From positions 1,054,001-1,118,000 of the forward strand of contig NZ_CP039965.1 of assembly GCF_005234135.1 (NCBI RefSeq): a DNA stretch of 64,000 nucleotides. Direction: 5' to 3'. Below the pieces are notes generated by a model. The model was not told the DNA's origin. It saw only the letters and a program-made list of their open reading frames with translations, and did not search any database. This DNA is from Pseudorhodobacter turbinis (GTDB taxonomy: Bacteria > Pseudomonadota > Alphaproteobacteria > Rhodobacterales > Rhodobacteraceae). A program made the translations under genes and the position numbers. Within the stretch, counting starts at the first letter, position 1; each line of letters starts with the position of its first letter. Positions 1 to 64,000 of this stretch are shown here, in pieces.

Positions 1-1652
1 CCGAGACTGCGATTTGACGCCGCTTTATAGCCGTCACGCCCCGCAAAACGAGAACCCTCGATCAATGCATCCGCATCCGACAGCAAACGTTCCGACAGGC
101 CCGCCGAAATCGTCCGGTCCCGAAATCGCGTCAGCAGGGAGTCGCGCTCGGCGCTGGCCAAGGCGATCAGCCCAAGCGTGATGCGGTCGCGGTCGAGGAT
201 CTCGGTCTTGTCATCCGCGGATTTTACGGCCAACTCCAAACGCTCGCCGAATTTCTTGGCCTCGGCGCGCACGGTTTCCTTGGTCAGGTCATAGTTTTCG
301 GTCACCTTCGCCAGATCTTCACGCACAGTTTGCAACGCAACAGCGATCACCTGATTATAAAGCGCGTTATCCAGCGGTGACAGCTTGTCCAGCCCCAGCC
401 AGCCGATCACCAAGCGCAGGGTCGTCCCCTGCACCAGCAATGTGAACAGGGTAAATCCCGTGGCCAGAACCGCGACCTGACGTTTAATCTCGGGCGGGAT
501 GGTAAGGCTTTCGGTCACAGCCAGCGCCAGCGAAAGCGTAACCGCCCCACGCAACCCCCCCCACATGATGGCCACGCGGTAAGGCCGCTCCACCTTCGGC
601 GAAAGGCCGAGCCGCGTCAGCAGCGGCAGCAACCCGTACAGAATAATCGCGCGGGCAAAAATTGCAGCCCCCACAACGACAATGATCAGCCCCAGATCCG
701 ACCATTGCACCGTTTCCAACATGCGCGGAATCAGCAAAGCCGCCAGAATAAAGATCAGCGCGCCGGCCCAATGTGCCAAAAGCCCCCAAACATCACGCAG
801 GTTTTGCCATGTACCGGGCGGCAGGCGCCCCGGGCCGGTCAGTTGCAGGGTCATCGCGGCCACAACCACGGCAATCACACCCGACGCGCCAACGCTTTGC
901 TCGGCGATGATATAGGACAGATACGGCAAGGTAATAGAAACCGAGATCACCGCCAGCTCATACCGGCTGAAAAGCGCCATGATCCAGATCGTAATCCGCG
1001 CGGCTATCCAGCCAACAACAGCCCCGCCCACAAGCAAAACCGGAAACTGCGCAAGCGCGCTTTGCACCGATGGGTCGGGTGAATTGGTCCGGACATACTG
1101 CATAAACACCGCTGCAAGCGCGATGGCCGCAGCATCATTCAAAAGGCTTTCACCTTCAATAATCCGCGCCAACCGTCGCGGCGCCGAGATGGACCGGAAG
1201 ATGCTGACCACCGCCGATGGATCTGTGGTGGAGACAATCGCACCAACCAGCAATGCCGCCGCCAGGCTGAGCGAGCTGACATAGGCCAGCGAATAGCCAA
1301 CGACAAAGGTCGCCACAAAGACCGCAACCACGGCCAGCACCAAGATCGGCACCCAGTCATCCGCCATCCGCCGCAGGTTCAGCCCCAGCGTCACCTGAAA
1401 CACCAAGGTTGGCAGAAACACGTACAAAAACACATTGGACCGTATCGGCAGCGCCAGAATAGCCACCGCAATCGGATTCAGCGCATCCGTCAAATCCGTG
1501 CGCAAAAAGAACGTCGCCGCCGCCGCAACCATAATGCCAAGCAAAGCGATAATCACCGCATAGGGCAGCCGCAAGTGCTTTGCCAACGGCTCTGCCGCGC
1601 CAATCAACAAGAAAAGCGAGGCAATGATGGTGGTGATCACGATTATGTCCAT
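1..1652 (-). CDS. CPA1-family cation:proton antiporter (partial, 3' end off the window)
   Basis: The minus-strand frame from ATG at 1652 stays open to the left edge, giving about 550 residues without a stop. It begins with hydrophobic helices and carries motifs of Na+/H+ (CPA1, NhaP-like) exchangers: STTDPSAV at residues 141-148 with the ion-binding Asp-Pro, GESLLNDA at 167-174, and a late W-G-G-L-R-G-A-V motif. After the roughly 12-helix membrane domain comes a charged cytoplasmic tail, as in NhaP proteins with regulatory C-termini. The protein should export Na+ or K+ in exchange for H+ at the inner membrane. Ion specificity cannot be read from sequence. The next gene on the same strand, upstream, encodes a universal stress protein, which would fit stress-related ion and pH balance, but an 84-bp gap separates them. 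Confidence 0.85.
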   Translation of the reverse strand, partial: MDIIVITTIIASLFLLIGAAEPLAKHLRLPYAVIIALLGIMVAAAATFFLRTDLTDALNPIAVAILALPIRSNVFLYVFLPTLVFQVTLGLNLRRMADDWVPILVLAVVAVFVATFVVGYSLAYVSSLSLAAALLVGAIVSTTDPSAVVSIFRSISAPRRLARIIEGESLLNDAAAIALAAVFMQYVRTNSPDPSVQSALAQFPVLLVGGAVVGWIAARITIWIMALFSRYELAVISVSITLPYLSYIIAEQSVGASGVIAVVVAAMTLQLTGPGRLPPGTWQNLRDVWGLLAHWAGALIFILAALLIPRMLETVQWSDLGLIIVVVGAAIFARAIILYGLLPLLTRLGLSPKVERPYRVAIMWGGLRGAVTLSLALAVTESLTIPPEIKRQVAVLATGFTLFTLLVQGTTLRLVIGWLGLDKLSPLDNALYNQVIAVALQTVREDLAKVTENYDLTKETVRAEAKKFGERLELAVKSADDKTEILDRDRITLGLIALASAERDSLLTRFRDRTISAGLSERLLSDADALIEGSRFAGRDGYKAASNRSL

Positions 1653-1736
1653 AAGACCCAAATATATTAGAAAGGCATCGGGGAATATCAAACGCCGCAA
1701 GGCTGTGGGTTTGACTATGAGTTAGGCGCGGGTTGG

Positions 1737-2603
1737 TCAGTCCTTTTTTGCAGGTGGAATTATCAGCACATCACGATCGGCGCGGCGCAGAATTTCCTCA
1801 GCCACGCTGCCCAAAAGCGTTTTCTTAAGATCATTACGCCCCTGACTGACAGCCACGATCAAATCTGCCGCCTGTTCACGAGCCACCTCCAGAATAGAGG
1901 CAGATACGTTGGTCTCATAGGGGCTGGTCATCATCTTGAAGCCCGTTGGCGATAAAGTTGCAAGGAAGGCTGCAAGCGCACGGTCTGCCTCTTGCTTCAA
2001 CTCATCTTGATGCCGCTCCATCTGCTGCTTGGTCAGCGCGCTGCGAAACATCATCTGTTCGGCCAGCGTTTCATAGACATGGAGCAAGGTCACATTCTGC
2101 GGTTCGGTCAGGTCCAGCTTGGCAAGCGTCCGGGCCGCAGCCCGCGAGGCGTCCGAGAAATCAGTGCTGAGCAGCACATTACCATAGCTACGTGTCGGCG
2201 GCACATTGACCATCAACACCGGCCTGCGCGTGCGGCGGATCGTGCGCTGCGCCGTGGTGCCGACAAAGACATCACGCAGCAGGTGGCGACGGTGCGCGCC
2301 CAGAACCACAAGCGAGGGCGTGACACTATCCGCAGCTTTGCCGATACCCTCAAACGGGTCGCCCATCACCACATCCGTGGTGCAGGTCAGGTTGCTATGG
2401 GTCGTGCGCAATCTTTGGGCATCCTCTTGCAGCAATTCCTGCGAGGCGGCGACTTCACTATCAATAAGGCGCTGTTTCTGGTCATCATCCACGACATGCA
2501 CAACATGCAGACGCGCCCCCTTACGGGCGGCGATCAGGGCGGCACGTTCCATGGCCTGATCCGACCGTTCCGAAAAATCGGTGGCAACCAGAATTGTCCC
2601 CAT
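1737..2603 (-). CDS. Tandem-domain universal stress protein (UspA family)
   Basis: This 288-residue protein is built of two UspA folds. The first half opens with MGTILVATDFSERSDQAMERA, the typical beta strand followed by D-F-S; the second repeats the pattern with NVLLSTDFSDASRAAART near residue 142. Each half ends in a glycine-rich stretch (VVLGAHRRHLLRDVFVGTTA and LIVAVSQGRNDLKKTLLGSVAEEI), matching the Usp nucleotide-binding loop G-x2-G-x9-G-(S/T) approximately. It is a cytosolic stress protein. Fused pairs of this length are a normal Usp class. The partner or trigger is unknown. Confidence 0.85.
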   Translation of the reverse strand: MGTILVATDFSERSDQAMERAALIAARKGARLHVVHVVDDDQKQRLIDSEVAASQELLQEDAQRLRTTHSNLTCTTDVVMGDPFEGIGKAADSVTPSLVVLGAHRRHLLRDVFVGTTAQRTIRRTRRPVLMVNVPPTRSYGNVLLSTDFSDASRAAARTLAKLDLTEPQNVTLLHVYETLAEQMMFRSALTKQQMERHQDELKQEADRALAAFLATLSPTGFKMMTSPYETNVSASILEVAREQAADLIVAVSQGRNDLKKTLLGSVAEEILRRADRDVLIIPPAKKD

Positions 2604-2694
2604 GTCCGCCCCCTCTTGGTTAATTTGATAACTTTACAGCATATTACTTAAAGCGCACCTAATTTGACAGAGGTTTCACCACCCTGAAAATGGG

Positions 2695-3756
2695 TTAATA
2701 AAGCGAATTCGAACAGCCCAGCCGGACCATCAACCGATCGGCCAATCGCTCCAGCGCCTCATCGTCCAGGCTGTCGGTCTCAAACTCCTCCACCCCTTGA
2801 TCCAGTCTTACGCGGTGCTTGGCGTATCGCGGATCATAATGCTGGGTCATAAGCCCCGCTGCGAGGTCCTCAAATGCGCCGGCCGATGCCATCTCCAGCC
2901 AATCCGTGACCTGCTCTTCTGATTGCGCGCGGCGCAGGCTGGCAATCACAGAGGCAAGCCGCGCCGGATCTTGCACCATGTCGCCATAAGCGGAAACGAG
3001 GTAGCGTGCCCGTGCCGAAACGGGGGCGACCACCTCCAATCGCGGCGCGGCGGTCATGGCCTTCCACAGCCCCGGCGGCAAACGACAGTCCCCCACCTTG
3101 GAGCTTTCAGCCTCCACCACCACAACGCGGGCGGGATCGAGCTTGGCCATTGCGGCGGCAAGACGCGATTCAAAGCCTTTCTGGCTTGGCTGCCCCCCCG
3201 CCATCGCGCCGAAAAGCGAGCCGCGATGATTGGCCAGGCCTTCAAGGTCCAGCATCTGCGCCCCTCGGGCGGCCAGCCTGTGCAACTGCGCGGTCTTGGC
3301 CGTTCCGGTATTCCCGCCAAGCAAGACAACGGGGCTGGGGAAAGCCGTATCATAAAGCGCGTCGACAACCAGATGCCTGTAGGCCTTGTAGCCCCCCGAC
3401 ACCAATTCCACCCGCCAGCCGATCTGCGACAGGATCGAGGCGAAAGACCCCGAGCGTTGCCCGCCCCGCCAGCAGTAAACCAAAGGACGCCAGCCGCCGG
3501 GCTTATCCGCCAACGCGCCTTGCAAATGCCGCGCCGCATTGGCCGCAACCAAGGCCGCCCCCACTTTGCGCGCCCGAAACGGGCTGTCTTGCTTGTAGAT
3601 CGTGCCAACCTCAGCCCGCTCCGCATCATCCAGAACCGGAAGGTTTATCGCGCCGGGAATGTGATCTTCGGCATATTCGGACGGGCTGCGCACATCGATG
3701 ATGTCATCAAACGCAAGCTCTGCGATCTGTGGCAGCGCGGTAAGGGTCAATGCCAT
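2695..3756 (-). CDS. mnmH: tRNA 2-selenouridine synthase (SelU/MnmH)
   Basis: The 353-residue protein has the two-part MnmH build. An N-terminal rhodanese domain (from about residue 16, DDIIDVRSPSEY) holds the catalytic cysteine C95 in YCWRGGQRSG. It is followed by a P-loop domain, GGNTGTAKT, at 147-155. The enzyme replaces sulfur by selenium in the wobble 2-thiouridine of tRNA (Lys, Glu, Gln), using selenophosphate, through a geranylated intermediate. Length is close to the roughly 360 residues of the E. coli enzyme. No selenophosphate synthetase (selD) lies in the window. It sits 31 bp downstream of the M20 peptidase gene on the same strand, so the two may be cotranscribed. Confidence 0.93.
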   Translation of the reverse strand: MALTLTALPQIAELAFDDIIDVRSPSEYAEDHIPGAINLPVLDDAERAEVGTIYKQDSPFRARKVGAALVAANAARHLQGALADKPGGWRPLVYCWRGGQRSGSFASILSQIGWRVELVSGGYKAYRHLVVDALYDTAFPSPVVLLGGNTGTAKTAQLHRLAARGAQMLDLEGLANHRGSLFGAMAGGQPSQKGFESRLAAAMAKLDPARVVVVEAESSKVGDCRLPPGLWKAMTAAPRLEVVAPVSARARYLVSAYGDMVQDPARLASVIASLRRAQSEEQVTDWLEMASAGAFEDLAAGLMTQHYDPRYAKHRVRLDQGVEEFETDSLDDEALERLADRLMVRLGCSNSLY

Positions 3757-3787
3757 AGGGGTTCACCAGATCTGCAAATGCCCGCCA

Positions 3788-4942
3788 TCAAAATCCGGCC
3801 TCACAGCGTGCCAGCAAAGCGTCCAGCATCGCCTCACAACGTTCCAACTGGGCGATCTCGACATATTCATCCGGCATATGCCCTTGGGTCATGGCACCCG
3901 GCCCGCAAACCACGGTCGGCAGGCCAAGCCGTTGGGCAAACATGCCGCCCTCGGTGCCAAAGGCGACTTTGACGTGGGTATTGCCGCCGGTCAGCCCTTT
4001 GACAAAGCTGACAACATCGGCATCAGGGGCAGTGCCAAGGCCGGGGTAATCCCACAGGCGTTCCACCTCGATCGCGGCCTCGGGGAAATCGGCACGCAGG
4101 GGGACGACAATCGCCTCGGCCTCGGCCTTGAGCCGTTCGATCAGCCGCGCCGGATCGTCCTGCGCAAGCGAGCGTATCTCCATATCGATCACGCAGGCGT
4201 TGGCCACGACATTCACCTGCACCCCGCCGTTGATCTTGCCGACATGCAAGGTGGTGTAGGGCACACCGTAATCGCTATCAAACGGACCGGATGTGGCGAC
4301 CTCTGCCTGCAGCTCCCGCACGGCGCCGATAAAATCCGTCGCCAGATGGATCGCATTCAAGGCATTGGGCGCGGCCGAGCTATGCCCGCCACGCCCCGTA
4401 CAGCTTAGCCGAAGCGCGATCTTGCCCTTATGGCCAATCGCCGCCTCCATGCTGGTGGGTTCACCGATGATGCAAAGACGCGGCTGCACCGGCCATTCGG
4501 CCATCGCATCAATCATGGAACCGACACCACGACAGCCGATCTCTTCATCATGCGACAGGGCAAGGATCAGTGGCACCTTCAAATCCCGCTTGGCAGCATT
4601 CAACATGCAGACAATCGCACAGGCATCGAAACCCTTCATGTCGGTGGTGCCGCGCCCGTAAAGCCGGTCGCCCTCTTGCGTCAGCGCGAAAGGCGGGCGG
4701 GTCCAAGCCTGCCCCTCAACCGGAACCACATCGACATGGCCCGACAAAACCACCCCCGGCACATCCTCTGGCCCGACCCGCGCATAAAGGTTCGCCTTCT
4801 CGCCGGTCTCGTCAAAGATCAGCGTCGAGGCAATCCCCGCCTCGGCCAAGAGCCCTTCGACATAGCGCATCAAAGGTACGTTGGTCATATGGCTAACGGT
4901 TTCAAAGCCGATCAGGCGGTCAAGGATGGCGCGCATATCCAT
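3788..4942 (-). CDS. argE: Acetylornithine deacetylase (M20 metallopeptidase family)
   Basis: 384 residues with the dinuclear-zinc M20 pattern: H69 in LSGHVDVVPVEG, the bridging D101 in RGTTDMKGF, the catalytic pair E133-E134 in SHDEEIG, IIGEPTS further on, and a C-terminal metal ligand His in TQGHMPDEY. The lid domain lies between. It matches the ArgE subgroup that hydrolyses N-acetylornithine to ornithine in arginine synthesis; other M20 amidases (for example succinyl-diaminopimelate desuccinylase) are close relatives, so substrate is inferred. ATG at 4942 has GGAGA about 6 nt upstream; a second in-frame ATG lies two codons later. Confidence 0.85.
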   Translation of the reverse strand: MDMRAILDRLIGFETVSHMTNVPLMRYVEGLLAEAGIASTLIFDETGEKANLYARVGPEDVPGVVLSGHVDVVPVEGQAWTRPPFALTQEGDRLYGRGTTDMKGFDACAIVCMLNAAKRDLKVPLILALSHDEEIGCRGVGSMIDAMAEWPVQPRLCIIGEPTSMEAAIGHKGKIALRLSCTGRGGHSSAAPNALNAIHLATDFIGAVRELQAEVATSGPFDSDYGVPYTTLHVGKINGGVQVNVVANACVIDMEIRSLAQDDPARLIERLKAEAEAIVVPLRADFPEAAIEVERLWDYPGLGTAPDADVVSFVKGLTGGNTHVKVAFGTEGGMFAQRLGLPTVVCGPGAMTQGHMPDEYVEIAQLERCEAMLDALLARCEAGF

Positions 4943-5008
4943 AGCAGTCTCCGGTTGAGTGTTGGGATCAACCTAGCGCAAGCCGCATCCCTTGGCACCC
5001 CCAAAGCA

Positions 5009-7522
5009 TCACTCCTGCGCGCGCAAAACCTGTGCCGGGCGCGCCTTGAGCGGCCGCCAGACAAAGGCCAGACCCGCCAGCAATGTCGCCAGCACACCGC
5101 CGCCAACAATGGCCAGCGCCGAGACAGGCTCAAACACGAAATCCACCTCCATTACAAAGTGCATCACGGCCCATGCCGCCGCCCCGCCCGCAGCAATCGC
5201 CACGATGCCCGCCGCCGCCCCCGTCAAGCCCGATCGCAGCGCGAAACTGCCCATGATCTGCGCCCGACTTGCGCCGAGGGTTTTCAGGATCGCGGCCTCA
5301 TAAACGCGGCTACGCTCACCCGCCGCTGCCGCCCCGATCAAGACGACAAAGCCGGTCAACAAAGTCGCCCCCGCCGCCCAGGCCGTCGCCGTGGCAATCG
5401 CCGAAAGCGCATCCGCCACACGGTTGATCGCATCACGCACGCGCACCGCCGTGATATTGGGGTAAGCCCCCGCCACATCGCGCAGCAAAGCAGCCTCTGT
5501 CTCAGGCGTGGAATAGACCGTGGCGATATGGGTGTGGGGTGCGCCCGCAAGCGCCGAAGGGTTCAGCATCATCACAAAGCCCATACCGCCGGTCGAAAAA
5601 TCCACATCGCGAAAGCTGGTGATCTCGGCCTCGATATCGCGCCCGAGGATATTGACGGTGACGGTATCGCCAAGGGTCAGGCCAATCTCATCCGCCTCCT
5701 CTTGGGCAAAGGAAAGCTGTGGCGGACCTTGATAATCCTCGGGCCAGAATTCACCGCCGGTCACGACCGTCCCTTCGGGCAGGGTGGCGGCATAGGTCAC
5801 GCCGCGATCGCCGCGTACAACCCAATGTTCGCCCGCAACTTGGCGCGCATCGACCCCGTTGATCTGCGTCACAACCCCCCGCAACATCGGAGAGCTTTCG
5901 ACTTTGCTAACCTCGGGGTCATTCTGTGTGCGGTCCAAAAAGCCGTCGATCTGGTCATTCTGAATATCAACAAAGAAATAGGACGGCGCGATGGCAGGCA
6001 AATCACGGTCAATCGCGGCGCGCAGATTGGCATCAATTTGACCGACTGCGGCCAGCACTGTCAGCCCCAGCCCCAGCGACAAGATCACCGAGGCCGCCTC
6101 ATCCCGCGGCCCGCCGATGGAGGCCAAAGCGGCCCGAAGTCCGACATGCCCGCGCACCATCCGCGAACGGGCAAGCGCGCGCGCCACAAAGCGCAAGGCA
6201 AAAGCCGCCAGCCACAAAATTCCAAGCGCCGCAACAACACCCGACGCCGACCACAGCGCCAAAAGCGCCAGCCCCGAAAGCCATGCCGCCCCGCCAACCA
6301 GCAGCGCCACAAGTGCGCCCATCGCCAGCCACAACGGCCAGCTTGGCCAAGCAACCTTGCCCTCACCGCCACGGTACAGCACCGCCACCCGCACATTCTG
6401 CACCCGCGCCAGCGGCCAAAGCGTGAACAAAAGTGCCGTCACGATCCCGTAAAATGCAGCCTGCGCCAAGGGTGCCGGATAAAGCCCAAAGGCCACCGGA
6501 AACGGCAGCGATGCCGCAATCACGGGCGACAGCGCCAATGGCACCCCCGCGCCCAAGATCAGCCCCATCGTCACGCCCAAAACCGTCAGCACACCGATTT
6601 GCATCAGATACGTCTGAAAAATCATCGCCCCCGAGGCACCAAGCGTTTTCAGCGTGGCAATCGTTGTCACCTTACCTTCCAGATAGGCGCGCACAGCGGC
6701 CGAAACCCCAACCCCGCCCACAGCCAGTCCCGCCAGCCCGACAAGCACCAGAAACGATCCGATCCGGTCCACAAAACGCGCCACCCCCGGCGTTGCGCGA
6801 CGGCTATCAGACCAGCGCATGCCCTTGTTACGAAATGCATCCTCGGCTTGGGCCTTGGCGACTTCCAGATCGGTATCGGGTGGCAACATCAAACGGTATT
6901 GCGATTCAAACAGGCTGCCGGCACCAATAAGGCCAGACCCCTCAAGGCTATCTGTCAGCACCATCGATCGTGGCCCAAGGCCAAAGCCGCCCGTAGCACT
7001 ATCAGGTTCGGTCACCAGAACGGCCGAGAGGTGAAAGCTTTGGCTGCCCATCATAAAGCTGTCGCCAACGGCAAGGCCAAGCCGGTCCACAAGCACCCTG
7101 TCCAGCACCGCGCCGGGCAGGCCATTCGCACCCACAAGGGCCACCTCCAGCGGCATCACCGGATCAAGCACCACCTCGCCAATCAAGGGATAGGCCGCAT
7201 CCACCGCTTTGACCTGCGTCAGCGCGCGATCATCGCCCACCACCGCCATAGAACGGAAATCGATCACCTCGGATGTGGCGGCGGCCATATCCTCCATAAA
7301 GGCCAGCTCTTCGGGATTGGCACGGCGATAGGTAAATTCCATCTGCGCATCACCGCCCAACAGTGCCGCGCCCTGTTCGGCCAGCCCTCCTTCAATCGCG
7401 GCGCGGACCATGCCCACGGCGGCAATCGCGGCAACGCCCAGCGTCAAACAGGCCAAAAACACCCGAAAGCCACGCAAACCACCGCGCAATTCACGCCGCG
7501 CAAGACGAAAGGCCAACTTCAT
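5009..7522 (-). CDS. ABC transporter permease, FtsX/YbbP family
   Basis: This 837-residue membrane protein has an N-terminal anchor helix, a large periplasmic domain, a first cluster of hydrophobic segments near residues 260-350, a central cluster near 385-450, a second periplasmic domain, and a last FtsX-type block of three helices (about 700-830) containing YEAAILKTLGASRAQIMGSF. Duplicated FtsX domains are the hallmark of YbbP-like permeases. The ATG overlaps the stop of the upstream ATPase gene as ATGA, so the two subunits are translationally coupled. In related pairs the permease is paired with a YbbA ATPase and neighbours a TesA-like esterase, exactly as here. The substrate is not known; lipoprotein or peptide-related export is possible. 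Confidence 0.88.
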   Translation of the reverse strand: MKLAFRLARRELRGGLRGFRVFLACLTLGVAAIAAVGMVRAAIEGGLAEQGAALLGGDAQMEFTYRRANPEELAFMEDMAAATSEVIDFRSMAVVGDDRALTQVKAVDAAYPLIGEVVLDPVMPLEVALVGANGLPGAVLDRVLVDRLGLAVGDSFMMGSQSFHLSAVLVTEPDSATGGFGLGPRSMVLTDSLEGSGLIGAGSLFESQYRLMLPPDTDLEVAKAQAEDAFRNKGMRWSDSRRATPGVARFVDRIGSFLVLVGLAGLAVGGVGVSAAVRAYLEGKVTTIATLKTLGASGAMIFQTYLMQIGVLTVLGVTMGLILGAGVPLALSPVIAASLPFPVAFGLYPAPLAQAAFYGIVTALLFTLWPLARVQNVRVAVLYRGGEGKVAWPSWPLWLAMGALVALLVGGAAWLSGLALLALWSASGVVAALGILWLAAFALRFVARALARSRMVRGHVGLRAALASIGGPRDEAASVILSLGLGLTVLAAVGQIDANLRAAIDRDLPAIAPSYFFVDIQNDQIDGFLDRTQNDPEVSKVESSPMLRGVVTQINGVDARQVAGEHWVVRGDRGVTYAATLPEGTVVTGGEFWPEDYQGPPQLSFAQEEADEIGLTLGDTVTVNILGRDIEAEITSFRDVDFSTGGMGFVMMLNPSALAGAPHTHIATVYSTPETEAALLRDVAGAYPNITAVRVRDAINRVADALSAIATATAWAAGATLLTGFVVLIGAAAAGERSRVYEAAILKTLGASRAQIMGSFALRSGLTGAAAGIVAIAAGGAAAWAVMHFVMEVDFVFEPVSALAIVGGGVLATLLAGLAFVWRPLKARPAQVLRAQE

Positions 7523-8211
7523 GCTGCGGCCTCTAGGCCTTCGCCGTCGATCCGGCCATCTTTCAGGCGGATGACACGTGAACAGCGCGCAGCCAGTTCC
7601 GGCGCATGGGTGACCATGATCAAGGTCGCCTCATGCCGGTCGCGCAGGCCGAACAGCAAATCCATGATTGCCGCGCCGTTTTTGCCATCCAGATTGCCGG
7701 TGGGTTCATCCGCAAGCAAGATCGCGGGGCGCGGTGCGGCGGCACGGGCAAGGGCCACACGTTGCTGTTCCCCGCCCGACATCTGGCTGGGGTAATGATC
7801 CATGCGCGCCCCCAACCCCACGGCGACCAATTCCTCGACCGCGCGGCCAAAGGCATCCTGCACCCCGCCCAGTTCCAAGGGCAGCGCCACATTTTCCAGC
7901 GCGGTCATTGTCGGGATAAGGTGGAAAGATTGGAACACCACCCCCATATTATCCCTGCGGAAGCGTGCAAGCGCGTCTTCGTCCATCGCGGTCAGGTCAT
8001 GCCCCAGCGCAAGCACCCGCCCCGAGGTGGCCTGTTCCAGCCCGCCCATCACCATAAGGAGAGACGATTTGCCAGACCCAGACGGCCCGATCAACCCGAC
8101 GCTTTCCCCCGGCGCGACCTCAAGCGTGATGTCACGTAATATATTTACCGGACCTGCATTGCCTGCCAGTGTCAGGCTTGCGTCTTGCAGCCCCAGAATA
8201 GGTGTCGTCAT
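7519..8211 (-). CDS. ABC transporter ATP-binding protein (YbbA/LolD type)
   Basis: 230 residues from ATG at 8211. It contains Walker A (GPSGSGKSS), the Q-loop region VVFQSFHLIPTMTALEN, the signature MSGGEQQRVALARA, Walker B (ILLADEPTGNLD) and a switch histidine in VTHAPELA. It is the cytoplasmic motor for the FtsX-type permease whose ATG overlaps its stop. The open frame extends further upstream to 8340 but the extra residues run into the divergent esterase gene and look like noise; the conserved start of the fold (MTTPILGLQDASLTL) fixes the start at 8211. Confidence 0.93.
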   Translation of the reverse strand: MTTPILGLQDASLTLAGNAGPVNILRDITLEVAPGESVGLIGPSGSGKSSLLMVMGGLEQATSGRVLALGHDLTAMDEDALARFRRDNMGVVFQSFHLIPTMTALENVALPLELGGVQDAFGRAVEELVAVGLGARMDHYPSQMSGGEQQRVALARAAAPRPAILLADEPTGNLDGKNGAAIMDLLFGLRDRHEATLIMVTHAPELAARCSRVIRLKDGRIDGEGLEAAA

Positions 8212-8254
8212 GAAATCAGCCCTTCGGTCTTGCCCTGCCCTTGGATATGGGGCC

Positions 8255-8902
8255 GTGCGCGTAATACGCAACATTGTTTTTACGTCAATCCTCGGGCTTT
8301 CCGTCGCAGCAGGGGCGGTTTTTGCCGAAACGCCGCGCATTTTGGCGCTGGGTGACAGTTTGACGGCAGGCTACGGATTGCCGCAGGATGAGGGTTTCGT
8401 GCCGCAATTACAGGCTTGGCTGGATAAAAACGGCGCAAAAGCGCAGGTCCTGAATGCCGGCGTTTCGGGCGATACCACGGCAGGTGGGGCGGCACGGCTT
8501 GAATGGGCGCTGGCCTCAGGTGCCGAAGGTTTGATCGTAAATCTGGGCGGCAATGACATGCTGCGCGGGCTGGACCCATCGGTCGCACGCGCCAACCTCA
8601 CGCAGATTTTACAAGCCGCACAAGACAAGGGCCTGCCAGTCTTGCTGGTCGGCATGATCGCACCCAGCAATTACGGTGCCGATTATAAAACCGAGTTCGA
8701 GGCAATCTTTCCCGAGCTGAGCGCCCAGTTCAACACCTTGCTGCTGCCGGTCTATTTCGCGCCCATCGCGGCACAAGATGGCGGGATTGATCCGACCTTT
8801 ATGCAAGACGACGGTATCCACCCCAATGCCGAAGGCGTGCTGCGCGTCGTCGCGGCTATGGGCCCGAAAGTATTGGAGCTATTGGCGCAGACGGGCGGCT
8901 GA
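8255..8902 (+). CDS. tesA: GDSL-type arylesterase / TesA-like lysophospholipase
   Basis: An SGNH hydrolase: block I LALGDSLTAGYGL with the nucleophilic Ser, block III GGNDMLRG, and block V DGIHPNAEG with the catalytic Asp and His. The chosen GTG start at 8255 gives a compact signal peptide (VRVIRNIVFTSILGLSVAAG, then cleavage after AVFA), so the enzyme is periplasmic and about 190 residues when mature. An alternative ATG at 8210 would add 15 residues and share the CATG with the divergent ATPase gene. TesA-like esterases next to YbbA/YbbP transporters are a widespread arrangement, suggesting a link to lipid or ester processing in the envelope. Confidence 0.88.
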   Translation: MRVIRNIVFTSILGLSVAAGAVFAETPRILALGDSLTAGYGLPQDEGFVPQLQAWLDKNGAKAQVLNAGVSGDTTAGGAARLEWALASGAEGLIVNLGGNDMLRGLDPSVARANLTQILQAAQDKGLPVLLVGMIAPSNYGADYKTEFEAIFPELSAQFNTLLLPVYFAPIAAQDGGIDPTFMQDDGIHPNAEGVLRVVAAMGPKVLELLAQTGG

Positions 8903-8965
8903 CATGCCCTTGCACCCCCCACCGATTTGCGCAACAAACCTTGTGAAACACAAAGGGGCCTGAAC

Positions 8966-10381
8966 ATGAATTTGATCGCTGAACTGACCGAACTTCTGGG
9001 CCCCACCCATGTGCTGACAGGTGCCGATTGCGCCGCCTATACCAAGGACTGGACCGGAAAATACACCAGCGATCCGGTGGCCGTGGCCCGCCCCGCCAAC
9101 ACGGCTGAGGTGTCCGAGACGCTGAAACTTGCAGCCCGCCACGGGGTTGATGTGGTGCCTGTTTCCGGGCGAACCGGGCTTGTCGGCGGTGCCATGACGC
9201 GTGGCGGCTTGATGATCAGCGTGGAACGTCTGAACAAAATCCGCGAGCTGCGCCCCGAAACACGGATCGCCATTGTCGAGGCAGGCGTCATCCTTGACCG
9301 CCTGCACAGCGCCGCCGAGGCAGAGGGGCTTTACTTTCCGCTGTGGTTCGGCGCGCGGGGATCAGCGATGATTGGCGGAGTGCTTTCGACCAATGCCGGC
9401 GGATCAAACGTGCTGCGCTACGGGTCCACCCGCGCTTTGTGCTTGGGGCTGGAGGTGGTTCTGGCCGACGGTCGCGTCCTGAATTTGATGAGCGAGCTGC
9501 ACAAGGACAATTCCGGCTATGACCTGCGCAACCTGTTTATCGGGGCCGAGGGCACGCTTGGCATCGTCACAGCCGCCGTTATGAAGCTGGTGCCGCAGCC
9601 GCGCGCCTATGCCACGGCCACGCTTGCAGCAAAATCGCTGCCCGATGCGCTGGTCCTGCTGAACCGGTTGCAAGAGGCAACGGGGGGGGCCGTGGAGGCG
9701 TTTGAATATATGCCCGCCTCTTATATGAACGGTCTGGCTGCGGCGCGCCCCGATATCCGCCAGCCCTTTACCCCGCCCTATCCCGTGACCATTCTGGTCG
9801 AACTGGGCGCCACCGCCCCGCGTGATGCCACCCCAAGCGACACCGGCGAAATCCCTGTCACCCTATTGTTGCAAGAGGTTCTGGCCGAGATGATGGAAGA
9901 GGGCATGGTCCTCGACGCAGAAATCGCCCAGACCGAGGCACAGCGCAAAGCCATGTGGGAACGCCGCGAACTGGCCGCCGAAGTGATGTTTGCCCCGAAA
10001 TTTGTAATCGGGACCGATATCGCCCTGCCGCTGGAACAGGTGGAAACCTTCCTGACGCGTATGGCAGCCCGCTTGCCCCTCTTGGATGCGGATGCGCAGG
10101 ATATGTGCGTGGCGCATTTGGGTGACGGCAATCTGCATTACTCGGTCTACGCCAGCGGCGACGACCCCGTGTTGCACGACCAGATGGTCGAGGCGGTCGA
10201 GGATGAGGTCGCGGCCCTGCGCGGAAGTTTCTCGGCGGAACATGGCGTTGGCCTGTCCAAGCGCCCCTCGATGGCGCGGCGCAAAGACCCCGTGGCGCTG
10301 GATGTCATGCGCAGCATCAAGGCAGCCCTTGACCCCGACAACCGGATGAACCCCGGCAAGGTTATCCCTGATCGCGCCTGA
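8966..10381 (+). CDS. FAD-linked oxidase (D-lactate / 2-hydroxy acid dehydrogenase, GlcD-like)
   Basis: 471 residues from ATG at 8966 (AGGGG about 8 nt upstream). It carries the PCMH-type FAD-binding fold: SGRTGLVGGAMTRGGLMISVERLNKI in the first third, GAEGTLGIVTAAVMKLVP in the middle, and the C-terminal oxidase motifs HLGDGNLHYSVY and SAEHGVGLSKR. Proteins of this type oxidise D-lactate, glycolate or D-2-hydroxyglutarate and pass electrons on. No GlcE/GlcF partner genes follow, which favours a stand-alone D-lactate or 2-hydroxy-acid dehydrogenase. Its 3' end overlaps the convergent kinase-like gene by 20 bp. Confidence 0.85.
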   Translation: MNLIAELTELLGPTHVLTGADCAAYTKDWTGKYTSDPVAVARPANTAEVSETLKLAARHGVDVVPVSGRTGLVGGAMTRGGLMISVERLNKIRELRPETRIAIVEAGVILDRLHSAAEAEGLYFPLWFGARGSAMIGGVLSTNAGGSNVLRYGSTRALCLGLEVVLADGRVLNLMSELHKDNSGYDLRNLFIGAEGTLGIVTAAVMKLVPQPRAYATATLAAKSLPDALVLLNRLQEATGGAVEAFEYMPASYMNGLAAARPDIRQPFTPPYPVTILVELGATAPRDATPSDTGEIPVTLLLQEVLAEMMEEGMVLDAEIAQTEAQRKAMWERRELAAEVMFAPKFVIGTDIALPLEQVETFLTRMAARLPLLDADAQDMCVAHLGDGNLHYSVYASGDDPVLHDQMVEAVEDEVAALRGSFSAEHGVGLSKRPSMARRKDPVALDVMRSIKAALDPDNRMNPGKVIPDRA

Positions 10382-11066
10382 ACAGCTCCAAGGTCGGGCC
10401 GATGGCACGAAAATCACGTGACCCTGATTTCAGCCGCGCAATCGGGGGCAGCCAGCGCAACCACGCGGCAGTGGTTTGCGCCTGTGCCCAGATACCCGGG
10501 GCCAGATCGCGATAGGCGCCCAGCGCCGCCTCTTGCAAAGGGACCGGACCCGCAACCCGAAACCCGTCGGCCACAAGGCTATGGGCAAAGATCAACAGAT
10601 CCAGCGCCAAGCCGCGCGGGTCGGACTTGACGGGGGAAAACCGCTCCAGATCAATGAAATGAATATCTGTGCCATTCCAGCAAAAATCCCGGATGGCAGG
10701 GCGTCCGTGGCGATAGCTTTGCAGGTGAAGCCGCGCGAGCGCAGCCCCTGCTGCGGCAAAGACCGGCGTCTTGTCGCCCTCGGGGTCCCACATCAACTGT
10801 CGCAAAGTCGAACCCAGATCAGGGGTCACAAACCAATCCGGCCCCTCGGCCAGAATAGGGGCGGCAGGCAGGCCCACCTGCGCCAGAAGGTGCAAACCGT
10901 CACGTTCGCGCGCAAAACCCTTGGCCCCATCGCCCTTTTGCAATCGCATCCGGCCCGTAAGATGCTCTGCCCGTTTCAGCCAGACCTTGCGGCCATCGGC
11001 CAGATCCAACGCCATGATACGGTGATAGGGGCCGGTGAGGGCCGCCTGAATTGCCGCCTCCAGCAT
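10362..11066 (-). CDS. Protein-kinase-fold (phosphotransferase-like) protein
   Basis: 234 residues from ATG at 11066, five bases below the hemC stop. A GTG 27 nt further upstream would overlap hemC. Visible kinase-fold hallmarks are an N-lobe with DGRKVWLKRAEHLTGR (possible ATP-binding lysine), and a loop with HGRPAIRDFCWNGTDIHFIDLERF, resembling the catalytic loop and metal-binding Asp of RIO/BUD32 and aminoglycoside phosphotransferase-like kinases. The usual HGD is replaced by HGR, so activity is uncertain. The close spacing suggests cotranscription with hemC. Substrate unknown. Confidence 0.65.
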   Translation of the reverse strand: MLEAAIQAALTGPYHRIMALDLADGRKVWLKRAEHLTGRMRLQKGDGAKGFARERDGLHLLAQVGLPAAPILAEGPDWFVTPDLGSTLRQLMWDPEGDKTPVFAAAGAALARLHLQSYRHGRPAIRDFCWNGTDIHFIDLERFSPVKSDPRGLALDLLIFAHSLVADGFRVAGPVPLQEAALGAYRDLAPGIWAQAQTTAAWLRWLPPIARLKSGSRDFRAIGPTLELFRRDQG

Positions 11067-11070
11067 GGGG

Positions 11071-12015
11071 TCAGTGCCAGTCAAAGAAGCCACTCGGCGC
11101 GCGCGCCTTCAACTGCCGCGCCAAATCGCGCCCCATCTGCGGCCCGTCGGCAATCGGTCCGCGAATATCGCCCGCAATGGATTCCGTGCCATCGGGACGC
11201 AAAACCTCACCGCGCAGCCAAAGCGTGTCGCCCTCCAGCAACGCCAGCGCCGCAATCGGGGTTTCGCAAGACCCGTCAAGCTCTGCCAGAAAGGCACGCT
11301 CGGCGGTGACGCGGTGGCCGGTCGGGGTGCAGTGGATCGCCTCTAGCAATGCGGTCACGGCTGCATCATCTGTGCGCCGCTCAATACCAATCGCGCCTTG
11401 GGCGACGGCGGGCAGCATCTCTTCGGGCTCAATCGCGGATTTTGCAACATGGGCCATGCCCAAACGGTTCAGCCCCGCCATGGCAAGAAATGTCGCAACC
11501 GCCACACCGTCATCCAGCTTTTTCATCCGCGTCTGAACGTTGCCGCGAAACTCTACCAGCTTCAGGTCAGGGCGCCGCAATGCAAGCTGTGACCGCCGCC
11601 GCAAGCTGCTGGAGCCGACAACGGCGCCTTGCGGCAGTTCTGACAAGGCGTTGATGGTATTGGACACAAACGCATCGCGCACATCCTCACGCGGCAGATA
11701 ACAATCGAGCGTCAGGCCGGGGGGTTGCTGCGTCGGCATATCCTTCATCGAATGGACGGCAATATCGATGCCGCCATCCAACAGTGCCTCTTCGATCTCG
11801 CGGGTAAACAGGCCCTTGCCGCCGATTTCCTTCAGCGCGCGATCCTGGATCATATCGCCGGTGACCTTGATCACCACCACCTCAAAGGCGTCTTCGGACA
11901 GATCATGGGCCACCATCAGGCTGCGGCGGACCTCATGCGCTTGCCACATCGCCAAGAGCGAACCACGGGTACCAATGCGCAACGGACGGGCGGGGGAGGG
12001 GAGTGCATTTTTCAT
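11071..12015 (-). CDS. hemC: Hydroxymethylbilane synthase (porphobilinogen deaminase)
   Basis: 314 residues from ATG at 12015; the longer open frame is rejected because the fold begins at [16 protein letters not shown]. Substrate- and cofactor-binding stretches are present: [27 protein letters not shown] with the catalytic Asp, [13 protein letters not shown] and [13 protein letters not shown]250 in GSCETP carries the dipyrromethane cofactor. It condenses four porphobilinogens into hydroxymethylbilane in the cytosol. It is divergent from hemE across a 117-bp gap, an arrangement that lets both tetrapyrrole genes share control elements. Confidence 0.96.
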
Positions 12016-12072
12016 GCCGTCATCTTTAGCGCCAAGGGCGCGCGCGTTCAACGGGCACTTTCGCGGGCAACG

Positions 12073-12085
12073 TGTCATATTGACA
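12073..12085. promoter_or_regulatory. Perfect TGTCA-TAT-TGACA palindrome between hemC and hemE
   Basis: A 13-bp inverted repeat with 5-bp arms and a 3-bp spacer lies 48 bp before the hemE start and 58 bp before the hemC start. It overlaps a TTGACA hexamer (12080-12085) facing hemE that could act as a -35 box, though no good -10 follows at 17 bp. The position suits an operator that controls both divergent haem genes. The protein that binds it is unknown; the spacing does not match the TGT-N12-ACA of PpsR/CrtJ. Confidence 0.35.
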
Positions 12086-12132
12086 ACTGCGCCCTATCTT
12101 GGGATGGCAGATACAAGCCAGAGGAGATGCCC

Positions 12133-13164
12133 ATGACCGAGAAAACCATCCTGCGCGCGCTGAAAGGCGAAACCCTGCCGACGCCCCCGATCTGGATGAT
12201 GCGTCAAGCCGGGCGCTATTTGCCGGAATATCGCGCCACCCGCGCACAGGCCGGCGATTTCCTGAAGCTGTGCTACAACCCCGAACTGGCGGCCGAGGTG
12301 ACATTGCAACCCATCCGCCGCTACGGCTTTGATGCGGCCATCCTTTTTGCCGATATTTTGCTGCTGCCACAAGCGCTTGGGGCGGACCTGTGGTTTGTCA
12401 CCGGCGAGGGGCCGCGCCTTTCGACCATTACGGATATGGCGGGTGTGCAGGCCCTGCGCCCCACCGCCGACATCCATGAGACCTTGTCACCCATCTATGA
12501 AACCGTGAAAATTCTGGCACAGGAATTGCCGCCCCAGACCACGCTGATCGGCTTTGCCGGCGCGCCATGGACGGTGGCCACCTATATGATTGCAGGGCGC
12601 GGCACCCCCGATCAAGCCCCGGCGCATAAGCTGAAAGATACCGACCGCGCGGCCTTTGCTGCGCTGATTGACCGCATCACCGATGGCACGATCGAATATC
12701 TGGATGCACAGATCCGTGCCGGCGCCGAGGTTATCAAACTGTTCGATTCATGGGCCGGCAGCCTGAAGGCGCAAGATTTCCACGATTTCGCCTTGCTTCC
12801 GACCAAGCGCATCATTGCCGAACTGAAATCCCGTCACCCCGGCATTCCTATCATCGCCTTCCCGCGTGAGGCGGGCGACGGCTATATCGGCTTTGCCAAG
12901 GCCACAGGGGCAGATTGCGTGGCGCTGGACAATTCTGTGACGCCAGAATGGGGTGCGGCAAATGTGCAGGTCGATGGCTGTGTGCAAGGTAACCTTGCTT
13001 CGCGGCATATGGTGACGGGCGGGCAGGCGCTGGTGGATGAAACCCGCCAGATCGTCAAAGCCTTTTCCGGCGGTCCGCATATCTTTAACCTTGGGCATGG
13101 TATCACACCCGATGCCGATCCCGATAACGTATCGCGCATGATCGATGCTGTTCGGGGCCGGTAA
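12133..13164 (+). CDS. hemE: Uroporphyrinogen decarboxylase
   Basis: 343 residues. The N-terminal signature [17 protein letters not shown] holds the conserved substrate-binding Arg, [12 protein letters not shown] supplies the catalytic Asp, and [18 protein letters not shown] is the second family signature. The enzyme converts uroporphyrinogen III to coproporphyrinogen III. Start: AGAGGAG ends directly before an ATG at 12127, so the ATG at 12133 with proper spacing is preferred. Divergent from hemC. Confidence 0.96.
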
Positions 13165-13206
13165 AGGCGGCTTTTCTTTCACCCCTTCCGGTGCCAAGAC
13201 TGAAGC

Positions 13207-14601
13207 ATGTCAAAAAAGACCCTGAACCAAACCAATCTTGAAGGGCTGGGCGCGGCCCGTCTGGCGGCCCTGCTGATGGAAGTCAGCACGGGCAGCGCCG
13301 ATATCAAACGCCGTTTGCGGCTGGAGCTAAGCCATAACCTCGGCGCGGCAGAGCTGGCCCATGAGGTGCGCAAACGGCTGATCTCTTTGCGTAAAGCCCG
13401 CAGCTTTGTCAGCTGGCGCAAACGCAAGGCGCTGGTCAAGGATCTTGAAACCCAACTGTCGATGATCATCGATAAAATCGCGGCCGAGGATGCCCCCGCC
13501 GCCTTTGATCTGTTGTGGGAATTTGTGGACCTTGCCCCATCCATCTATGCGCGCGTCGATGATAGCCGCGGCGAGGTTGGCGATGTCTTTCGCGCCGCCC
13601 GCGGCCAATTCACAGATATCGCACCCCGCGCAATGCCGGACCCCATGGCGCTGGCCGATCGCATCTGGACCGCCTTGCAAGATAACAGCTACGGGGAATG
13701 GGATGGGATCATCGCCTGTCTCGCCCCTGCGCTTGGCCCTGAAGGCTTGGCGCGGCTAAAGGCGGCGGTAGAGGCGCATGACCAAACGGAGCCGCCCTTT
13801 ATACGCGCCTTGCGCCGTGAAAGCGGCCAGACCACGACCCGAAAGTCGCGGCTCATCAAGCGCTGCCTGCAAGAGATTGCCACCGCCATGGGCGATACCG
13901 CCGCCTATATCTCTCAATATTCCAAGGATGATCTGACCCGCAAAGATATCGCCGCCGAGGTCGCCATGTTGCTGGTTAAAACCAAACCCAAAGCCGCGCT
14001 GGACCTGTTGCAAAAGGCCGATCAGGACGGGCGCGATTACGGGCAAGAGACATGGGACGCCGCCTATATCGCCTGCCTCACCGCCCTCGGGCGGATCGAT
14101 GATGCGCAAACCCATCGCTGGGCCAGTTTTACCACCAATCTGAACCCCGCCCCTTTGCGCGATTACCTCAAGCTCTTGCCTGATTTCGACGATATCGAGG
14201 CCGAGGGCCGCGCCAAAGAGCATGTGCTGGCTTGGCCGAACACCTCTGCCGCGCTGAAATTCTGCCGCGATTGGCCGGACCTGTTGACCGCCGCCCAATT
14301 GATTGAGACCCGCGCTGAAGACATCAACGGCGATCACTACCTGCTGCTGACCCCGCTGGCCGAGGCGCTGTGCGCCCGTCACCCCCGCGCAGCCGTTTTG
14401 CTTTGGCGTGCCATGATTGACGACACACTTGAACGGGCGCGCACCTCGCGCTACGCCCATGCGGCTAGCCACCTTGTCGATTGCACCGCGCTTGATGCCG
14501 AGATCGCGGAGTATGGACCTTTTCCAACCCATGCCGAATACCTTCAAACGCTGAAATCACGGCACATACGGAAATCTTCCTTCTGGGCGCAGGTCGGGTA
14601 A
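13207..14601 (+). CDS. Conserved hypothetical protein, DUF6880-like
   Basis: 464 residues, largely alpha-helical, without a signal peptide or membrane segment. The N-terminal 100 residues are basic (IKRRLRLELSHNLGAAELAHEVRKRL, then RKARSFVSWRKRKALVKDLETQL), and the rest reads like a helical-repeat (TPR/HEAT-like) scaffold. The start and the SWRKRKALVKDL segment resemble proteins I recall as DUF6880, whose function is not known. It follows hemE at 42 bp on the same strand and precedes the glutathionylspermidine synthase-like gene. Start ATG at 13207 has only a weak ribosome-binding site. Confidence 0.75.
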   Translation: MSKKTLNQTNLEGLGAARLAALLMEVSTGSADIKRRLRLELSHNLGAAELAHEVRKRLISLRKARSFVSWRKRKALVKDLETQLSMIIDKIAAEDAPAAFDLLWEFVDLAPSIYARVDDSRGEVGDVFRAARGQFTDIAPRAMPDPMALADRIWTALQDNSYGEWDGIIACLAPALGPEGLARLKAAVEAHDQTEPPFIRALRRESGQTTTRKSRLIKRCLQEIATAMGDTAAYISQYSKDDLTRKDIAAEVAMLLVKTKPKAALDLLQKADQDGRDYGQETWDAAYIACLTALGRIDDAQTHRWASFTTNLNPAPLRDYLKLLPDFDDIEAEGRAKEHVLAWPNTSAALKFCRDWPDLLTAAQLIETRAEDINGDHYLLLTPLAEALCARHPRAAVLLWRAMIDDTLERARTSRYAHAASHLVDCTALDAEIAEYGPFPTHAEYLQTLKSRHIRKSSFWAQVG

Positions 14602-14667
14602 TTTCCAGCGCTGGCCTTTCGCCCGTAAAACCGCTTTAACACTGACCAAATGCCAAGGGGCCAGCAC

Positions 14668-15894
14668 ATGAAGAAAATCACTTTGCCAGAGCGCCCAAAT
14701 TGGCGCGACCATGCCCGCGAGGTTGGCTTCAGCTTTGCCGATATGCATGGCGAACCCTATTGGGACGAATCCTCGGCCTATGCCTTTACGCTGGACCAGA
14801 TCGAGACCGATATTGAGGACCCCGCGACAGAGCTGCACGCGATGTGCCGCGAGGCTGTTGCCCATATCCTTGCCAATGAACCGCTGATGGAAAAGCTGGC
14901 CATCCCCGAGGCACACCGCGACCTGATCGCCACAAGCTGGCGACGCGGTGATCCTGAAATCTATGGGCGGTTTGATTTGGTTTATGACGGCAAGGGGCCA
15001 GCCAAGCTGTTGGAATATAACGCAGATACGCCGACCTCGCTGTATGAAAGCGCTGCCTTTCAATGGCAATGGCTGGAGGATCAGCTTGCCGCCGGCGTGT
15101 TGGAGCCGGGCTCTGATCAGTTCAACGGGTTGCATGAGGCGCTTGTGGAACGGTTCAAAGCTGTGTTTGAACCGGAAAGCGAGCTGCATTTCACCGCCAT
15201 TGGTGGCAACCCCGAAGATTACGCCACCGTAGAGGCCATGGGCTGGGCCGCGCGTGAGGCAGGTTTGGGCGCGCATTATTGCGACCTCGAGAAAATAGCC
15301 ATCAGCAAGGACGGTCAGTTTCTGGATGACGAAGACCGTGTGATCGGCGTGCTGTTCAAACTCTACCCTTGGGAAGACCTTTTGCGCGATGAATATGCCA
15401 ACCATATCGCGGGCTCTCGCTGTCTGTTTCTGGAACCGGCATGGAAGGCGCTTTTGTCCAACAAAGGCCTATTGCCCGTGCTTTGGAGTATGTTTGAGGG
15501 CCACCCCAACCTGCTGCCCGCTTTCTTTGAGGCCGACATCAACGACGCGCTGGCCGGTCGTGGCCCCGCCGCGCCGGATATTGCCGAAAGTTTCGGGCGC
15601 GCGGCTGACCAGCTTGCCAAGGGGCATGTCTGCAAACCCGTCTTTTCACGCGAAGGGGCGTCCGTCTCTATCATCAAAAACGGGGAGTTGGTCGAGGAGG
15701 CGCAGAATAATGCCTACGCCGAACATCCGCGCATCGTCCAAGCCTACACCCCCTTGCCGCAGTTTGAGGGCTTTCGCCCCGTGATCGGCGCATGGATTAT
15801 TGGGGAGACCTGCGCGGGCATCGGCATCCGCGAGGATCGTTCCCGCATCACCCAAGACCTGTCGCGCTTTAAGCCGCATTTTATTTCTGCGTGA
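14668..15894 (+). CDS. Glutathionylspermidine synthase-family ATP-grasp protein (YgiC-like)
   Basis: 408 residues from ATG at 14668 (AAGGGG upstream). The pattern matches the C-terminal synthetase domain of glutathionylspermidine synthase and the stand-alone YgiC proteins: GRFDLVYDGKGPAKLLEYNADTPTSL for the ATP-grasp metal region, and KGHVCKPVFSREGASVSI near the end with the ATP-binding lysine. The amidase half of bifunctional Gsp is absent. The following gene encodes a DUF1190 lipoprotein like YgiB, so the E. coli ygiB-ygiC pairing is kept here in the opposite gene order. Substrate unknown; an amide-ligase role in the envelope is an inference. Confidence 0.87.
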   Translation: MKKITLPERPNWRDHAREVGFSFADMHGEPYWDESSAYAFTLDQIETDIEDPATELHAMCREAVAHILANEPLMEKLAIPEAHRDLIATSWRRGDPEIYGRFDLVYDGKGPAKLLEYNADTPTSLYESAAFQWQWLEDQLAAGVLEPGSDQFNGLHEALVERFKAVFEPESELHFTAIGGNPEDYATVEAMGWAAREAGLGAHYCDLEKIAISKDGQFLDDEDRVIGVLFKLYPWEDLLRDEYANHIAGSRCLFLEPAWKALLSNKGLLPVLWSMFEGHPNLLPAFFEADINDALAGRGPAAPDIAESFGRAADQLAKGHVCKPVFSREGASVSIIKNGELVEEAQNNAYAEHPRIVQAYTPLPQFEGFRPVIGAWIIGETCAGIGIREDRSRITQDLSRFKPHFISA

Positions 15895-15943
15895 ACTGCG
15901 CTAAGTGCATAACTGAATTTGACGAAAAGGGAGGCTTGCCACA

Positions 15944-16522
15944 ATGAAACGTTCCAGCCGCGTTGCCATCACCATTATGGGCGCTGCCGCCTTCACGCTT
16001 GCGGGCTGCCAAGAAGAGCAGGTCGATGCGCAGGCCTTTCCTGACCTGCGAAGCTGCATTAACGCCGCCCAAAACGGTGGCATGTTCACCGCCGAGGATT
16101 GCGACGCCTCCTTTGCCGAGGCAGAGGCCCTGCATGTTGAGGCGGCCCCCCGCTATGACAGCATTGCCGTTTGCGAAGAGCAGCACGGCGAAGGCGCTTG
16201 CGGATCGGAAGAGGCGGCCACCCAAGGCGGATCGGGCAGCATCTTTATGCCTTTGATGATGGGTTATCTTATCGGCAATATGCTGGGGGGCGGACGGGGT
16301 GCTGCGGCCAGTCAGCCTATGTATAAAACCGCCGACGGGAAATATACCAACGCCGCACGCTCCAGCACGTTTTCCAGCAACTCAGGGGCCGGGAAGCTAA
16401 GCACGTCGCAATTCACCAAGCCTGCCGCGACCGCAGGCAAGGCACCGATGACCCGCGCAACCGCCACATCGCGCGGTGGGTTCGGCTCTTCCAGCTCGGG
16501 GCGCACCAGCTCTGGCGGTTAA
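15944..16522 (+). CDS. DUF1190 lipoprotein (YgiB-like)
   Basis: 192 residues beginning with a lipoprotein signal; the lipobox LAGC puts the modified Cys at about residue 22. Four further cysteines follow in the N-terminal half (RSCINA, AEDCDA, AVCEEQ, GACGSEE), and a short glycine-rich hydrophobic stretch (MMGYLIGNMLGGGRG) precedes a Ser/Thr/Gly-rich C-terminus. This matches the DUF1190/YgiB family. It lies 49 bp after the YgiC-like gene in the same direction, so the two probably work together in the envelope. Its stop overlaps that of the convergent YtoQ-like gene. Confidence 0.85.
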   Translation: MKRSSRVAITIMGAAAFTLAGCQEEQVDAQAFPDLRSCINAAQNGGMFTAEDCDASFAEAEALHVEAAPRYDSIAVCEEQHGEGACGSEEAATQGGSGSIFMPLMMGYLIGNMLGGGRGAAASQPMYKTADGKYTNAARSSTFSSNSGAGKLSTSQFTKPAATAGKAPMTRATATSRGGFGSSSSGRTSSGG

Positions 16523-16968
16523 GTGGGCAGCTGGCCTTTTAGCACGTAGCGCAGGATCTGGGCGACTTGGGCGGGGTGTTCCACCACGGCCAAGGCGGCT
16601 GCGTCCACCTCTTTGAGGGCGTGCTGATGGTCCGCGCCATGCAGCACGATCAGTGATTTGCCAAGGGCCGCCGCCTGCCCCGCATCAAACGCCGCATTCC
16701 ACTGCTTGTACTTATCGCCAAAACGCACCACGACCACATCCGCCGCCGCCAGATCGTGCCGCGTGCGGATTGCGTTCAGCTTGGCACCTTTGTGGTCATG
16801 CCAGAACTTGTTTTCCTCGGGGCCCATAATGGCCACGCCGCAATCATCCGATGCCGCATGATCGGTAACAGGGCCGCTGAACACAACATCAAGACCTTCG
16901 CAGCCCGCGGCAATCTCATCCCGCCAATTGCTGTGAATCTCACCTGCAAGATATACGTTTAGCGCCAT
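16519..16968 (-). CDS. YtoQ-family protein
   Basis: 149 residues beginning MALNVYLAGEIHSNWRDEI and containing DVVFSGPVTDHAASDDCGV and a DLAAADVVVVRFGDKYKQWNAAFDAGQA segment. The Rossmann-like fold with VYLAGEI at the start and R-F-G-D-x-Y-K-Q-W-N-A-A-x-D-A-G recalls nucleoside 2-deoxyribosyltransferase-like proteins; the family name YtoQ is from memory of its B. subtilis relative. Function is not established. It converges on the YgiB-like gene, the stops sharing TTAA. Confidence 0.8.
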   Translation of the reverse strand: MALNVYLAGEIHSNWRDEIAAGCEGLDVVFSGPVTDHAASDDCGVAIMGPEENKFWHDHKGAKLNAIRTRHDLAAADVVVVRFGDKYKQWNAAFDAGQAAALGKSLIVLHGADHQHALKEVDAAALAVVEHPAQVAQILRYVLKGQLPT

Positions 16969-17087
16969 AATCGCCTCCTCTTTTGTCGCAACCTAACAGC
17001 GGTGCGGGTGAAGGCCAACCCGCAGTAAGTGTTGCGCAACCCCGCCATGATTGGTAACCAAAACTTACCACACACAGGAGCCGCCCC

Positions 17088-18254
17088 ATGCCCGTAATCA
17101 CTTGCATCGATGACCTGAAGCGCCTGCACAAACGCCGCACGCCGAAAATGTTCTATGATTACGCAGAAAGCGGCAGCTACACCGAACAGACCTTTCGCGA
17201 CAACACATCAGATTTCGCAAAGCTGCGGCTGCGCCAGCGGGTTGCGGTGGATATGTCAGGCCGCAGCACCCAAAGCCAGATGATCGGTGAAGATGTCGCA
17301 ATGCCCGTCGCCCTCGCGCCGGTCGGATTGACCGGAATGCAGCACGCCGACGGTGAAATTCTGGCCGCCAAAGCCGCCGAGAAAATGGGCGTGCCCTTCA
17401 CCTTGTCGACCATGAGCATCTGTTCCATCGAGGATGTTGCCGAGCATACAACCAAACCCTTCTGGTTTCAGGTCTATACCCTCAGGGATGATGATTTCAT
17501 GCGCCGTCTGTTTGAACGCGCACGGGCGGCAAATTGTTCGGCCATCGTTATCACGGTGGATTTGCAGATATTGGGACAGCGCCACAAAGACCTCAAGAAC
17601 GGGCTGTCGGCCCCGCCCAAGCTGACGCCTGCCTCCATCGCCAATATGATGACCAAGGTGCAATGGGGCCTTGGCATGTTGCAAACCAAGCGGCGGTTCT
17701 TTGGTAATATCGTGGGCCATGCCAAGGGCGTCTCTGACCCCACCGATCTGGCGGCTTGGACGGCAGAGGCCTTTGATATGTCGCTTGATTGGGCGCGGAT
17801 CGCGCAATTCAAGGAAATGTGGGGCGGCAAGATCATTCTGAAAGGCATCATGGATGCCGATGATGCCCGCAAAGCGCTGGCTGTGGGGGCCGATGCGATT
17901 GTGGTTTCCAACCACGGCGGGCGACAACTGGATGGTGCGCCCTCCGCAATCTCGGCGCTGCCAAGCATTATTGATGCGGTTGGCGACAAGATCGAGGTCC
18001 ATATGGATAGCGGTATCCGTTCAGGGCAGGATGTGCTCAAGGCGCTGGCATTGGGGGCCAAGGGCACCTACATCGGGCGTGCTTTTGTCAACGGGCTGGG
18101 CGCGATGGGTGAGGCAGGCGTGACCAAATCGCTGGAAGTCATCCAGAAAGAGTTGCTGACAACGATGGGCCTTGTGGGCGAACGCCGCATTGACGGCCTT
18201 GGGCGGCATAACCTTCTAATACCCAAAGGGTTCGAAGGCGATTGGGAGGAATGA
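17088..18254 (+). CDS. lldD: FMN-dependent L-lactate dehydrogenase / alpha-hydroxy acid oxidase
   Basis: 388 residues with all hallmarks of the family: Y-D-Y-A-E-S-G-S-Y near residue 22, FWFQVYTLRDDDF for FMN binding, KGIMDADDARKAL with the FMN lysine, and the active-site signature SNHGGRQLDGAPS carrying the catalytic His and Arg. It oxidises L-lactate to pyruvate, most likely at the cytoplasmic membrane face. AGGAG lies about 7 nt before ATG. With the FAD-linked oxidase at 9-10.4 kb the region encodes candidate enzymes for both lactate stereoisomers, though not in one operon. Confidence 0.92.
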   Translation: MPVITCIDDLKRLHKRRTPKMFYDYAESGSYTEQTFRDNTSDFAKLRLRQRVAVDMSGRSTQSQMIGEDVAMPVALAPVGLTGMQHADGEILAAKAAEKMGVPFTLSTMSICSIEDVAEHTTKPFWFQVYTLRDDDFMRRLFERARAANCSAIVITVDLQILGQRHKDLKNGLSAPPKLTPASIANMMTKVQWGLGMLQTKRRFFGNIVGHAKGVSDPTDLAAWTAEAFDMSLDWARIAQFKEMWGGKIILKGIMDADDARKALAVGADAIVVSNHGGRQLDGAPSAISALPSIIDAVGDKIEVHMDSGIRSGQDVLKALALGAKGTYIGRAFVNGLGAMGEAGVTKSLEVIQKELLTTMGLVGERRIDGLGRHNLLIPKGFEGDWEE

Positions 18255-18413
18255 CGCACTTTCCCGCATATCCGCGTCAAGAATAGCAAAAGACCCGAGT
18301 TTTAACGGCCAAAGCTGTTTTTCTTCTTTCACCGAAGGCGATTCCCAGCTATGGACCCCAAGTCGCGCCGCACACCCTTGGAGGGCGGCGGACTTAACAT
18401 ATGGAGAATTACA

Positions 18414-19043
18414 ATGGCAAAAGAGATCCCGGATCTTGTAGCCGAGGCACGCGTGGGGACAGGCAAGGGGGCCGCCCGCCAAGCTCGTCGTGACGAAATG
18501 GTGCCCGGTATTGTTTATGGTGGTGGTGCTGACCCGTTGCCGCTGAACATCAAGTACAACTACTTGATCAAGCACCTGAAGGCAGGCCGTTTCCTTTCGA
18601 CCCTGTTCAACCTCAAGGTTGAAGGTCAGGAAGACGTGCGCGTTATCTGCCGTCACGTTCAGCGCGACGTTGTAAAGGACATTCCTTTGCACCTCGACCT
18701 GATGCGTTTGCGTCGGACCAGCCGCATCAAGCTGTTCATTCACGTGGACTTCATCAACCACGAAGCAGCCCCCGGCCTCAAGCGCGGCGGCACTTTGGTT
18801 GCTGTGCGTAACGAAGTTGAACTGGAAGTCACCGCAGGCGATATCCCCGAAAAGATCACTGTTGATCTGACCGGTCTGAACATCGGCGACGTGGTCCACA
18901 TCCAAGACATCAAACTTCCCGCAGGCGCCAAGCCAACGGTTGACCGTAACTTTGTTATCGCGAACATCTCGGCCCCATCGGGCTTGCGTTCCAGCGACAA
19001 CGAAGAAGGTGATGATGCCGAAGAGGCAGCAGCCGAAGAATAA
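18414..19043 (+). CDS. rplY: 50S ribosomal protein L25/CTC
   Basis: 209 residues. The N-terminal L25 domain binds 5S rRNA ([28 protein letters not shown]), and the C-terminal CTC-type beta domain follows (residues about 95-190: [17 protein letters not shown], then [19 protein letters not shown]). The tail is very acidic. This two-domain CTC form is usual in Alphaproteobacteria. ATG at 18414 is preceded by GGAGA; the open frame upstream is not coding-like. pth follows in the same direction beyond a strong terminator. Confidence 0.95.
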
Positions 19044-19067
19044 TCCGCAGCCCTAGGGCCGGATATG

Positions 19068-19105
19068 AAGGCGCGGCGGGGCAACCTGCCGCGCCTTTTG
19101 CTTTT
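19068..19105 (+). terminator. Rho-independent terminator after rplY
   Basis: A 10-bp perfect stem, AAGGCGCGGC (19068-19077) with GCCGCGCCTT (19088-19097), is extended by one G-T and two G-C pairs to a GCAA tetraloop. It is followed by TTTTGCTTTTT. It lies 25 bp after the rplY stop and would separate rplY from pth. Confidence 0.85.
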
Positions 19106-19152
19106 TCGGCAGCGGCTGTTATAGACGGCCTGACAACAACAAGGATCGTGCG

Positions 19153-19860
19153 ATGAAACTCTTTGTCGGTCTGGGCAATCCCGGCACGAAATATGCAGGC
19201 AACCGCCACAATATCGGCTTCATGGCGATGGACCGGATCGCGGCCGACCATGGGTTCACCCCGTGGAAAAAGGCGTTCAAAGGGCTGGTGTCCGAAGGGC
19301 GGTTGGGGGACGCGCGTGTTCTGCTTTTGAAACCGGAAACCTTCATGAACCTGTCGGGGCAGGCCGTGCAATCGGCGATGGCCTTTCACAAGACCGCGCT
19401 GGAAGACGTCGTGGTTTTCCATGATGAGCTGGACCTCGCCCCCGGCAAGATGCGCCTCAAACAGGGCGGCGGCCATGCTGGGCACAACGGGCTACGCTCC
19501 ATCCATGCTTGTGTCGGGGAGGCTTACGGCCGTGTGCGTCTTGGCATCGGCCATCCGGGCCATAAGGATGCGGTTGCCAATTACGTGCTACATGATTTCG
19601 CCAAGGCCGATCAGGACTGGCTGGATGACCTGCTGCGTGGATTGTCCGACGGGGCAGAGGCACTGGCCGCAGGCGACGGGCCAAAATTTTCTAACGCTGT
19701 GGCCCTGCGCACCGCCCCCCCGCGCCCCTCTACCGGACAGGCGCGCCCCGAGGGCAAAACCCCGCGCAAACCGCCAGAACCGAAACCCGTCAAGCCCGAA
19801 GCCGCCCCCGAAACAGACAGCCGCAGCGCCTTGCAAAAATTGGCCGATAGGTTTCGCTAA
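19153..19860 (+). CDS. pth: Peptidyl-tRNA hydrolase
   Basis: 235 residues. The start LFVGLGNPGTKYAGNRHNIGFMAMD holds the substrate-binding Asn and catalytic His; FHDELDLAPGKMRLKQGGGHAGHNGLRSI follows with the catalytic Asp. The enzyme frees tRNA from stalled peptidyl-tRNA. The last 50 residues are a Pro/Lys-rich extension (EGKTPRKPPEPKPVKPEAA) not needed for the fold. Good AAGGA site before ATG. It follows rplY after a terminator. Confidence 0.95.
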   Translation: MKLFVGLGNPGTKYAGNRHNIGFMAMDRIAADHGFTPWKKAFKGLVSEGRLGDARVLLLKPETFMNLSGQAVQSAMAFHKTALEDVVVFHDELDLAPGKMRLKQGGGHAGHNGLRSIHACVGEAYGRVRLGIGHPGHKDAVANYVLHDFAKADQDWLDDLLRGLSDGAEALAAGDGPKFSNAVALRTAPPRPSTGQARPEGKTPRKPPEPKPVKPEAAPETDSRSALQKLADRFR

Positions 19861-19904
19861 CCACCTGTGGTATCTATATATGTTCAGGGCTGGGAGGGAA
19901 TATC

Positions 19905-20276
19905 ATGACCAAATACCAATCGACCAACGTACTAGGCGAGGCATTAGAAAGCTGTTCCACATCGCCCGTTACCGGATTTTTTCGCAACGGCTGCTGTGAT
20001 ACCAGCGCGGATGATGCCGGTATGCACACCGTCTGCGCCGTGATGACAGCCGAGTTTCTGGCCCTTTCGAAATATCTGGGCAATGACCTGTCCACACCCC
20101 GCCCCGAATTCGGCTTTGCTGGCCTAAAATCCGGGGATCGCTGGTGTCTTTGTGCCGCACGGTTCTTGCAAGCGCATGAGGAAGGGGCCGCACCCCGCGT
20201 ACACCTCGCCGGCACCCATATTCGCACATTGGAAATCGTCAGCCTGAAAATCCTGCAAAGCTATGCATTGGACTAG
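19905..20276 (+). CDS. DUF2237 family protein
   Basis: 123 residues with a strong GGAGGG site before ATG. It shows conserved features of DUF2237: NVLGEALESCSTSPVTGFFRNGCCDT near the start, TVCAVMTAEFLALSKYLGNDL, then GDRWCLCAARFLQAHEEGAAPRVHLAGTH. Cysteines are numerous. The function of the family is not known. It is a short cytosolic protein 44 bp after pth. Confidence 0.88.
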   Translation: MTKYQSTNVLGEALESCSTSPVTGFFRNGCCDTSADDAGMHTVCAVMTAEFLALSKYLGNDLSTPRPEFGFAGLKSGDRWCLCAARFLQAHEEGAAPRVHLAGTHIRTLEIVSLKILQSYALD

Positions 20277-20329
20277 CTGCGGCAGCATGACACTTGCAGC
20301 AAATGCCGCAGCGGTCTAATCCTACAAGC

Positions 20330-20728
20330 ATGAGCTTGGCGCGTTTCCCCATTTCGCATGAACAGATCGACCTTGTCGTCGCCAGCTTTTACGCGCGCGT
20401 TCGCGCCCACCCCAAGCTTGGCCCCGTGTTTACGTCCCATGTCACCGACTGGCCAGAGCATGAGGCGAAAATCGCCCGTTTCTGGCGCAATGCGATTTTG
20501 ATGGAGCGGAGCTATAACGGCAATCCGATGGCGGTTCATGCCGCTGCGGGTAATGTGCGGCCCAGTATGTTTGAGCCGTGGCTGGAGATGTTCGACATCA
20601 CCCTGACCCAACATCTGCCACCTGAAACAGCGGCGCAATGGTCCGCACTTGCGCATCGTATCGGACGCGGTTTGCGCTATGGCTTGGTACAGCACGACGC
20701 GCCCAAGGGTGAGGTGCCGCGCTTTTAA
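20330..20728 (+). CDS. Truncated haemoglobin (group III)
   Basis: About 132 residues from ATG at 20330. Features of a 2-on-2 globin of the group III type are visible: IDLVVASFYARVRAHPKLGPVF, KIARFWRNAILMERSYNGNPM, then AVHAA, where the proximal His would lie. A Trp (FW) and a Tyr follow at group III distances. Such globins bind O2 or NO in the cytosol. The longer frame from 20294 adds 12 residues and has no better ribosome-binding site. Converges on trpB. Confidence 0.85.
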   Translation: MSLARFPISHEQIDLVVASFYARVRAHPKLGPVFTSHVTDWPEHEAKIARFWRNAILMERSYNGNPMAVHAAAGNVRPSMFEPWLEMFDITLTQHLPPETAAQWSALAHRIGRGLRYGLVQHDAPKGEVPRF

Positions 20729-20746
20729 CGCGCCACCCCTACGGCC

Positions 20747-21979
20747 TCAAATCTTCATGTCAAAGCCAAGGTGCTTTGCCACGGTAAAGATATCCTTATC
20801 GCCACGACCACACATGTTCATCACGATGATATGGTCCGCAGGCAGATTAGGCGCGATTTTCATCACATGCGCCAGCGCGTGGCTAGGCTCCAACGCCGGG
20901 ATAATCCCCTCCAAGGCACAGGAAAGCTGGAACGCCTCCAACGCCTCGGCGTCGGTGATCGCCACATATTTCGCGCGGCCCGTATCGTGCAGCCAAGAAT
21001 GCTCCGGCCCGATACCCGGGTAATCGAGGCCCGCACTAATGGAAAAGCCCTCCAAAATCTGCCCGTCATCGTCTTGCAACAGATAGGTGCGGTTGCCATG
21101 CAACACGCCAGGGCGGCCACCGGAAAGTGAGGCGCAATGCTCCATCCGGTCATCGACACCTTTGCCGCCCGCCTCTACCCCGATGATATTCACCGAAGGA
21201 TCATCAAGGAACGGGTGGAACAGCCCCATCGCGTTGGAGCCGCCGCCAATAGCCGCGATAAGCGTGTCGGGCAGGCGGCCCTCGCCTTCTTGCTCGGGCA
21301 GTTGCCAGCGTACTTCTTGGCCGATAATCGATTGAAAATCACGAACCATCGCCGGATAAGGTGCCGGCCCTGCGACCGTTCCGATGCAATAAAACGTGTC
21401 GCGCACATTGGTCACCCAATCGCGCAGCGCGTCATTCATCGCATCCTTCAACGTACCACGGCCAGAGGTAACGGGAACCACCTCAGCCCCCAAAAGCCGC
21501 ATCCGGAAAACATTGGGCGCCTGACGTTCAACATCATGCGCGCCCATGTAAACCACGCATTTCAAACCGAATTTCGCACAAACGGTGGCGGTCGCAACAC
21601 CGTGCTGCCCCGCACCGGTCTCGGCGATAATACGGGTTTTGCCCATACGGCGTGCAAGGATGATCTGGCCCAAAACGTTGTTGATCTTATGCGCGCCGGT
21701 GTGGTTCAACTCATCCCGCTTGAGATAAATCTTGGCGCCGCCAAGATGTTTGGTCAGCCGTTCCGCATAATAAAGCGGCGAGGGGCGGCCAACGTAATGC
21801 TTCCACAGGTCATCCATTTCGGCCCAAAATGTCGGGTCCGTCTTGGCGAATTCATACCGCTCTTCCAGCTCTAATATCAGCGGCATCAGGGTTTCAGAGA
21901 CGAAGCGTCCCCCGAAGATCCCGAAACGACCGGACTCATCCGGGCCGGTCATGTAGCTATTCAATCCATTCTCGGCCAT
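20747..21979 (-). CDS. trpB: Tryptophan synthase beta chain
   Basis: 410 residues from ATG at 21979 (AGGAA upstream). The PLP lysine lies in [15 protein letters not shown], and the glycine-rich phosphate loop is [34 protein letters not shown] at the start and [14 protein letters not shown] later are typical. It makes tryptophan from indole and serine in complex with TrpA, which is not in the window. It is the last gene of the minus-strand block ihfB-lapA-trpF-GNAT-trpB. Confidence 0.96.
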
Positions 21980-22090
21980 CTGTTCCTGCCCTTCGTTCAA
22001 TCCTACGTGCCGCGCCAAATCATCGACGCCGCAAAAACCTAAGTCACCCACTGATCTAGCGCAGCCAAGCACAGTTGGAAAGGTTTCGCG

Positions 22091-22543
22091 TTAGCTTTGG
22101 TCCAGCCGCTTTTTGAACCCGATATGAGAGGGCGCATACCCCGCCCGCTCATAAAACCGCTGCGCATCCTCGCGGGTTTTATCGCTGGTCAGCTGGATCA
22201 ATGTGCAACCTGCATGGGTCGCGCGCATTTCGGCATCGCGCATCAACGCAGAGCCAACGCCCTCGGACCGGACCTTGGCCGCCACACGTACCGATTCCAC
22301 CTGCGCGCGTCGGCTGGCGCGCAAGGAAAGACCGGTGATGAAGGTAAGCTGATAGGTTGCGACGACGCGGCCATCCGCCTCGCCTACAATCAACGCATTG
22401 CCATATTCATAGGACATCGCGTCAAAAGCGGCGGTATATTCCGCAATATCTGTGCTTTCACGGGCTTGACCCAAAGCATCGTCGCGCAACAACGCGACGA
22501 TAGCAGGGACATCGGCACGAAGCGCCTCACGCCAACGGATCAT
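22091..22543 (-). CDS. GNAT-family N-acetyltransferase
   Basis: 150 residues with the GNAT fold: [18 protein letters not shown] for beta strands 2-4, [23 protein letters not shown] (acetyl-CoA pyrophosphate loop, R/Q-x-x-G-x-G/A variant), and [20 protein letters not shown] at the end. Its ATG overlaps the trpF stop as ATGA, so it is inserted between trpF and trpB. The acceptor substrate is unknown; location in a trp operon does not by itself indicate a role in tryptophan synthesis. Confidence 0.88.
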
Positions 22544-23178
22544 GTAGCAGCCCTCACAAATTTTTCCATTTTTGCCGCATCCTTCAACCCCGGCGCGCTT
22601 TCCACACCAGAGGAAACATCAACCTGCCGCGCACCTGTCAGGCGGATCGCCTCGGCCACGTTTTCAGGTGTCAGCCCCCCCGCCAGCATCCAAGGACGCA
22701 ACCATTTGCGCCCCACCAACAAGCGCCAGTCAAAAGACAGCCCGTTTCCGCCGGGCAAATCCGCGCCCTTAGGGGGCTTCGCATCAATCAAGATTTGATC
22801 GGCCACAAGGGAATATTCCGTCAGCATCGCAAGATCACCTTCATCCGCGACACCGATCGCCTTCATGACCGGCAAGCCGTAACGCTCGCGGATTTCCGCC
22901 ACGCGTTCGGGCGTCTCCTGACCGTGGAGTTGCAGCATATCAAGCGGAACGGCATCAATAATCGCGTCCAGCGTGGCATCATCGGCCCCCACAGTCAGCG
23001 CCACTTTGGCAAGGCCGGGCGGGGCAGCAAAGGCCAAAAGGCGTGCTTGTTCCAGCGTCAGATTACGGGGTGATTTGGGAAAGAAAACAAACCCGGCATA
23101 GCCAGCGCCAGCAGCAACAACAGCCGCCATATCCGCAGCACTGCGCAGGCCGCAGATCTTCACCCTTACATCTGCCAT
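22540..23178 (-). CDS. trpF: Phosphoribosylanthranilate isomerase
   Basis: 212 residues, a (beta/alpha)8 barrel. [14 protein letters not shown] holds the catalytic Cys, and the C-terminal Asp/Ser pair of phosphate binding is in [18 protein letters not shown]. Also [11 protein letters not shown] and [12 protein letters not shown]. It isomerises phosphoribosylanthranilate in tryptophan synthesis. It overlaps the GNAT gene by 4 nt and begins 3 nt after lapA. Confidence 0.95.
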
Positions 23179-23181
23179 GCC

Positions 23182-23544
23182 TCAGCCCGCCTTGGCAGGA
23201 CGGTCCAGAAGCGCCAGAACCTCATCCTTGGGTTCGAGATTGGCGCGACGCAGAGAGTCCAGTTCACGCTCCAGCCGCTTTACCTCACGGGCGCGGGCGG
23301 TCGCGGTGGCGCGGTGCTTGTGCTCGCGGAACCATTCCCAGACGAAACCGATCATCAGACCGGCGATGATGCTGGCAAAGATCACCATATAAAGCGGCAC
23401 GGTCAGCATAAAGTTCAGATTGGCAAAGGCCGCAATATCCGCCGGCAATGCGTTCAAAGTTACAGCACCCCGGTTGGCCAAAGCCACCGTAAGCAACACA
23501 ATGGCCAGCGCGGCCAGAAACACATAACGCAAATAGCGGATCAT
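23182..23544 (-). CDS. lapA: LapA-domain (DUF1049) inner-membrane protein
   Basis: 120 residues with two membrane helices: residues about 4-23 (YLRYVFLAALAIVLLTVALA) and about 45-70 (NLNFMLTVPLYMVIFASIIAGLMIGF), then a charged coiled-coil tail (REHKHRATATARAREVKRLERELDSL). This is the LapA/YciS build; the E. coli protein takes part in control of lipopolysaccharide synthesis. It lies 9 nt after ihfB, the usual alphaproteobacterial order. Confidence 0.87.
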   Translation of the reverse strand: MIRYLRYVFLAALAIVLLTVALANRGAVTLNALPADIAAFANLNFMLTVPLYMVIFASIIAGLMIGFVWEWFREHKHRATATARAREVKRLERELDSLRRANLEPKDEVLALLDRPAKAG

Positions 23545-23553
23545 CTTGGACCT

Positions 23554-23835
23554 TTACCTTCCGTTCAATCTGTCGCGCAACAGTTTGCCGGTCTTGAAGA
23601 AGGGAACCTTCTTGTCTTCAACCTGCACCGATTCCCCCGTGCGCGGGTTTCGTCCGACTCTCGCATCACGCGACTTGACCGAGAACGCGCCAAAACCGCG
23701 CAGCTCAACCCTGTCACCATGCGACAGCGCCTCAATAATTTCTTCGAATACTGTGTTGACGATACGCTCTACGTGGCGCTGCGTCAGGTGCGGATTTTCA
23801 TCTGCAATCTTTTGGATCAGTTCTGAACGAATCAT
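23554..23835 (-). CDS. ihfB: Integration host factor subunit beta
   Basis: 93 residues of the HU/IHF fold: [46 protein letters not shown] with the DNA-bending Pro in R-N-P-R-T-G. It follows rpsA, as in most Proteobacteria, and forms the sharp-bending heterodimer with IhfA. ATG at 23835. First gene of the ihfB-lapA-trpF-GNAT-trpB run. Confidence 0.94.
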
Positions 23836-23967
23836 CCCTTTAGTCCCCCCGTGAGGCCAACAACGGCTTTGGCACCGTCGAACATTTTATGTGCTAACTA
23901 TAGGGAAAAATCGTTCCCTGACAAACAGGAAAACCAAGTAAGTCTATGCATTTGCAAAGATGTAGCA

Positions 23968-23993
23968 AAGGCCCCGCAAAAATGCGGGGCCTT
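23968..23993 (-). terminator. Hairpin terminator after rpsA
   Basis: An 11-bp perfect stem, AAGGCCCCGCA with TGCGGGGCCTT, closed by a four-base loop, lies 34 bp beyond the rpsA stop. On the minus strand only a short T run follows (TTTG), so termination may be partial, allowing some read-through into ihfB. Confidence 0.65.
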
Positions 23994-24026
23994 CGATAAG
24001 ATTTACAGGGCTTTAACAGCCTCTGC

Positions 24027-25709
24027 TCATTCCTTGTCGCCTTTCAGTGCGGCACCAAGGATATCGCCAAGCGATGCGCCCGAATCGGAAGAGCCGTACT
24101 GTTCCACGGCTTCTTTCTCTTCGGCTATCTCGCGGGCTTTGACCGAAAGACCCAAACGGCGGGTCTTGCCGTCCACGTTGGTCACGCGCACGTCGATCTT
24201 GTCGCCAACGCCGAAACGCTCAGGGCGCTGGTCGGCACGGTCACGCGACAGGTCGGAACGACGGATGAAGGATTTCATACCGTTGTAATCCACCTCGATG
24301 CCGCCCTCTTCGATCGCGGTCACTTCAACCGTGATGATGGAACCGCGCTTCACGCCGTCAACCGCGTCGGAGAAGGTATCTTCGCCAAGGGCTTTGACCG
24401 AAAGGCTGATACGCTCTTTTTCAACGTCCACTTCGGTAACAGCGGCCTGAACCGTGTCGCCCTTGCGGTAGTTGGCAATCGCGTCTTCGCCGCGCTGGTC
24501 CCAAGACAGGTCGGACAGGTGAACCATGCCGTCGATGTCGTTATCAAGGCCAACGAACAGACCGAATTCGGTGATGTTCTTAACTTCGCCTTCGATGTTG
24601 GTCCCGATTGGGTGGGTTTCTGCAAACACTTCCCATGGGTTACGCTGCGTCTGCTTGAGGCCGAGGGAAACGCGACGCTTGGCGCTGTCGATTTCCAGAA
24701 CCATGACGTCAACTTCTTGGCTGGTGGAAACGATCTTGCCGGGGTGTACGTTTTTCTTGGTCCAAGACATCTCGGAGACGTGAACCAGACCCTCAACACC
24801 GGCTTCCAATTCGACAAATGCGCCGTAATCGGTGATGTTAGTGACACGGCCTTTGTGCACGGTGCCAAGGGCATACTGCGTTTCAACCGCATCCCATGGA
24901 TCCGACTGCAACTGCTTCATGCCAAGGCTGATGCGGTGTGTCTCTTTGTTGATTTTGATGACCTGAACCTTAACGGTTTCGCCAATCGCCAAAATCTCGG
25001 ACGGGTGGTTCACACGGCGCCATGCCATGTCAGTGACGTGCAGCAAGCCGTCAACGCCGCCCAGATCAACAAACGCACCGTATTCGGTGATGTTTTTGAC
25101 AACGCCGTCAACAGTTTGGCCCTCAGTGAGGTTGCCGATAACTTCGGCACGCTGCTCGGCACGCGATTCTTCGAGGATGGCGCGGCGCGACACAACGATG
25201 TTGCCACGGCGACGGTCCATTTTCAGAATCTGGAACGGCTGCTTCATGCCCATCAACGGGCCGGCATCGCGCACAGGGCGCACGTCAACCTGAGAACCAG
25301 GAAGGAACGCAACAGCGCCGCCCAGATCCACAGTAAAGCCGCCTTTGACGCGGCCAAAGATAGCACCATCAACGCGGGTTTCATCAGCGTATGCACGCTC
25401 CAACCGGTCCCAAGCTTCTTCGCGCTTGGCCTTGTCACGTGAAATCTGTGCTTCACCACGAGAGTTTTCGACGCGGTCAAGGAACACCTCAACTTCGTCG
25501 CCGACTTCGATCTCAGCAGTTCCGCCGATTTCGGCAAATTCTTTCAGATCAACGCGGCCTTCCATTTTGTAGCCGACGTCGATGATGGCCTGGCCCGCTT
25601 CAATCGCGATAACCTTGCCTTTGACAACAGACCCTTCTTGAGGGGTGTCAATTTCGAGGCTCTCTTCCAAGAGTGCTTCGAATTCTTCCATGGAGTTCAT
25701 AGTAGCCAT
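24027..25709 (-). CDS. rpsA: 30S ribosomal protein S1
   Basis: 560 residues made of six S1/OB repeats; clear repeat starts are GSVVKGKVIAIEAGQAIIDVG, GQTVDGVVKNITEYGAFVDLG, LGTVHKGRVTNITDYGAFVEL, and IGTNIEGEVKNITEFGLFVGL. It binds mRNA on the small ribosomal subunit. Length is that of a full proteobacterial S1. ATG at 25709 has AAGGAAA about 8 nt upstream. It lies between nitroreductase and ihfB in the aroA-cmk-rpsA-ihfB block. Confidence 0.97.
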   Translation of the reverse strand: MATMNSMEEFEALLEESLEIDTPQEGSVVKGKVIAIEAGQAIIDVGYKMEGRVDLKEFAEIGGTAEIEVGDEVEVFLDRVENSRGEAQISRDKAKREEAWDRLERAYADETRVDGAIFGRVKGGFTVDLGGAVAFLPGSQVDVRPVRDAGPLMGMKQPFQILKMDRRRGNIVVSRRAILEESRAEQRAEVIGNLTEGQTVDGVVKNITEYGAFVDLGGVDGLLHVTDMAWRRVNHPSEILAIGETVKVQVIKINKETHRISLGMKQLQSDPWDAVETQYALGTVHKGRVTNITDYGAFVELEAGVEGLVHVSEMSWTKKNVHPGKIVSTSQEVDVMVLEIDSAKRRVSLGLKQTQRNPWEVFAETHPIGTNIEGEVKNITEFGLFVGLDNDIDGMVHLSDLSWDQRGEDAIANYRKGDTVQAAVTEVDVEKERISLSVKALGEDTFSDAVDGVKRGSIITVEVTAIEEGGIEVDYNGMKSFIRRSDLSRDRADQRPERFGVGDKIDVRVTNVDGKTRRLGLSVKAREIAEEKEAVEQYGSSDSGASLGDILGAALKGDKE

Positions 25710-25840
25710 TAAAAATAGTTTCCTTTTCGTCGTTTTGCTGGCCTTGCGGTTGTCTCCGCCGGTCTTGGAATGGGATCACGCCGAAAAGCCAAAAGCGCAC
25801 TGACTTGCAGCACGCATGGAATCTCGTCAAGATTGCGCGG

Positions 25841-25869
25841 GTATTAACGCGGAAAAGCCTTTATGGCAA
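25841..25869 (-). promoter_or_regulatory. Putative sigma-70-type promoter of rpsA
   Basis: On the minus strand TTGCCA (25869-25864) and TAATAC (25846-25841) are separated by exactly 17 bp. Transcription would start about 125 nt before the rpsA ATG, leaving a long leader, as expected for the autoregulated S1 gene. Predicted by eye only. Confidence 0.45.
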
Positions 25870-25929
25870 GGGTAAGACGACACGTGCAAGACGGCTTGGG
25901 GCAGGTTACGCCGCCCCAAGCCCCTTCGG

Positions 25930-26562
25930 TCAATCCACAACCGTCACAAAGTCTTCCATCGGACGGCGCACCTTTTTCGCACCCTGCAACCAGTCGCCCT
26001 CATTAGCACGGTAGCCCAAAGGCAAAATCGCCACCGAACGCAGGCCACGTTCGCGCAAGCCAAGGATTTCATCGAACTTTTCGGGCTCGAACCCTTCCAT
26101 CGGGGTTGCGTCCACCTCTTCAAAAGCGGCGGCCGTTACGGCAAGGCCAAGGCCGATATAGGCTTGGCGCGCCGCATGTTCAAAATTAGTCCGCGCATCG
26201 CGTGGCAAATAAGATTGCTTGAGGCGGTCAAAATATCCCGTCAGCGTGTCGGATTTCATCCCGCGCTGCTCTTCGGTCATCGACAGCACGCTATCGATTC
26301 GCGCCTCGGTGTAATTGTCCCAAGCGGCGAAAACCAGAACGGCGGTGCTATCGGTGATTTGCGCCTGATCAAATCCTGCCTCGCGCAGTTTCGCGCGGAT
26401 CTCGGGGTTCTTGACCACGATCACCTCAAACGGCTGCAACCCGCTAGAGGTGGGCGCAAGGCTTATCGCCTGCAAAATACGGTCCAGCTTTTCTTGCGGG
26501 ACAGTTTTCGAAGGGTCCATTTTCTTGGTGGCATAGCGCCAGTTCAAACGTTCGTTCAACAT
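25930..26562 (-). CDS. Nitroreductase-family protein
   Basis: 210 residues of the FMN-dependent nitroreductase fold: LNWRYATKKMDPSKTVPQEKL at the start (R/K for FMN phosphate), LAPTSSGLQPFEVIVVKN, and GLRSVAILPLGYRANEGDW near the end. It probably reduces quinones or nitroaromatics with NAD(P)H. It sits between cmk and rpsA with gaps of 138 and 220 bp, so it may have its own promoter; it looks like an insertion into the conserved cmk-rpsA order. Confidence 0.88.
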   Translation of the reverse strand: MLNERLNWRYATKKMDPSKTVPQEKLDRILQAISLAPTSSGLQPFEVIVVKNPEIRAKLREAGFDQAQITDSTAVLVFAAWDNYTEARIDSVLSMTEEQRGMKSDTLTGYFDRLKQSYLPRDARTNFEHAARQAYIGLGLAVTAAAFEEVDATPMEGFEPEKFDEILGLRERGLRSVAILPLGYRANEGDWLQGAKKVRRPMEDFVTVVD

Positions 26563-26700
26563 TGGGTATTCCTATTCTCCGCCACCTTGGCGTGCTTTTT
26601 TTTCTATGAGATGTACCTATGCCGTCGCAGCTGTGCAGAAAACGCGCATAGGCGCAAAGCGACTGTGCGGAAATCACATAGGTCGTGCTGCTGAATGCGA

Positions 26701-27288
26701 TCAGCGCCGCGCCGAAACCTCTGCCACAGCCCGCGCAACCGCATCCTCTACCGTCATCTCGGACGTATCGAGGGTAATCGCCCCCTCGGCAGGTTTCAGT
26801 GGGGCATCAAGGCGGTTCATATCGCGGTCATCGCGTTCGCGCACTTGGGCAAGTATATCTGCGAAATCAGCGCCTTCACCCAGCTCCAGCCAGCGGCGGC
26901 GGGCGCGGATCTCGGCGCTGGCGGTGACGTAAAGCTTCACATCGGCATCGGGGCAAATCACCGTGCCAATATCGCGCCCGTCAAGAACCGCGCCCCCCGC
27001 ACGGCCTGCAAAGCTGCGCTGGAAATCGACCAATGCGGCGCGCACTTCTGCGATTGCAGCAACACGGCTGGCCGCCTGCCCCGCCTCCATGCTGCGCAGA
27101 TCGTCGCGGGCCAGATCAGCCTCGGTCAGGTTGCGGGCAGCCTCTACCGGATCGCCGCCCTTAACGCCAACGGCACGGTACAAAAGCCCCGTATCCAGAT
27201 GCGCAAAGCCGAAATGCGCCGCCACGGCGCGGCTGATCGTGCCTTTTCCCGCCGCAGCAGGGCCGTCAATCGCAACAATAAATGTCAT
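26701..27288 (-). CDS. cmk: Cytidylate kinase
   Basis: 195 residues from ATG at 27288. The P-loop GPAAAGKGT lies at the start; [21 protein letters not shown] and the lid arginines (ARRRWLE) follow. It phosphorylates CMP and dCMP. The large CMP-binding insert is shorter than in E. coli, which is common in Alphaproteobacteria. It starts 15 bp after the PLP-enzyme gene and is part of the aroA-cmk-rpsA cluster. Confidence 0.95.
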
Positions 27289-27303
27289 GTTCAAACCTTC
27301 TGC

Positions 27304-28407
27304 CTAATCCAGCGCCGCGCTTATCGCAGTCCAAAGCGGCTCTACCGGTTCCACCCCCACCGAAAGGCGGATAAAGCCGGGGGCCACATTATCACCCCAG
27401 CGCGCACGCCTTTCGCCCGCCGTATGGGTGCCGCCAAAGCTGGTCGTCTGCGTCATCAACGGGCAAGCCGAAAGGAAGGTCTCGGCGGCATCCTCAGAGG
27501 CCATCTCGAACCCGATCAAAAAGCCGAAACCCGACATCTGCCGCCGCGCCAGCTCATGCGACGGGTCATCCGCCAAACCCGGATAGCGCACATTGGAAAC
27601 GGCGGGATGCGCGGCCAACCGTTCCGCGATGATCTGCGCCGAGGCGCACATACGTTCCAGCCGCACTTCCAACGTCTCTATCCCGCGGTGCAGCAGCCAC
27701 GCCTCGAACGCGCCGGGCACAGCACCGGAAAGCTTGCGCCAGTTGCGCACCCGTTCCTCAAGCGCCGCATCACGGGTGGCGACATGACCAAAGAGAATAT
27801 CCGAATGCCCCGCCGGCGCCTTGGTATCAGCGGCCACAACCATATCCGCGCCCAGATCAAGCGGACGCTGCAACAGCGCGGTCATGGTCGTGTTATCCAC
27901 GATCAACAGGCCCCCCGCCGTACGCACCCGCTGCGCCAGCAACGCAATATCGCAGCAATCAAGCCCGGGATTGGACGGCGTTTCCAAAAACACAACCGCC
28001 CCGCCAGACAGATCAGCCGTCTCCATCTCATGGGTGGGCAGCGCGATCACCTCCACCCCGTAAGCCGCCAGAAAATCAGCGGAAAAAACCCGCGTGACGT
28101 AATAGCCATCTGCCGGAATGATCAGCCGTTTGCGATCGGTCAGCACCGCCATCAAGGCCGCAGAGATCGCCGCCATACCCGAAGGAAAGGCCACGCAAGG
28201 CGCATCCTCCAGAATGCCAAGCTGTGTCTCTACCGCCTCCCATGTCGGCATCGAGACGCGGCCGTAGCTATGGCTCGCGCCTTCGGTTTCGGGCAAATGA
28301 TAGGTGGTGGCCGACACCAAAGGCGGTGCAATCGGCTCTCCTTTTTCCAGCATGGCCGCACGGTGATGCAGCAGCTTGGCGAAACGCTCTTTTCCTCGGG
28401 GGTCCAT
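27304..28407 (-). CDS. Cys/Met-metabolism PLP-dependent enzyme (cystathionine gamma-lyase/synthase-like)
   Basis: 367 residues from ATG at 28407. The family's order of motifs is visible: SYGRVSMPTWEAVETQLGILE, FPSGMAAISAALMAVL, FLETPSNPGLDCCDI, LLIVDNTTMTALLQRPLDLGADMVVAADTKAPAGHSDILFG with the PLP lysine in T-K-A-P-A-G-H-S-D, and TSFGGTHTAGERR. It acts on cystathionine or a related thioether; exact reaction is not decidable. It is inserted between aroA (stop 5 bp upstream) and cmk, in one operon. Confidence 0.87.
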   Translation of the reverse strand: MDPRGKERFAKLLHHRAAMLEKGEPIAPPLVSATTYHLPETEGASHSYGRVSMPTWEAVETQLGILEDAPCVAFPSGMAAISAALMAVLTDRKRLIIPADGYYVTRVFSADFLAAYGVEVIALPTHEMETADLSGGAVVFLETPSNPGLDCCDIALLAQRVRTAGGLLIVDNTTMTALLQRPLDLGADMVVAADTKAPAGHSDILFGHVATRDAALEERVRNWRKLSGAVPGAFEAWLLHRGIETLEVRLERMCASAQIIAERLAAHPAVSNVRYPGLADDPSHELARRQMSGFGFLIGFEMASEDAAETFLSACPLMTQTTSFGGTHTAGERRARWGDNVAPGFIRLSVGVEPVEPLWTAISAALD

Positions 28408-28411
28408 CAAA

Positions 28412-29755
28412 TCAGGCCTTTGTCAGTGTCGCGCCAAGGCCCGTCATCAGACCTTCAAACAGCGGGAAGGATGTCGCGATGGGGGAGGCATCATCAATGG
28501 AAATCGGTGCCACGCTCGCCATGCCGGCGACAAGGAAAGACATCGCGATCCGGTGATCCAGATGGGTGGCACAGGTCGCCCCCCCCGGCATAGATCCCGG
28601 TCCGCGACCGTGGACAATCAGCGTATCCTCATCCTCTTCAACCATCACACCGCAGGCCTCAAGCCCGCGTGCCATCGCGTCGATCCGGTCGGATTCCTTG
28701 ACCCGCAGCTCCTTGATGCCGCGCATCACCGTGCGTCCCGTGGCATTGGCCGCTACAACCGCCAGAACCGGATATTCATCGATCATCGAAGGGGCACGTT
28801 CCGGTGGTACCTCAATCCCTGTCATCTCGGAAAACTTCACCCGCAGATCGGCCACAGGTTCGCCGCCCTCTTCGCGCGGATTTTCAAATGTGATGTCGGC
28901 GCCCATTTCCACCAGCGTCAGGTAAACCCCGTTGCGCGTCAGGTTTTGTGAAACCCCTGGCACGAAAATATCCGACCCCTCTACGATCAGGGCCGCACAG
29001 ACAGGAAAGGCCGCAGATGATGGATCACGCGGCACCGCCACCACTTGCGGGCGCAGATCCGGCTGGCCGGTCAGGGTAATCACATTGCCCTCGTCGGTTT
29101 GCTCCACCACCAGCTCTGCGCCAAAGCCCACAAGCATACGTTCGGAATGGTCACGCGTTGCCTCACGTTCAATCACCACGGTCTGGCCCGGCGCGTTCAA
29201 CCCCGCCAACAGCACCGCCGACTTCACCTGCGCTGAGGGCATCGGCGTTGTATAGCGCACCGGCACCGGATTGGCCGCGCCCACCAAGGTCATCGGCAAA
29301 CGGCCACCGCGGCGCCCGTAGGCTTGCGTGCCAAACAGCGCCAGCGGGTCCGTCACGCGCCCCATGGGCCGTTTGCGCAAACTGGCATCGCCGGTAAAGG
29401 TTGCCGTCATCGCCGTGGTTGCCATCGCGCCCATGATCAGGCGCACACCGGTGCCGGAATTGCCAAAATCAATCACGCCCGTCGGTTCACGAAACCCGCC
29501 GACGCCAACGCCATGCACAGACCATGCACCTTGCCCGTGCTGCGTTACCTCGGCCCCAAAGGCGCGCATCGCACTGGCGGTATCCAGCACATCCTGCCCT
29601 TCCAAAAGGCCGGTGATCCGTGTTTCACCCACGGCCATCGCCCCGAAAATCAACGCGCGGTGGCTGATGGATTTATCGCCCGGTACCTCGGCCCGACCTA
29701 TCAAAGGCCCGGATTTGGTTGCGGTCATCACTTGGGCTGGGCCGTGGCCTGACAT
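28412..29755 (-). CDS. aroA: 3-phosphoshikimate 1-carboxyvinyltransferase (EPSP synthase)
   Basis: 447 residues from ATG at 29755 (CAGGAGAG upstream). [29 protein letters not shown] holds the PEP-binding Lys; [16 protein letters not shown] with NSGTG(V/T)R follows, then [29 protein letters not shown] and the final [26 protein letters not shown] phrasing (here [19 protein letters not shown]) is typical. The residue after N-S-G-T is Gly then Val. It joins PEP to shikimate-3-phosphate in the aromatic pathway. Confidence 0.96.
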
Positions 29756-29815
29756 ATCGCTCTCCTGCAAAATCTGGGGGTTTGATAGCCCAAGCGGCCC
29801 AGCCCGTCCATGCAC

Positions 29816-30988
29816 CTATTGAAGATCGCCAAAGGCCGCCTTGAGCCGCGCGACCGCCTCCACCACCCGCGCGCGCGGGGTGGCAAGGTTGAAGCGCATC
29901 CAGCTTTCGCCACCCTTGCCAAAGCTGGGGCCGTGGTTCGCCGCAATCCGCGCGTCTTTTTGCACGCGAGCGGTGAACTCTTCTCGGGTCATGCCGGTGC
30001 CGGAAAGATCAACCCATGCCAGATAGGTCGCCTCCATATTCATCGACGACAGACCGGGGATCGCATTCACGCCTTCATCAAAAATCCGCTTGTTTTCCGC
30101 CAGATAGACAATCAGCGCATCAAGCCATTCGGCCCCCTCGGGTGAATAGGCCGCCGTCGCCATCATCAACCCGAAAGAGTTGGGCGAAATACCAAGCCCG
30201 CCCATCACCGCCGCAAACTTGGCCCGCAAACCCGCGTCATGGATGATGACATTGCCGGTATGGCTGCCTGCGATGTTGAAGGTCTTGGTCGTCGCCGTCA
30301 TCACCACCAAACGATCGGCAATATCGGGCGCGGCAAGCGGCATAACCGTATGCTTATGGCCCGCAAAGACCAGATCGTGGTGGATCTCATCCGAGACGAC
30401 AATCAGGTCATGGCGCTTAGCGAAATCGGCCACGCCGCGCAGCTCCTCGGCGGTCCAGACCTGCCCGCCGGGGTTATGCGGCGAACACAGGATCAGCATC
30501 CGCTCGTTCCCCGTCATCTGGCTGTCCCAAGCGGCGAAATCCATCACATGGCGACCGTTTTCAACCGGCAACTGGCATTCCACCACCTTGCGGCCAGCCG
30601 CCAAGATCACCTTCGCAAAGGCGTGGTAAACCGGCGTCATCAGCACCACACCGTCGCCCGGCTCGGAAAATGCCTGCACGCACAGGCCCGTGCCGTTGAC
30701 CAAACCATGCGTGGTGAAAATTGCGCCTTTATCCAGATCCCAGCCGTGGCGATTCTTCATCCACCACTGGATCGCGGCCAGATAGGCGCTGTCATCTCCA
30801 AAATAGCCATAGATCCCATGGGCGGCCATATCCTCAACGGCCTTTTGCACACAGGCCGGGGGCCGGAAATCCATATCTGCCACCCACATCGACAAACCAT
30901 CCTGCGGGGATACGCCATAAAGCGCCTCCATCGCGTCCCATTTGACCGAATGTGTACCGACACGGTTGATCTCTTCATCAAAATTCAT
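29816..30988 (-). CDS. MalY/PatB-type aminotransferase (possible cystathionine beta-lyase)
   Basis: 390 residues, fold type I PLP enzyme. Starts MNFDEEINRVGTHSVKWDAME, typical of PatB/MalY; WVADMDFRPPACVQKAV follows, then LCSPHNPGGQVWTAEEL, VVSDEIHHDLVFAGHKH, and the PLP lysine in TATTKTFNIAGSHTGNV. Such proteins cleave cystathionine or act as transaminases. It ends 60 bp before aroA on the same strand, placing two sulfur-amino-acid-like PLP enzymes around aroA. Confidence 0.9.
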   Translation of the reverse strand: MNFDEEINRVGTHSVKWDAMEALYGVSPQDGLSMWVADMDFRPPACVQKAVEDMAAHGIYGYFGDDSAYLAAIQWWMKNRHGWDLDKGAIFTTHGLVNGTGLCVQAFSEPGDGVVLMTPVYHAFAKVILAAGRKVVECQLPVENGRHVMDFAAWDSQMTGNERMLILCSPHNPGGQVWTAEELRGVADFAKRHDLIVVSDEIHHDLVFAGHKHTVMPLAAPDIADRLVVMTATTKTFNIAGSHTGNVIIHDAGLRAKFAAVMGGLGISPNSFGLMMATAAYSPEGAEWLDALIVYLAENKRIFDEGVNAIPGLSSMNMEATYLAWVDLSGTGMTREEFTARVQKDARIAANHGPSFGKGGESWMRFNLATPRARVVEAVARLKAAFGDLQ

Positions 30989-31144
30989 GGCGTTTCCCCG
31001 ATTGTTTGCGCCACCCTAGCGGCAGGTCCGCCGCCGTTCCAGCCCCCGAATGTGCGGGTTACAATCCCACAGTTGTTGCAAAATCCGGCCAACCAAAGCA
31101 GGACAGGATTGCACGCCCGCGCATAACGCCTTACATCGTCGCCC

Positions 31145-31666
31145 ATGAAACGCCCCATCTTGATCCATCCCGACCCGCGCCTGAAGAAAAACTGCCTCCC
31201 CGTTGAGGCGGTCTCGGCCGAGGTTGGTCAATTGGCCGAAGACATGCTGGCCACCATGTATGACGCCCCCGGCGTCGGGCTGGCCGCGCCGCAAGTCGGC
31301 GTGATGCAACAACTTTTGGTCATGGATTGCGTCAAAGACCCGGACCAGTCACCGCGCCCCATGGTCATGATCAACCCCAAGGTCACATGGTCGTCCGAGG
31401 ATGTTTCGGTCTATGAAGAGGGCTGCCTGTCCATACCCGAACAATACGCCGAGGTCACCCGCCCCGCGATGGTGCGCGTGGAATGGCTGGGCCTTGATGG
31501 CAAACCCCAAGAGGAAGAGTTCGAGGGCCTTTGGGCCACCTGCGTCCAGCATGAAATCGACCACCTGTACGGCAAGCTTTTCATCGATTATCTTAGGCCG
31601 CTGAAACGCCAGATGATCACCCGCAAGATGGAAAAGCTGAAACGTGAAATGGCACGGCGCGGCTGA
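31145..31666 (+). CDS. def: Peptide deformylase (first copy, complete active site)
   Basis: 173 residues with all three deformylase motifs: GVGLAAPQ at 43-50, EGCLS at 92-96 (metal-binding C94) and HEIDH at 136-140 (two His ligands and the catalytic Glu). It removes the formyl group from new proteins. It opens a run def-def-def-fmt; its TGA overlaps the ATG of the second copy (TGATG). Likely the main housekeeping enzyme. Confidence 0.96.
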   Translation: MKRPILIHPDPRLKKNCLPVEAVSAEVGQLAEDMLATMYDAPGVGLAAPQVGVMQQLLVMDCVKDPDQSPRPMVMINPKVTWSSEDVSVYEEGCLSIPEQYAEVTRPAMVRVEWLGLDGKPQEEEFEGLWATCVQHEIDHLYGKLFIDYLRPLKRQMITRKMEKLKREMARRG

Positions 31667-32136
31667 TGGCGCTTTTGCCAATCTTATTGATGCCCGATCC
31701 GCGTCTGCGCGCGGCCTGCGCGCCGGTGGATGCGTTTGATGCGCGCCTGAAACAACTGGCCGATGACATGCTCGACACCATGTATGCCGCCCCCGGACGC
31801 GGGCTGGCGGGGCCACAAGTCGGTGCGATGATCCGGCTGTTCGTGATGGACACCACTTGGAAAGAAGGGCGGCCAAACCCTTTGGTTTTCATCAACCCGG
31901 TGATCAAAAACAGCCACGGCACGGCCATCAATACCGAAGGCTGCCTGTCCATCCCGGACCGCACTGTTCGCATAGAACGCCCCGACGTTGTGCATTTGGC
32001 ATGGCGAGACCTTGCCGGCCGCGCCTGCGAAGGGTTTTTCGAAGGTATTGCCGCGACCTGTGTTCAACATGAACGCGACCACCTTGATGGGGTCTTGTGC
32101 ATCGACTACCCCGATTTACCCGAGGAAACATCATGA
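31666..32136 (+). CDS. def: Peptide deformylase (second copy)
   Basis: 156 residues. Motif I reads GRGLAGPQ at 44-51 (Gly for the usual second Ala), motif II EGCLS at 91-95, motif III HERDH at 135-139, so all metal ligands and the catalytic Glu are kept. The C-terminus is short, without the basic helix of the first copy. Overlaps the first copy by 1 nt and the third by 4 nt (ATGA), so the three are translationally coupled. Probably active, perhaps with different substrate preference. Confidence 0.9.
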   Translation: MALLPILLMPDPRLRAACAPVDAFDARLKQLADDMLDTMYAAPGRGLAGPQVGAMIRLFVMDTTWKEGRPNPLVFINPVIKNSHGTAINTEGCLSIPDRTVRIERPDVVHLAWRDLAGRACEGFFEGIAATCVQHERDHLDGVLCIDYPDLPEETS

Positions 32137-32627
32137 CCGCCCGCCTCTGCATCCCTTGGCCTGACAAACGCTTGCAAACCCCCGCCGCCCCCGTTGAGGC
32201 CATCACCGATGAGGTCCGCGCGATCTGGGCCGATATGGTCGACACGATGGAGGCCATGCCCGGCTATGGCCTTGCCGCCCCGCAGATCGGCGTGATGCAG
32301 CGGCTGGCGGTCGTCGACGGCTCTACCGAACGCGGTCAGGCCGTCTTGATGGCCAATCCCGAAATCCTTCACGCCTCGGCGCAGCCCCGTGACCATGATG
32401 AGGCCAGCCCGAACTTGCTAGGGGTTTTCGCCACCATCACCCGCCCGCGGGCTGTCACCGTCCGGTTCCTGAATGCGGATGGCGAGATGGAAGACCGCGA
32501 TTTTGTGAACCTCTGGGCCACCAGCGTTCAGCATCAGATCGACCATTTGAACGGCAAGATGTATTTCGACCACCTCAGCAAGACCAAACGCGATATGTTG
32601 CTGAAAAAGGCCCGTAAACACCGCTAG
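32133..32627 (+). CDS. Peptide deformylase-like protein with altered active site (third copy)
   Basis: 164 residues from ATG at 32133. The fold is clearly that of deformylase: GYGLAAPQ at 44-51 and LWATSVQHQIDHLNGKMYF near the end. However the EGCLS motif is gone (the Cys position aligns with Ser92 in DEASPNLLGVFATITRP), and HEIDH has become HQIDH at 134-138. One metal ligand and the catalytic Glu are therefore missing. The frame is intact and the gene is coupled to both neighbours (ATGA overlap upstream, fmt 27 bp downstream), which argues for a kept, probably non-catalytic or repurposed function rather than decay. Confidence 0.9.
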   Translation: MTARLCIPWPDKRLQTPAAPVEAITDEVRAIWADMVDTMEAMPGYGLAAPQIGVMQRLAVVDGSTERGQAVLMANPEILHASAQPRDHDEASPNLLGVFATITRPRAVTVRFLNADGEMEDRDFVNLWATSVQHQIDHLNGKMYFDHLSKTKRDMLLKKARKHR

Positions 32628-32654
32628 CCCCCACCCAGACCAAAGGACAAACCG

Positions 32655-33551
32655 ATGCGCGTGATTTTCATGGGAACCCCGGATTTTTCCGTTCCGGTGC
32701 TTGAGGCGCTGGCCGAAAAGCATGAGGTGGTCGCCGTCTATTCCCAACCGCCCCGCCCCGCCGGACGCGGCAAGAAAGACCGCCCCTCGCCCGTGCATCA
32801 ACGCGCCGAAGCGCTTGGCCTGCCCGTTCATACCCCCGCCTCATTGCGCAATGAAGAAGCCGCGAAAACCTTTGCCGATCTGGGTGCCGATGTGGCCGTG
32901 GTGGTGGCTTACGGGTTGATATTGCCGCAAAACATTCTGGATATGCCGCAGCATGGCTGCCTCAATATCCACGCCTCGCTTTTGCCGCGCTGGCGTGGGG
33001 CGGCCCCGATCCACCGCGCAATTATGGCCGGCGATAAGGCGACCGGCGTTTGCATCATGCAAATGGAGGCGGGGCTGGACACCGGTCCCGTGCTGCTGCG
33101 CGCGCAAACCCCCATCGACGCCACAGAGACCACCCAAGACCTTCACGATCGCCTATCCACTATGGGGGCCGGACTGATTGTAGATGCATTGGATGAACTG
33201 CCAAGCCTGACCCCCACACAGCAACCTGATGCAGGCGTGACCTATGCCGCCAAGATCGACAAGGCCGAGGCGCGCGTGGATTGGTCCCAACCAGCCGAAA
33301 CCGTCGACCGCCAGATCCGCGGCCTGTCGCCTTTTCCCGGTGCGTGGTGCGATGTAGCGGGTGAGCGGGTGAAGCTTCTGCGGTCCCGCCTCGGCAATGG
33401 CCAAGGCGCGCCGGGGCAGGTCTTGGATGGGTTCACCGTGGCTTGCGGTTCCGGCGCTGTGGAGATTTTAACCGCCCAGCGCGAAGGCAAGCGCCCCGCC
33501 GAGGCCCAGGATATTCTGCGCGGCTTCAGCCTGCCCGAACGCCTGTCATAA
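32655..33551 (+). CDS. fmt: Methionyl-tRNA formyltransferase
   Basis: 298 residues. [19 protein letters not shown] starts the N-terminal formyltransferase domain; [22 protein letters not shown] holds the catalytic Asn-His-Asp region ([16 protein letters not shown] type), followed by the C-terminal OB domain (residues about 205-295). It formylates initiator Met-tRNA, the reaction later undone by deformylase; def-fmt clustering is a classical link. Confidence 0.96.
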
Positions 33552-33608
33552 TCCAGCCCCTATGCGGCCAAGCCCGATCAAAGCCGCCCCAAGGCCAAGG
33601 AACGCCCT

Positions 33609-33821
33609 ATGAAAACAATCATATTTTTCATTGTCCTAAGCGGCCCCATAGGCTTTTTGGTGACCGGCTTTCTGGAAATGCAAACCGATACCGTGACGAC
33701 ATTCGGCGTCGGCCTTGCCACATGCGCCTTGGCCTGGGTGCTTTTTCGGGTGATGATGGCATGGATGATGGCCCTGATTATCCTTGGGGCCGCCATCGGT
33801 GCCTTTGTTATATGGATGTAG
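33609..33821 (+). CDS. Small two-helix membrane protein
   Basis: 70 residues with AAGGAACG upstream of ATG. Two hydrophobic segments fill most of it: residues about 3-22 (TIIFFIVLSGPIGFLVTGFL) and about 33-69 (GVGLATCALAWVLFRVMMAW and on), possibly splitting into three helices. No known motif. It lies 57 bp after fmt in the same direction. A real gene is likely from its ribosome-binding site and composition, but function is unknown. Confidence 0.6.
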   Translation: MKTIIFFIVLSGPIGFLVTGFLEMQTDTVTTFGVGLATCALAWVLFRVMMAWMMALIILGAAIGAFVIWM

Positions 33822-33826
33822 CCGCC

Positions 33827-34177
33827 CTAGTTTTTTGACAGATACCCCACCGGTGCTGTTTCATCCTGCACGAAGTCAAGCGCCGCCTTCTGCGCCACAT
33901 GGCTGCATCGTTTGAAATCGCAGATCAGCTCCCCGTCCTCGGTGGTAGAGGCGATCACAAGGCATTGGGAAATATGGTTTGCCCCGTCATAGATATCGAT
34001 CAGCCCGCGCAGATTGATCGTGCTATCTGCATCCAGCGCCAATCCGTTTTCCCACATCCGCAACACCGGGATCACCTCATCCCCGACATGCACCCGCAAC
34101 CGGGAACGCCGCTTTTGGTCACGCTTCTGCGCGGCCATCAAACCGTCCCTGATCTCTTGAGGTAAAAATTCCAGCAT
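33827..34177 (-). CDS. Hypothetical protein, possibly PilZ-like
   Basis: 116 residues. The middle contains DQKRRSRLRVHVGDEVIPVLRMWENGLALDAD followed by LRGLIDIYDGANHISQCLVIAS. The RRxxR pattern and the following beta-rich stretch recall a PilZ domain, but the D/N-x-S-x-x-G second motif is only loosely matched (ENGLALDAD). No signal or membrane helix. It converges on the small membrane protein gene; the gap to cbiB holds 148 bp. Family assignment is tentative. Confidence 0.6.
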   Translation of the reverse strand: MLEFLPQEIRDGLMAAQKRDQKRRSRLRVHVGDEVIPVLRMWENGLALDADSTINLRGLIDIYDGANHISQCLVIASTTEDGELICDFKRCSHVAQKAALDFVQDETAPVGYLSKN

Positions 34178-34325
34178 GATGTACCCTTTCGTTAACGCCT
34201 AGTTTGATCGCATATGTTTAAAAATCAAGTTAAGGTTTTGTGGCACGGCCAAAGACCTAAAATCCGGCGTTGCGTTTTGACCTAAAATCGGGTCTCTCCC
34301 CCACACCCAACCCAAGGCCCTAAAG

Positions 34326-35234
34326 ATGAGCGCTGCCCTCCTTCTTCCCGCCCTACTCCTTGATGCCACCCTGGGAGAGCCGAAGTGGCTTTGGGATCGC
34401 TTTCCCCACCCTGCCGTCTTGATGGGACGGGCCGTGGATTACGCTGACCGGCGGCTGAACCACGGTACGGCACGGCGTAAAAAGGGCATTCTTGCGATGC
34501 TGGTTTTGGGGCTTGGTGCATGGATATTGGGGGTAATCATCGCCGCCATACCAGATTTCGGTGTATTAGAGGTTATCGCGGCAGCCATTCTGCTCGCCCA
34601 GCGCTCCTTGGTGGATCATGTGCGCGCCGTGGCGGACGGGCTGCGGACCTCATTGGCTGAGGGTCGGCGCGCGGTTTCCATGATCGTGGGGCGTGACACC
34701 GCCACGATGGACACGCCCGCCGTAACCCGTGCCGCGATAGAAAGCGCCGCCGAGAACCTGTCAGACGGGGTTATCGCGCCTGCCTTCTGGTTTCTTATCC
34801 TCGGGCTTCCGGGGCTGATGTTGTATAAAATCACCAATACCGCCGACAGCATGATCGGCCACCGCACCCCACGCCATGAGGCGTTTGGCTGGGCCGCAGC
34901 GCGATTCGATGATGTGCTGAACTGGATACCCGCACGGATCACAGCGATTCTGATCGCGGTCAGCCATATGCAGTTTGAGGCAGGACCGATCTTGCGCGAT
35001 GCGCCCTTGCACCGTTCTCCCAATGCCGGCTGGCCCGAAGCGGCGATGGCCGTGGTCCTCAACATCTCTCTCTCCGGGCCGCGCAGCTATCACGGCAAGA
35101 TGCAGGATTTCCCTTGGGTCTGGGCAGAGGGGGGCCGCACCCCCGGCCCCGATCAGATTGATGCCGCCTGTTCCGCACTCTGGCGCGCATGGGGGCTGAT
35201 GCTGCTGGTCACTGCGGTGGCCGCCAGCATCTAA
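34326..35234 (+). CDS. cbiB: Adenosylcobinamide-phosphate synthase
   Basis: 302 residues with several membrane helices. The start [32 protein letters not shown] is the family hallmark; also [43 protein letters not shown] and [31 protein letters not shown]. It attaches the aminopropanol arm to adenosylcobyric acid in cobalamin assembly at the membrane (also called CobD in the aerobic pathway). No other cobalamin gene is seen nearby. Confidence 0.94.
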
Positions 35235-35272
35235 GCTTGCTAGTCTGTGCCAAACCAATGCCGGAGATCCCG

Positions 35273-36427
35273 ATGCGCGCCCTTGCCTTGCTTGCCGCCC
35301 TGACCACCAGCCCCGCCCTTGCCGCCCCCTGCGGCGGGCCGTTTGGCGCGTTTCTAGGTGCGATGAAAACCGAGGCCACAAACCTTAGCCGCGCCGAGGC
35401 AGACCGTTTCTTCGACCGGCTGTCCCAAGATCAAAAGGTCTTGCAGGCCGACCGCCGCCAAGGCGTTTTTCGCAAACCCTTCACCGAATTTGCCCGCAGC
35501 TTGATCAGCCGGAACCGTCTTGAAAACGGTCTCGCCAACGCCAAAAAGCACGCCAATATCTTTGCGCTGGCGGAAAAGGACTACGGCATCCCCGCTGGTA
35601 TCTTGCTGGCGTTCTGGGGGTTTGAGACCGATTACGGCGCGTTTCAGGGCGATTACAACACCGCCAATGCGCTGGCCACATTGGCCCATGACTGCCGCCG
35701 GCCAGAGCTGTTTCAACCACAGCTCCTTGCCGCCGCGACCCTGTGGCAACGCGGAGAGTTTGACCCTGCCACCACGACGGGCGCATGGGCCGGCGAGATT
35801 GGCATGGTGCAAATGCTGCCCTCCGATATTCGGGCACATGGGGTGGACGGCGATGGCGACGGTAAGGTCAGCCTAAAGACCTCTGCCGCGGATGCGTTGC
35901 TGTCGGGCGCGCGGGTGCTGCAGGGTCTGGGCTGGCAGGCGGGGCAACCTTGGCTGCAAGAAATCACCCTGCCCGCCGATTTCGCGTGGCAGGACACCGG
36001 CCTGCGCACCACCCGTCCAGCATCGGAATGGGCCGCGATGGGCGCGCAGCCCCGTGCGGGCCAGTTTGCCGACCTTCCCGCGTCGATCATCCTGCCCGAG
36101 GGGCGCAAAGGGCCGACCTTTATCACCTATCCCAATTTCTCGGTGTTGTTTGAGTGGAACCAGAGCTTTGTCTATGTCACCACGGCCGCCTATTTCGCCA
36201 ACCGTTTGATGGGCGCGCCGGTGTTCAATGCCGGAAACCCCGATCCGCAGCTTTCCCTGGAAGAGACCAAGACCCTGCAACAAAAGCTGCAATCGCGCGG
36301 CTATGATGTTGGCGGCATTGACGGCATCCTTGGCACAAACACACGGGATGCCGTGCGCAAAGAACAACAGCGCCTTGGCCTTCCCGCCGACGCTTGGCCC
36401 ACCCGCGCGTTGCTGGAGGCACTGTGA
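35273..36427 (+). CDS. Lytic murein transglycosylase (MltB type) with peptidoglycan-binding domain
   Basis: 384 residues from ATG at 35273. A signal peptide (MRALALLAALTTSPALA) is followed by the MltB domain: the catalytic Glu lies in FWGFETDYGAFQGDYNTANAL, and WAGEIGMVQMLPSDIRAHGVDGDGDG follows. The C-terminal 60 residues are a peptidoglycan-binding domain (LQQKLQSRGYDVGGIDGILG, then TRDAVRKEQQRLGLP). It cleaves murein glycan strands to 1,6-anhydro products in the periplasm. GTG of the next gene overlaps its stop (GTGA). Confidence 0.9.
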   Translation: MRALALLAALTTSPALAAPCGGPFGAFLGAMKTEATNLSRAEADRFFDRLSQDQKVLQADRRQGVFRKPFTEFARSLISRNRLENGLANAKKHANIFALAEKDYGIPAGILLAFWGFETDYGAFQGDYNTANALATLAHDCRRPELFQPQLLAAATLWQRGEFDPATTTGAWAGEIGMVQMLPSDIRAHGVDGDGDGKVSLKTSAADALLSGARVLQGLGWQAGQPWLQEITLPADFAWQDTGLRTTRPASEWAAMGAQPRAGQFADLPASIILPEGRKGPTFITYPNFSVLFEWNQSFVYVTTAAYFANRLMGAPVFNAGNPDPQLSLEETKTLQQKLQSRGYDVGGIDGILGTNTRDAVRKEQQRLGLPADAWPTRALLEAL

Positions 36428-37320
36428 CCGCTTGGGGCATCTGCACAACCGTCAAGGCGCCCGCCGCACAGGTGCAAGCCTTTGTGGCCTATCACCTTTG
36501 GCTGGGGGCTACCCATATCTGGCTGCATTTCGACGACCCCGATGATCCGGCGGCAGAACTGTTCGATCATCCGGCCGTTACGGTCATTCGTTGTTCTGAC
36601 GCCTATTGGATGGACTATATCGGCAGGCGACCGCCCAAGCATCAAAACCGGCAAGCGCGAAATGTGCAGCGGGTTTACGCGCTGACGGATCTGCCCTGGC
36701 TCGCCCATATTGATGTCGATGAATATATCACCTCACAAACGGATATAGGCACGGTACTGGACCAAACCCCGCCCGATCAGCCAATGCTGCGCATGGCCCC
36801 ATGGGAGGCGCTGCATGATCCCACACTGCCCGATGATATCTTTACCGCCCGCCAGTTTCGCGCCGCCCTGAACGGCAAACATAATGCCGCGGCCCGCGCG
36901 CGCGTTTTCGGCGAATATGCAGCACTTTTGTCCGACGGCGTTCTGTCCCATTCTGCGGGCAAATGCTTTTTCCGTATAGGTCTGGCGCGGTTTGAACCCC
37001 GTCTGCACGGGGCCTTTCGCGCAGGCGAGCGGGTGCAAGGCGTGCCCTTTTCAGATGATATCCAGCTGCTGCATTTCCACGCCCAAGACCCTGCCCCTTG
37101 GCGCGAGCGCCTAGAGTTTCGCCTGACGCGCGGCGCCTATCAATTCAACCCGCCGCTGCAAGAATGGCTTCTGGCGGCAGACCCCGCCGCGATTGACCGC
37201 TTTTATTTGGAAACCCAAACCGCCACACCCGAAGCCCTTGCGCGATTACAAGCCGAGGGCGCCCTGCGCGAGGTCGCGCTTTCGCTGCGCCAAAAAGTTG
37301 CGGCTATGGGTTTGAATTAA
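36424..37320 (+). CDS. Glycosyltransferase family 2-like protein
   Basis: 298 residues from GTG at 36424, overlapping the transglycosylase stop as GTGA. It starts with VTAWGICTTVKAPAAQVQAF, followed by YHLWLGATHIWLHFDDPDD and the metal-binding D-V-D in LAHIDVDEYI. This is the build of the small cytosolic glycosyltransferases (GT2/GT92-like, PF13704 type) common in Rhodobacterales. Acceptor and sugar are unknown; coupling to a murein enzyme hints at a cell-surface polymer. It converges on smc with 6 bp between stops. Confidence 0.8.
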   Translation: MTAWGICTTVKAPAAQVQAFVAYHLWLGATHIWLHFDDPDDPAAELFDHPAVTVIRCSDAYWMDYIGRRPPKHQNRQARNVQRVYALTDLPWLAHIDVDEYITSQTDIGTVLDQTPPDQPMLRMAPWEALHDPTLPDDIFTARQFRAALNGKHNAAARARVFGEYAALLSDGVLSHSAGKCFFRIGLARFEPRLHGAFRAGERVQGVPFSDDIQLLHFHAQDPAPWRERLEFRLTRGAYQFNPPLQEWLLAADPAAIDRFYLETQTATPEALARLQAEGALREVALSLRQKVAAMGLN

Positions 37321-37326
37321 CCTGCG

Positions 37327-40300
37327 TCACGCCACCAAGGCTTCGGCACGTTTCAGGTCGACCGAAACAAGCTGGCTTACGCCTTGTTCGGCCATTGTCA
37401 CCCCGAACAAACGGTCCATGCGGGCCATGGTCACGGCATGGTGGGTGATGATCAAAAAGCGGGTTTCGGTCCGGCGTGTCATCTCATCCAGCAGGTCACA
37501 AAACCGCGTCACATTGGCATCATCCAGCGGCGCATCCACCTCATCCAGCACACAAATCGGCGCGGGATTGGCAAGGAACACCGCAAAGATAAGCGCCATC
37601 GCCGTCAGCGTTTGCTCCCCCCCCGACAGCAGGGAAAGCGTGGCCAGCTTTTTGCCCGGCGGCTGGCACATGATCTCTAGGCCCGCATCCAGTGGGTCAT
37701 CGGATTCGACCAGCACAAGCCGCGCCTCACCGCCGCCAAACAGATGCGAAAACAATGTCCCGAATGAGGCGTTCACCTGCTCAAACGCCGTCAAAAGCCG
37801 TTCGCGCCCCTCACGGTTCAATCCTGCAATACCGGCCCGCAATGCCTTGATCGCCTCGGTCAGATCGGTCTTTTCCGCAGCCAGCGTGTCGTGTTCTTCT
37901 TGCACGGCTTTGGCGTCTTCCTCGGCGCGCAAGTTCACAGCCCCCAAGGCTTCGCGCTGCCGTTTCAGACGGCCCACTTCCGTTTCCAGATGCTCTGCGT
38001 CGGGCATATTATCCGCATCTGCGCCCAAGGTTTCCAGCAGCTTTTCGGGAGAACATTCCAGCTCTTCATGGATGCGTAGGGCGGCGGCTTGACGGGCCTC
38101 TTCGGCGGCCTCATGGCGGGCCTCAGTGCGCGCGCGGGCCTCTCTCGCCTCACCGGCAAGGCGTTCAGCATCGCGTTCGTGCAAGCTGGCATCGCGCAGG
38201 GTGGCATCGGCCAGCGCCAAAGCATCCGCGGCAGCGGTACGGCGGGCCTCGGCGGTTTCCATCGCTTCGGCCAGATCTTCGCGCTGAATGGCGATTTCTT
38301 CGGGGGCGGCCTGCGCCTCTTCCAGCTCTTCCTCGGTTGTGGCTTTGCGTTCGGCAAGCTCTTGCGCGCGGGTATTGGCGGTTTCCAAACGGTGCTTCCA
38401 GCCCGAAATTTCTTTGGTCACCTCTTGCTGACGCTTCAGGCGACCTTCGCCCTCACGGCGCAATTCGTCATGGGCGGATCGGCGCGTCATCATGGTGATC
38501 CGCGCAGCCTCTACCGTGGTTCTTAGCGTCTCGATTGACGCGCGGGCCGCCTCCAGATCGGGCAGCGCGTCGATGGCGGTGCGCGCCTCTCGCAGGGCGG
38601 TGCGCGCCTCGGCCGCCTCGGCATCATAGCGCCGGACCGACAGTTGCGCCGCATCCAGCTTGCCCTGCGCGATGGACCGATCCGCCTCTGCCCGCGACAG
38701 CGCGCGGTTGCCCTCGGTCACGCGGGTATCAGCGGCGCGGCGGGCATCGCGGGCCATCTGGTCGGCGCGGGCAAGATTGGCCAAACGCTCTTGCAAGGCC
38801 TCATGCGCCTGTTTTGCGCCATCGGCCTTGGTCGCTGCCTCTTCAAGATCACGTTTAAGCTGCACCAGCCGGTTCAACTGTTTCAACCGCAGCGCCGCCG
38901 CCGAGGGCGCATCATCCGCCCCCACGCGAAACCCGTCCCAACGCCACAAATCGCCCTCAACGCTGACCAACCGTTGACCGGGGCGAAGGGCTGCTTGCAA
39001 GGCCGCCCCCTGCGCCCGCGTGACCAACCCGATCTGGCGGATACGACGGCGCAGTACATCCGGCACCGCAACCCATTCGGCCAAGGGCGTGGCCCCTGTG
39101 GGCAGGGCAGCATCCGCATCATAATCGGGCAGGCCGGCCCAGCCCGAGGCCGCATCACCCGTCACCGCCGGTGCGCGCAGATCATCGGCCAAAGCCGCGC
39201 CCAGCGCAGCCTCATATCCCGGCGTCACACGGCATTGGTCCAACACTTGCGCACCGGAATCGGACTCGCGGTCCACCAAGCGCGCAAGGGCGGCGACTTC
39301 GGCGCGCAGGGCGTTGGCCTCGCCTTCCGCCTCGGAACGCATGGCGCGGGCGTCGGCCTCAAGGCCTTGCGCCTCCATGCGCGCCTCTTCGGCAGATTCG
39401 AGCGCCTCTTCGGTGGCCTCGGCAAGGGCTGCAGCCTCTTCGAGTGTGATCTCGGCGGCCTCAAAGGCCTCGGCGGCGCCGGCCTCGGCCTCTTGCGCCT
39501 CAACGGCAGCTTCGCGGGCGCGGGTGGCGTGGGCTTCCAGCTTGTCCACCGTGGCCTGGGTATCGGCAAGCAAACGGCCCGCGGATTGGTGGCGCGCGGC
39601 AAGGCGGGCAACATCTTCGGTGATCTGCGACATGCCGGCCTCACGCTCGGCCAACAAAGCACCCGCTTCACGCGAAAGGGTCGCCGCCTCGCCCAAGCGT
39701 TCGTCATGCCCTTCGGCGGCGCGGGCAAGTTGCTCTGCCTCCCACTCCAGCCGCTCTATCGTTTCTTGTGCGTCGCGGTTCAAGCCGGATTCACGCTCCA
39801 TATCGCGGGAAAGCTGCTCGATGCGGCCGCGCAGGGTGTCGATCAACTGCATGGCGCGGGATTCGCTATCGTTCAGCGCATCATGCTGCACGGTAAGCCG
39901 TTGCAAAAGCGCCGATGCGATGGCCTCTTCTTCGCGCTTGGCCGGAAGGTCGGCCTCGGCCTTGGTGCGGGCCTCGGCGGCCAGACGGGACAGGGTTTCG
40001 GCCTTGCCGGCCTGTATCAACCGTTCGCGCAGCAAGGATTGCGCCTCTACCACGGCCATATCGGCCTCGCGCCAGCGGCGGTACAAAAGCAGACCTTCGC
40101 TGCGGCGCAAATCGCTGCCGATCTCGCGATAGCGGGCGGCTTGGCGAACCTGACGCGCCAATGTACCAAGCTGCACCGAGAGCGCTTCCAGCACATCATC
40201 CACCCGCGCAAGGTTGGTTTCGGTCGCGTTTAACCGCAGCTCTGCCTCATGCCGCCGCTGATAAAGGCCAGAAATGCCGGCGGCCTCTTCCAAGATCCGG

Positions 40301-40782
40301 CGGCGCGCTTTGGGTTTGGCGTTGATCAGTTCGGAAATCTGGCCCTGCCGCACCAAAGCGGGCGAATGCGCACCGGTCGAGGCATCTGCAAACAACATCT
40401 GAATATCGCGCGCGCGCACATCCCGCGTGTTGGCCTTATAGGCCGAGCCGGCATCCCGCGTGATACGGCGGGTAATCTCGATCGTATCCGCCTCGTTAAA
40501 ACCGGCCGGGGCAAGGCGATCCTCATTGTCGATCACCAGTGCTACTTCGGCAAAGTTACGCGCCGGACGGGTTGAGGTGCCCGCAAATATCACGTCCTCC
40601 ATGCCGCCGCCGCGCATCGCTGTGGGGCGGTTTTCACCCATCACCCAGCGCAGGGCCTCCAGCAGGTTGGACTTGCCGCAGCCATTGGGACCAACCACAC
40701 CCGTCAGCCCCTCATGGATGATAAGATCCGTAGGGTCGACAAAGCTTTTAAAGCCATTAAGCCGGAGGCGGTTGAAACGCAA
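37327..40782 (-). CDS. smc: Chromosome segregation protein SMC
   Basis: 1151 residues, the standard length. Walker A GPNGCGKSN is at 31-39; two very long Glu/Ala/Arg-rich coiled coils flank a hinge at roughly 510-640 (QVLDQCRVTPGYEAALGAAL and on); the ABC signature LSLLSGGEQTLTA and Walker B PICVLDEVDAPLDDANV close the head. It organises and separates chromosome arms. The presence of smc shows that this DNA belongs to the main chromosome. Confidence 0.97.
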   Translation of the reverse strand: MRFNRLRLNGFKSFVDPTDLIIHEGLTGVVGPNGCGKSNLLEALRWVMGENRPTAMRGGGMEDVIFAGTSTRPARNFAEVALVIDNEDRLAPAGFNEADTIEITRRITRDAGSAYKANTRDVRARDIQMLFADASTGAHSPALVRQGQISELINAKPKARRRILEEAAGISGLYQRRHEAELRLNATETNLARVDDVLEALSVQLGTLARQVRQAARYREIGSDLRRSEGLLLYRRWREADMAVVEAQSLLRERLIQAGKAETLSRLAAEARTKAEADLPAKREEEAIASALLQRLTVQHDALNDSESRAMQLIDTLRGRIEQLSRDMERESGLNRDAQETIERLEWEAEQLARAAEGHDERLGEAATLSREAGALLAEREAGMSQITEDVARLAARHQSAGRLLADTQATVDKLEAHATRAREAAVEAQEAEAGAAEAFEAAEITLEEAAALAEATEEALESAEEARMEAQGLEADARAMRSEAEGEANALRAEVAALARLVDRESDSGAQVLDQCRVTPGYEAALGAALADDLRAPAVTGDAASGWAGLPDYDADAALPTGATPLAEWVAVPDVLRRRIRQIGLVTRAQGAALQAALRPGQRLVSVEGDLWRWDGFRVGADDAPSAAALRLKQLNRLVQLKRDLEEAATKADGAKQAHEALQERLANLARADQMARDARRAADTRVTEGNRALSRAEADRSIAQGKLDAAQLSVRRYDAEAAEARTALREARTAIDALPDLEAARASIETLRTTVEAARITMMTRRSAHDELRREGEGRLKRQQEVTKEISGWKHRLETANTRAQELAERKATTEEELEEAQAAPEEIAIQREDLAEAMETAEARRTAAADALALADATLRDASLHERDAERLAGEAREARARTEARHEAAEEARQAAALRIHEELECSPEKLLETLGADADNMPDAEHLETEVGRLKRQREALGAVNLRAEEDAKAVQEEHDTLAAEKTDLTEAIKALRAGIAGLNREGRERLLTAFEQVNASFGTLFSHLFGGGEARLVLVESDDPLDAGLEIMCQPPGKKLATLSLLSGGEQTLTAMALIFAVFLANPAPICVLDEVDAPLDDANVTRFCDLLDEMTRRTETRFLIITHHAVTMARMDRLFGVTMAEQGVSQLVSVDLKRAEALVA

Positions 40783-41081
40783 AGGAGGGCACCGTTGATT
40801 CTGTTGCAGTGGCGCATGCTCTGTCCAGCCGCGTGATGTGTCAACCCGTTAACCTTGACCTGTCACGCGCCGATGCCACCCCTTTAATATGATCACAAGC
40901 ATGCAGCACATCAGCCGCTGCCATGAAACAGGAACACTGGCCTCATACGCAGGGCGACGGATGCACCCAATCCGGAAATTCAAATGTAACCCCCTATCAA
41001 TTTTACTATCCATGCATGAGGCTTTAAGATCATCGAACGGTCCGGCTATGTCCCTCCACCAACTTTTATGAAGGTTTTCCC

Positions 41082-42008
41082 ATGGCCACCAAAGCGATGC
41101 TGCACCCCCGTAACCAACACCGAGAGGGTTACGATTTCATGCGTTTGGTGGCGCAATCACCCGAGCTTGAAACATTTACAATCCGCAACCCTGCGGGTCA
41201 GACGACTATTGATTTTCAGGATGTGCAAGCAGTCCGCATGCTGAATCGGGCGTTGCTAAAGACGCATTACAATATCGATTTCTGGGATATCCCTGCCAAC
41301 TATCTATGCCCTCCTATTCCAGGGCGTGTCGACTACATCCACTATCTGGCTGACTTACTTGCCGACAGCAACAACCAGGAAATTCCGCGCGGGCGTAATA
41401 TCAAAGCGCTGGACATCGGCACCGGTGCAAGCTTGGTGTACCCTCTTACTGGCCAGAGTGAATACGGCTGGCACTTCACGGGCGTTGATATAGATCCCGC
41501 CGCGATCAAATCTGCACAGCAGATTTGCCAATTCAACAAGCTGAACATTACCCTTAAACGGCAGAATATACGCGAGAATATCTTTAGAGGGGTAATCCAG
41601 CCCCATGATGCTTTTCACGTCACCATGTGCAACCCGCCGTTCCATGCTTCTATCGAGCAAGCGAATAAAGGCACCCAACGCAAGTGGCGCAATCTTGGCA
41701 AAGGGCAATCAAAAAAGCTCAATTTTGGCGGCCAAAATGCCGAACTTTGGTGTCCCGGTGGCGAGATAGGTTTCATAGCCACCATGATTGAACAGAGCAT
41801 GGAGTTCGCCAACCAATGCCTGTGGTTTAGTTCGCTGGTGTCGAAAAAAGACAACCTCCGGCCGCTCTACAAAATTCTGAAAAAGGCGGAAGTTGCTGAC
41901 TTCAAAGTTGTCGAAATGGCACAGGGGCAAAAGACCAGCCGTTTTATTGCCTGGACCTACATCAAGAAAAGCCAGCGATCCCTGTACATTAACGGGCCCA
42001 GAGCCTAG
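41082..42008 (+). CDS. rlmF: 23S rRNA (adenine-1618-N6)-methyltransferase
   Basis: 308 residues. Starts with [20 protein letters not shown], then [30 protein letters not shown] for the SAM-binding motif I, and the catalytic N6-adenine motif in CNPPFHAS. This matches RlmF (YbiN), which methylates A1618 of 23S rRNA. RlmF is best known from Gammaproteobacteria. Base composition is visibly more AT-rich than the flanking smc and later genes. Its stop and that of the convergent kinase gene share CTAG. Confidence 0.9.
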
Positions 42009-44272
42009 GACTTAGGAGAATGTGCCACTTGTGCGGTCCATTGTTGAATGGCTGCCATTAAGGCGACTTTGGTGATCGGCTTGGTTAGAAAACCGTCCAT
42101 GCCAGCCTCTAAACAACGCTCCTCATCCTCTTGCAATGCGTTGGCCGTCAAGGCCACAATCGGACAATGACCCGCAGCTGTTTTGGCCTCCAAGGCTCGA
42201 ATAGCACGTGTGGCTTCCAGCCCGTCCATCTCCGGCATAGACACGTCCATCAATATCACATCAGGCGCGGTATCCGTGAATTTCTCCAAAGCCACACGGC
42301 CATTATCCGCAAAGATTAAGGAAAAACCCGACTTTGCCAGCATCTTCTTTACAATAAACTGATTGGTTTTATTGTCTTCGGCTACAAGAACTTTGAGATG
42401 ACCAGCATGTTCGCTATGTTGCTCAATTTGCTTCACAGCAGGCACCTTCACTTCATTCATCTGAAGCGACCGGATAATGACCGCGCGCAAGCTTTCGGAC
42501 TGCACCGGTTTCAAGAGCAATTCACAAGGGCTGTGCTCTGACTTGATTGACGGGCTCATTGCCTGCTCAATCGATGACAAGACAATGAGAGGTGTTTTTT
42601 TCAAAGCATCCATGCCCCGGATGCGCCCTGCAAGCTCTTCGCCATCCATATGAGGCATCTGGTAGTCTTGAATTATAAGATCAAAAGGGTCGTCTGTCCG
42701 TTCAAGGATTTCCAGTGCTTCCATACCGGAAGACGCCAGCACCGGAATCATATTCCAGCTGGCAAGACGCTCGGACAAAATTTTTCGATTCAGTTCCAGA
42801 TCATCAACAACGAGAACGCGCAAACCGTCCAGCGATGGCTGTCTTTTGTCGATATGAGAGAGCATTTCCGGCGCGGTGGGAAGCGGCACCTTCACACTAA
42901 ATGTTGACCCGCGATCACCTTCCGAGGTGACAGTTATAGCCCCCCCCATCAAAATCAACAGCCTTGCAGAGATTGCCAAACCCAATCCAGTTCCCTCAAA
43001 TTGCCGGTTCCGGGCGCTGTCCACCTGCTCAAATGCATTGAAGATCTGATTTACACGATCAGGCGGGATACCTATCCCTGTATCCGTCACCTCGATCCGG
43101 AGATTGTATTGGTTCGCCCCCTTAATTCCGGACACATCGATATAAACATACCCGTCAAGCGTGAACTTAATCGCGTTGCCTATAATGTTCATAAGTACCT
43201 GCCTGAATTTTCCGACATCCCCTATGAACGCGGTGGGCAGCTCTGGATCATAGCGCAGCACGACCTCAACCGAGCTTTCCCCGGCTTTTTTTGAAAGCAG
43301 CGTCAGAATTCCCTCGATCGTTGCCTGCAGATTAAAAGGGGCAAGTTCCAGTTCCGATTTGCCAGCTTCGATTTTGGAAAAATCCAGAATGTCGTTGATA
43401 ATCGCCAGCAACGCCGCACCAGACGACGATATCGTTTCGGCATACACCCTTTGATCGTCATTAAGTTCGGTCTCAAGAATAAGCTCGGTCATTCCGATAA
43501 CGCCATTCATTGGCGTTCGGATTTCATGACTCATATTGGCCAGGAAGTCAGACTTTGCCCTATTCGCCCTGTCAGATTTTTCACGTTCAACTTCAAGCGC
43601 TTGCTCACGATCATCCCGTTCCAGAAACGTTTCCCGCAGAATGTCGACCGATTTGTCGAGCGCTGTGAATTCCCGGGCAGCAAACGTCCCAATCGGTTTT
43701 CGTTCATGTGCGCTACCCAAAATAACTGCTGACATCCGGTTGTGGATATTGTGAAGGGGCCGCATGGTGAAAAAATGTGTCAGCAGCAAACACAGACACG
43801 AAAGTGAGACCATCGCGAGTGCGATCATAAGGCGCGTGCGATTGATTTCGGCATCGATTGCCGCCTGACCCTCGGCGATAGACCAATCCACTTCGATAAC
43901 ACCGAAGGATTCGCCCTCCACGACGATTTCACGTTTGAAATGACGAAGTGACGTGACATCTTCAGCGCCTTCTCGCGTTGCTTGGGCGATAAGATCACCG
44001 AAGTCATTCCGAATTGAGAGGGAGAGCAACTTGGAGCTTGTCGACAAAGCTTGCTCCATAGCAGATTCCAGAACAGGAGTGTCCTGAACGATAATGGGTT
44101 CAATCATCAAACCGCTGATGAGAGAGACCGTCAGATCCGCTTGCTCCTGAAGAGCGTCATTCATTTGACTGACTTTATTATCTCGTTCATGGTTTTCAAC
44201 AAGCAGCCCAACAGTGAGCGCAACACAGGCCATAGAGATTGCGATCTGGGTATATGCGCCCATTTTCCTCAT
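42005..44272 (-). CDS. Hybrid sensor histidine kinase with two receiver domains
   Basis: 755 residues. A first membrane helix (about 9-25), a periplasmic sensor (26-145), a second helix (about 147-168) and HAMP (about 170-222) lead through a coiled coil to the DHp domain with H249 in the [10 protein letters not shown] box, and the ATPase domain (N box [11 protein letters not shown]1 DTGIGIPP, G2 GTGLGLAI). Two receivers follow: 485-600 with D536, and 627-745 with D676 and K731. No HPt domain and no output domain is present. It lies 22 bp after the PhnD-like binding-protein gene in one operon, so the periplasmic protein probably presents a ligand to this sensor. Partner phosphotransferase must be elsewhere. 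Confidence 0.92.
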
Positions 44273-44294
44273 ATGCTCATCCTCCCAACCGCAT

Positions 44295-45191
44295 TTAGAA
44301 TCCTTTGCTGTGGTTCATGGCGTGGCGGATGAAATCATAATCAGCGTCAGATCCTTCCAGAAATCCGTCTTCGGCGATGTCACCCAACAGTTCGGCGTCT
44401 TTTATCTCCAACATAACCTGTCGCATCGCGGCGAGGACTGCAGGATCCATCCCCGCGGCAGCCAGCCAGGGCTTTGTGACATTTTCGAACTCGAACATCG
44501 GCCGGATCGGAACACCCGACCGTATTAGTTTGATCATCGTGTCTTCTTTTAGGGCGCCTGCAGTGAATCGACCGACACCGACCGCAGCACCAACCCGATC
44601 GTGGCGACCAAGATAGTCGTAGCCGCTCAGCTCTTTGCTGGTAATTCCCGCACGTATCAGATGGCTTTGGGCAAGATACCTTCCGATGGTCGACAACTGA
44701 TCACCAAAAGCAAAGCTTTTATTCCTGAGTTCTCTTAGTGACTGAATGGGGCTGTCCGCATGGACGGCGATAACCCCTTTGAACCGCTTACTCCCCTTAT
44801 TGGATTCCATAGCAATAATCTGGATGCCGCTATTCTGTTCGAAAACTGTGATGTATGAGGCCGGTCCGAAACGGGAAAAATCCACATCGCCAACCGCAAG
44901 ATGCTCGATGCTGGTTTCATATTCCTTCGCAACCCGCATCTTGATGTGCACTGGTTCTCCGAGAATATCGGTCATCTCATGGGCCAGATACTGCAAGAAA
45001 GGGCGATACATTTTAACCGTCTGGGTCGGCTTGTCTGCAGCATAGGTTCCAAAAACCAAGTTGATGTCCGCCATTGCCGACGTTGCAAGAACAGCTGCCA
45101 CCGTTGCCGCGACAACAGCGCGTGCCCATCGGGCGCCACACCTCTTGTACCTTGCAACGCAAGTGAACAATTCTACCACAATTCCTTTCAT
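44295..45191 (-). CDS. PhnD-like phosphate/phosphonate periplasmic binding protein
   Basis: 298 residues. A long signal peptide ends near LATSAMA at about residue 41. The mature part starts with [28 protein letters not shown], followed by [19 protein letters not shown] and [26 protein letters not shown], the pattern of PhnD/PtxB binding proteins. No ABC permease or ATPase gene is next to it; instead it is cotranscribed with the hybrid kinase 22 bp downstream. A signalling role, like TorT for TorS or LuxP for LuxQ, is inferred. Ligand unknown. GAGGG lies before ATG. Confidence 0.85.
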
Positions 45192-45544
45192 AGGTTTCCC
45201 TCTAATAGCTTCGGATTCGCTTTAAGGCCTCGCCCAAAATGATCAGACATTCATGGCAGACTAAAAAGAAGAACTCCTTAATGCCGCCCAGCATCGCGGG
45301 ATGGCCGCCAATCCGGGGTAATCCGCTGCGAAATAATTTTCCGGGGTGCGCCGGAAATCAATCACGCCCTGCTTCTTCAAACATTGCTTTGCGTACGGCT
45401 GTCTGAATTTCGCGAAAGACCATGACAGTTTCCAACGGCCAATCACGTCCCTGTCACATCTCCCGATATCGTTGGTTCAAAGGTTAATATTGCTTGACCA
45501 ACCAATCCTCTACGCAGAGACTATGCCGCTCAAGGAAGAGCAAA
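45192..45544. other. Intergenic stretch without recognisable gene
   Basis: This 353-bp gap lies between the divergent binding-protein gene and a GNAT gene. Minus-strand frame 45261-45446 (61 codons) shows no family features or ribosome-binding site. Promoters for both flanking genes must lie here, but I could not pick convincing -35/-10 pairs. It may mark the right edge of the AT-richer island. Confidence 0.5.
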
Positions 45545-45997
45545 ATGACGCCATTTCAACCCAAAGCTCCTTATGATTGGGATGCGCTTTACGCGCTGAT
45601 ACAACGGGCTTTTGCCAGCATGGAGGGGCGGATCGACCCGCCGTCCTCGCTGTACAGGATGACAGCCAAGGATCTGGCGACCCACCCCGGAGAGGTCTGG
45701 GTGATCGGCCGCCCCGCGCGTGCCTGTATGGTCCTGACCCCAACGGCGGGCAGCCTTTATCTGGGCCGCTTATCGGTCGACAAACCCTGGCTTAGAAAAG
45801 GCTATGCCCGTATTTTAATAACCCACGCCGAAAGCCGTGCCCGCGCCCTTGGCCTTCCCGTATTGAAGCTGCAATCCCGGATCGAGCTGGTGGAAAACCA
45901 CGCGGTTTTCTTTGCGCTCGGATTCAAACAATCAGGCGCCTCCACCCATAAGGGGTTTTCCGCCCCCACCTCATTGATCTTTACCAAAGAGGTTTAA
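45545..45997 (+). CDS. GNAT-family N-acetyltransferase
   Basis: 150 residues from ATG at 45545 with AGGAAGAG upstream. GNAT features: SLYLGRLSVDKPWLRKGYARILITHAESRARALGLPVLKL for the acetyl-CoA loop and helix, then ENHAVFFALGFKQSGASTHKGF. The N-terminus (YDWDALYALIQRAFASMEGRIDPPSS) resembles GNAT proteins of Rhodobacterales. Acceptor unknown. It stands alone at the junction of the AT-richer island and the normal GC-rich background. Confidence 0.88.
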   Translation: MTPFQPKAPYDWDALYALIQRAFASMEGRIDPPSSLYRMTAKDLATHPGEVWVIGRPARACMVLTPTAGSLYLGRLSVDKPWLRKGYARILITHAESRARALGLPVLKLQSRIELVENHAVFFALGFKQSGASTHKGFSAPTSLIFTKEV

Positions 45998-46023
45998 CCC
46001 CACCGCAGTGCCGACTGGCCAGT

Positions 46024-46695
46024 TCAAGCCAGAAATTTTCCAACCGTCATATGTCGCTTGAAGCCATGGCCGGGGCATCGCTCCACCGCGAATCCTGCGG
46101 CCGTCAACCCGCGCCGCACAAAACCGGCAGCGGTATAGGTTGCACAGGTGCCATCGGGGGCGGTGTGGCGGCCAACATCCGCCATCAGGTCCGCGCCCCA
46201 AAGTTCGGGGTTTTTGGCCGGGGAAAACCCGTCCAGGAACCACGCATCCGCCTTTTGCCCCCAACGCGGCAAAGTTTCGCGCGCATCCCCGATCACCACC
46301 TCAACCGAGACCTCGCCAAGCTGGAACACACGCGCGCCCTGCGCCCAATGCTGCAAGAACGGCGCGGCCACACAGGCCACCTGCGGAAATGCCGTCAGCG
46401 CGCGGGCAATATCATCCGCCGCCATGGGAAAGGCCTCAAACGAGGTAAAGCGGATCGGCACCTGCGCCACCAAAGCCGTGGCCAAAAGGTTCAACCCCGT
46501 GCCAAACCCCAGCTCCGCAATCTGAAAACCGGGGCGCAAACGTTCAGGCAGGCCATTACCGGCCAGAAATACATGGCGCGTTTCGTCCAGCCCGTTTTGC
46601 AGGCTGAAATACGGATCATCAAAACGGGTAGAAACCGGCAAGGCACCATCTCGCCATTCCAGCACCGCAGTTTCAGGGGGAGGGTTTTCGGTCAC
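46024..46695 (-). CDS. mnmD: tRNA 5-methylaminomethyl-2-thiouridine methyltransferase (MnmD)
   Basis: 223 residues from a GTG at 46695 (alternative TTG at 46701). It matches the N-terminal methyltransferase half of MnmC: LEWRDGALPVSTRFDDPYFS at the start, DETRHVFLAGNGLPERL, IAELGFGTGLNLLAT for SAM binding, and AWFLDGFSPAKNPELWG with the catalytic motif. It converts nm5s2U34 to mnm5s2U34 in tRNA. The oxidoreductase-like half of the E. coli fusion is not attached; an FAD oxidoreductase gene is divergent 53 bp away. Confidence 0.9.
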   Translation of the reverse strand: MTENPPPETAVLEWRDGALPVSTRFDDPYFSLQNGLDETRHVFLAGNGLPERLRPGFQIAELGFGTGLNLLATALVAQVPIRFTSFEAFPMAADDIARALTAFPQVACVAAPFLQHWAQGARVFQLGEVSVEVVIGDARETLPRWGQKADAWFLDGFSPAKNPELWGADLMADVGRHTAPDGTCATYTAAGFVRRGLTAAGFAVERCPGHGFKRHMTVGKFLA

Positions 46696-46748
46696 GGTCA
46701 AATCGCCTATGGCTACGCTGATCGAGACAATGGGCAAAGGGACGCAAA

Positions 46749-47780
46749 ATGGCAACGCCGGATCTGACAATACATGGCGCGGGCATTTTTGGCCTTTCGA
46801 TTGCTTGGGCCGCCGCCCAACGCGGCGCGCGGGTGCGGGTGATTGATGTGGCAAAACCGGGTGCAGGGTCGTCAGGCGGGCTGGTCGGCGCCTTGGCCCC
46901 GCATGTGCCGGAACTTTGGAACACCAAGAAAACCTTTCAGCTTGCAAGCCTGTTGATGGCGCAAAGCTGGTGGGATGCCGTGCAGGACACCGGCGGGCTG
47001 GACCCGCTTTACGCCCGCACAGGTCGGCTGCTGCCCATCGCGGATGAAGCACTTTTGGCCTTGGCCCGCACCCGAACGCTCAACGCGCAAACCCTTTGGC
47101 AAGGAGAGGCCGCTTGGAATGTGATCCCCGCCAGTGGCAACGATTGGGAACCGCACAGCCCGACGGGTTGGCTGGTGCAGGATACGCTTGCCGCCCAATT
47201 GCAACCCCGCGCAGCCCTTGCCGCCCTTTTGGCCGCCCTGCAGGCCAAAGGTGTGGAATTTGGCGGCGAGCCCCACGGCCCGCAAATCTGGGCCATCGGC
47301 CATGCAGGCCTAGAGGAACTGACAAGAAACCACACGCGCCAGATGGGCAACGGCGTCAAAGGACAGGCCGCCGCCTTTGGCCTTGATGCGGGCCGCCAGC
47401 CGCAAATCTCGGTCGACGGGCTGCATATTATCGCGCATGGTGATGGCACCGTCGCCATCGGCTCTACCTCGGAACGGTATTGGGACAACCCGACCAGCAC
47501 CGACGACCAGCTTGAAGCATTGATCGAGCGCGCCCGCGCCGCCCTGCCTTGCCTTGCGGGTGCCCCCGTGGTTGATCGCTGGGCCGGCGTCCGTCCACGC
47601 AGCCGCACCCGCGCGCCCATGCTCGGGCCTTGGCCCGACCGCCCCGGCCATTTCATCGCCAATGGCGGTTTCAAGATCGGCTTTGGCATGGCCCCGTTGA
47701 TCGCCGAGGTGATGGCCGATCTGGTGCTGGACGGCCAAGACCGTATCCCCGAGGAATTTACCGTGACGGCCAACCTTTAA
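46749..47780 (+). CDS. FAD-dependent oxidoreductase (DAO family)
   Basis: 343 residues. FAD-binding Rossmann start LTIHGAGIFGLSIAWAAAQRGARVRVID, then GAGSSGGLVGALAPHVPELW. The C-terminus has DRWAGVRPRSRTRAPMLGPW and GHFIANGGFKIGFGMAP, as in glycine oxidase/ThiO and the MnmC C-domain. Being divergent from mnmD with a 53-bp gap, it may supply the MnmC2-like oxidase step (removal of the carboxymethyl group of cmnm5U), but a ThiO-like amine oxidase is equally possible. AAAGGGA before ATG. Confidence 0.85.
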   Translation: MATPDLTIHGAGIFGLSIAWAAAQRGARVRVIDVAKPGAGSSGGLVGALAPHVPELWNTKKTFQLASLLMAQSWWDAVQDTGGLDPLYARTGRLLPIADEALLALARTRTLNAQTLWQGEAAWNVIPASGNDWEPHSPTGWLVQDTLAAQLQPRAALAALLAALQAKGVEFGGEPHGPQIWAIGHAGLEELTRNHTRQMGNGVKGQAAAFGLDAGRQPQISVDGLHIIAHGDGTVAIGSTSERYWDNPTSTDDQLEALIERARAALPCLAGAPVVDRWAGVRPRSRTRAPMLGPWPDRPGHFIANGGFKIGFGMAPLIAEVMADLVLDGQDRIPEEFTVTANL

Positions 47781-47839
47781 CGCCTTGATCCCAGCCGCCT
47801 TCCGTCGCAACCTGCCCCCAACCAAAGGGACAGGAGGCT

Positions 47840-49486
47840 ATGATGCGGCACGGTGGAAAAATTCTGGTGGATCAACTGGCAGCGCAGGGCGTGACCCGCG
47901 TGTTCTCGGTGCCGGGGGAAAGCTTTCTCGCGGCGCTGGACGGGCTGCATGACAGCGGTATCCAGAATATCGTTTGCCGACAAGAAGGTGGTGCTGCCAT
48001 GATGGCCGAGGCCCACGGCAAGATGACCGGCACCCCCGGCGTGCTTTTTGTCACCCGCGGTCCGGGTGCCACAAATGCCAGCGCGGGCATCCATATCGCC
48101 AAGCAAGACAGCACGCCAATGGTGGTTTTCGTCGGCCAGATTGCGCGCGACCACCGCGACCGCGAAGCCTTTCAAGAGGTGGATTACCGCGCCGTCTTTG
48201 GCCCCTTGGCCAAATGGGCAACCGAAGTCGACCAGATAGAGCGCCTGCCAGAATACATCAGCCATGCGTTCCACCTTGCCACCTCGGGCCGGCCCGGCCC
48301 CGTGGTTCTGGCCCTACCCGAGGATATGCTTTCTGCCATGGCCGAAGTCGCCGATATTCCCGCGCCCGGCCCTCAACCCTTTGCCATCAGCCCCGAACAA
48401 GTCAGTGCCATCACCGATGCGCTGGCCACGGCCAAGCGCCCCCTCGTGCTGGCCGGTGGGCCGAACTGGTCGGCACAGGCCGCCGCCGATCTGGCCCAAT
48501 TCGCAGAAGGCTGGGACTTGCCCGTCGCGGTTTCCTTTCGCCGTCAGGACCGGATCAACAACGATCACCCCAATTTCGTCGGAGATCTGGGCGTCGGCAT
48601 GAACCCCAAGCTGGGCCAGATGCTGACACAGGCCGATACAATTTTGGTGCTTGGCGCGCGGCTGGGCGATACCACAACCGACGGCTATGCGCTGTTGGAC
48701 CCAACCCGCCCCGGCCCCCGCATCCTGCATATCCACCCCGACCCTGCCGAACTTGGCCGCGTTTTCCGCCCCGATCTGGCGATCCCCGTGCGCGCCGATC
48801 AAATGCTGGCGCGACTGGCGCACACCACGGGCAAAGGCACATGGGCCGATTGGACCAAAACCGCGCGGGCCAATTATGAGGCATGGCAAACCCCCGTGGC
48901 GACCCCCGGCGCAGTGAAACTGGAAGAGGTTGTGGCATGGCTATCCACGAACCTGCCAAAAGACAGCATCCTGACCAATGGTGCCGGCAATTATGCGGCG
49001 TTTTTGCACCGCTATTACAGGTTCCGGCAACATGGCACACAGCTTGCGCCGACATCGGGATCGATGGGTTACGGCTTTCCGGCGGCGATTGCCGCATCGT
49101 TGGAAAATCCTGATAAAACCGTGGTGTGCATGGCCGGCGACGGCTGTTTCCAGATGACCTGCAATGAGGCCTCAACTGCCGTGCAGCATGGCGCGAAACC
49201 GATTGTAATTGTCGCCAATAATGGCCGTTATGGCACCATCCGCATGCATCAGGAACGCCACTACCCCGGTCGGCCCTCGGGCACCGATCTGGCCAACCCC
49301 GATTTCGCGGCCCTCGCCCGCGCCTATGGCGGGCATGGCGAAACGGTCACCGATCAGGCCGATTTCCCCGCCGCCTTTGCGCGCGCCCAAGCCGCAAATA
49401 CCCTTGCGATCATAGAGCTGCGGCTGGACCCCGATATGCTGACTCCCGGCCAATCCCTTAGCCAGCTTCAGGGCAAAACCGGTTAG
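47840..49486 (+). CDS. Thiamine diphosphate-dependent enzyme (acetolactate synthase large-subunit-like)
   Basis: 548 residues with three ThDP-enzyme domains: PYR with the activating Glu in VCRQEGGAAMMAEAHGK, a central domain (about 190-330: AKRPLVLAGGPNWSAQAAADL), and PP with the metal/ThDP motif AGDGCFQMTCNE through NNGRYGTIRMH. No small regulatory subunit gene follows, so it is not the usual anabolic ilvB. Related proteins include sulfoacetaldehyde acetyltransferase, oxalyl-CoA decarboxylase and benzoylformate decarboxylase; substrate cannot be chosen. AGGAGG fits the second ATG (47843) better than the first. Stop overlaps the next gene by 4 nt. Confidence 0.85.
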   Translation: MMRHGGKILVDQLAAQGVTRVFSVPGESFLAALDGLHDSGIQNIVCRQEGGAAMMAEAHGKMTGTPGVLFVTRGPGATNASAGIHIAKQDSTPMVVFVGQIARDHRDREAFQEVDYRAVFGPLAKWATEVDQIERLPEYISHAFHLATSGRPGPVVLALPEDMLSAMAEVADIPAPGPQPFAISPEQVSAITDALATAKRPLVLAGGPNWSAQAAADLAQFAEGWDLPVAVSFRRQDRINNDHPNFVGDLGVGMNPKLGQMLTQADTILVLGARLGDTTTDGYALLDPTRPGPRILHIHPDPAELGRVFRPDLAIPVRADQMLARLAHTTGKGTWADWTKTARANYEAWQTPVATPGAVKLEEVVAWLSTNLPKDSILTNGAGNYAAFLHRYYRFRQHGTQLAPTSGSMGYGFPAAIAASLENPDKTVVCMAGDGCFQMTCNEASTAVQHGAKPIVIVANNGRYGTIRMHQERHYPGRPSGTDLANPDFAALARAYGGHGETVTDQADFPAAFARAQAANTLAIIELRLDPDMLTPGQSLSQLQGKTG

Positions 49487-51429
49487 CGCCCCGTCAATTC
49501 CGATTTGACGTTCACCACCCCTGCCGCACCGCGCAGACGCGCGCGGTAAATCACCAGCGATTCCACGACGCGCATCACATAGGTGCGCGTCTCGGCATAG
49601 GGGATGGTTTCGACCCAATCGACAATATCCACATCCGGATGCCGCGGGTCGCCAAACTCGGTGATCCAGCTGCGCGGTCGGCCCGGCCCGGCGTTATAGC
49701 CCGAAGCGATCAGCGCCACTGCCGGCCCGAATTCCTCAACCAATTGCGAAAGATAGCCCGCCCCAAGCCGCACATTATAGGCTGGATCCGATGTCAGATT
49801 ACCCAAAGCATAAACCTGCCCCAGCTTGGCAGCCATCAGCTTAGCGGTGCCGGGCATCACCTGCATCAAGCCACGCGCGCCGGCGGGGCTGATGACCACG
49901 GCGTTAAACTCACTTTCCCGCCGCGCAATGGACAGCGCCAGCGCGCGGCTGACGGGCAGCCCGTCCGGCACCATATCCACCACCGGAAAATAGGCACGCG
50001 GCAGGATGATCCCGCGTGCTGCCGCCTGCTTGCCAATCAAGACCGCTATATGCGGCTGGCCCATTTGCAAGGCCGCATCGGCAAGCTGATCCAGCGCCTG
50101 CGGCCCCAGCCCCTCGGCCAGATGCAGCATGAACCGTTTGGCTAGATCCAGATCGCCGGCCGCCAGCAACAGCCTTGCCGCCTCTAGGACCGAAGATTTG
50201 GCAAAATCGGCCCCCCGCCAATCGGCGGGCCGCGCATCCGACAAAAGCGCCGCGTCCAACGTCAGGCCCAGATGTTCCGCCGAAAGCAGACCGTAATAAG
50301 CGGTTTGATGCTGCGCGCCGGCCTCAAAGGCCACACGGGCGGCGGCGAAATTGCCCAAGGTTTCCTCGGCGCGGCCTTCCCAGTAATGCGCGCGCGACAG
50401 GCTGATGGGGGTGCTGACGCCTTGTTTCAAATGCTGGAAATGACCGCGTGCCGTGGCCGCATCCCCCAGCTTGCGCAGCGCGATAAAGCCGGCCAGAAAC
50501 TCCAGATCAGCATAGTCGCCACCCTCGGCCAGATGATGGTTTGCGGCGGCGCGATAGGCATCGGCAAACCGGCCTGATTGCATCAATTCGCGCACCAACC
50601 AGATGCGCCGCGCCGCCCAAGCCTCGGGCCGACCAAGGGCGGCGGCTGAGGCCGAACGCGCAAACAGCAATTCCAACGCGCGATCCTCCAGTCCGGCCCG
50701 CATCCGCCAGACAAACCGTTCATAGGCGAGGCCCGGATCATTGGCCTGTGCTGCGGGCACGGCATCGATCAGCGCATTCACACCCTCGGCCTGACTGCGC
50801 AAAGCAATGCGGGCGCGCCCCAAGGCCTGCCAACCACCCGAGACAAGCGGGAGCATCCGCGCGGCCTCATCCTCTCGACCGTCCCACAGAAGGGCGTCGA
50901 GGCGGGCGTTATGCGCCCCCCCCAAGGCCGGCCCCTGCAAGGAAAGCATCTGCGCCTGTTCCTCTGCATCAAAGCGCAAATTGACCCAAGCAGTCCGTGC
51001 CACCGCCGCTGCGTCCTCGCTTTGCCCCGCAGCCGATAGGGCGCGCACCAAGGCCAGCGCCCCTTCGGCAGTAGAGGGTTGCCGTGTCTGGAAATAAGCC
51101 ATCACACGTGACGGGGTGGTGGAACGGGCAACCGCCTCCTCTCCCTTTTGGTGCAGCCATGGCAAGCCGGGCCAATCGGGACGGCGGGCCAAAAACGCCT
51201 CGTAATCGCCCAAATACCCTTCGCCTGCGCGCAGACGTTGCCATTCGACAATATCATACGCAACACCCTGTGGTGCCAGTGCCAGCGCCTTGTCCCAATC
51301 GCGCGATTCGGCGGCGGAAAGGGCCGCGCGCAAATCGCCCTGCGCCAGCGCGGGCAAGGCGAAACAAAGCGCAAGAAGTGGCACAGCCAAAGCACGAAGG
51401 GCGAAGCGGGGGGCGAAATGTGTTTTCAT
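49483..51429 (-). CDS. Soluble lytic murein transglycosylase (SLT70-like)
   Basis: 648 residues from ATG at 51429. Signal peptide KTHFAPRFALRALAVPLLAL ends near LPALAQ; a long helical superhelix (about 30-480) forms the ring-shaped U domain; the C-terminal SLT domain has the catalytic Glu in LSIARRESEFNAVVISPAGA, with ARGLMQVMPGTAKLMA and YNAGPGRPRSWITEFGDPRH. It degrades murein glycan strands from the periplasm. The frame continues upstream to 51891 but that part antisense-overlaps dapA. Confidence 0.92.
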   Translation of the reverse strand: MKTHFAPRFALRALAVPLLALCFALPALAQGDLRAALSAAESRDWDKALALAPQGVAYDIVEWQRLRAGEGYLGDYEAFLARRPDWPGLPWLHQKGEEAVARSTTPSRVMAYFQTRQPSTAEGALALVRALSAAGQSEDAAAVARTAWVNLRFDAEEQAQMLSLQGPALGGAHNARLDALLWDGREDEAARMLPLVSGGWQALGRARIALRSQAEGVNALIDAVPAAQANDPGLAYERFVWRMRAGLEDRALELLFARSASAAALGRPEAWAARRIWLVRELMQSGRFADAYRAAANHHLAEGGDYADLEFLAGFIALRKLGDAATARGHFQHLKQGVSTPISLSRAHYWEGRAEETLGNFAAARVAFEAGAQHQTAYYGLLSAEHLGLTLDAALLSDARPADWRGADFAKSSVLEAARLLLAAGDLDLAKRFMLHLAEGLGPQALDQLADAALQMGQPHIAVLIGKQAAARGIILPRAYFPVVDMVPDGLPVSRALALSIARRESEFNAVVISPAGARGLMQVMPGTAKLMAAKLGQVYALGNLTSDPAYNVRLGAGYLSQLVEEFGPAVALIASGYNAGPGRPRSWITEFGDPRHPDVDIVDWVETIPYAETRTYVMRVVESLVIYRARLRGAAGVVNVKSELTGR

Positions 51430-51583
51430 AGCGCGCAAAATGCCATTGCGGCCAAAGGGACGCAACTCACATCGCCGCGTGCGCGCATATTTCGTCCCCC
51501 GCTTGGCAAGCCGCGAACATGACGCTAGGAAGGCGTGAAAACCAACGGGGTTGAATCGCCCCCACCAAGAGGAGAAGTGTACC

Positions 51584-52459
51584 ATGTTCAAAGGGTCAAT
51601 GCCTGCCCTGGTCACGCCGTTGAAGGACGGCAAAGTGGACTTGGATACGCTTAAGAAACTGGTGGAGTGGCATATAGCCGAGGGTAGCCACGGCCTCGTG
51701 CCAGTTGGCACCACAGGCGAAAGCCCAACACTGAGCCATGCCGAACATGGGCTAGTGATCGCAGAAGTCGTAAAAGCCGCAGCGGGCCGTATTCCGGTTA
51801 TTGCGGGTACCGGTTCCAACAACACCGCCGAGGGGATCGAATTGATCCGCCATGCGCAAAGCGTGGGGGCCGATGCCGCGCTGGTGGTCACACCCTATTA
51901 CAATAAGCCAAGTCAGGCCGGCCTGATCGCGCATTTCACCGCGATCCATGATTGCTGCACGCTGCCGATCATTATCTATAATATTCCGGGCCGCTCTGCC
52001 GTGGATATGACACCCGCCACCATGGGAGAGCTGGCAAAGCTGCCACGAATTATCGGCGTCAAGGATGCCACCGGCGATCTGTCGCGCGTCCCGAAACAAC
52101 GCATCACCTGCGGCAAGGACTTCGTCCAGCTTTCGGGTGAGGATGCCACCGCCCTTGGCTATAACGCCCATGGCGGTGTTGGCTGCATTTCGGTGACCGC
52201 CAATGTGGCCCCCCGTCTTTGCGCCGATTTCCAGAATGCCACGCTGGCCGGCGATTACGCCAAAGCCTTGGAAATCCAAGACCGGCTGATGCCCCTGCAT
52301 GAGGCGATGTTCCTGGAGCCGGGGCTGGTCGGTGCGAAATACGGGCTTTCGGTTTTGGGGCGCTGCTCGGAAGAGGTGCGCTTGCCACTGGTCGGGTTGA
52401 CCGATGGCGCAAAGGCCAAGATCGAAGACGCGATGCGCTTTGCCGGGCTGATCAACTAA
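51584..52459 (+). CDS. dapA: 4-hydroxy-tetrahydrodipicolinate synthase
   Basis: 291 residues from ATG at 51584 (AAGAGGAG upstream). GTTGES at 42-47, catalytic Tyr132 in IIIYNIPGR, and Schiff-base Lys160 in [13 protein letters not shown] are all in place. It condenses pyruvate with aspartate semialdehyde in lysine/diaminopimelate synthesis. Divergent from the SLT transglycosylase gene with 154 bp between, linking murein precursor supply with murein turnover by position only. Confidence 0.95.
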
Positions 52460-52468
52460 ACGCCTACC

Positions 52469-52504
52469 CCCAAGCCCGCGCCGCATTTCCGCGACGGGCT
52501 TGGG
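52469..52504 (+). terminator. Possible hairpin terminator after dapA
   Basis: A 10-bp stem, CCCAAGCCCG (52469-52478) with CGGGCTTGGG (52495-52504), lies 10 bp beyond the dapA stop. No T run follows, so it may act as an RNA-stabilising hairpin rather than an intrinsic terminator. Confidence 0.4.
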
Positions 52505-52668
52505 CCATTGGAAACCCTGTAGAAACAATGGCCTGACACCCAAGCCTTCCCTTGCGGAAATTGCCTGAATAGAGAGCAATCTTATTCTTGCAATCCGGCT
52601 GTTTTGCTGCAAACTTTGGCATAGTAAAAAAAGCGGGTATTGCCCGTTATCGTAATGAGGGAAGCCCA

Positions 52669-53622
52669 ATGAACATCAGTAAACGCAGTTTCGTCGCCGG
52701 CCTTGCATTGCTTGCCGTGGCCAATACGCCCGCCTTTGCACAAGATTATCCCAGCAAATCCATTGAAATCATCGTACCTTCCAGCGCCGGCGGTTCCACC
52801 GACACCACCGCGCGCATTTTTGCCGAAGTGGCAGAAAGCAAATACGAAGGCTTTAAATTCGTCATCAACAATATCAACGGCTCTGGCGGCCAAAAGGGCT
52901 TTGAGGCAATCGCACGCGCCGATGCTGATGGCTATACAATGGGCCTCGTCTTCACCCCTCAGCTGGTGGCCCATGTCGCCGCTGGCCGCGCAAGCTACAC
53001 CCTCGACAGCTTTCACATCATTGGCAACACCGCCGATGATCCGGAAATTGTCGTTGTTCCAAAAGACAGCGCCATCAAATCCTTGGCTGATCTGGCAGAG
53101 GCCGGCAAGGGTGGCGATCTGACCGTTGCTGTAAACGGCATCGGCTCGGATGACTTTTTGGCCGCCAAAGCCTTTGAAAAACTGGCCGGCGTGACCTTCA
53201 ACCTGCTGCCGACCAAAGGTTCCACCGAACAAAAAGCCGCCATTTTGGGTGGCCATGTCGATGCGTCCTTTATGAACTTGTCGCAAATGGAAGCGCAGCA
53301 TAAGGCCGGTGATGCGACGATCATTTCTATCCTGACCGACACGCGCAACGATCTGGTGCCAGAAGTGGAAACCGGCGTTGAGGGCGGCTATGACGTGCAA
53401 ATGCGTGCGACGCGCGGTTTTGTAACCCCCGCTGGTGTCCCCGCCGAGATTCAGGCCCAATTGGACGGCATCTTTGCCGATGTGATGGCAGACCCGGCCT
53501 TCCAGGAAAAAGCCAAGGCAAGCTCAATCTATCTGTTGAACATGAACAGTGCCGATTACACCGCTTACCTGCAAAAGCTTCAGGCTGAGACTCAAGAAGT
53601 CTTTGACGCGGCGCCCTGGTAA
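52669..53622 (+). CDS. tctC: Tripartite tricarboxylate transporter substrate-binding protein (TctC/Bug family)
   Basis: 317 residues. Signal peptide (MNISKRSFVAGLALLAVANT, cleavage after AFA). The mature part begins QDYPSKSIEIIVPSSAGGSTDTTAR, the hallmark start of Bug/TctC proteins, with later ILGGHVDASFMNLSQ. It captures a carboxylate (citrate-like or other organic acid) in the periplasm and hands it to TctAB, encoded directly downstream. Its TAA overlaps the next ATG (TAATG). Ligand not determinable. Confidence 0.92.
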   Translation: MNISKRSFVAGLALLAVANTPAFAQDYPSKSIEIIVPSSAGGSTDTTARIFAEVAESKYEGFKFVINNINGSGGQKGFEAIARADADGYTMGLVFTPQLVAHVAAGRASYTLDSFHIIGNTADDPEIVVVPKDSAIKSLADLAEAGKGGDLTVAVNGIGSDDFLAAKAFEKLAGVTFNLLPTKGSTEQKAAILGGHVDASFMNLSQMEAQHKAGDATIISILTDTRNDLVPEVETGVEGGYDVQMRATRGFVTPAGVPAEIQAQLDGIFADVMADPAFQEKAKASSIYLLNMNSADYTAYLQKLQAETQEVFDAAPW

Positions 53623-54068
53623 TGACCCGCGAAACTCTTGACCGTCTTGTCCTTGGCGGTTTCATCGTTCTGGCCGTGCTGCTTTATATCAGCACGGCCA
53701 GTTACACTGGTATTGCCCAGAAAACCTCGGCGGTTTACGTGCGGTTTCTGGCGATTTCCTTTGGCGGGCTAAGTGCGGTTCAGTTGCTGTTCTCGCTGCG
53801 CGCCGCTGCAAGCGATGAGCCGCTGGACCTCTTTGGCCGTGCAGCCCGGTTTTTCGGGCTTGTCGCCGCGTTGATCCTGTTTGCAGTGTCATTTGAAAGC
53901 CTTGGCTTCTTCATTCCGGCCGCAGTCTTTATTCCGGCTGTTGCCTGGATGCTCGGCTACCGCAATCCGGTCGTGATCGGGCTTTCAACCGGTGCCGTCT
54001 TGCTGGGCGTTTACCTGATCTTTATCCGCGTGCTTTCGGTCAACCTGCCCGGCCCTGCGTTTTTCTAA
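53622..54068 (+). CDS. tctB: Tripartite tricarboxylate transporter, small membrane subunit (TctB)
   Basis: 148 residues with four hydrophobic segments, at about 9-25, 43-62, 80-103 and 106-140, as in TctB. It overlaps tctC by 1 nt and precedes tctA by 9 bp, so the three genes form one operon. The subunit completes the membrane unit of the transporter. Confidence 0.9.
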   Translation: MTRETLDRLVLGGFIVLAVLLYISTASYTGIAQKTSAVYVRFLAISFGGLSAVQLLFSLRAAASDEPLDLFGRAARFFGLVAALILFAVSFESLGFFIPAAVFIPAVAWMLGYRNPVVIGLSTGAVLLGVYLIFIRVLSVNLPGPAFF

Positions 54069-54077
54069 GGTTTTTCA

Positions 54078-55562
54078 ATGGAATATCTAGCGATCGTCTT
54101 CACGCCCGAGGCCCTTATGTCGATTATTATCGGCACGGTTGCCGGCGTCGTTATCGGCGCCATGCCAGGCCTTACCGCGACAATGGCCGTCGGGCTTTTG
54201 GTGCCCTTTACCTACACGATGGACCCGGTCATGGGCTTGATGCTGCTTGGCGGGATTTATGCCGGTGCGATGTATGGCGGGTCAATTCCCGCCATTTTGC
54301 TGAACACACCGGGCACCCCCGCCGCCGTAGCAACCGCCATCGAAGGCTACCCGATGAGCAAGCAAGGCAGAGGCATGCTTGCCCTGAAAATCTCGGTGGT
54401 TGCATCCTTCATGGGGGGGATGTTCTCGGTCCTGATTTTGCTTATGTTTGCGCCCTTTCTTGCCGCGCAGGCCCTGCATTTCGGCCCTGCCGAGACGTTC
54501 TTGCTGGCCTTGATGGGCCTCGCGGGGATCGTTTCTATCGCGGATGAGGATACATCGCTTCTTAAATCCCTGCTTGCCGGGGTTTTGGGCATGATGATTG
54601 CCATCATCGGCACCGACGCGATGTCGGGCAGCCTGCGCTATACCATGGGGTCCATCAACCTGATCGACGGGATCGACTTTATGCCCGCGTTGATCGGCCT
54701 GTTTTCCATGATCCAGATGTTAGAGATCGCGGGCCAGCGGCACAGCACACAGATCGACGCCTCGGTCTTGAAACAGTCCCAGAAATCAGAGGCAATGCCC
54801 AAAGGGATCACCAAATATATGGCGCTCGGCTCCGGCACAGGGACTGTTGTCGGCATCTTGCCGGGGGAAGGCGCGACAATTGCGGCGTTCCTATCCTATA
54901 ACTTTGCCAAACGGCTGTCCAAAGCCAAGCACATGTTCGGCAAAGGCGCCCCTGAGGGCATTGCCGCCGCCGAGGCCGGCAATAACGGCTGTGTCGGCGG
55001 ATCGTTGGTACCCACCCTGACCTTGGGGATTCCGGGAAACTCGGTTGCGGCGGCGTTGATGGGGGCGTTCATCATCCATGGTATGATCCCCGGGCCAGAC
55101 TTGTTTGCCGTCCATGCCGACAAGACCTATCCGTTCATCTACTCGCTGTTCATCGCCAATATCGTGTTCTTGGTCGTCGGGATCAGCGTGGCACCCTATC
55201 TGGCCCGCATCGCCCTTATTCCACCGGCGATTATGGTGCCCGTGATCAGCGCCTTTGCGATCCTCGGGTCTTATTCGCTGCATCAATCGGTGTTTGACGT
55301 TTATCTGATGATCGGATTTGCCTTTTTCGGCCTGATCCTGAAGAAAATCGGCTACTCACTAGAGGCCCTCATCCTCGGCCTTATCTTGGGGCCCATTGCA
55401 GAGCATGGCTTCTCGCAGGGTATGATTATCGGCAAAGGCTCCCCTTGGATCTTCTTTGCCAGCCCGATTGCCAAAGTGATGTGGGTCGTCATTGCGTTGC
55501 TGCTACTGCCACCACTTCTGGCCCATGCGAAACGCATCCTGAAAGCCCGATCGGCTAACTAA
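54078..55562 (+). CDS. tctA: Tripartite tricarboxylate transporter, large permease subunit (TctA)
   Basis: 494 residues with about 11-12 membrane helices. Family motifs: GVVIGAMPGLTATMAVGLLVPFTY, MYGGSIPAILLNTPGTPAA, then ILPGEGATIAAFLSYNFAKRLSK and GNNGCVGGSLVPTLTLGIPGN. The internal repeat of the P-G-x-x-A/P-x-x-A pattern in each half is typical. It moves the carboxylate using the ion gradient. A strong terminator closes the operon. No TctDE-type regulatory genes are adjacent. Confidence 0.95.
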   Translation: MEYLAIVFTPEALMSIIIGTVAGVVIGAMPGLTATMAVGLLVPFTYTMDPVMGLMLLGGIYAGAMYGGSIPAILLNTPGTPAAVATAIEGYPMSKQGRGMLALKISVVASFMGGMFSVLILLMFAPFLAAQALHFGPAETFLLALMGLAGIVSIADEDTSLLKSLLAGVLGMMIAIIGTDAMSGSLRYTMGSINLIDGIDFMPALIGLFSMIQMLEIAGQRHSTQIDASVLKQSQKSEAMPKGITKYMALGSGTGTVVGILPGEGATIAAFLSYNFAKRLSKAKHMFGKGAPEGIAAAEAGNNGCVGGSLVPTLTLGIPGNSVAAALMGAFIIHGMIPGPDLFAVHADKTYPFIYSLFIANIVFLVVGISVAPYLARIALIPPAIMVPVISAFAILGSYSLHQSVFDVYLMIGFAFFGLILKKIGYSLEALILGLILGPIAEHGFSQGMIIGKGSPWIFFASPIAKVMWVVIALLLLPPLLAHAKRILKARSAN

Positions 55563-55574
55563 GAACCGTTCCCC

Positions 55575-55617
55575 CCTCCCCCGGTTTCAGAATTCTGGAA
55601 CCGGGGGAGGTTTTTTT
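55575..55617 (+). terminator. Rho-independent terminator of the tctCBA operon
   Basis: A 12-bp stem, CCTCCCCCGGTT (55575-55586) with AACCGGGGGAGG (55599-55610), has a second small stem (CAG/CTG) in its loop and is followed by seven T residues (55611-55617). It lies 13 bp after the tctA stop. Confidence 0.92.
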
Positions 55618-55641
55618 CACATCATCTCCAGCAAATCACCC

Positions 55642-57294
55642 TTATTGTGCAGCGATGCGATAGGGTCCTTGCGGTATTTCCTTTGGCGCAAAGCTGTCAG
55701 CCGCAGCCCTGCCCCAACGTCCATGCCATTCGCTCAGGTCAGGATGCTCATCCTTGGCCAGCAAAAAGCCTTCCGGCAGATAGGCATAAACCTCATTGCC
55801 ATCCCGAAATGCGCTGTCTGTTTGGCGAAACATCAGGTGATAGGGCAAAAAGTCATTCGGACGATCCAATCCCGCAGCGCCAGCAATTTCAGCCAGTGCC
55901 TTCAACGTATTGGCATGGAACCGCGCCACGCGTATGCCTTTATCATCAGGATCCAGCGCGCGCTGGCGCAGCCCGTCTTGCGTTGCAATGCCCACCGGAC
56001 ATTTGTTGGTATGGCACGCCTGCGCCTGAATACAGCCAAGCGCGAACATGAAGCCGCGGGCAGAGTTGCACCAATCCGCCCCCAGCGCCAAAGCCCGTGC
56101 AATATCAAAGGCGGTGACGATTTTACCCGCCGCACCAATCTTGATCTCACCGCGCAAACCGGCCCCCCGCAGAGTATTATGGACGAAATGTAGCCCCTCC
56201 AGCATCGGCATCCCGACCCGGTTGGCAAATTCCAGCGGAGCGGAGCCTGTACCGCCTTCTTTACCGTCTACAACGATGAAATCAGGGTGAATTCCGGTTT
56301 CCAACATGGCCTTCACCATGCACATAAACTCTCGCCGGTGGCCGATACACAGCTTCAAACCAACAGGCTTGCCGCCCGAAAGATCCCGCAAACGCTGAAT
56401 AAAATCCATCAGCCCAAGCGGGGTTGAAAACTCACTATGCGCCGCCGGAGAGACACAATCCACGCCCATCGGAATGCCGCGTGTTTCGGCGATTTCAGCA
56501 CTGATCTTGGAGGCGGGCAACATCCCGCCATGCCCCGGCTTTGCGCCTTGGCTCAGCTTGATCTCAATCATCTTGATATGCGGATCAACAGCCTGCACCG
56601 CGAATTTTTCGGGGTCAAAGCGCCCCTCGCTGTCACGGCACCCGAAATAACCCGATGCGACCTGAAAAATCATATCGCCGCCCTGACGGTGATGGCTGCT
56701 GATCCCGCCCTCGCCGGTGTCATGCGCGAAACCGCCCAATTTGGCGCCGGTATTCAGTGCTTTGATCGCATTGGCCGAAAGTGCGCCAAAACTCATGGCC
56801 GAAATATTGTAGATCGAAGCATTATAGGGATGTAGACACTGCTTCCCGCCGATCTGCACACGGAAATCACTGTCAGTGATATGTTTGGGCACAACCGAGT
56901 GGGTGACCCAAGCATAACCCGATTCATAAACGCGCTCCGAGGTGCCAAAGGGTTTCTTATCCTCAACCCCTTTCGCGCGCTGATACACTAGACTGCGGGT
57001 TTCGCGGCTAAACGGTTCCTCATCGCGGTCACTTTCCAAAAGATACTGGCGAATCTCGGGACGAATCGCCTCCATTAAATAGCGAATGTGACCAATAATC
57101 GGATAATTCCGCAGAACGGCGTGGCGTGCTTGGCGAACATCCCGAATGCCCAAGGCAAAAAACGCCGCAGAAATCACGAAAAACAAGATAAACCAGCCCG
57201 AACCGGTCGCAACCGCCCCTATGCCGCAGAAAATTGTCGCAATAAGCGCCACAGCAAGCATGCCATAACGTTGTTGGAAGTAAATCGAGCGCAT
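55642..57294 (-). CDS. FMN-binding glutamate synthase-family protein with N-terminal membrane segments
   Basis: 550 residues from ATG at 57294 (GAGGGGG upstream). Two N-terminal hydrophobic helices lie at about 10-48 (MLAVALIATIFCGIGAVATG, then WFILFFVISAAFFALGI). The rest matches the FMN/substrate domain of glutamate synthase: MSFGALSANAIKALNTGAKLGGFAHDTGEGGIS, QGAKPGHGGMLPASKIS, FIVVDGKEGGTGSAPLEF, and the Fe-S cysteines in ALGCIQAQACHTNKCPVGIA. The glutaminase domain is absent, so it is not a complete GltB; electron donor and substrate are unknown. It is the last chromosomal-looking gene before the replication module. Confidence 0.88.
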   Translation of the reverse strand: MRSIYFQQRYGMLAVALIATIFCGIGAVATGSGWFILFFVISAAFFALGIRDVRQARHAVLRNYPIIGHIRYLMEAIRPEIRQYLLESDRDEEPFSRETRSLVYQRAKGVEDKKPFGTSERVYESGYAWVTHSVVPKHITDSDFRVQIGGKQCLHPYNASIYNISAMSFGALSANAIKALNTGAKLGGFAHDTGEGGISSHHRQGGDMIFQVASGYFGCRDSEGRFDPEKFAVQAVDPHIKMIEIKLSQGAKPGHGGMLPASKISAEIAETRGIPMGVDCVSPAAHSEFSTPLGLMDFIQRLRDLSGGKPVGLKLCIGHRREFMCMVKAMLETGIHPDFIVVDGKEGGTGSAPLEFANRVGMPMLEGLHFVHNTLRGAGLRGEIKIGAAGKIVTAFDIARALALGADWCNSARGFMFALGCIQAQACHTNKCPVGIATQDGLRQRALDPDDKGIRVARFHANTLKALAEIAGAAGLDRPNDFLPYHLMFRQTDSAFRDGNEVYAYLPEGFLLAKDEHPDLSEWHGRWGRAAADSFAPKEIPQGPYRIAAQ

Positions 57295-57454
57295 CAGAGC
57301 CCCCCTCGACAGTTTCAAACCGAAGCAAATCGCGGGACGAAGCCGACCGATCCACTATAGGACTTTCTATTCCGAAGCCGTCACGAAGAGGTTAAACCTG
57401 TCCGAGTCAGCGACCACTAGCCATATCACCCTCACCCCTTTGGCGCAAACGGGC

Positions 57455-58135
57455 CTAGACATCGATCCGCACGCCGGAAATGGACGGATCAATCCTGCGC
57501 AAGATGCGGGTCAACCTATCGGCCAAATGTGTCTCTACATAGGTCTTATGAAACCGTGAGGGGGCCAATAGACACAGGGTACCGCCATCGCGCTCTATCT
57601 CTGACAGGCGCGAAATCCAGGCGGAAAAGGCCGCGCCGTCTTGCGCCTGAAAGGCATGCTGCGCTGCGGCCCAAACCGAGCCATCGGCAGGCAAGCTCGG
57701 GATTTGCTGAAACGGCACGACGTTGCTGGCCTCGGGGGCGGGCGGTATTTGGGCGGCTTGGCGATCTACAAAGTCGGGGCCGATGTTTGGCCAAACGTTT
57801 TGCGTATCGGCCATAATCATCGCCAGATCCAAAGCATGGAGCGCCACCCGGCCCCGCGCGGCTGCACGGGTTTCAACCAACCACCCCACGGCCCGCAGTT
57901 TTGCCATCTCTCGTTTGACGGTGCGTAGATCAACAGACCAAAGTCTGGCGATGTCCTCTTGGCCCATCGAAAGTTCGTTGCGCTGCCAGTTATACCGCGT
58001 GGTGATAAGCGACATCAGACGCAGAATCCGGCGTTGGGCATGCTTGTCTTGTGACAGAGCATAGGCTGACAAGGCTGACAAAATGTCATATTTCTTTGTC
58101 GAGGCATCCCGCCCGACAGGTTTGGTAACCAGCAC
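57455..58135 (-). CDS. DnaA-like plasmid replication initiator (replicase)
   Basis: 226 residues from GTG at 58135 (AGAGAGG upstream); a TTG at 58279 would add 48 atypical residues. A winged-helix region (ITTRYNWQRNELSMGQEDIA, RLWSVDLRTVKREMAKLRAVGWL) is followed by a linker, and the C-terminus (about 150-222) resembles DnaA domain I: VWAAAQHAFQAQDGAAFSAW, ISRLSEIERDGGTLCLLAPS, RFHKTYVETHLADRLTRIL. This architecture is that of the DnaA-like replicases of Rhodobacterales plasmids. It is divergent from parA-parB, the characteristic order for this replicon class, with the likely origin between. It differs from chromosomal DnaA in lacking the AAA+ ATPase. Confidence 0.85.
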   Translation of the reverse strand: MLVTKPVGRDASTKKYDILSALSAYALSQDKHAQRRILRLMSLITTRYNWQRNELSMGQEDIARLWSVDLRTVKREMAKLRAVGWLVETRAAARGRVALHALDLAMIMADTQNVWPNIGPDFVDRQAAQIPPAPEASNVVPFQQIPSLPADGSVWAAAQHAFQAQDGAAFSAWISRLSEIERDGGTLCLLAPSRFHKTYVETHLADRLTRILRRIDPSISGVRIDV

Positions 58136-58235
58136 TGCCCCGTGCCTCTCTGATTTTAGGGGGCGAATACACGCCCGACGATTGCAAGGGTCTGTGCCCT
58201 TTTCTGGCGGTTCGTCGTCGTTTGCCAACGCTTTT

Positions 58236-58270
58236 GTCGAACCTTGGCCTATTTGCGTCCGAAGGTTCGA
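58236..58270. repeat. Inverted repeat TCGAACCTT ... AAGGTTCGA
   Basis: Perfect 9-bp arms at 58236-58244 and 58262-58270 with a 17-bp centre; centre-to-centre distance about 26 bp. A further near copy, AAGGTTCTA, lies at 58342-58350. They sit upstream of the replicase gene (or inside its rejected N-terminal extension) and may bind the replicase or a repressor. Confidence 0.45.
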
Positions 58271-58352
58271 TTCTGTCAAGACCGTTTGCAGATTTTAGCC
58301 TGAACCCCGATCTTCGAATCTTCAATCTATTCTAAAAGAATAAGGTTCTATG

Positions 58353-58448
58353 GTAATAGGGGACATTCATGGTGTCACCCCAAATCAGCCTTTTGTCACC
58401 CTAACCGTAGTATCGGGGGTATGGCTGTCCCCCCAAATAGCGTGTCCC
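58353..58448. repeat. Iteron-like TGTC(A/C)CCC repeats
   Basis: Copies: TGTCACCCCAAATC (58373-58386), TGTCACCCTAACC (58394-58406), TGTCCCCCCAAATAG (58426-58440), a partial TGTCCC (58443), and one on the other strand, TGTCCCCTATTAC (58365-58353). Starts of the three full plus-strand copies are 21 and 32 bp apart, close to two and three helical turns. This is the pattern of initiator-binding iterons. Confidence 0.45.
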
Positions 58449-58568
58449 GTCCCTGCATTTGGGAGGCTTTCACCCCGCGACTCTCAGGGAACCGATTCGG
58501 CCGGTATATCCCTTAATTTATGGGCTTTACGGCAATATTGAGATTCCTGTGAATACTATAACTCTGCT

Positions 58569-58585
58569 TTTGCATTTTGTGCAAA
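58569..58585. promoter_or_regulatory. TTTGCA-N5-TGCAAA palindrome upstream of parA
   Basis: Perfect 6-bp arms separated by five bases, ending 57 bp before the parA ATG. ParA-type proteins often repress their own operon by binding near the promoter; this is the best operator candidate, predicted by eye. Confidence 0.35.
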
Positions 58586-58642
58586 TTCAGCGTAATTGGG
58601 AACGAAGCAGTTATTAACGTCCACAAAAGAACGGAACGCCCC

Positions 58643-59950
58643 ATGTACGATCATACAGACCTCGCCAACCTTCAGGCGCAGTCGCTCAAGATGCAAAGCT
58701 GGATTCGTCGTCAAACCTTCTCCCCCGAGCTGGAGAAGACCCTGCGGCGGTTCTCCAGCTGGGAAGTGTCGGAGCTGATCTTCAAGATCAACCAGTCAAC
58801 TTTCCGGGGCCGTTTGGCCGCCGAGCCGGATTTGCCCAGCGGTGAGGTGGAGCCTGATGGCCGTCAGCGTTGGTTCAGCCTCGATGAGATCAACGAGCTG
58901 CGCCGCAAGATGAAGATCAACCGCAAATCGCTGATGCCCAAGCGCCCTGCTGGCAAGCGGGCATTCCGTGTGGCCATCGCGAACTTCAAAGGCGGTGCCG
59001 GCAAATCCACCGTTGCGCTGCATTTGGCCCACGCCTCCGCGCTTGATGGCTACCGCGTGTTGGTCGTGGATTTCGATCCGCAAGCAACGCTGTCCCACTC
59101 CATGGGTCTGAACGACGTGTCCGAGGAACATACCGTCTGGGGCATCATGGCCCGCGACTTGCTGCGCGAGACCGACCGGATGAACGCGGCGATGACCGGC
59201 GCCGAGAGTGGAGCCGCCCTGCCCCAACGCCGTATCCCCTCTTCGATCCGCGACATGGGGCTTGGTGACTTGCGCGTCTCGGATTTCATCATGCCGACGG
59301 CATGGCCTACGATCGACATCGTGCCAAGCTGTGCCAATGCTGCCTTTGTGGAGTTCGCCTCCGCGCAGTATCGCCACCTCAATCCGGATTGGACATTTTT
59401 TGGTGCCGTCTCGCGCTATCTCGATGCGCTGCCCGATGACAGCTATGACTTGATCATCTTCGACTGCCCGCCGGCGATCGGCTACCAATCGATGAATGCG
59501 GTCTTTGCGGCAGACATGCTCTACGTCCCCTCCGGTCCCGGCTATTGGGAGTACGACAGCACCACCTCCTTCATCGGTCAGCTGTCGGAGGCGCTTGCTG
59601 ACCTCAATGACGGTTTTGGTCAAACCTTTTCCGCGGAAAAGGTTACGCTGCCCAAGCAGTTCTGCGACATCCGCTTCTTGATGACGCGTTATGAGCCGGG
59701 CAACGAATTGCACCGTGCGATGTTTCAGGCCTTTGGCAAGGTCTTTGGCCCGCATGTAGCCAAGCACCCGATAGAGATGACGCGCGCGGTAGAACAGTCG
59801 GGGCGTTTCCTGTCCTCGGTCTATGAGATCGACTACCGTATAATGACGCGCGAGACATGGCGACGCGCACGGGCCTCATTCGATGGGGCCTATGAAGAAT
59901 TCAAAACCTCCGTCCTTGAGGCGTGGGAGAAGCTGGAGAAAACATCATGA
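58643..59950 (+). CDS. parA: Plasmid-type partition ATPase ParA (RepA)
   Basis: 435 residues from ATG at 58643; the frame upstream (TTG at 58577) is rejected because it crosses the candidate operator. An N-terminal helix-turn-helix region (about 35-95, with QRWFSLDEINELRRKM) precedes the deviant Walker A KGGAGKST at 116-123 and LVVDFDPQATLSHSMG. This type Ia layout is that of RepA proteins in Rhodobacterales and rhizobial plasmids. It should drive segregation with ParB and repress its own operon. The gene contains one copy of the putative centromere palindrome, which encodes T328-F-S-A-E-K-V334. Its stop overlaps parB as ATGA. Confidence 0.93.
   Translation: MYDHTDLANLQAQSLKMQSWIRRQTFSPELEKTLRRFSSWEVSELIFKINQSTFRGRLAAEPDLPSGEVEPDGRQRWFSLDEINELRRKMKINRKSLMPKRPAGKRAFRVAIANFKGGAGKSTVALHLAHASALDGYRVLVVDFDPQATLSHSMGLNDVSEEHTVWGIMARDLLRETDRMNAAMTGAESGAALPQRRIPSSIRDMGLGDLRVSDFIMPTAWPTIDIVPSCANAAFVEFASAQYRHLNPDWTFFGAVSRYLDALPDDSYDLIIFDCPPAIGYQSMNAVFAADMLYVPSGPGYWEYDSTTSFIGQLSEALADLNDGFGQTFSAEKVTLPKQFCDIRFLMTRYEPGNELHRAMFQAFGKVFGPHVAKHPIEMTRAVEQSGRFLSSVYEIDYRIMTRETWRRARASFDGAYEEFKTSVLEAWEKLEKTS
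59623..59644. promoter_or_regulatory. Putative parS centromere, copy 1 (inside parA)
   Basis: A perfect 22-bp palindrome: AACCTTTTCCG followed directly by its reverse complement. Its 20-bp core ACCTTTTCCGCGGAAAAGGT recurs at two other places within 1.5 kb and nowhere else that I noticed. Repeated exact palindromes within a parAB locus are typical ParB binding sites. Confidence 0.8.
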
Positions 59951-61062
59951 GCAAGAAACGCCGTATGTTTGATATCGATCTGCCGGATGAGGATACGGTA
60001 GAAACCTTTTCCGCGGAAAAGGTCGCGCCGACCGCCAAGCCGAGGGCGGCCACAGAGTCGCGCCGGGGTCCGATGGCCGCTGCGATCACCGAGAACGCCG
60101 ATAGCCTTAGGGATCGCGAGGCCCTTGTGGCCAAGATCCGCGCAGAAAATGACGCGCTTGCGCATGAGCATGTCCGGCTCAAACAGCAGGGATTGATCGT
60201 TGATTTGATCGACCTTGATATGATTGAGACCCGCAAGCTGACCCGTGACCGCCACGCCGGCTTTGATGAGGAGTTGGGCGAGCTGGTCGACTCTATTCGT
60301 GATGTCGGCTTGTCGAACCCGATCCGCGTAGAGCAACGCCCGGATGGCCGCTATGAGCTAATTCAGGGGTTTCGGCGTATTCAGGCGTTTACGCAGCTTT
60401 TGGCCGAAACCGGGGATGCCGAGGCTTACGGCAAAATTCCCGCGGGGATCATGGCGCGCGGGGCAGAGCTGGACGTGCTTTACCGCCGGATGGTGGATGA
60501 GAACCTTGTACGCAAGGATATCTCTTTGGCCGAAATGGCGCAGCTTGCGATCGAATATGCCGCCGATCCGATGACCGAGGTTTCCGATCCGGATAAGGCG
60601 GTCGCCAAGCTTTACAAATCCGCCAGCTATTCCAAGCGCAGCTATATCCGCAGCTTCATTCCGGTGGTCAAGCGTTTGGGGGAGGTGTTGCACTTTATTC
60701 ATGAGGTGCCGCGCGCGCTGGGTTTGGCTTTGTCCTCTAAAATCGACGAGGTCCCGGGGTTTGTACCAGCCATTCAGGCAGAGTTGGCTGGCTGGGATAA
60801 CCGCTCTATCGAGGATGAATTGTCAGTGCTGCGTCGCTTTGCAGGTGGCGAAACAGAGCCTAAATCAGGGTCTACACGACCAAGCAAGCCCGCAGCCGAG
60901 GCAAAGGCAAAAACCAGTTTTCAGATCGCGCGCCCTGAAGGTGCCGCGAAATGTGTGGCTGGGGCAGGGCGGTTGGAGATCCGGCTGGACCGCGATTTTT
61001 CTACCATTGACCGGCGCAAGCTGGAGGCCGCCGTGCGCGGGTTGCTTGACGAGATCGGTTGA
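59947..61062 (+). CDS. parB: Plasmid-type partition protein ParB (RepB)
   Basis: 371 residues from ATG at 59947. ParB N-terminal domain: LVDSIRDVGLSNPIRVEQRP, then YELIQGFRRIQAFTQL with the CTPase-type G-x-R-R-x-x-A motif. MVDENLVRKDISLAEMAQLA leads into the central HTH (KLYKSASYSKRSYIRSFIPV), and the C-terminal part ends with IRLDRDFSTIDRRKLEAAVR. It should bind the palindromes and load onto DNA. One palindrome copy lies in its own 5' region and encodes T20-F-S-A-E-K-V26. Translationally coupled to parA by ATGA. Confidence 0.93.
   Translation: MSKKRRMFDIDLPDEDTVETFSAEKVAPTAKPRAATESRRGPMAAAITENADSLRDREALVAKIRAENDALAHEHVRLKQQGLIVDLIDLDMIETRKLTRDRHAGFDEELGELVDSIRDVGLSNPIRVEQRPDGRYELIQGFRRIQAFTQLLAETGDAEAYGKIPAGIMARGAELDVLYRRMVDENLVRKDISLAEMAQLAIEYAADPMTEVSDPDKAVAKLYKSASYSKRSYIRSFIPVVKRLGEVLHFIHEVPRALGLALSSKIDEVPGFVPAIQAELAGWDNRSIEDELSVLRRFAGGETEPKSGSTRPSKPAAEAKAKTSFQIARPEGAAKCVAGAGRLEIRLDRDFSTIDRRKLEAAVRGLLDEIG
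60003..60024. promoter_or_regulatory. Putative parS centromere, copy 2 (inside parB)
   Basis: Same palindrome as copy 1 with a single change at the last base (C for T); the 20-bp core at 60004-60023 is identical. It begins 380 bp after copy 1 and lies 57 nt into the parB coding sequence, read in the same frame as copy 1. Confidence 0.8.
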
Positions 61063-61072
61063 CCTCAACCCG

Positions 61073-61096
61073 AAACCTTTTCCGCGGAAAAGGTTT
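61073..61096. promoter_or_regulatory. Putative parS centromere, copy 3 (after parB)
   Basis: The longest copy: 24 bp of perfect palindrome, the same core with one extra matched base on each side. It starts 11 bp beyond the parB stop and 1070 bp after copy 2. Being non-coding, its full conservation cannot come from protein constraint. Confidence 0.85.
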
Positions 61097-61102
61097 TACC
61101 TG

Positions 61103-61140
61103 ACTGCCTCCCGCGTTCAACGCCGGAGGCAGTTTGCTTT
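61103..61140 (+). terminator. Rho-independent terminator of parAB
   Basis: A 9-bp stem, ACTGCCTCC (61103-61111) with GGAGGCAGT (61125-61133), with a small inner GCG/CGC stem, is followed by TTGCTTTTTATC. It lies 7 bp after the third palindrome. Confidence 0.7.
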
Positions 61141-61279
61141 TTATCTGGAAAAAGCTTGCTTCTAATGCGCGGATGGGGCAATGTTTCTGTAGGCTCTAGC
61201 GCCTTTCCACCCTTAAGCGGTGGCGCGCAACACAGGCCAAACCACCCAGTATCGCAGGCGAACAGGTAGTGCTGGAGTA

Positions 61280-61307
61280 ATCCGCATTAAGGGCTTATTC
61301 TGCGGAT
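61280..61307. promoter_or_regulatory. Inverted repeat ATCCGCA-N14-TGCGGAT at the start of the HTH gene
   Basis: Perfect 7-bp arms at 61280-61286 and 61301-61307; the right arm ends directly before the ATG at 61308. An operator in this place would block transcription or translation start of the helix-turn-helix protein, possibly by the protein itself. Confidence 0.35.
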
Positions 61308-62324
61308 ATGAAGAGCCAAGACCCTCAAAATAAAAGCAGCTTAAAGGCAGGAAAGAAACCCGTTTCGGGGGGCGCGCGGACGCATGTAGGCCAACGTCTG
61401 TTGATTGATCCTGCCCAATGGCAGCAGGCCGAGGCGGGTCTTGCGCCGCAGCTTGCGCGGGCGGCGGTGGCGCTTGCGATGCTGGATCAACGCTGCCTTT
61501 TGCTGGGAACGGGCGCGGTTGAACGCCTTGCGCTGATCGAGGTTGAGGCGATGCTTTGGGCGCAGGGTGTGCGTGTGCGGCGCGAACAAATTGCAGCCTA
61601 TTTAAGCGGGGCAGGGGGGCTGACTGAAAACCGGACAGAGTTGGCGCGCGCGTCTTGGGTGTATCGCCGATTGTTGGCGCGGCCCGGTCGGTTGCCCGCG
61701 CTCCGAGGCTTTTTGGGCCTGCATGAGGTGCCGGGCGCAGGGTTGCCCGAAGATCTTAGCCCGCGCCCAAAGGGGGCCGAATTTGACCTTGCGGCCGAGG
61801 TGTTCACCGGCGGGATGCAAGAGCTGGCTGATTGTCACCCGCTGACACAAGCCGGATACGGGCAGGCGCTTTGGCGGCTGACGGGGGTGTCGGCGCCCGA
61901 TGACTTGCTGGAGCCTGCGACTGCCGCAGGGCGGATTGCGGCGGCGGAGTGTCGTGCGATCGGCTTTGCGCCATTGGCGCCCGGGGGCAGGGCGTGGCAA
62001 TTGGGCGCGAAACCCGATGGCTTGGGCGATTGGCTGGCGGCGATCCGGTCGGGGGCGCAATCCGCGATGATGGAGCTTAATCGGGTGGAGGCTTGGGCCG
62101 TCGCTGCGCGGGGCCTAACGGCGGGGCTAAAAGGCTCTACGCCTGCGAAATTGATCGATGCAATCGCGGCCCGCCCCATCTTGACGACCGAGGCCGCCGC
62201 CAATCTTACAGGCATTTCCCGCGACAGCGCCGAGCGTGGTTTGGCGCGGCTGCAAGCGATGGGGGTGGTGCATGAGATCACCGGCAGCAAACGGTTTCGG
62301 CTGTGGGTGACGGGGCCCGCTTAA
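61308..62324 (+). CDS. Winged-helix DNA-binding protein, plasmid-associated type (DUF1612/HTH-like)
   Basis: 338 residues. The body is helical and Ala/Leu/Arg-rich (QWQQAEAGLAPQLARAAVAL, ASWVYRRLLARPGRLPALRG) and the last 60 residues form a clear winged helix: ARPILTTEAAANLTGISRDS, AERGLARLQAMGVVHEITGS, KRFRLW. The layout recalls RHE_PE00001-type proteins (DUF1612 plus HTH) often seen beside rhizobial and Rhodobacterales plasmid replication genes; this is from memory and tentative. It follows parB after the terminator. No good ribosome-binding site precedes the ATG, which directly abuts an inverted repeat. Confidence 0.7.
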   Translation: MKSQDPQNKSSLKAGKKPVSGGARTHVGQRLLIDPAQWQQAEAGLAPQLARAAVALAMLDQRCLLLGTGAVERLALIEVEAMLWAQGVRVRREQIAAYLSGAGGLTENRTELARASWVYRRLLARPGRLPALRGFLGLHEVPGAGLPEDLSPRPKGAEFDLAAEVFTGGMQELADCHPLTQAGYGQALWRLTGVSAPDDLLEPATAAGRIAAAECRAIGFAPLAPGGRAWQLGAKPDGLGDWLAAIRSGAQSAMMELNRVEAWAVAARGLTAGLKGSTPAKLIDAIAARPILTTEAAANLTGISRDSAERGLARLQAMGVVHEITGSKRFRLWVTGPA

Positions 62325-62917
62325 AAGCTGGGCGGGGTGCAGGCCGATACGATGACGCAATCCTCCGTGCCGGTGTTGTGGAACCGATGCGGGATGCGGC
62401 TGTCAAAAAGGTAGGCGTCGCCGGCGAAAAGGGTCTCTGTTTCCGCGCCAACGGTCACTTCGATGCTGCCCTCGATCACGATCCCCGCCTCTTCGGCGTC
62501 ATGGCTGTATTTCTGCGCGCCGGTATCCGCGCCGGGGCTGTAGCATTCGTGGAGCATCTGGATTTGATGGCTGAGGGCATCGCCGACCTGCCGGATCGAC
62601 AGGGCGATGGGCGCGTCGGTCTTGCGCAACAGTTTGTGAGGGTTGACCTCCTGCAGCTCTGATCTGCGGAAAAACACCTGATGGGACTGTGCGACATCCG
62701 CGGCGAAAAATTCTGCCAATGACATAGCCAAGGCATCCAGCACCCGTTTGAGCGAAGAGACCGAGGGGCTGGAGTGATTCTGTTCGATCTGGGAAATGGT
62801 GCCATTGGTCACGCCGGCCCGGCGGGCCAATTCGCGTTGCGACAGTTTTCGCTGCGTACGGGCGGCCCGCAAGCGGGCACCGATGTTGATTGTGTTCTCA
62901 TCTGTAGGTGATGTCAT
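62321..62917 (-). CDS. XRE-family regulator with C-terminal cupin domain
   Basis: 198 residues from ATG at 62917. HTH at about 12-66: IGARLRAARTQRKLSQRELA, RRAGVTNGTISQIEQNHSSP, SVSSLKRVLDAL. The cupin barrel covers about 110-197, with H in QKYSHDAEEAGIVIEGSIEV and FDSRIPHRFHNTGTEDCVIV. This is the PuuR-like build: small ligands bound by the cupin modulate DNA binding. It is divergent from the TAXI binding-protein gene and a likely regulator of it. Its stop overlaps that of the HTH gene (shared TTAA). Confidence 0.92.
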   Translation of the reverse strand: MTSPTDENTINIGARLRAARTQRKLSQRELARRAGVTNGTISQIEQNHSSPSVSSLKRVLDALAMSLAEFFAADVAQSHQVFFRRSELQEVNPHKLLRKTDAPIALSIRQVGDALSHQIQMLHECYSPGADTGAQKYSHDAEEAGIVIEGSIEVTVGAETETLFAGDAYLFDSRIPHRFHNTGTEDCVIVSACTPPSF

Positions 62918-63310
62918 CGGTACTTTTCTAAGGGCTGATTCTGTTGGCTTGACTATAGGGCAAGCGGGTTTGAACCCCAATGATTGCCTGAAAAATAAAC
63001 AGGGTTGATTGGTATCTTAAACGCCCCTAGGGTGATCAGCTAGGAATAAAGCGGCCGTATGAAGCCGTGTTCCAACAGGGTTTGCTGCGTGACAAGACTA
63101 AAAAGCCATGCGCGCGGCATTTAAGGAAAAGGGTACACTTGCCAAATGCAAAAGCTACTCGCATCATCAGGCTTTGATGGTGTGCCATCCATGGTCGGCG
63201 GCAGATCTTGTCGCAGGCTTTATTCCCCCTCATGCGGGGTGAGGATGTAACGCTGTATCGGTCGCTGAAATGCGGCCCTCCGATTTTGAGACATCGAAAG
63301 GAAGAAAAGA
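62918..63310. other. Divergent regulatory gap between XRE-cupin gene and TAXI gene
   Basis: 393 bp without a credible gene. The XRE side holds a promoter-like pair and an overlapping palindrome (listed separately). The rest, about 62981-63310, shows short open frames without ribosome-binding sites or family features. A long 5' leader or distant promoter for the TAXI gene must lie here. Confidence 0.5.
62952..62980 (-). promoter_or_regulatory. Putative promoter of the XRE-cupin gene with overlapping palindrome
   Basis: On the minus strand TTGGGG (62980-62975) and TATAGT (62957-62952) are 17 bp apart, about 35 bp before the ATG. The palindrome GGGTT-TG-AACCC (62966-62977) covers the spacer and part of the -35 box, as expected for an autorepressor operator. 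Confidence 0.4.
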
Positions 63311-64000
63311 ATGATCCACTGGAAAGCTATTACCGCAGCTGCCGCCATGTCTTTGGCAGCAGGCTCCGTTGCGGCGGAAGAGAAGTTTATCACCATCGGT
63401 ACCGGTGGTCAGACCGGGGTCTATTTTGTTGTCGGGCAGTCGATTTGCCGCCTGATCAACCGGGGCACCGCCGATCATAACCTGAAATGCACAGCACCTT
63501 CGACCGGTGGGTCCATCGCCAACATCAACGCGATTGCGGCGGGTGACATGGATATGGGCGTGGCACAGTCCGACTGGCAGTTCCACGCGTTCAACGGCAC
63601 GTCCGAATTCGAGGGCAAGCAGGTTGAAAAGCTGCGCGCCGTATTTGGTGTGCATGGAGAGCCCTTCTCGGTCATCGCGCGTCAGGATTCTAACATCAAG
63701 AATTTTGACGACCTTAAAGGCAAGCGCGTCAACGTCGGCAACCCCGGTTCGGGTCAGTTGGCAACTATGGGCGTGTTGCTTGATGCCAAAGGCTGGACGA
63801 TGGATGACTTCGGTCTTGCATCCGAGCTGAAGCCCGCAGAGCAGGCCGCCGCACTTGGCGATAACAAGGTGGATGCCATCGTTTATACGGTTGGCCACCC
63901 CAACGGCTCCATCCAGGAAGCGGTTTCGACCGTGGATGCGAACCTTGTGACCGTTGACGGCGAGGCCGTGGATAAGCTGGTCGCGGACAATCCGTTCTAT
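63311..64000 (+). CDS. TAXI-family TRAP transporter substrate-binding protein (partial, 3' end off the window)
   Basis: 230 residues are visible from ATG at 63311 (GGAAGAAAAG upstream) and the frame is open at the right edge; the full protein should be about 320. A signal peptide (MIHWKAITAAAAMSLAAGSV, cleavage near AA/EE) is followed by FITIGTGGQTGVYFVVGQSI, the TAXI hallmark, then CTAPSTGGSIANINAIAAGD and GKRVNVGNPGSGQLATMGVL. It binds a carboxylate such as glutamate or another organic acid for a TRAP permease, probably encoded beyond the window. The XRE-cupin regulator is divergent next to it. Confidence 0.92.
   Translation, partial: MIHWKAITAAAAMSLAAGSVAAEEKFITIGTGGQTGVYFVVGQSICRLINRGTADHNLKCTAPSTGGSIANINAIAAGDMDMGVAQSDWQFHAFNGTSEFEGKQVEKLRAVFGVHGEPFSVIARQDSNIKNFDDLKGKRVNVGNPGSGQLATMGVLLDAKGWTMDDFGLASELKPAEQAAALGDNKVDAIVYTVGHPNGSIQEAVSTVDANLVTVDGEAVDKLVADNPFY

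Follow-up and report, generated by a model that had tools for sequence, protein, structure and literature searches.

Palindromic candidate centromere sites within parA and parB of a DnaA-like replicon of Pseudorhodobacter turbinis

Results

The DNA analyzed here (the window, 64,000 nucleotides of Pseudorhodobacter turbinis) belongs to contig C2, a secondary replicon of 1.58 Mb (1,584,601 bases). The larger contig C1 (2,560,737 bases) holds the chromosomal dnaA, a high-scoring ParB, and both chromosomal-type parS copies. A 16S family search gave no match in this genome, perhaps because such stretches are missing from the sequence searched or because of how the search makes its initial pass. The window contains a partition operon, a divergent replicase gene, and three palindromes that share the 20-bp core ACCTTTTCCGCGGAAAAGGT:

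57455..58279, minus strand: DnaA-like replicase, divergent to parA; Pfam DnaA_N, 28.5 bits (cut-off 24.6)
58643..59950, plus strand: parA, 435 aa, Walker ATPase with an N-terminal extension; Pfam AAA_31, 7e-27, above cut-off
59947..61062, plus strand: parB, 371 aa, ParB N-terminal domain and predicted helix-turn-helix domain; Pfam ParB_N, 30.4 bits (cut-off 26.3)
59623..59644, no strand: palindrome 1, 22 bp (core 59624–59643), in parA, codons 328–334, peptide TFSAEKV
60004..60023, no strand: palindrome 2, 20 bp, in parB, codons 20–26, peptide TFSAEKV
61073..61096, no strand: palindrome 3, 24 bp (core 61075–61094), directly after parB, in no likely gene

The two par genes overlap by ATGA and form one plus-strand operon that, with its Walker-type ParA and its ParB both above the family cut-offs, has the makeup of a ParABS system, and the adjoining replicase has the DnaA-like domain expected of a DnaA-like replicon. 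The proteins fall short of RepABC membership, with ParA scoring 203 bits against NCBIfam TIGR03453 (partition_RepA; cut-off 348) and ParB 32 bits against TIGR03454 (cut-off 201.5). GC skew is negative to the left of the par locus and positive from about 60 kb of the window onward. Across 20 slices of C2 plus the window, its sign flips twice, once at ∼1.113 Mb and once within 0.26–0.32 Mb, with values near zero in the slices at 0, 0.80, 1.20, and 1.30 Mb. Because the sign changes at the locus, beside a divergent DnaA-like replicase, the palindromes lie at the probable origin of C2; if C2 is circular, its origin is probably at the par locus, with two arms of ∼0.8 Mb each. The patterns that we tried revealed no DnaA boxes in 57001–59000 and no exact 10–12 base repeats between the replicase and parA.

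Three further features were noted. A 338-aa ORF adjoining the par operon (61308–62324) gives weak helix-turn-helix matches below the Pfam cut-offs and no NCBIfam match. Positions 40001–46000 have a GC content of 0.51–0.53 in 4-kb windows vs 0.56–0.64 in the others and are possibly acquired DNA. A second ParB match on C2 (L116, G000:C2 ∼900552) was rejected as a par operon and assigned to an island, its neighbors, judged by eye, being ORFs that resemble a recombinase and another ParB.

The first-pass annotation had placed three cores at 59623, 60003, and 61073; all three are present, but their true starts are 1, 1, and 2 bases higher, and its overall range of 59623–61096 fits the longer palindromes. 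It was right that sites 1 and 2 both read T-F-S-A-E-K-V (ParA residues 328–334 and ParB residues 20–26) and that the third copy lies outside genes, the core of site 3 starting 12 bases past the parB stop codon (61060–61062), ahead of the next likely gene at 61308. The 4,246,983-base genome holds exactly these three copies, in parA, in parB, and directly 3′ of parB. A scan for extra copies, which the annotation had proposed, found none with up to three mismatches either in the window (100 shuffles: mean 0.00) or in the whole genome, where a reversed control pattern matches once. No site lies upstream of parA in the window. Chance as the origin of the palindromes is ruled out by the shuffles, the genome-wide scan, and the scan of a genome collection described below.

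The annotation had also assigned the peptide to two unrelated folds, a description that needs amending. AlphaFold2 modeling of ParA (mean pLDDT 68) puts the site in a low-confidence coil, 319–337, bordered by a helix that runs to 324 and a strand that begins at 342, and in the ParB model (mean pLDDT 72) residues 7–37 are of low confidence. The coding palindromes are predicted to lie outside the folded cores, in a loop of ParA and a disordered linker of ParB, a placement that would make the overlap of DNA and protein constraints cheap.

We looked for the inner 18-mer of the core in 84,980 genomes, from which the window's own genome was possibly excluded, and found it on 57 contigs, in single copy on 55 and in triplicate on 2. 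The latter are from Pseudorhodobacter antarcticus and P. aquimaris, with the copies at the window's three places. The full 20-mer is retained at all three places in these species, despite only 214–272 of 435 parA codons being identical in pairwise comparisons with each other and the window. Just 3 of 429 seven-codon parA windows are invariant at the DNA level across the three replicons, and all 3 are at the palindrome. Retention of TFSAEKV with loss of the palindrome, which the annotation had named as evidence against its reading, occurs at none of the six coding sites in these three replicons, whose DNA was read. In another congener (L190), whose ParA is 94.7% and ParB 68% identical to those of the window, all three sites are ACCTTCCCCGCGGGGAAGGT and both proteins then read TFPAGKV. 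In a more distant ParA group (61–63% identical), this loop carries another peptide and lacks a palindrome in 14 of 14 loci; the loop of the window's ParA group has thus adapted to the DNA signal. One locus of the distant group does contain a perfect 16-mer near residue 346, of unrelated sequence. Of 20 loci with a more distant ParB, 14 of which have the 61–63% identical ParA, 4 (L220, L222, L230, and L231) contain repeated perfect palindromes; the arms of our 73 typed loci do not occur among these 4, and most of the 20 gave no site of their own, so that the comparison bears little on compatibility between coresident replicons.

To survey the family more widely, we fetched with flanks the best 80 ParB matches outside the own genome, one per genome, from the 217 genomes with any ParB match among 394 searched, which with the window gives 81 loci. 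Among plasmid records, 602 match ParB and at least 5000 match ParA. A replicase homologue is divergent to parA in 71 of the 81 loci, which together hold 232 perfect 14-bp palindromes centered on CCGCGG. Of these, parA contains 59 and parB 41, another 38 precede parA, 84 follow parB, and 10 lie elsewhere. All but 9 have arms of five main types. The window's site, ParA residues 327–333, accounts for 46 of the 59 parA palindromes, and the loop peptide there goes with the arm type (TTTT, TFSAEK; TTCC, TFPAGK; TTAT, TLSADK; TTAC, TLPAGK; GTCC, xVPAGT). The parB palindromes are in the F-x-A frame in 33 of 41 cases and in another frame in 7, five of which, at residues 133–165 in five loci, are TTCC palindromes encoding LPRGE or VPRGE. 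A perfect site is absent from the searched range in 11 of 84 loci, although one of these, L052, has one at its contig end.

Copies within a locus tend to match: a single arm type is present in 50 of the 56 loci with at least two sites, against a mean of 9.5 and a maximum of 18 in 2000 shuffles, a comparison that ignores relatedness and for which exchange between copies is another way of making sites alike. The remaining six mix two types, five of them from one clade (with TTAT sites plus a TTAC site at ParA residue 66) and the sixth being L073. Since both arms change together, as in a hairpin, and T residues follow site 3, the palindromes could be thought to act at the RNA level, forming hairpins or terminators for the par operon. 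A hairpin does not require identical sequence at several places, yet 50 of 56 loci show it; a separate terminator-like stem is found 3′ of site 3 (61104–61142, by eye); and the arm type tracks ParB residues, as detailed below. Taken together, these points make an RNA role extremely improbable.

Several additional palindromes were seen in the survey. A second in-gene palindrome is found at ParA residue 66, within predicted coil 61–75 of the window's ParA, with TTAC arms in seven loci (L057, L061, L074, L080, L085, L096, and L098), where its arms are unlike those of the clade's TTAT sites, and with TTCC arms in L087. Ten loci (L054, L063, L065, L068, L070, L078, L082, L090, L100, and L107) share the near-palindrome TTACCCACGGGTAA at the ParA loop site, which is broken only at the center (AC, not GC) and encodes LPTG. 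Many GTCC-type palindromes are spread over the first kilobases 3′ of parB in L095, L112, L110, and L094, including five between +1195 and +1489 in L095.

The repeated peptide might itself be functional, T-F-x-A-x-K serving for example in a ParA–ParB contact, with the palindrome a by-product of codon choice. That both partners carry the same peptide is in keeping with this idea, and we examined codon choice at the 77 of 82 loci with ParA that fitted the peptide pattern. The ParA site is a perfect palindrome in 51 of 77, far more than the 5.8 expected given the peptide and the codon usage of the locus concerned, and at most one pair is broken in 74 (29.9 expected). At the ParB linker site, 25 of 27 loci, which were chosen by peptide, are perfect (2.8 expected). 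Similar motifs elsewhere in the same genes are perfect in 10 of 15 cases in ParA and 13 of 66 in ParB, a control that is not independent because it is contaminated by real sites and probably by a conserved IPAG motif. The remaining 26 of 77 ParA sites are imperfect, six of them (L037, L038, L043, L049, L051, and L102) by one synonymous change that leaves the peptide intact, as does the break at the ParB linker site of L060 (1 of 27); the six ParA cases are also what a functional peptide would allow. However, the peptide varies with the palindrome (TFSAEK, TFPAGK, TLSADK, xVPAGT), a different reading frame is used for the same DNA at ParB residues 133–165, the third copy lies outside genes, and a related ParA group does without the peptide. 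We regard a functional peptide as very unlikely. Selection at the DNA level on the coding palindromes, as proposed at first pass, is strongly supported by the comparison of sequences: the peptide follows the palindrome type, most multi-site loci have one type, perfect sites far exceed expectation, and the Pseudorhodobacter replicons keep the 20-mer amid diverged parA codons.

The predicted recognition helix of ParB spans residues 228–244 in the AlphaFold2 model, and the residues at its start vary with the arms. At residue 228, Y goes with CTT outer arms, R with TGT, K with GTT, and A/P with TTT. At residue 229, Q is confined to CC inner arms; S, T, or V accompanies the others, and S229 is found with CC arms too. 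This pattern rests on few independent changes: independent-pairs tests yielded 3 and 2 pairs on supported branches, of which none ran against it, and were not significant. It bears on whether the sites are instead operators or origin sites bound mainly by the N-terminal part of ParA or by the DnaA-like replicase, for regulation or initiation rather than partition. That the sites cluster next to the replicase at the probable origin, and that relatives have 38 sites upstream of parA, would fit such a binder. By contrast, arm type tracks the start of the predicted ParB helix (the residues compared were those of ParB), the window lacks sites upstream of parA, and most sites in the survey (184 of 232) lie within or after parAB. 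Binding chiefly by another protein is improbable, if somewhat less so than the peptide and RNA alternatives.

Discussion

The palindromes are very probably parS-type centromere sites of the 1.58-Mb replicon, bound by its own ParB and used with ParA for segregation. We favor this reading because they are the sole copies in the genome, are located at the skew-defined origin, are conserved as DNA in both genes, and change their arms in concert. Binding by ParB is inferred from position, family, and residue covariation. A ParB dimer would sit on each palindrome via the helix starting at residue 228, with residues 228 and 229 deciding which arm is read. The reading frame would accept whatever peptide the DNA dictates, a tolerance that may follow from where the sites fall in the two proteins, a loop in ParA and a disordered linker in ParB. 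Having sites within both genes would couple the centromere to its reader, so that the cassette could move and diversify as one unit. S229 would be a permissive state, from which the Pseudorhodobacter lineage would have gone from TTCC to TTTT; the half-and-half site of L038, TTCCCCGCGGAAAA, accompanied by an S229 ParB, looks like an intermediate in this change.

Intragenic parS sites are of a known kind. In Bacillus subtilis, a parS lies inside spo0J, and the present locus resembles it in that a ParB-type gene carries the site for its own product. To our knowledge, the 16-bp chromosomal parS is near universal; here, by contrast, close relatives differ in every copy of the site, and one copy lies in parA as well.

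DnaA-like replicons of Rhodobacterales were reportedly defined by Petersen et al. in 2011, with a replicase and adjoining parAB on large replicons, and the window shares this arrangement of a DnaA-like replicase beside a parAB operon on a large replicon. Such replicons are named in passages of PMC9025767, which distinguishes subtypes I and II, and PMC3910554. The literature passages on these replicons name no centromere for them, the type-defining 2011 paper being outside that scope, and among 5.39 million open papers searched for six palindrome strings the sole match concerns maize.

For the RepABC replicons of Rhodobacterales, passages of PMC5613091 and PMC9040568 take short palindromes near the partition genes as RepB binding sites. 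A 14-nt palindrome with one reciprocal base change between RepABC-1 and -2 marks the compatibility group (PMC5613091), and parS copies in ORFs downstream of repC have been described, with selection within coding sequence proposed (PMC9040568). The likeness is clear: short, type-marking palindromes by the partition genes, also inside ORFs. As far as these passages describe them, however, RepABC sites lie mostly in the interval from repB to repC and downstream of repC, whereas here they occupy fixed codons in parA and parB of a DnaA-like replicon. The RepABC parS consensus given in PMC9040568, GTTNNNNGCNNNNAAC, is not matched by the window's CTTTTCCGCGGAAAAG, which differs at the outermost base of each arm; the relatives L105 and L108, with GTTCC arms, do fit it.

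The proposed reading by residues 228 and 229 recalls the ParB/Noc switch, in which, according to passages of Jalal et al. 2020 (PMC7383237), a few DNA-interface residues set the site and permissive changes precede switching ones. The contacts listed there include G170, K171, S172, and R173, which align by motif and by eye with Y228, S229, K230, and R231 here. That switch is experimental and chromosomal, whereas ours is a comparative pattern only, in a plasmid-type ParB.

What we regard as new is a putative centromere at fixed codons in both parA and parB, switched in concert, for which reader residues can be proposed from sequence. The chances seem to us about even that DnaA-like replicons have a self-encoded, switchable centromere that dictates a ParA loop and a ParB linker, with its copies switching together and read by ParB residues 228/229. 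The locus is a clean natural case in which a single DNA signal sets residues in two proteins simultaneously, its dozens of relatives serving as replicates, and the family offers a ready system for studying the joint specificity change of a centromere and its reader. If DnaA-like replicons do have such a centromere, compatibility type would be predictable from either gene alone, and compatibility among the large replicons of Rhodobacterales may become predictable from sequence only.
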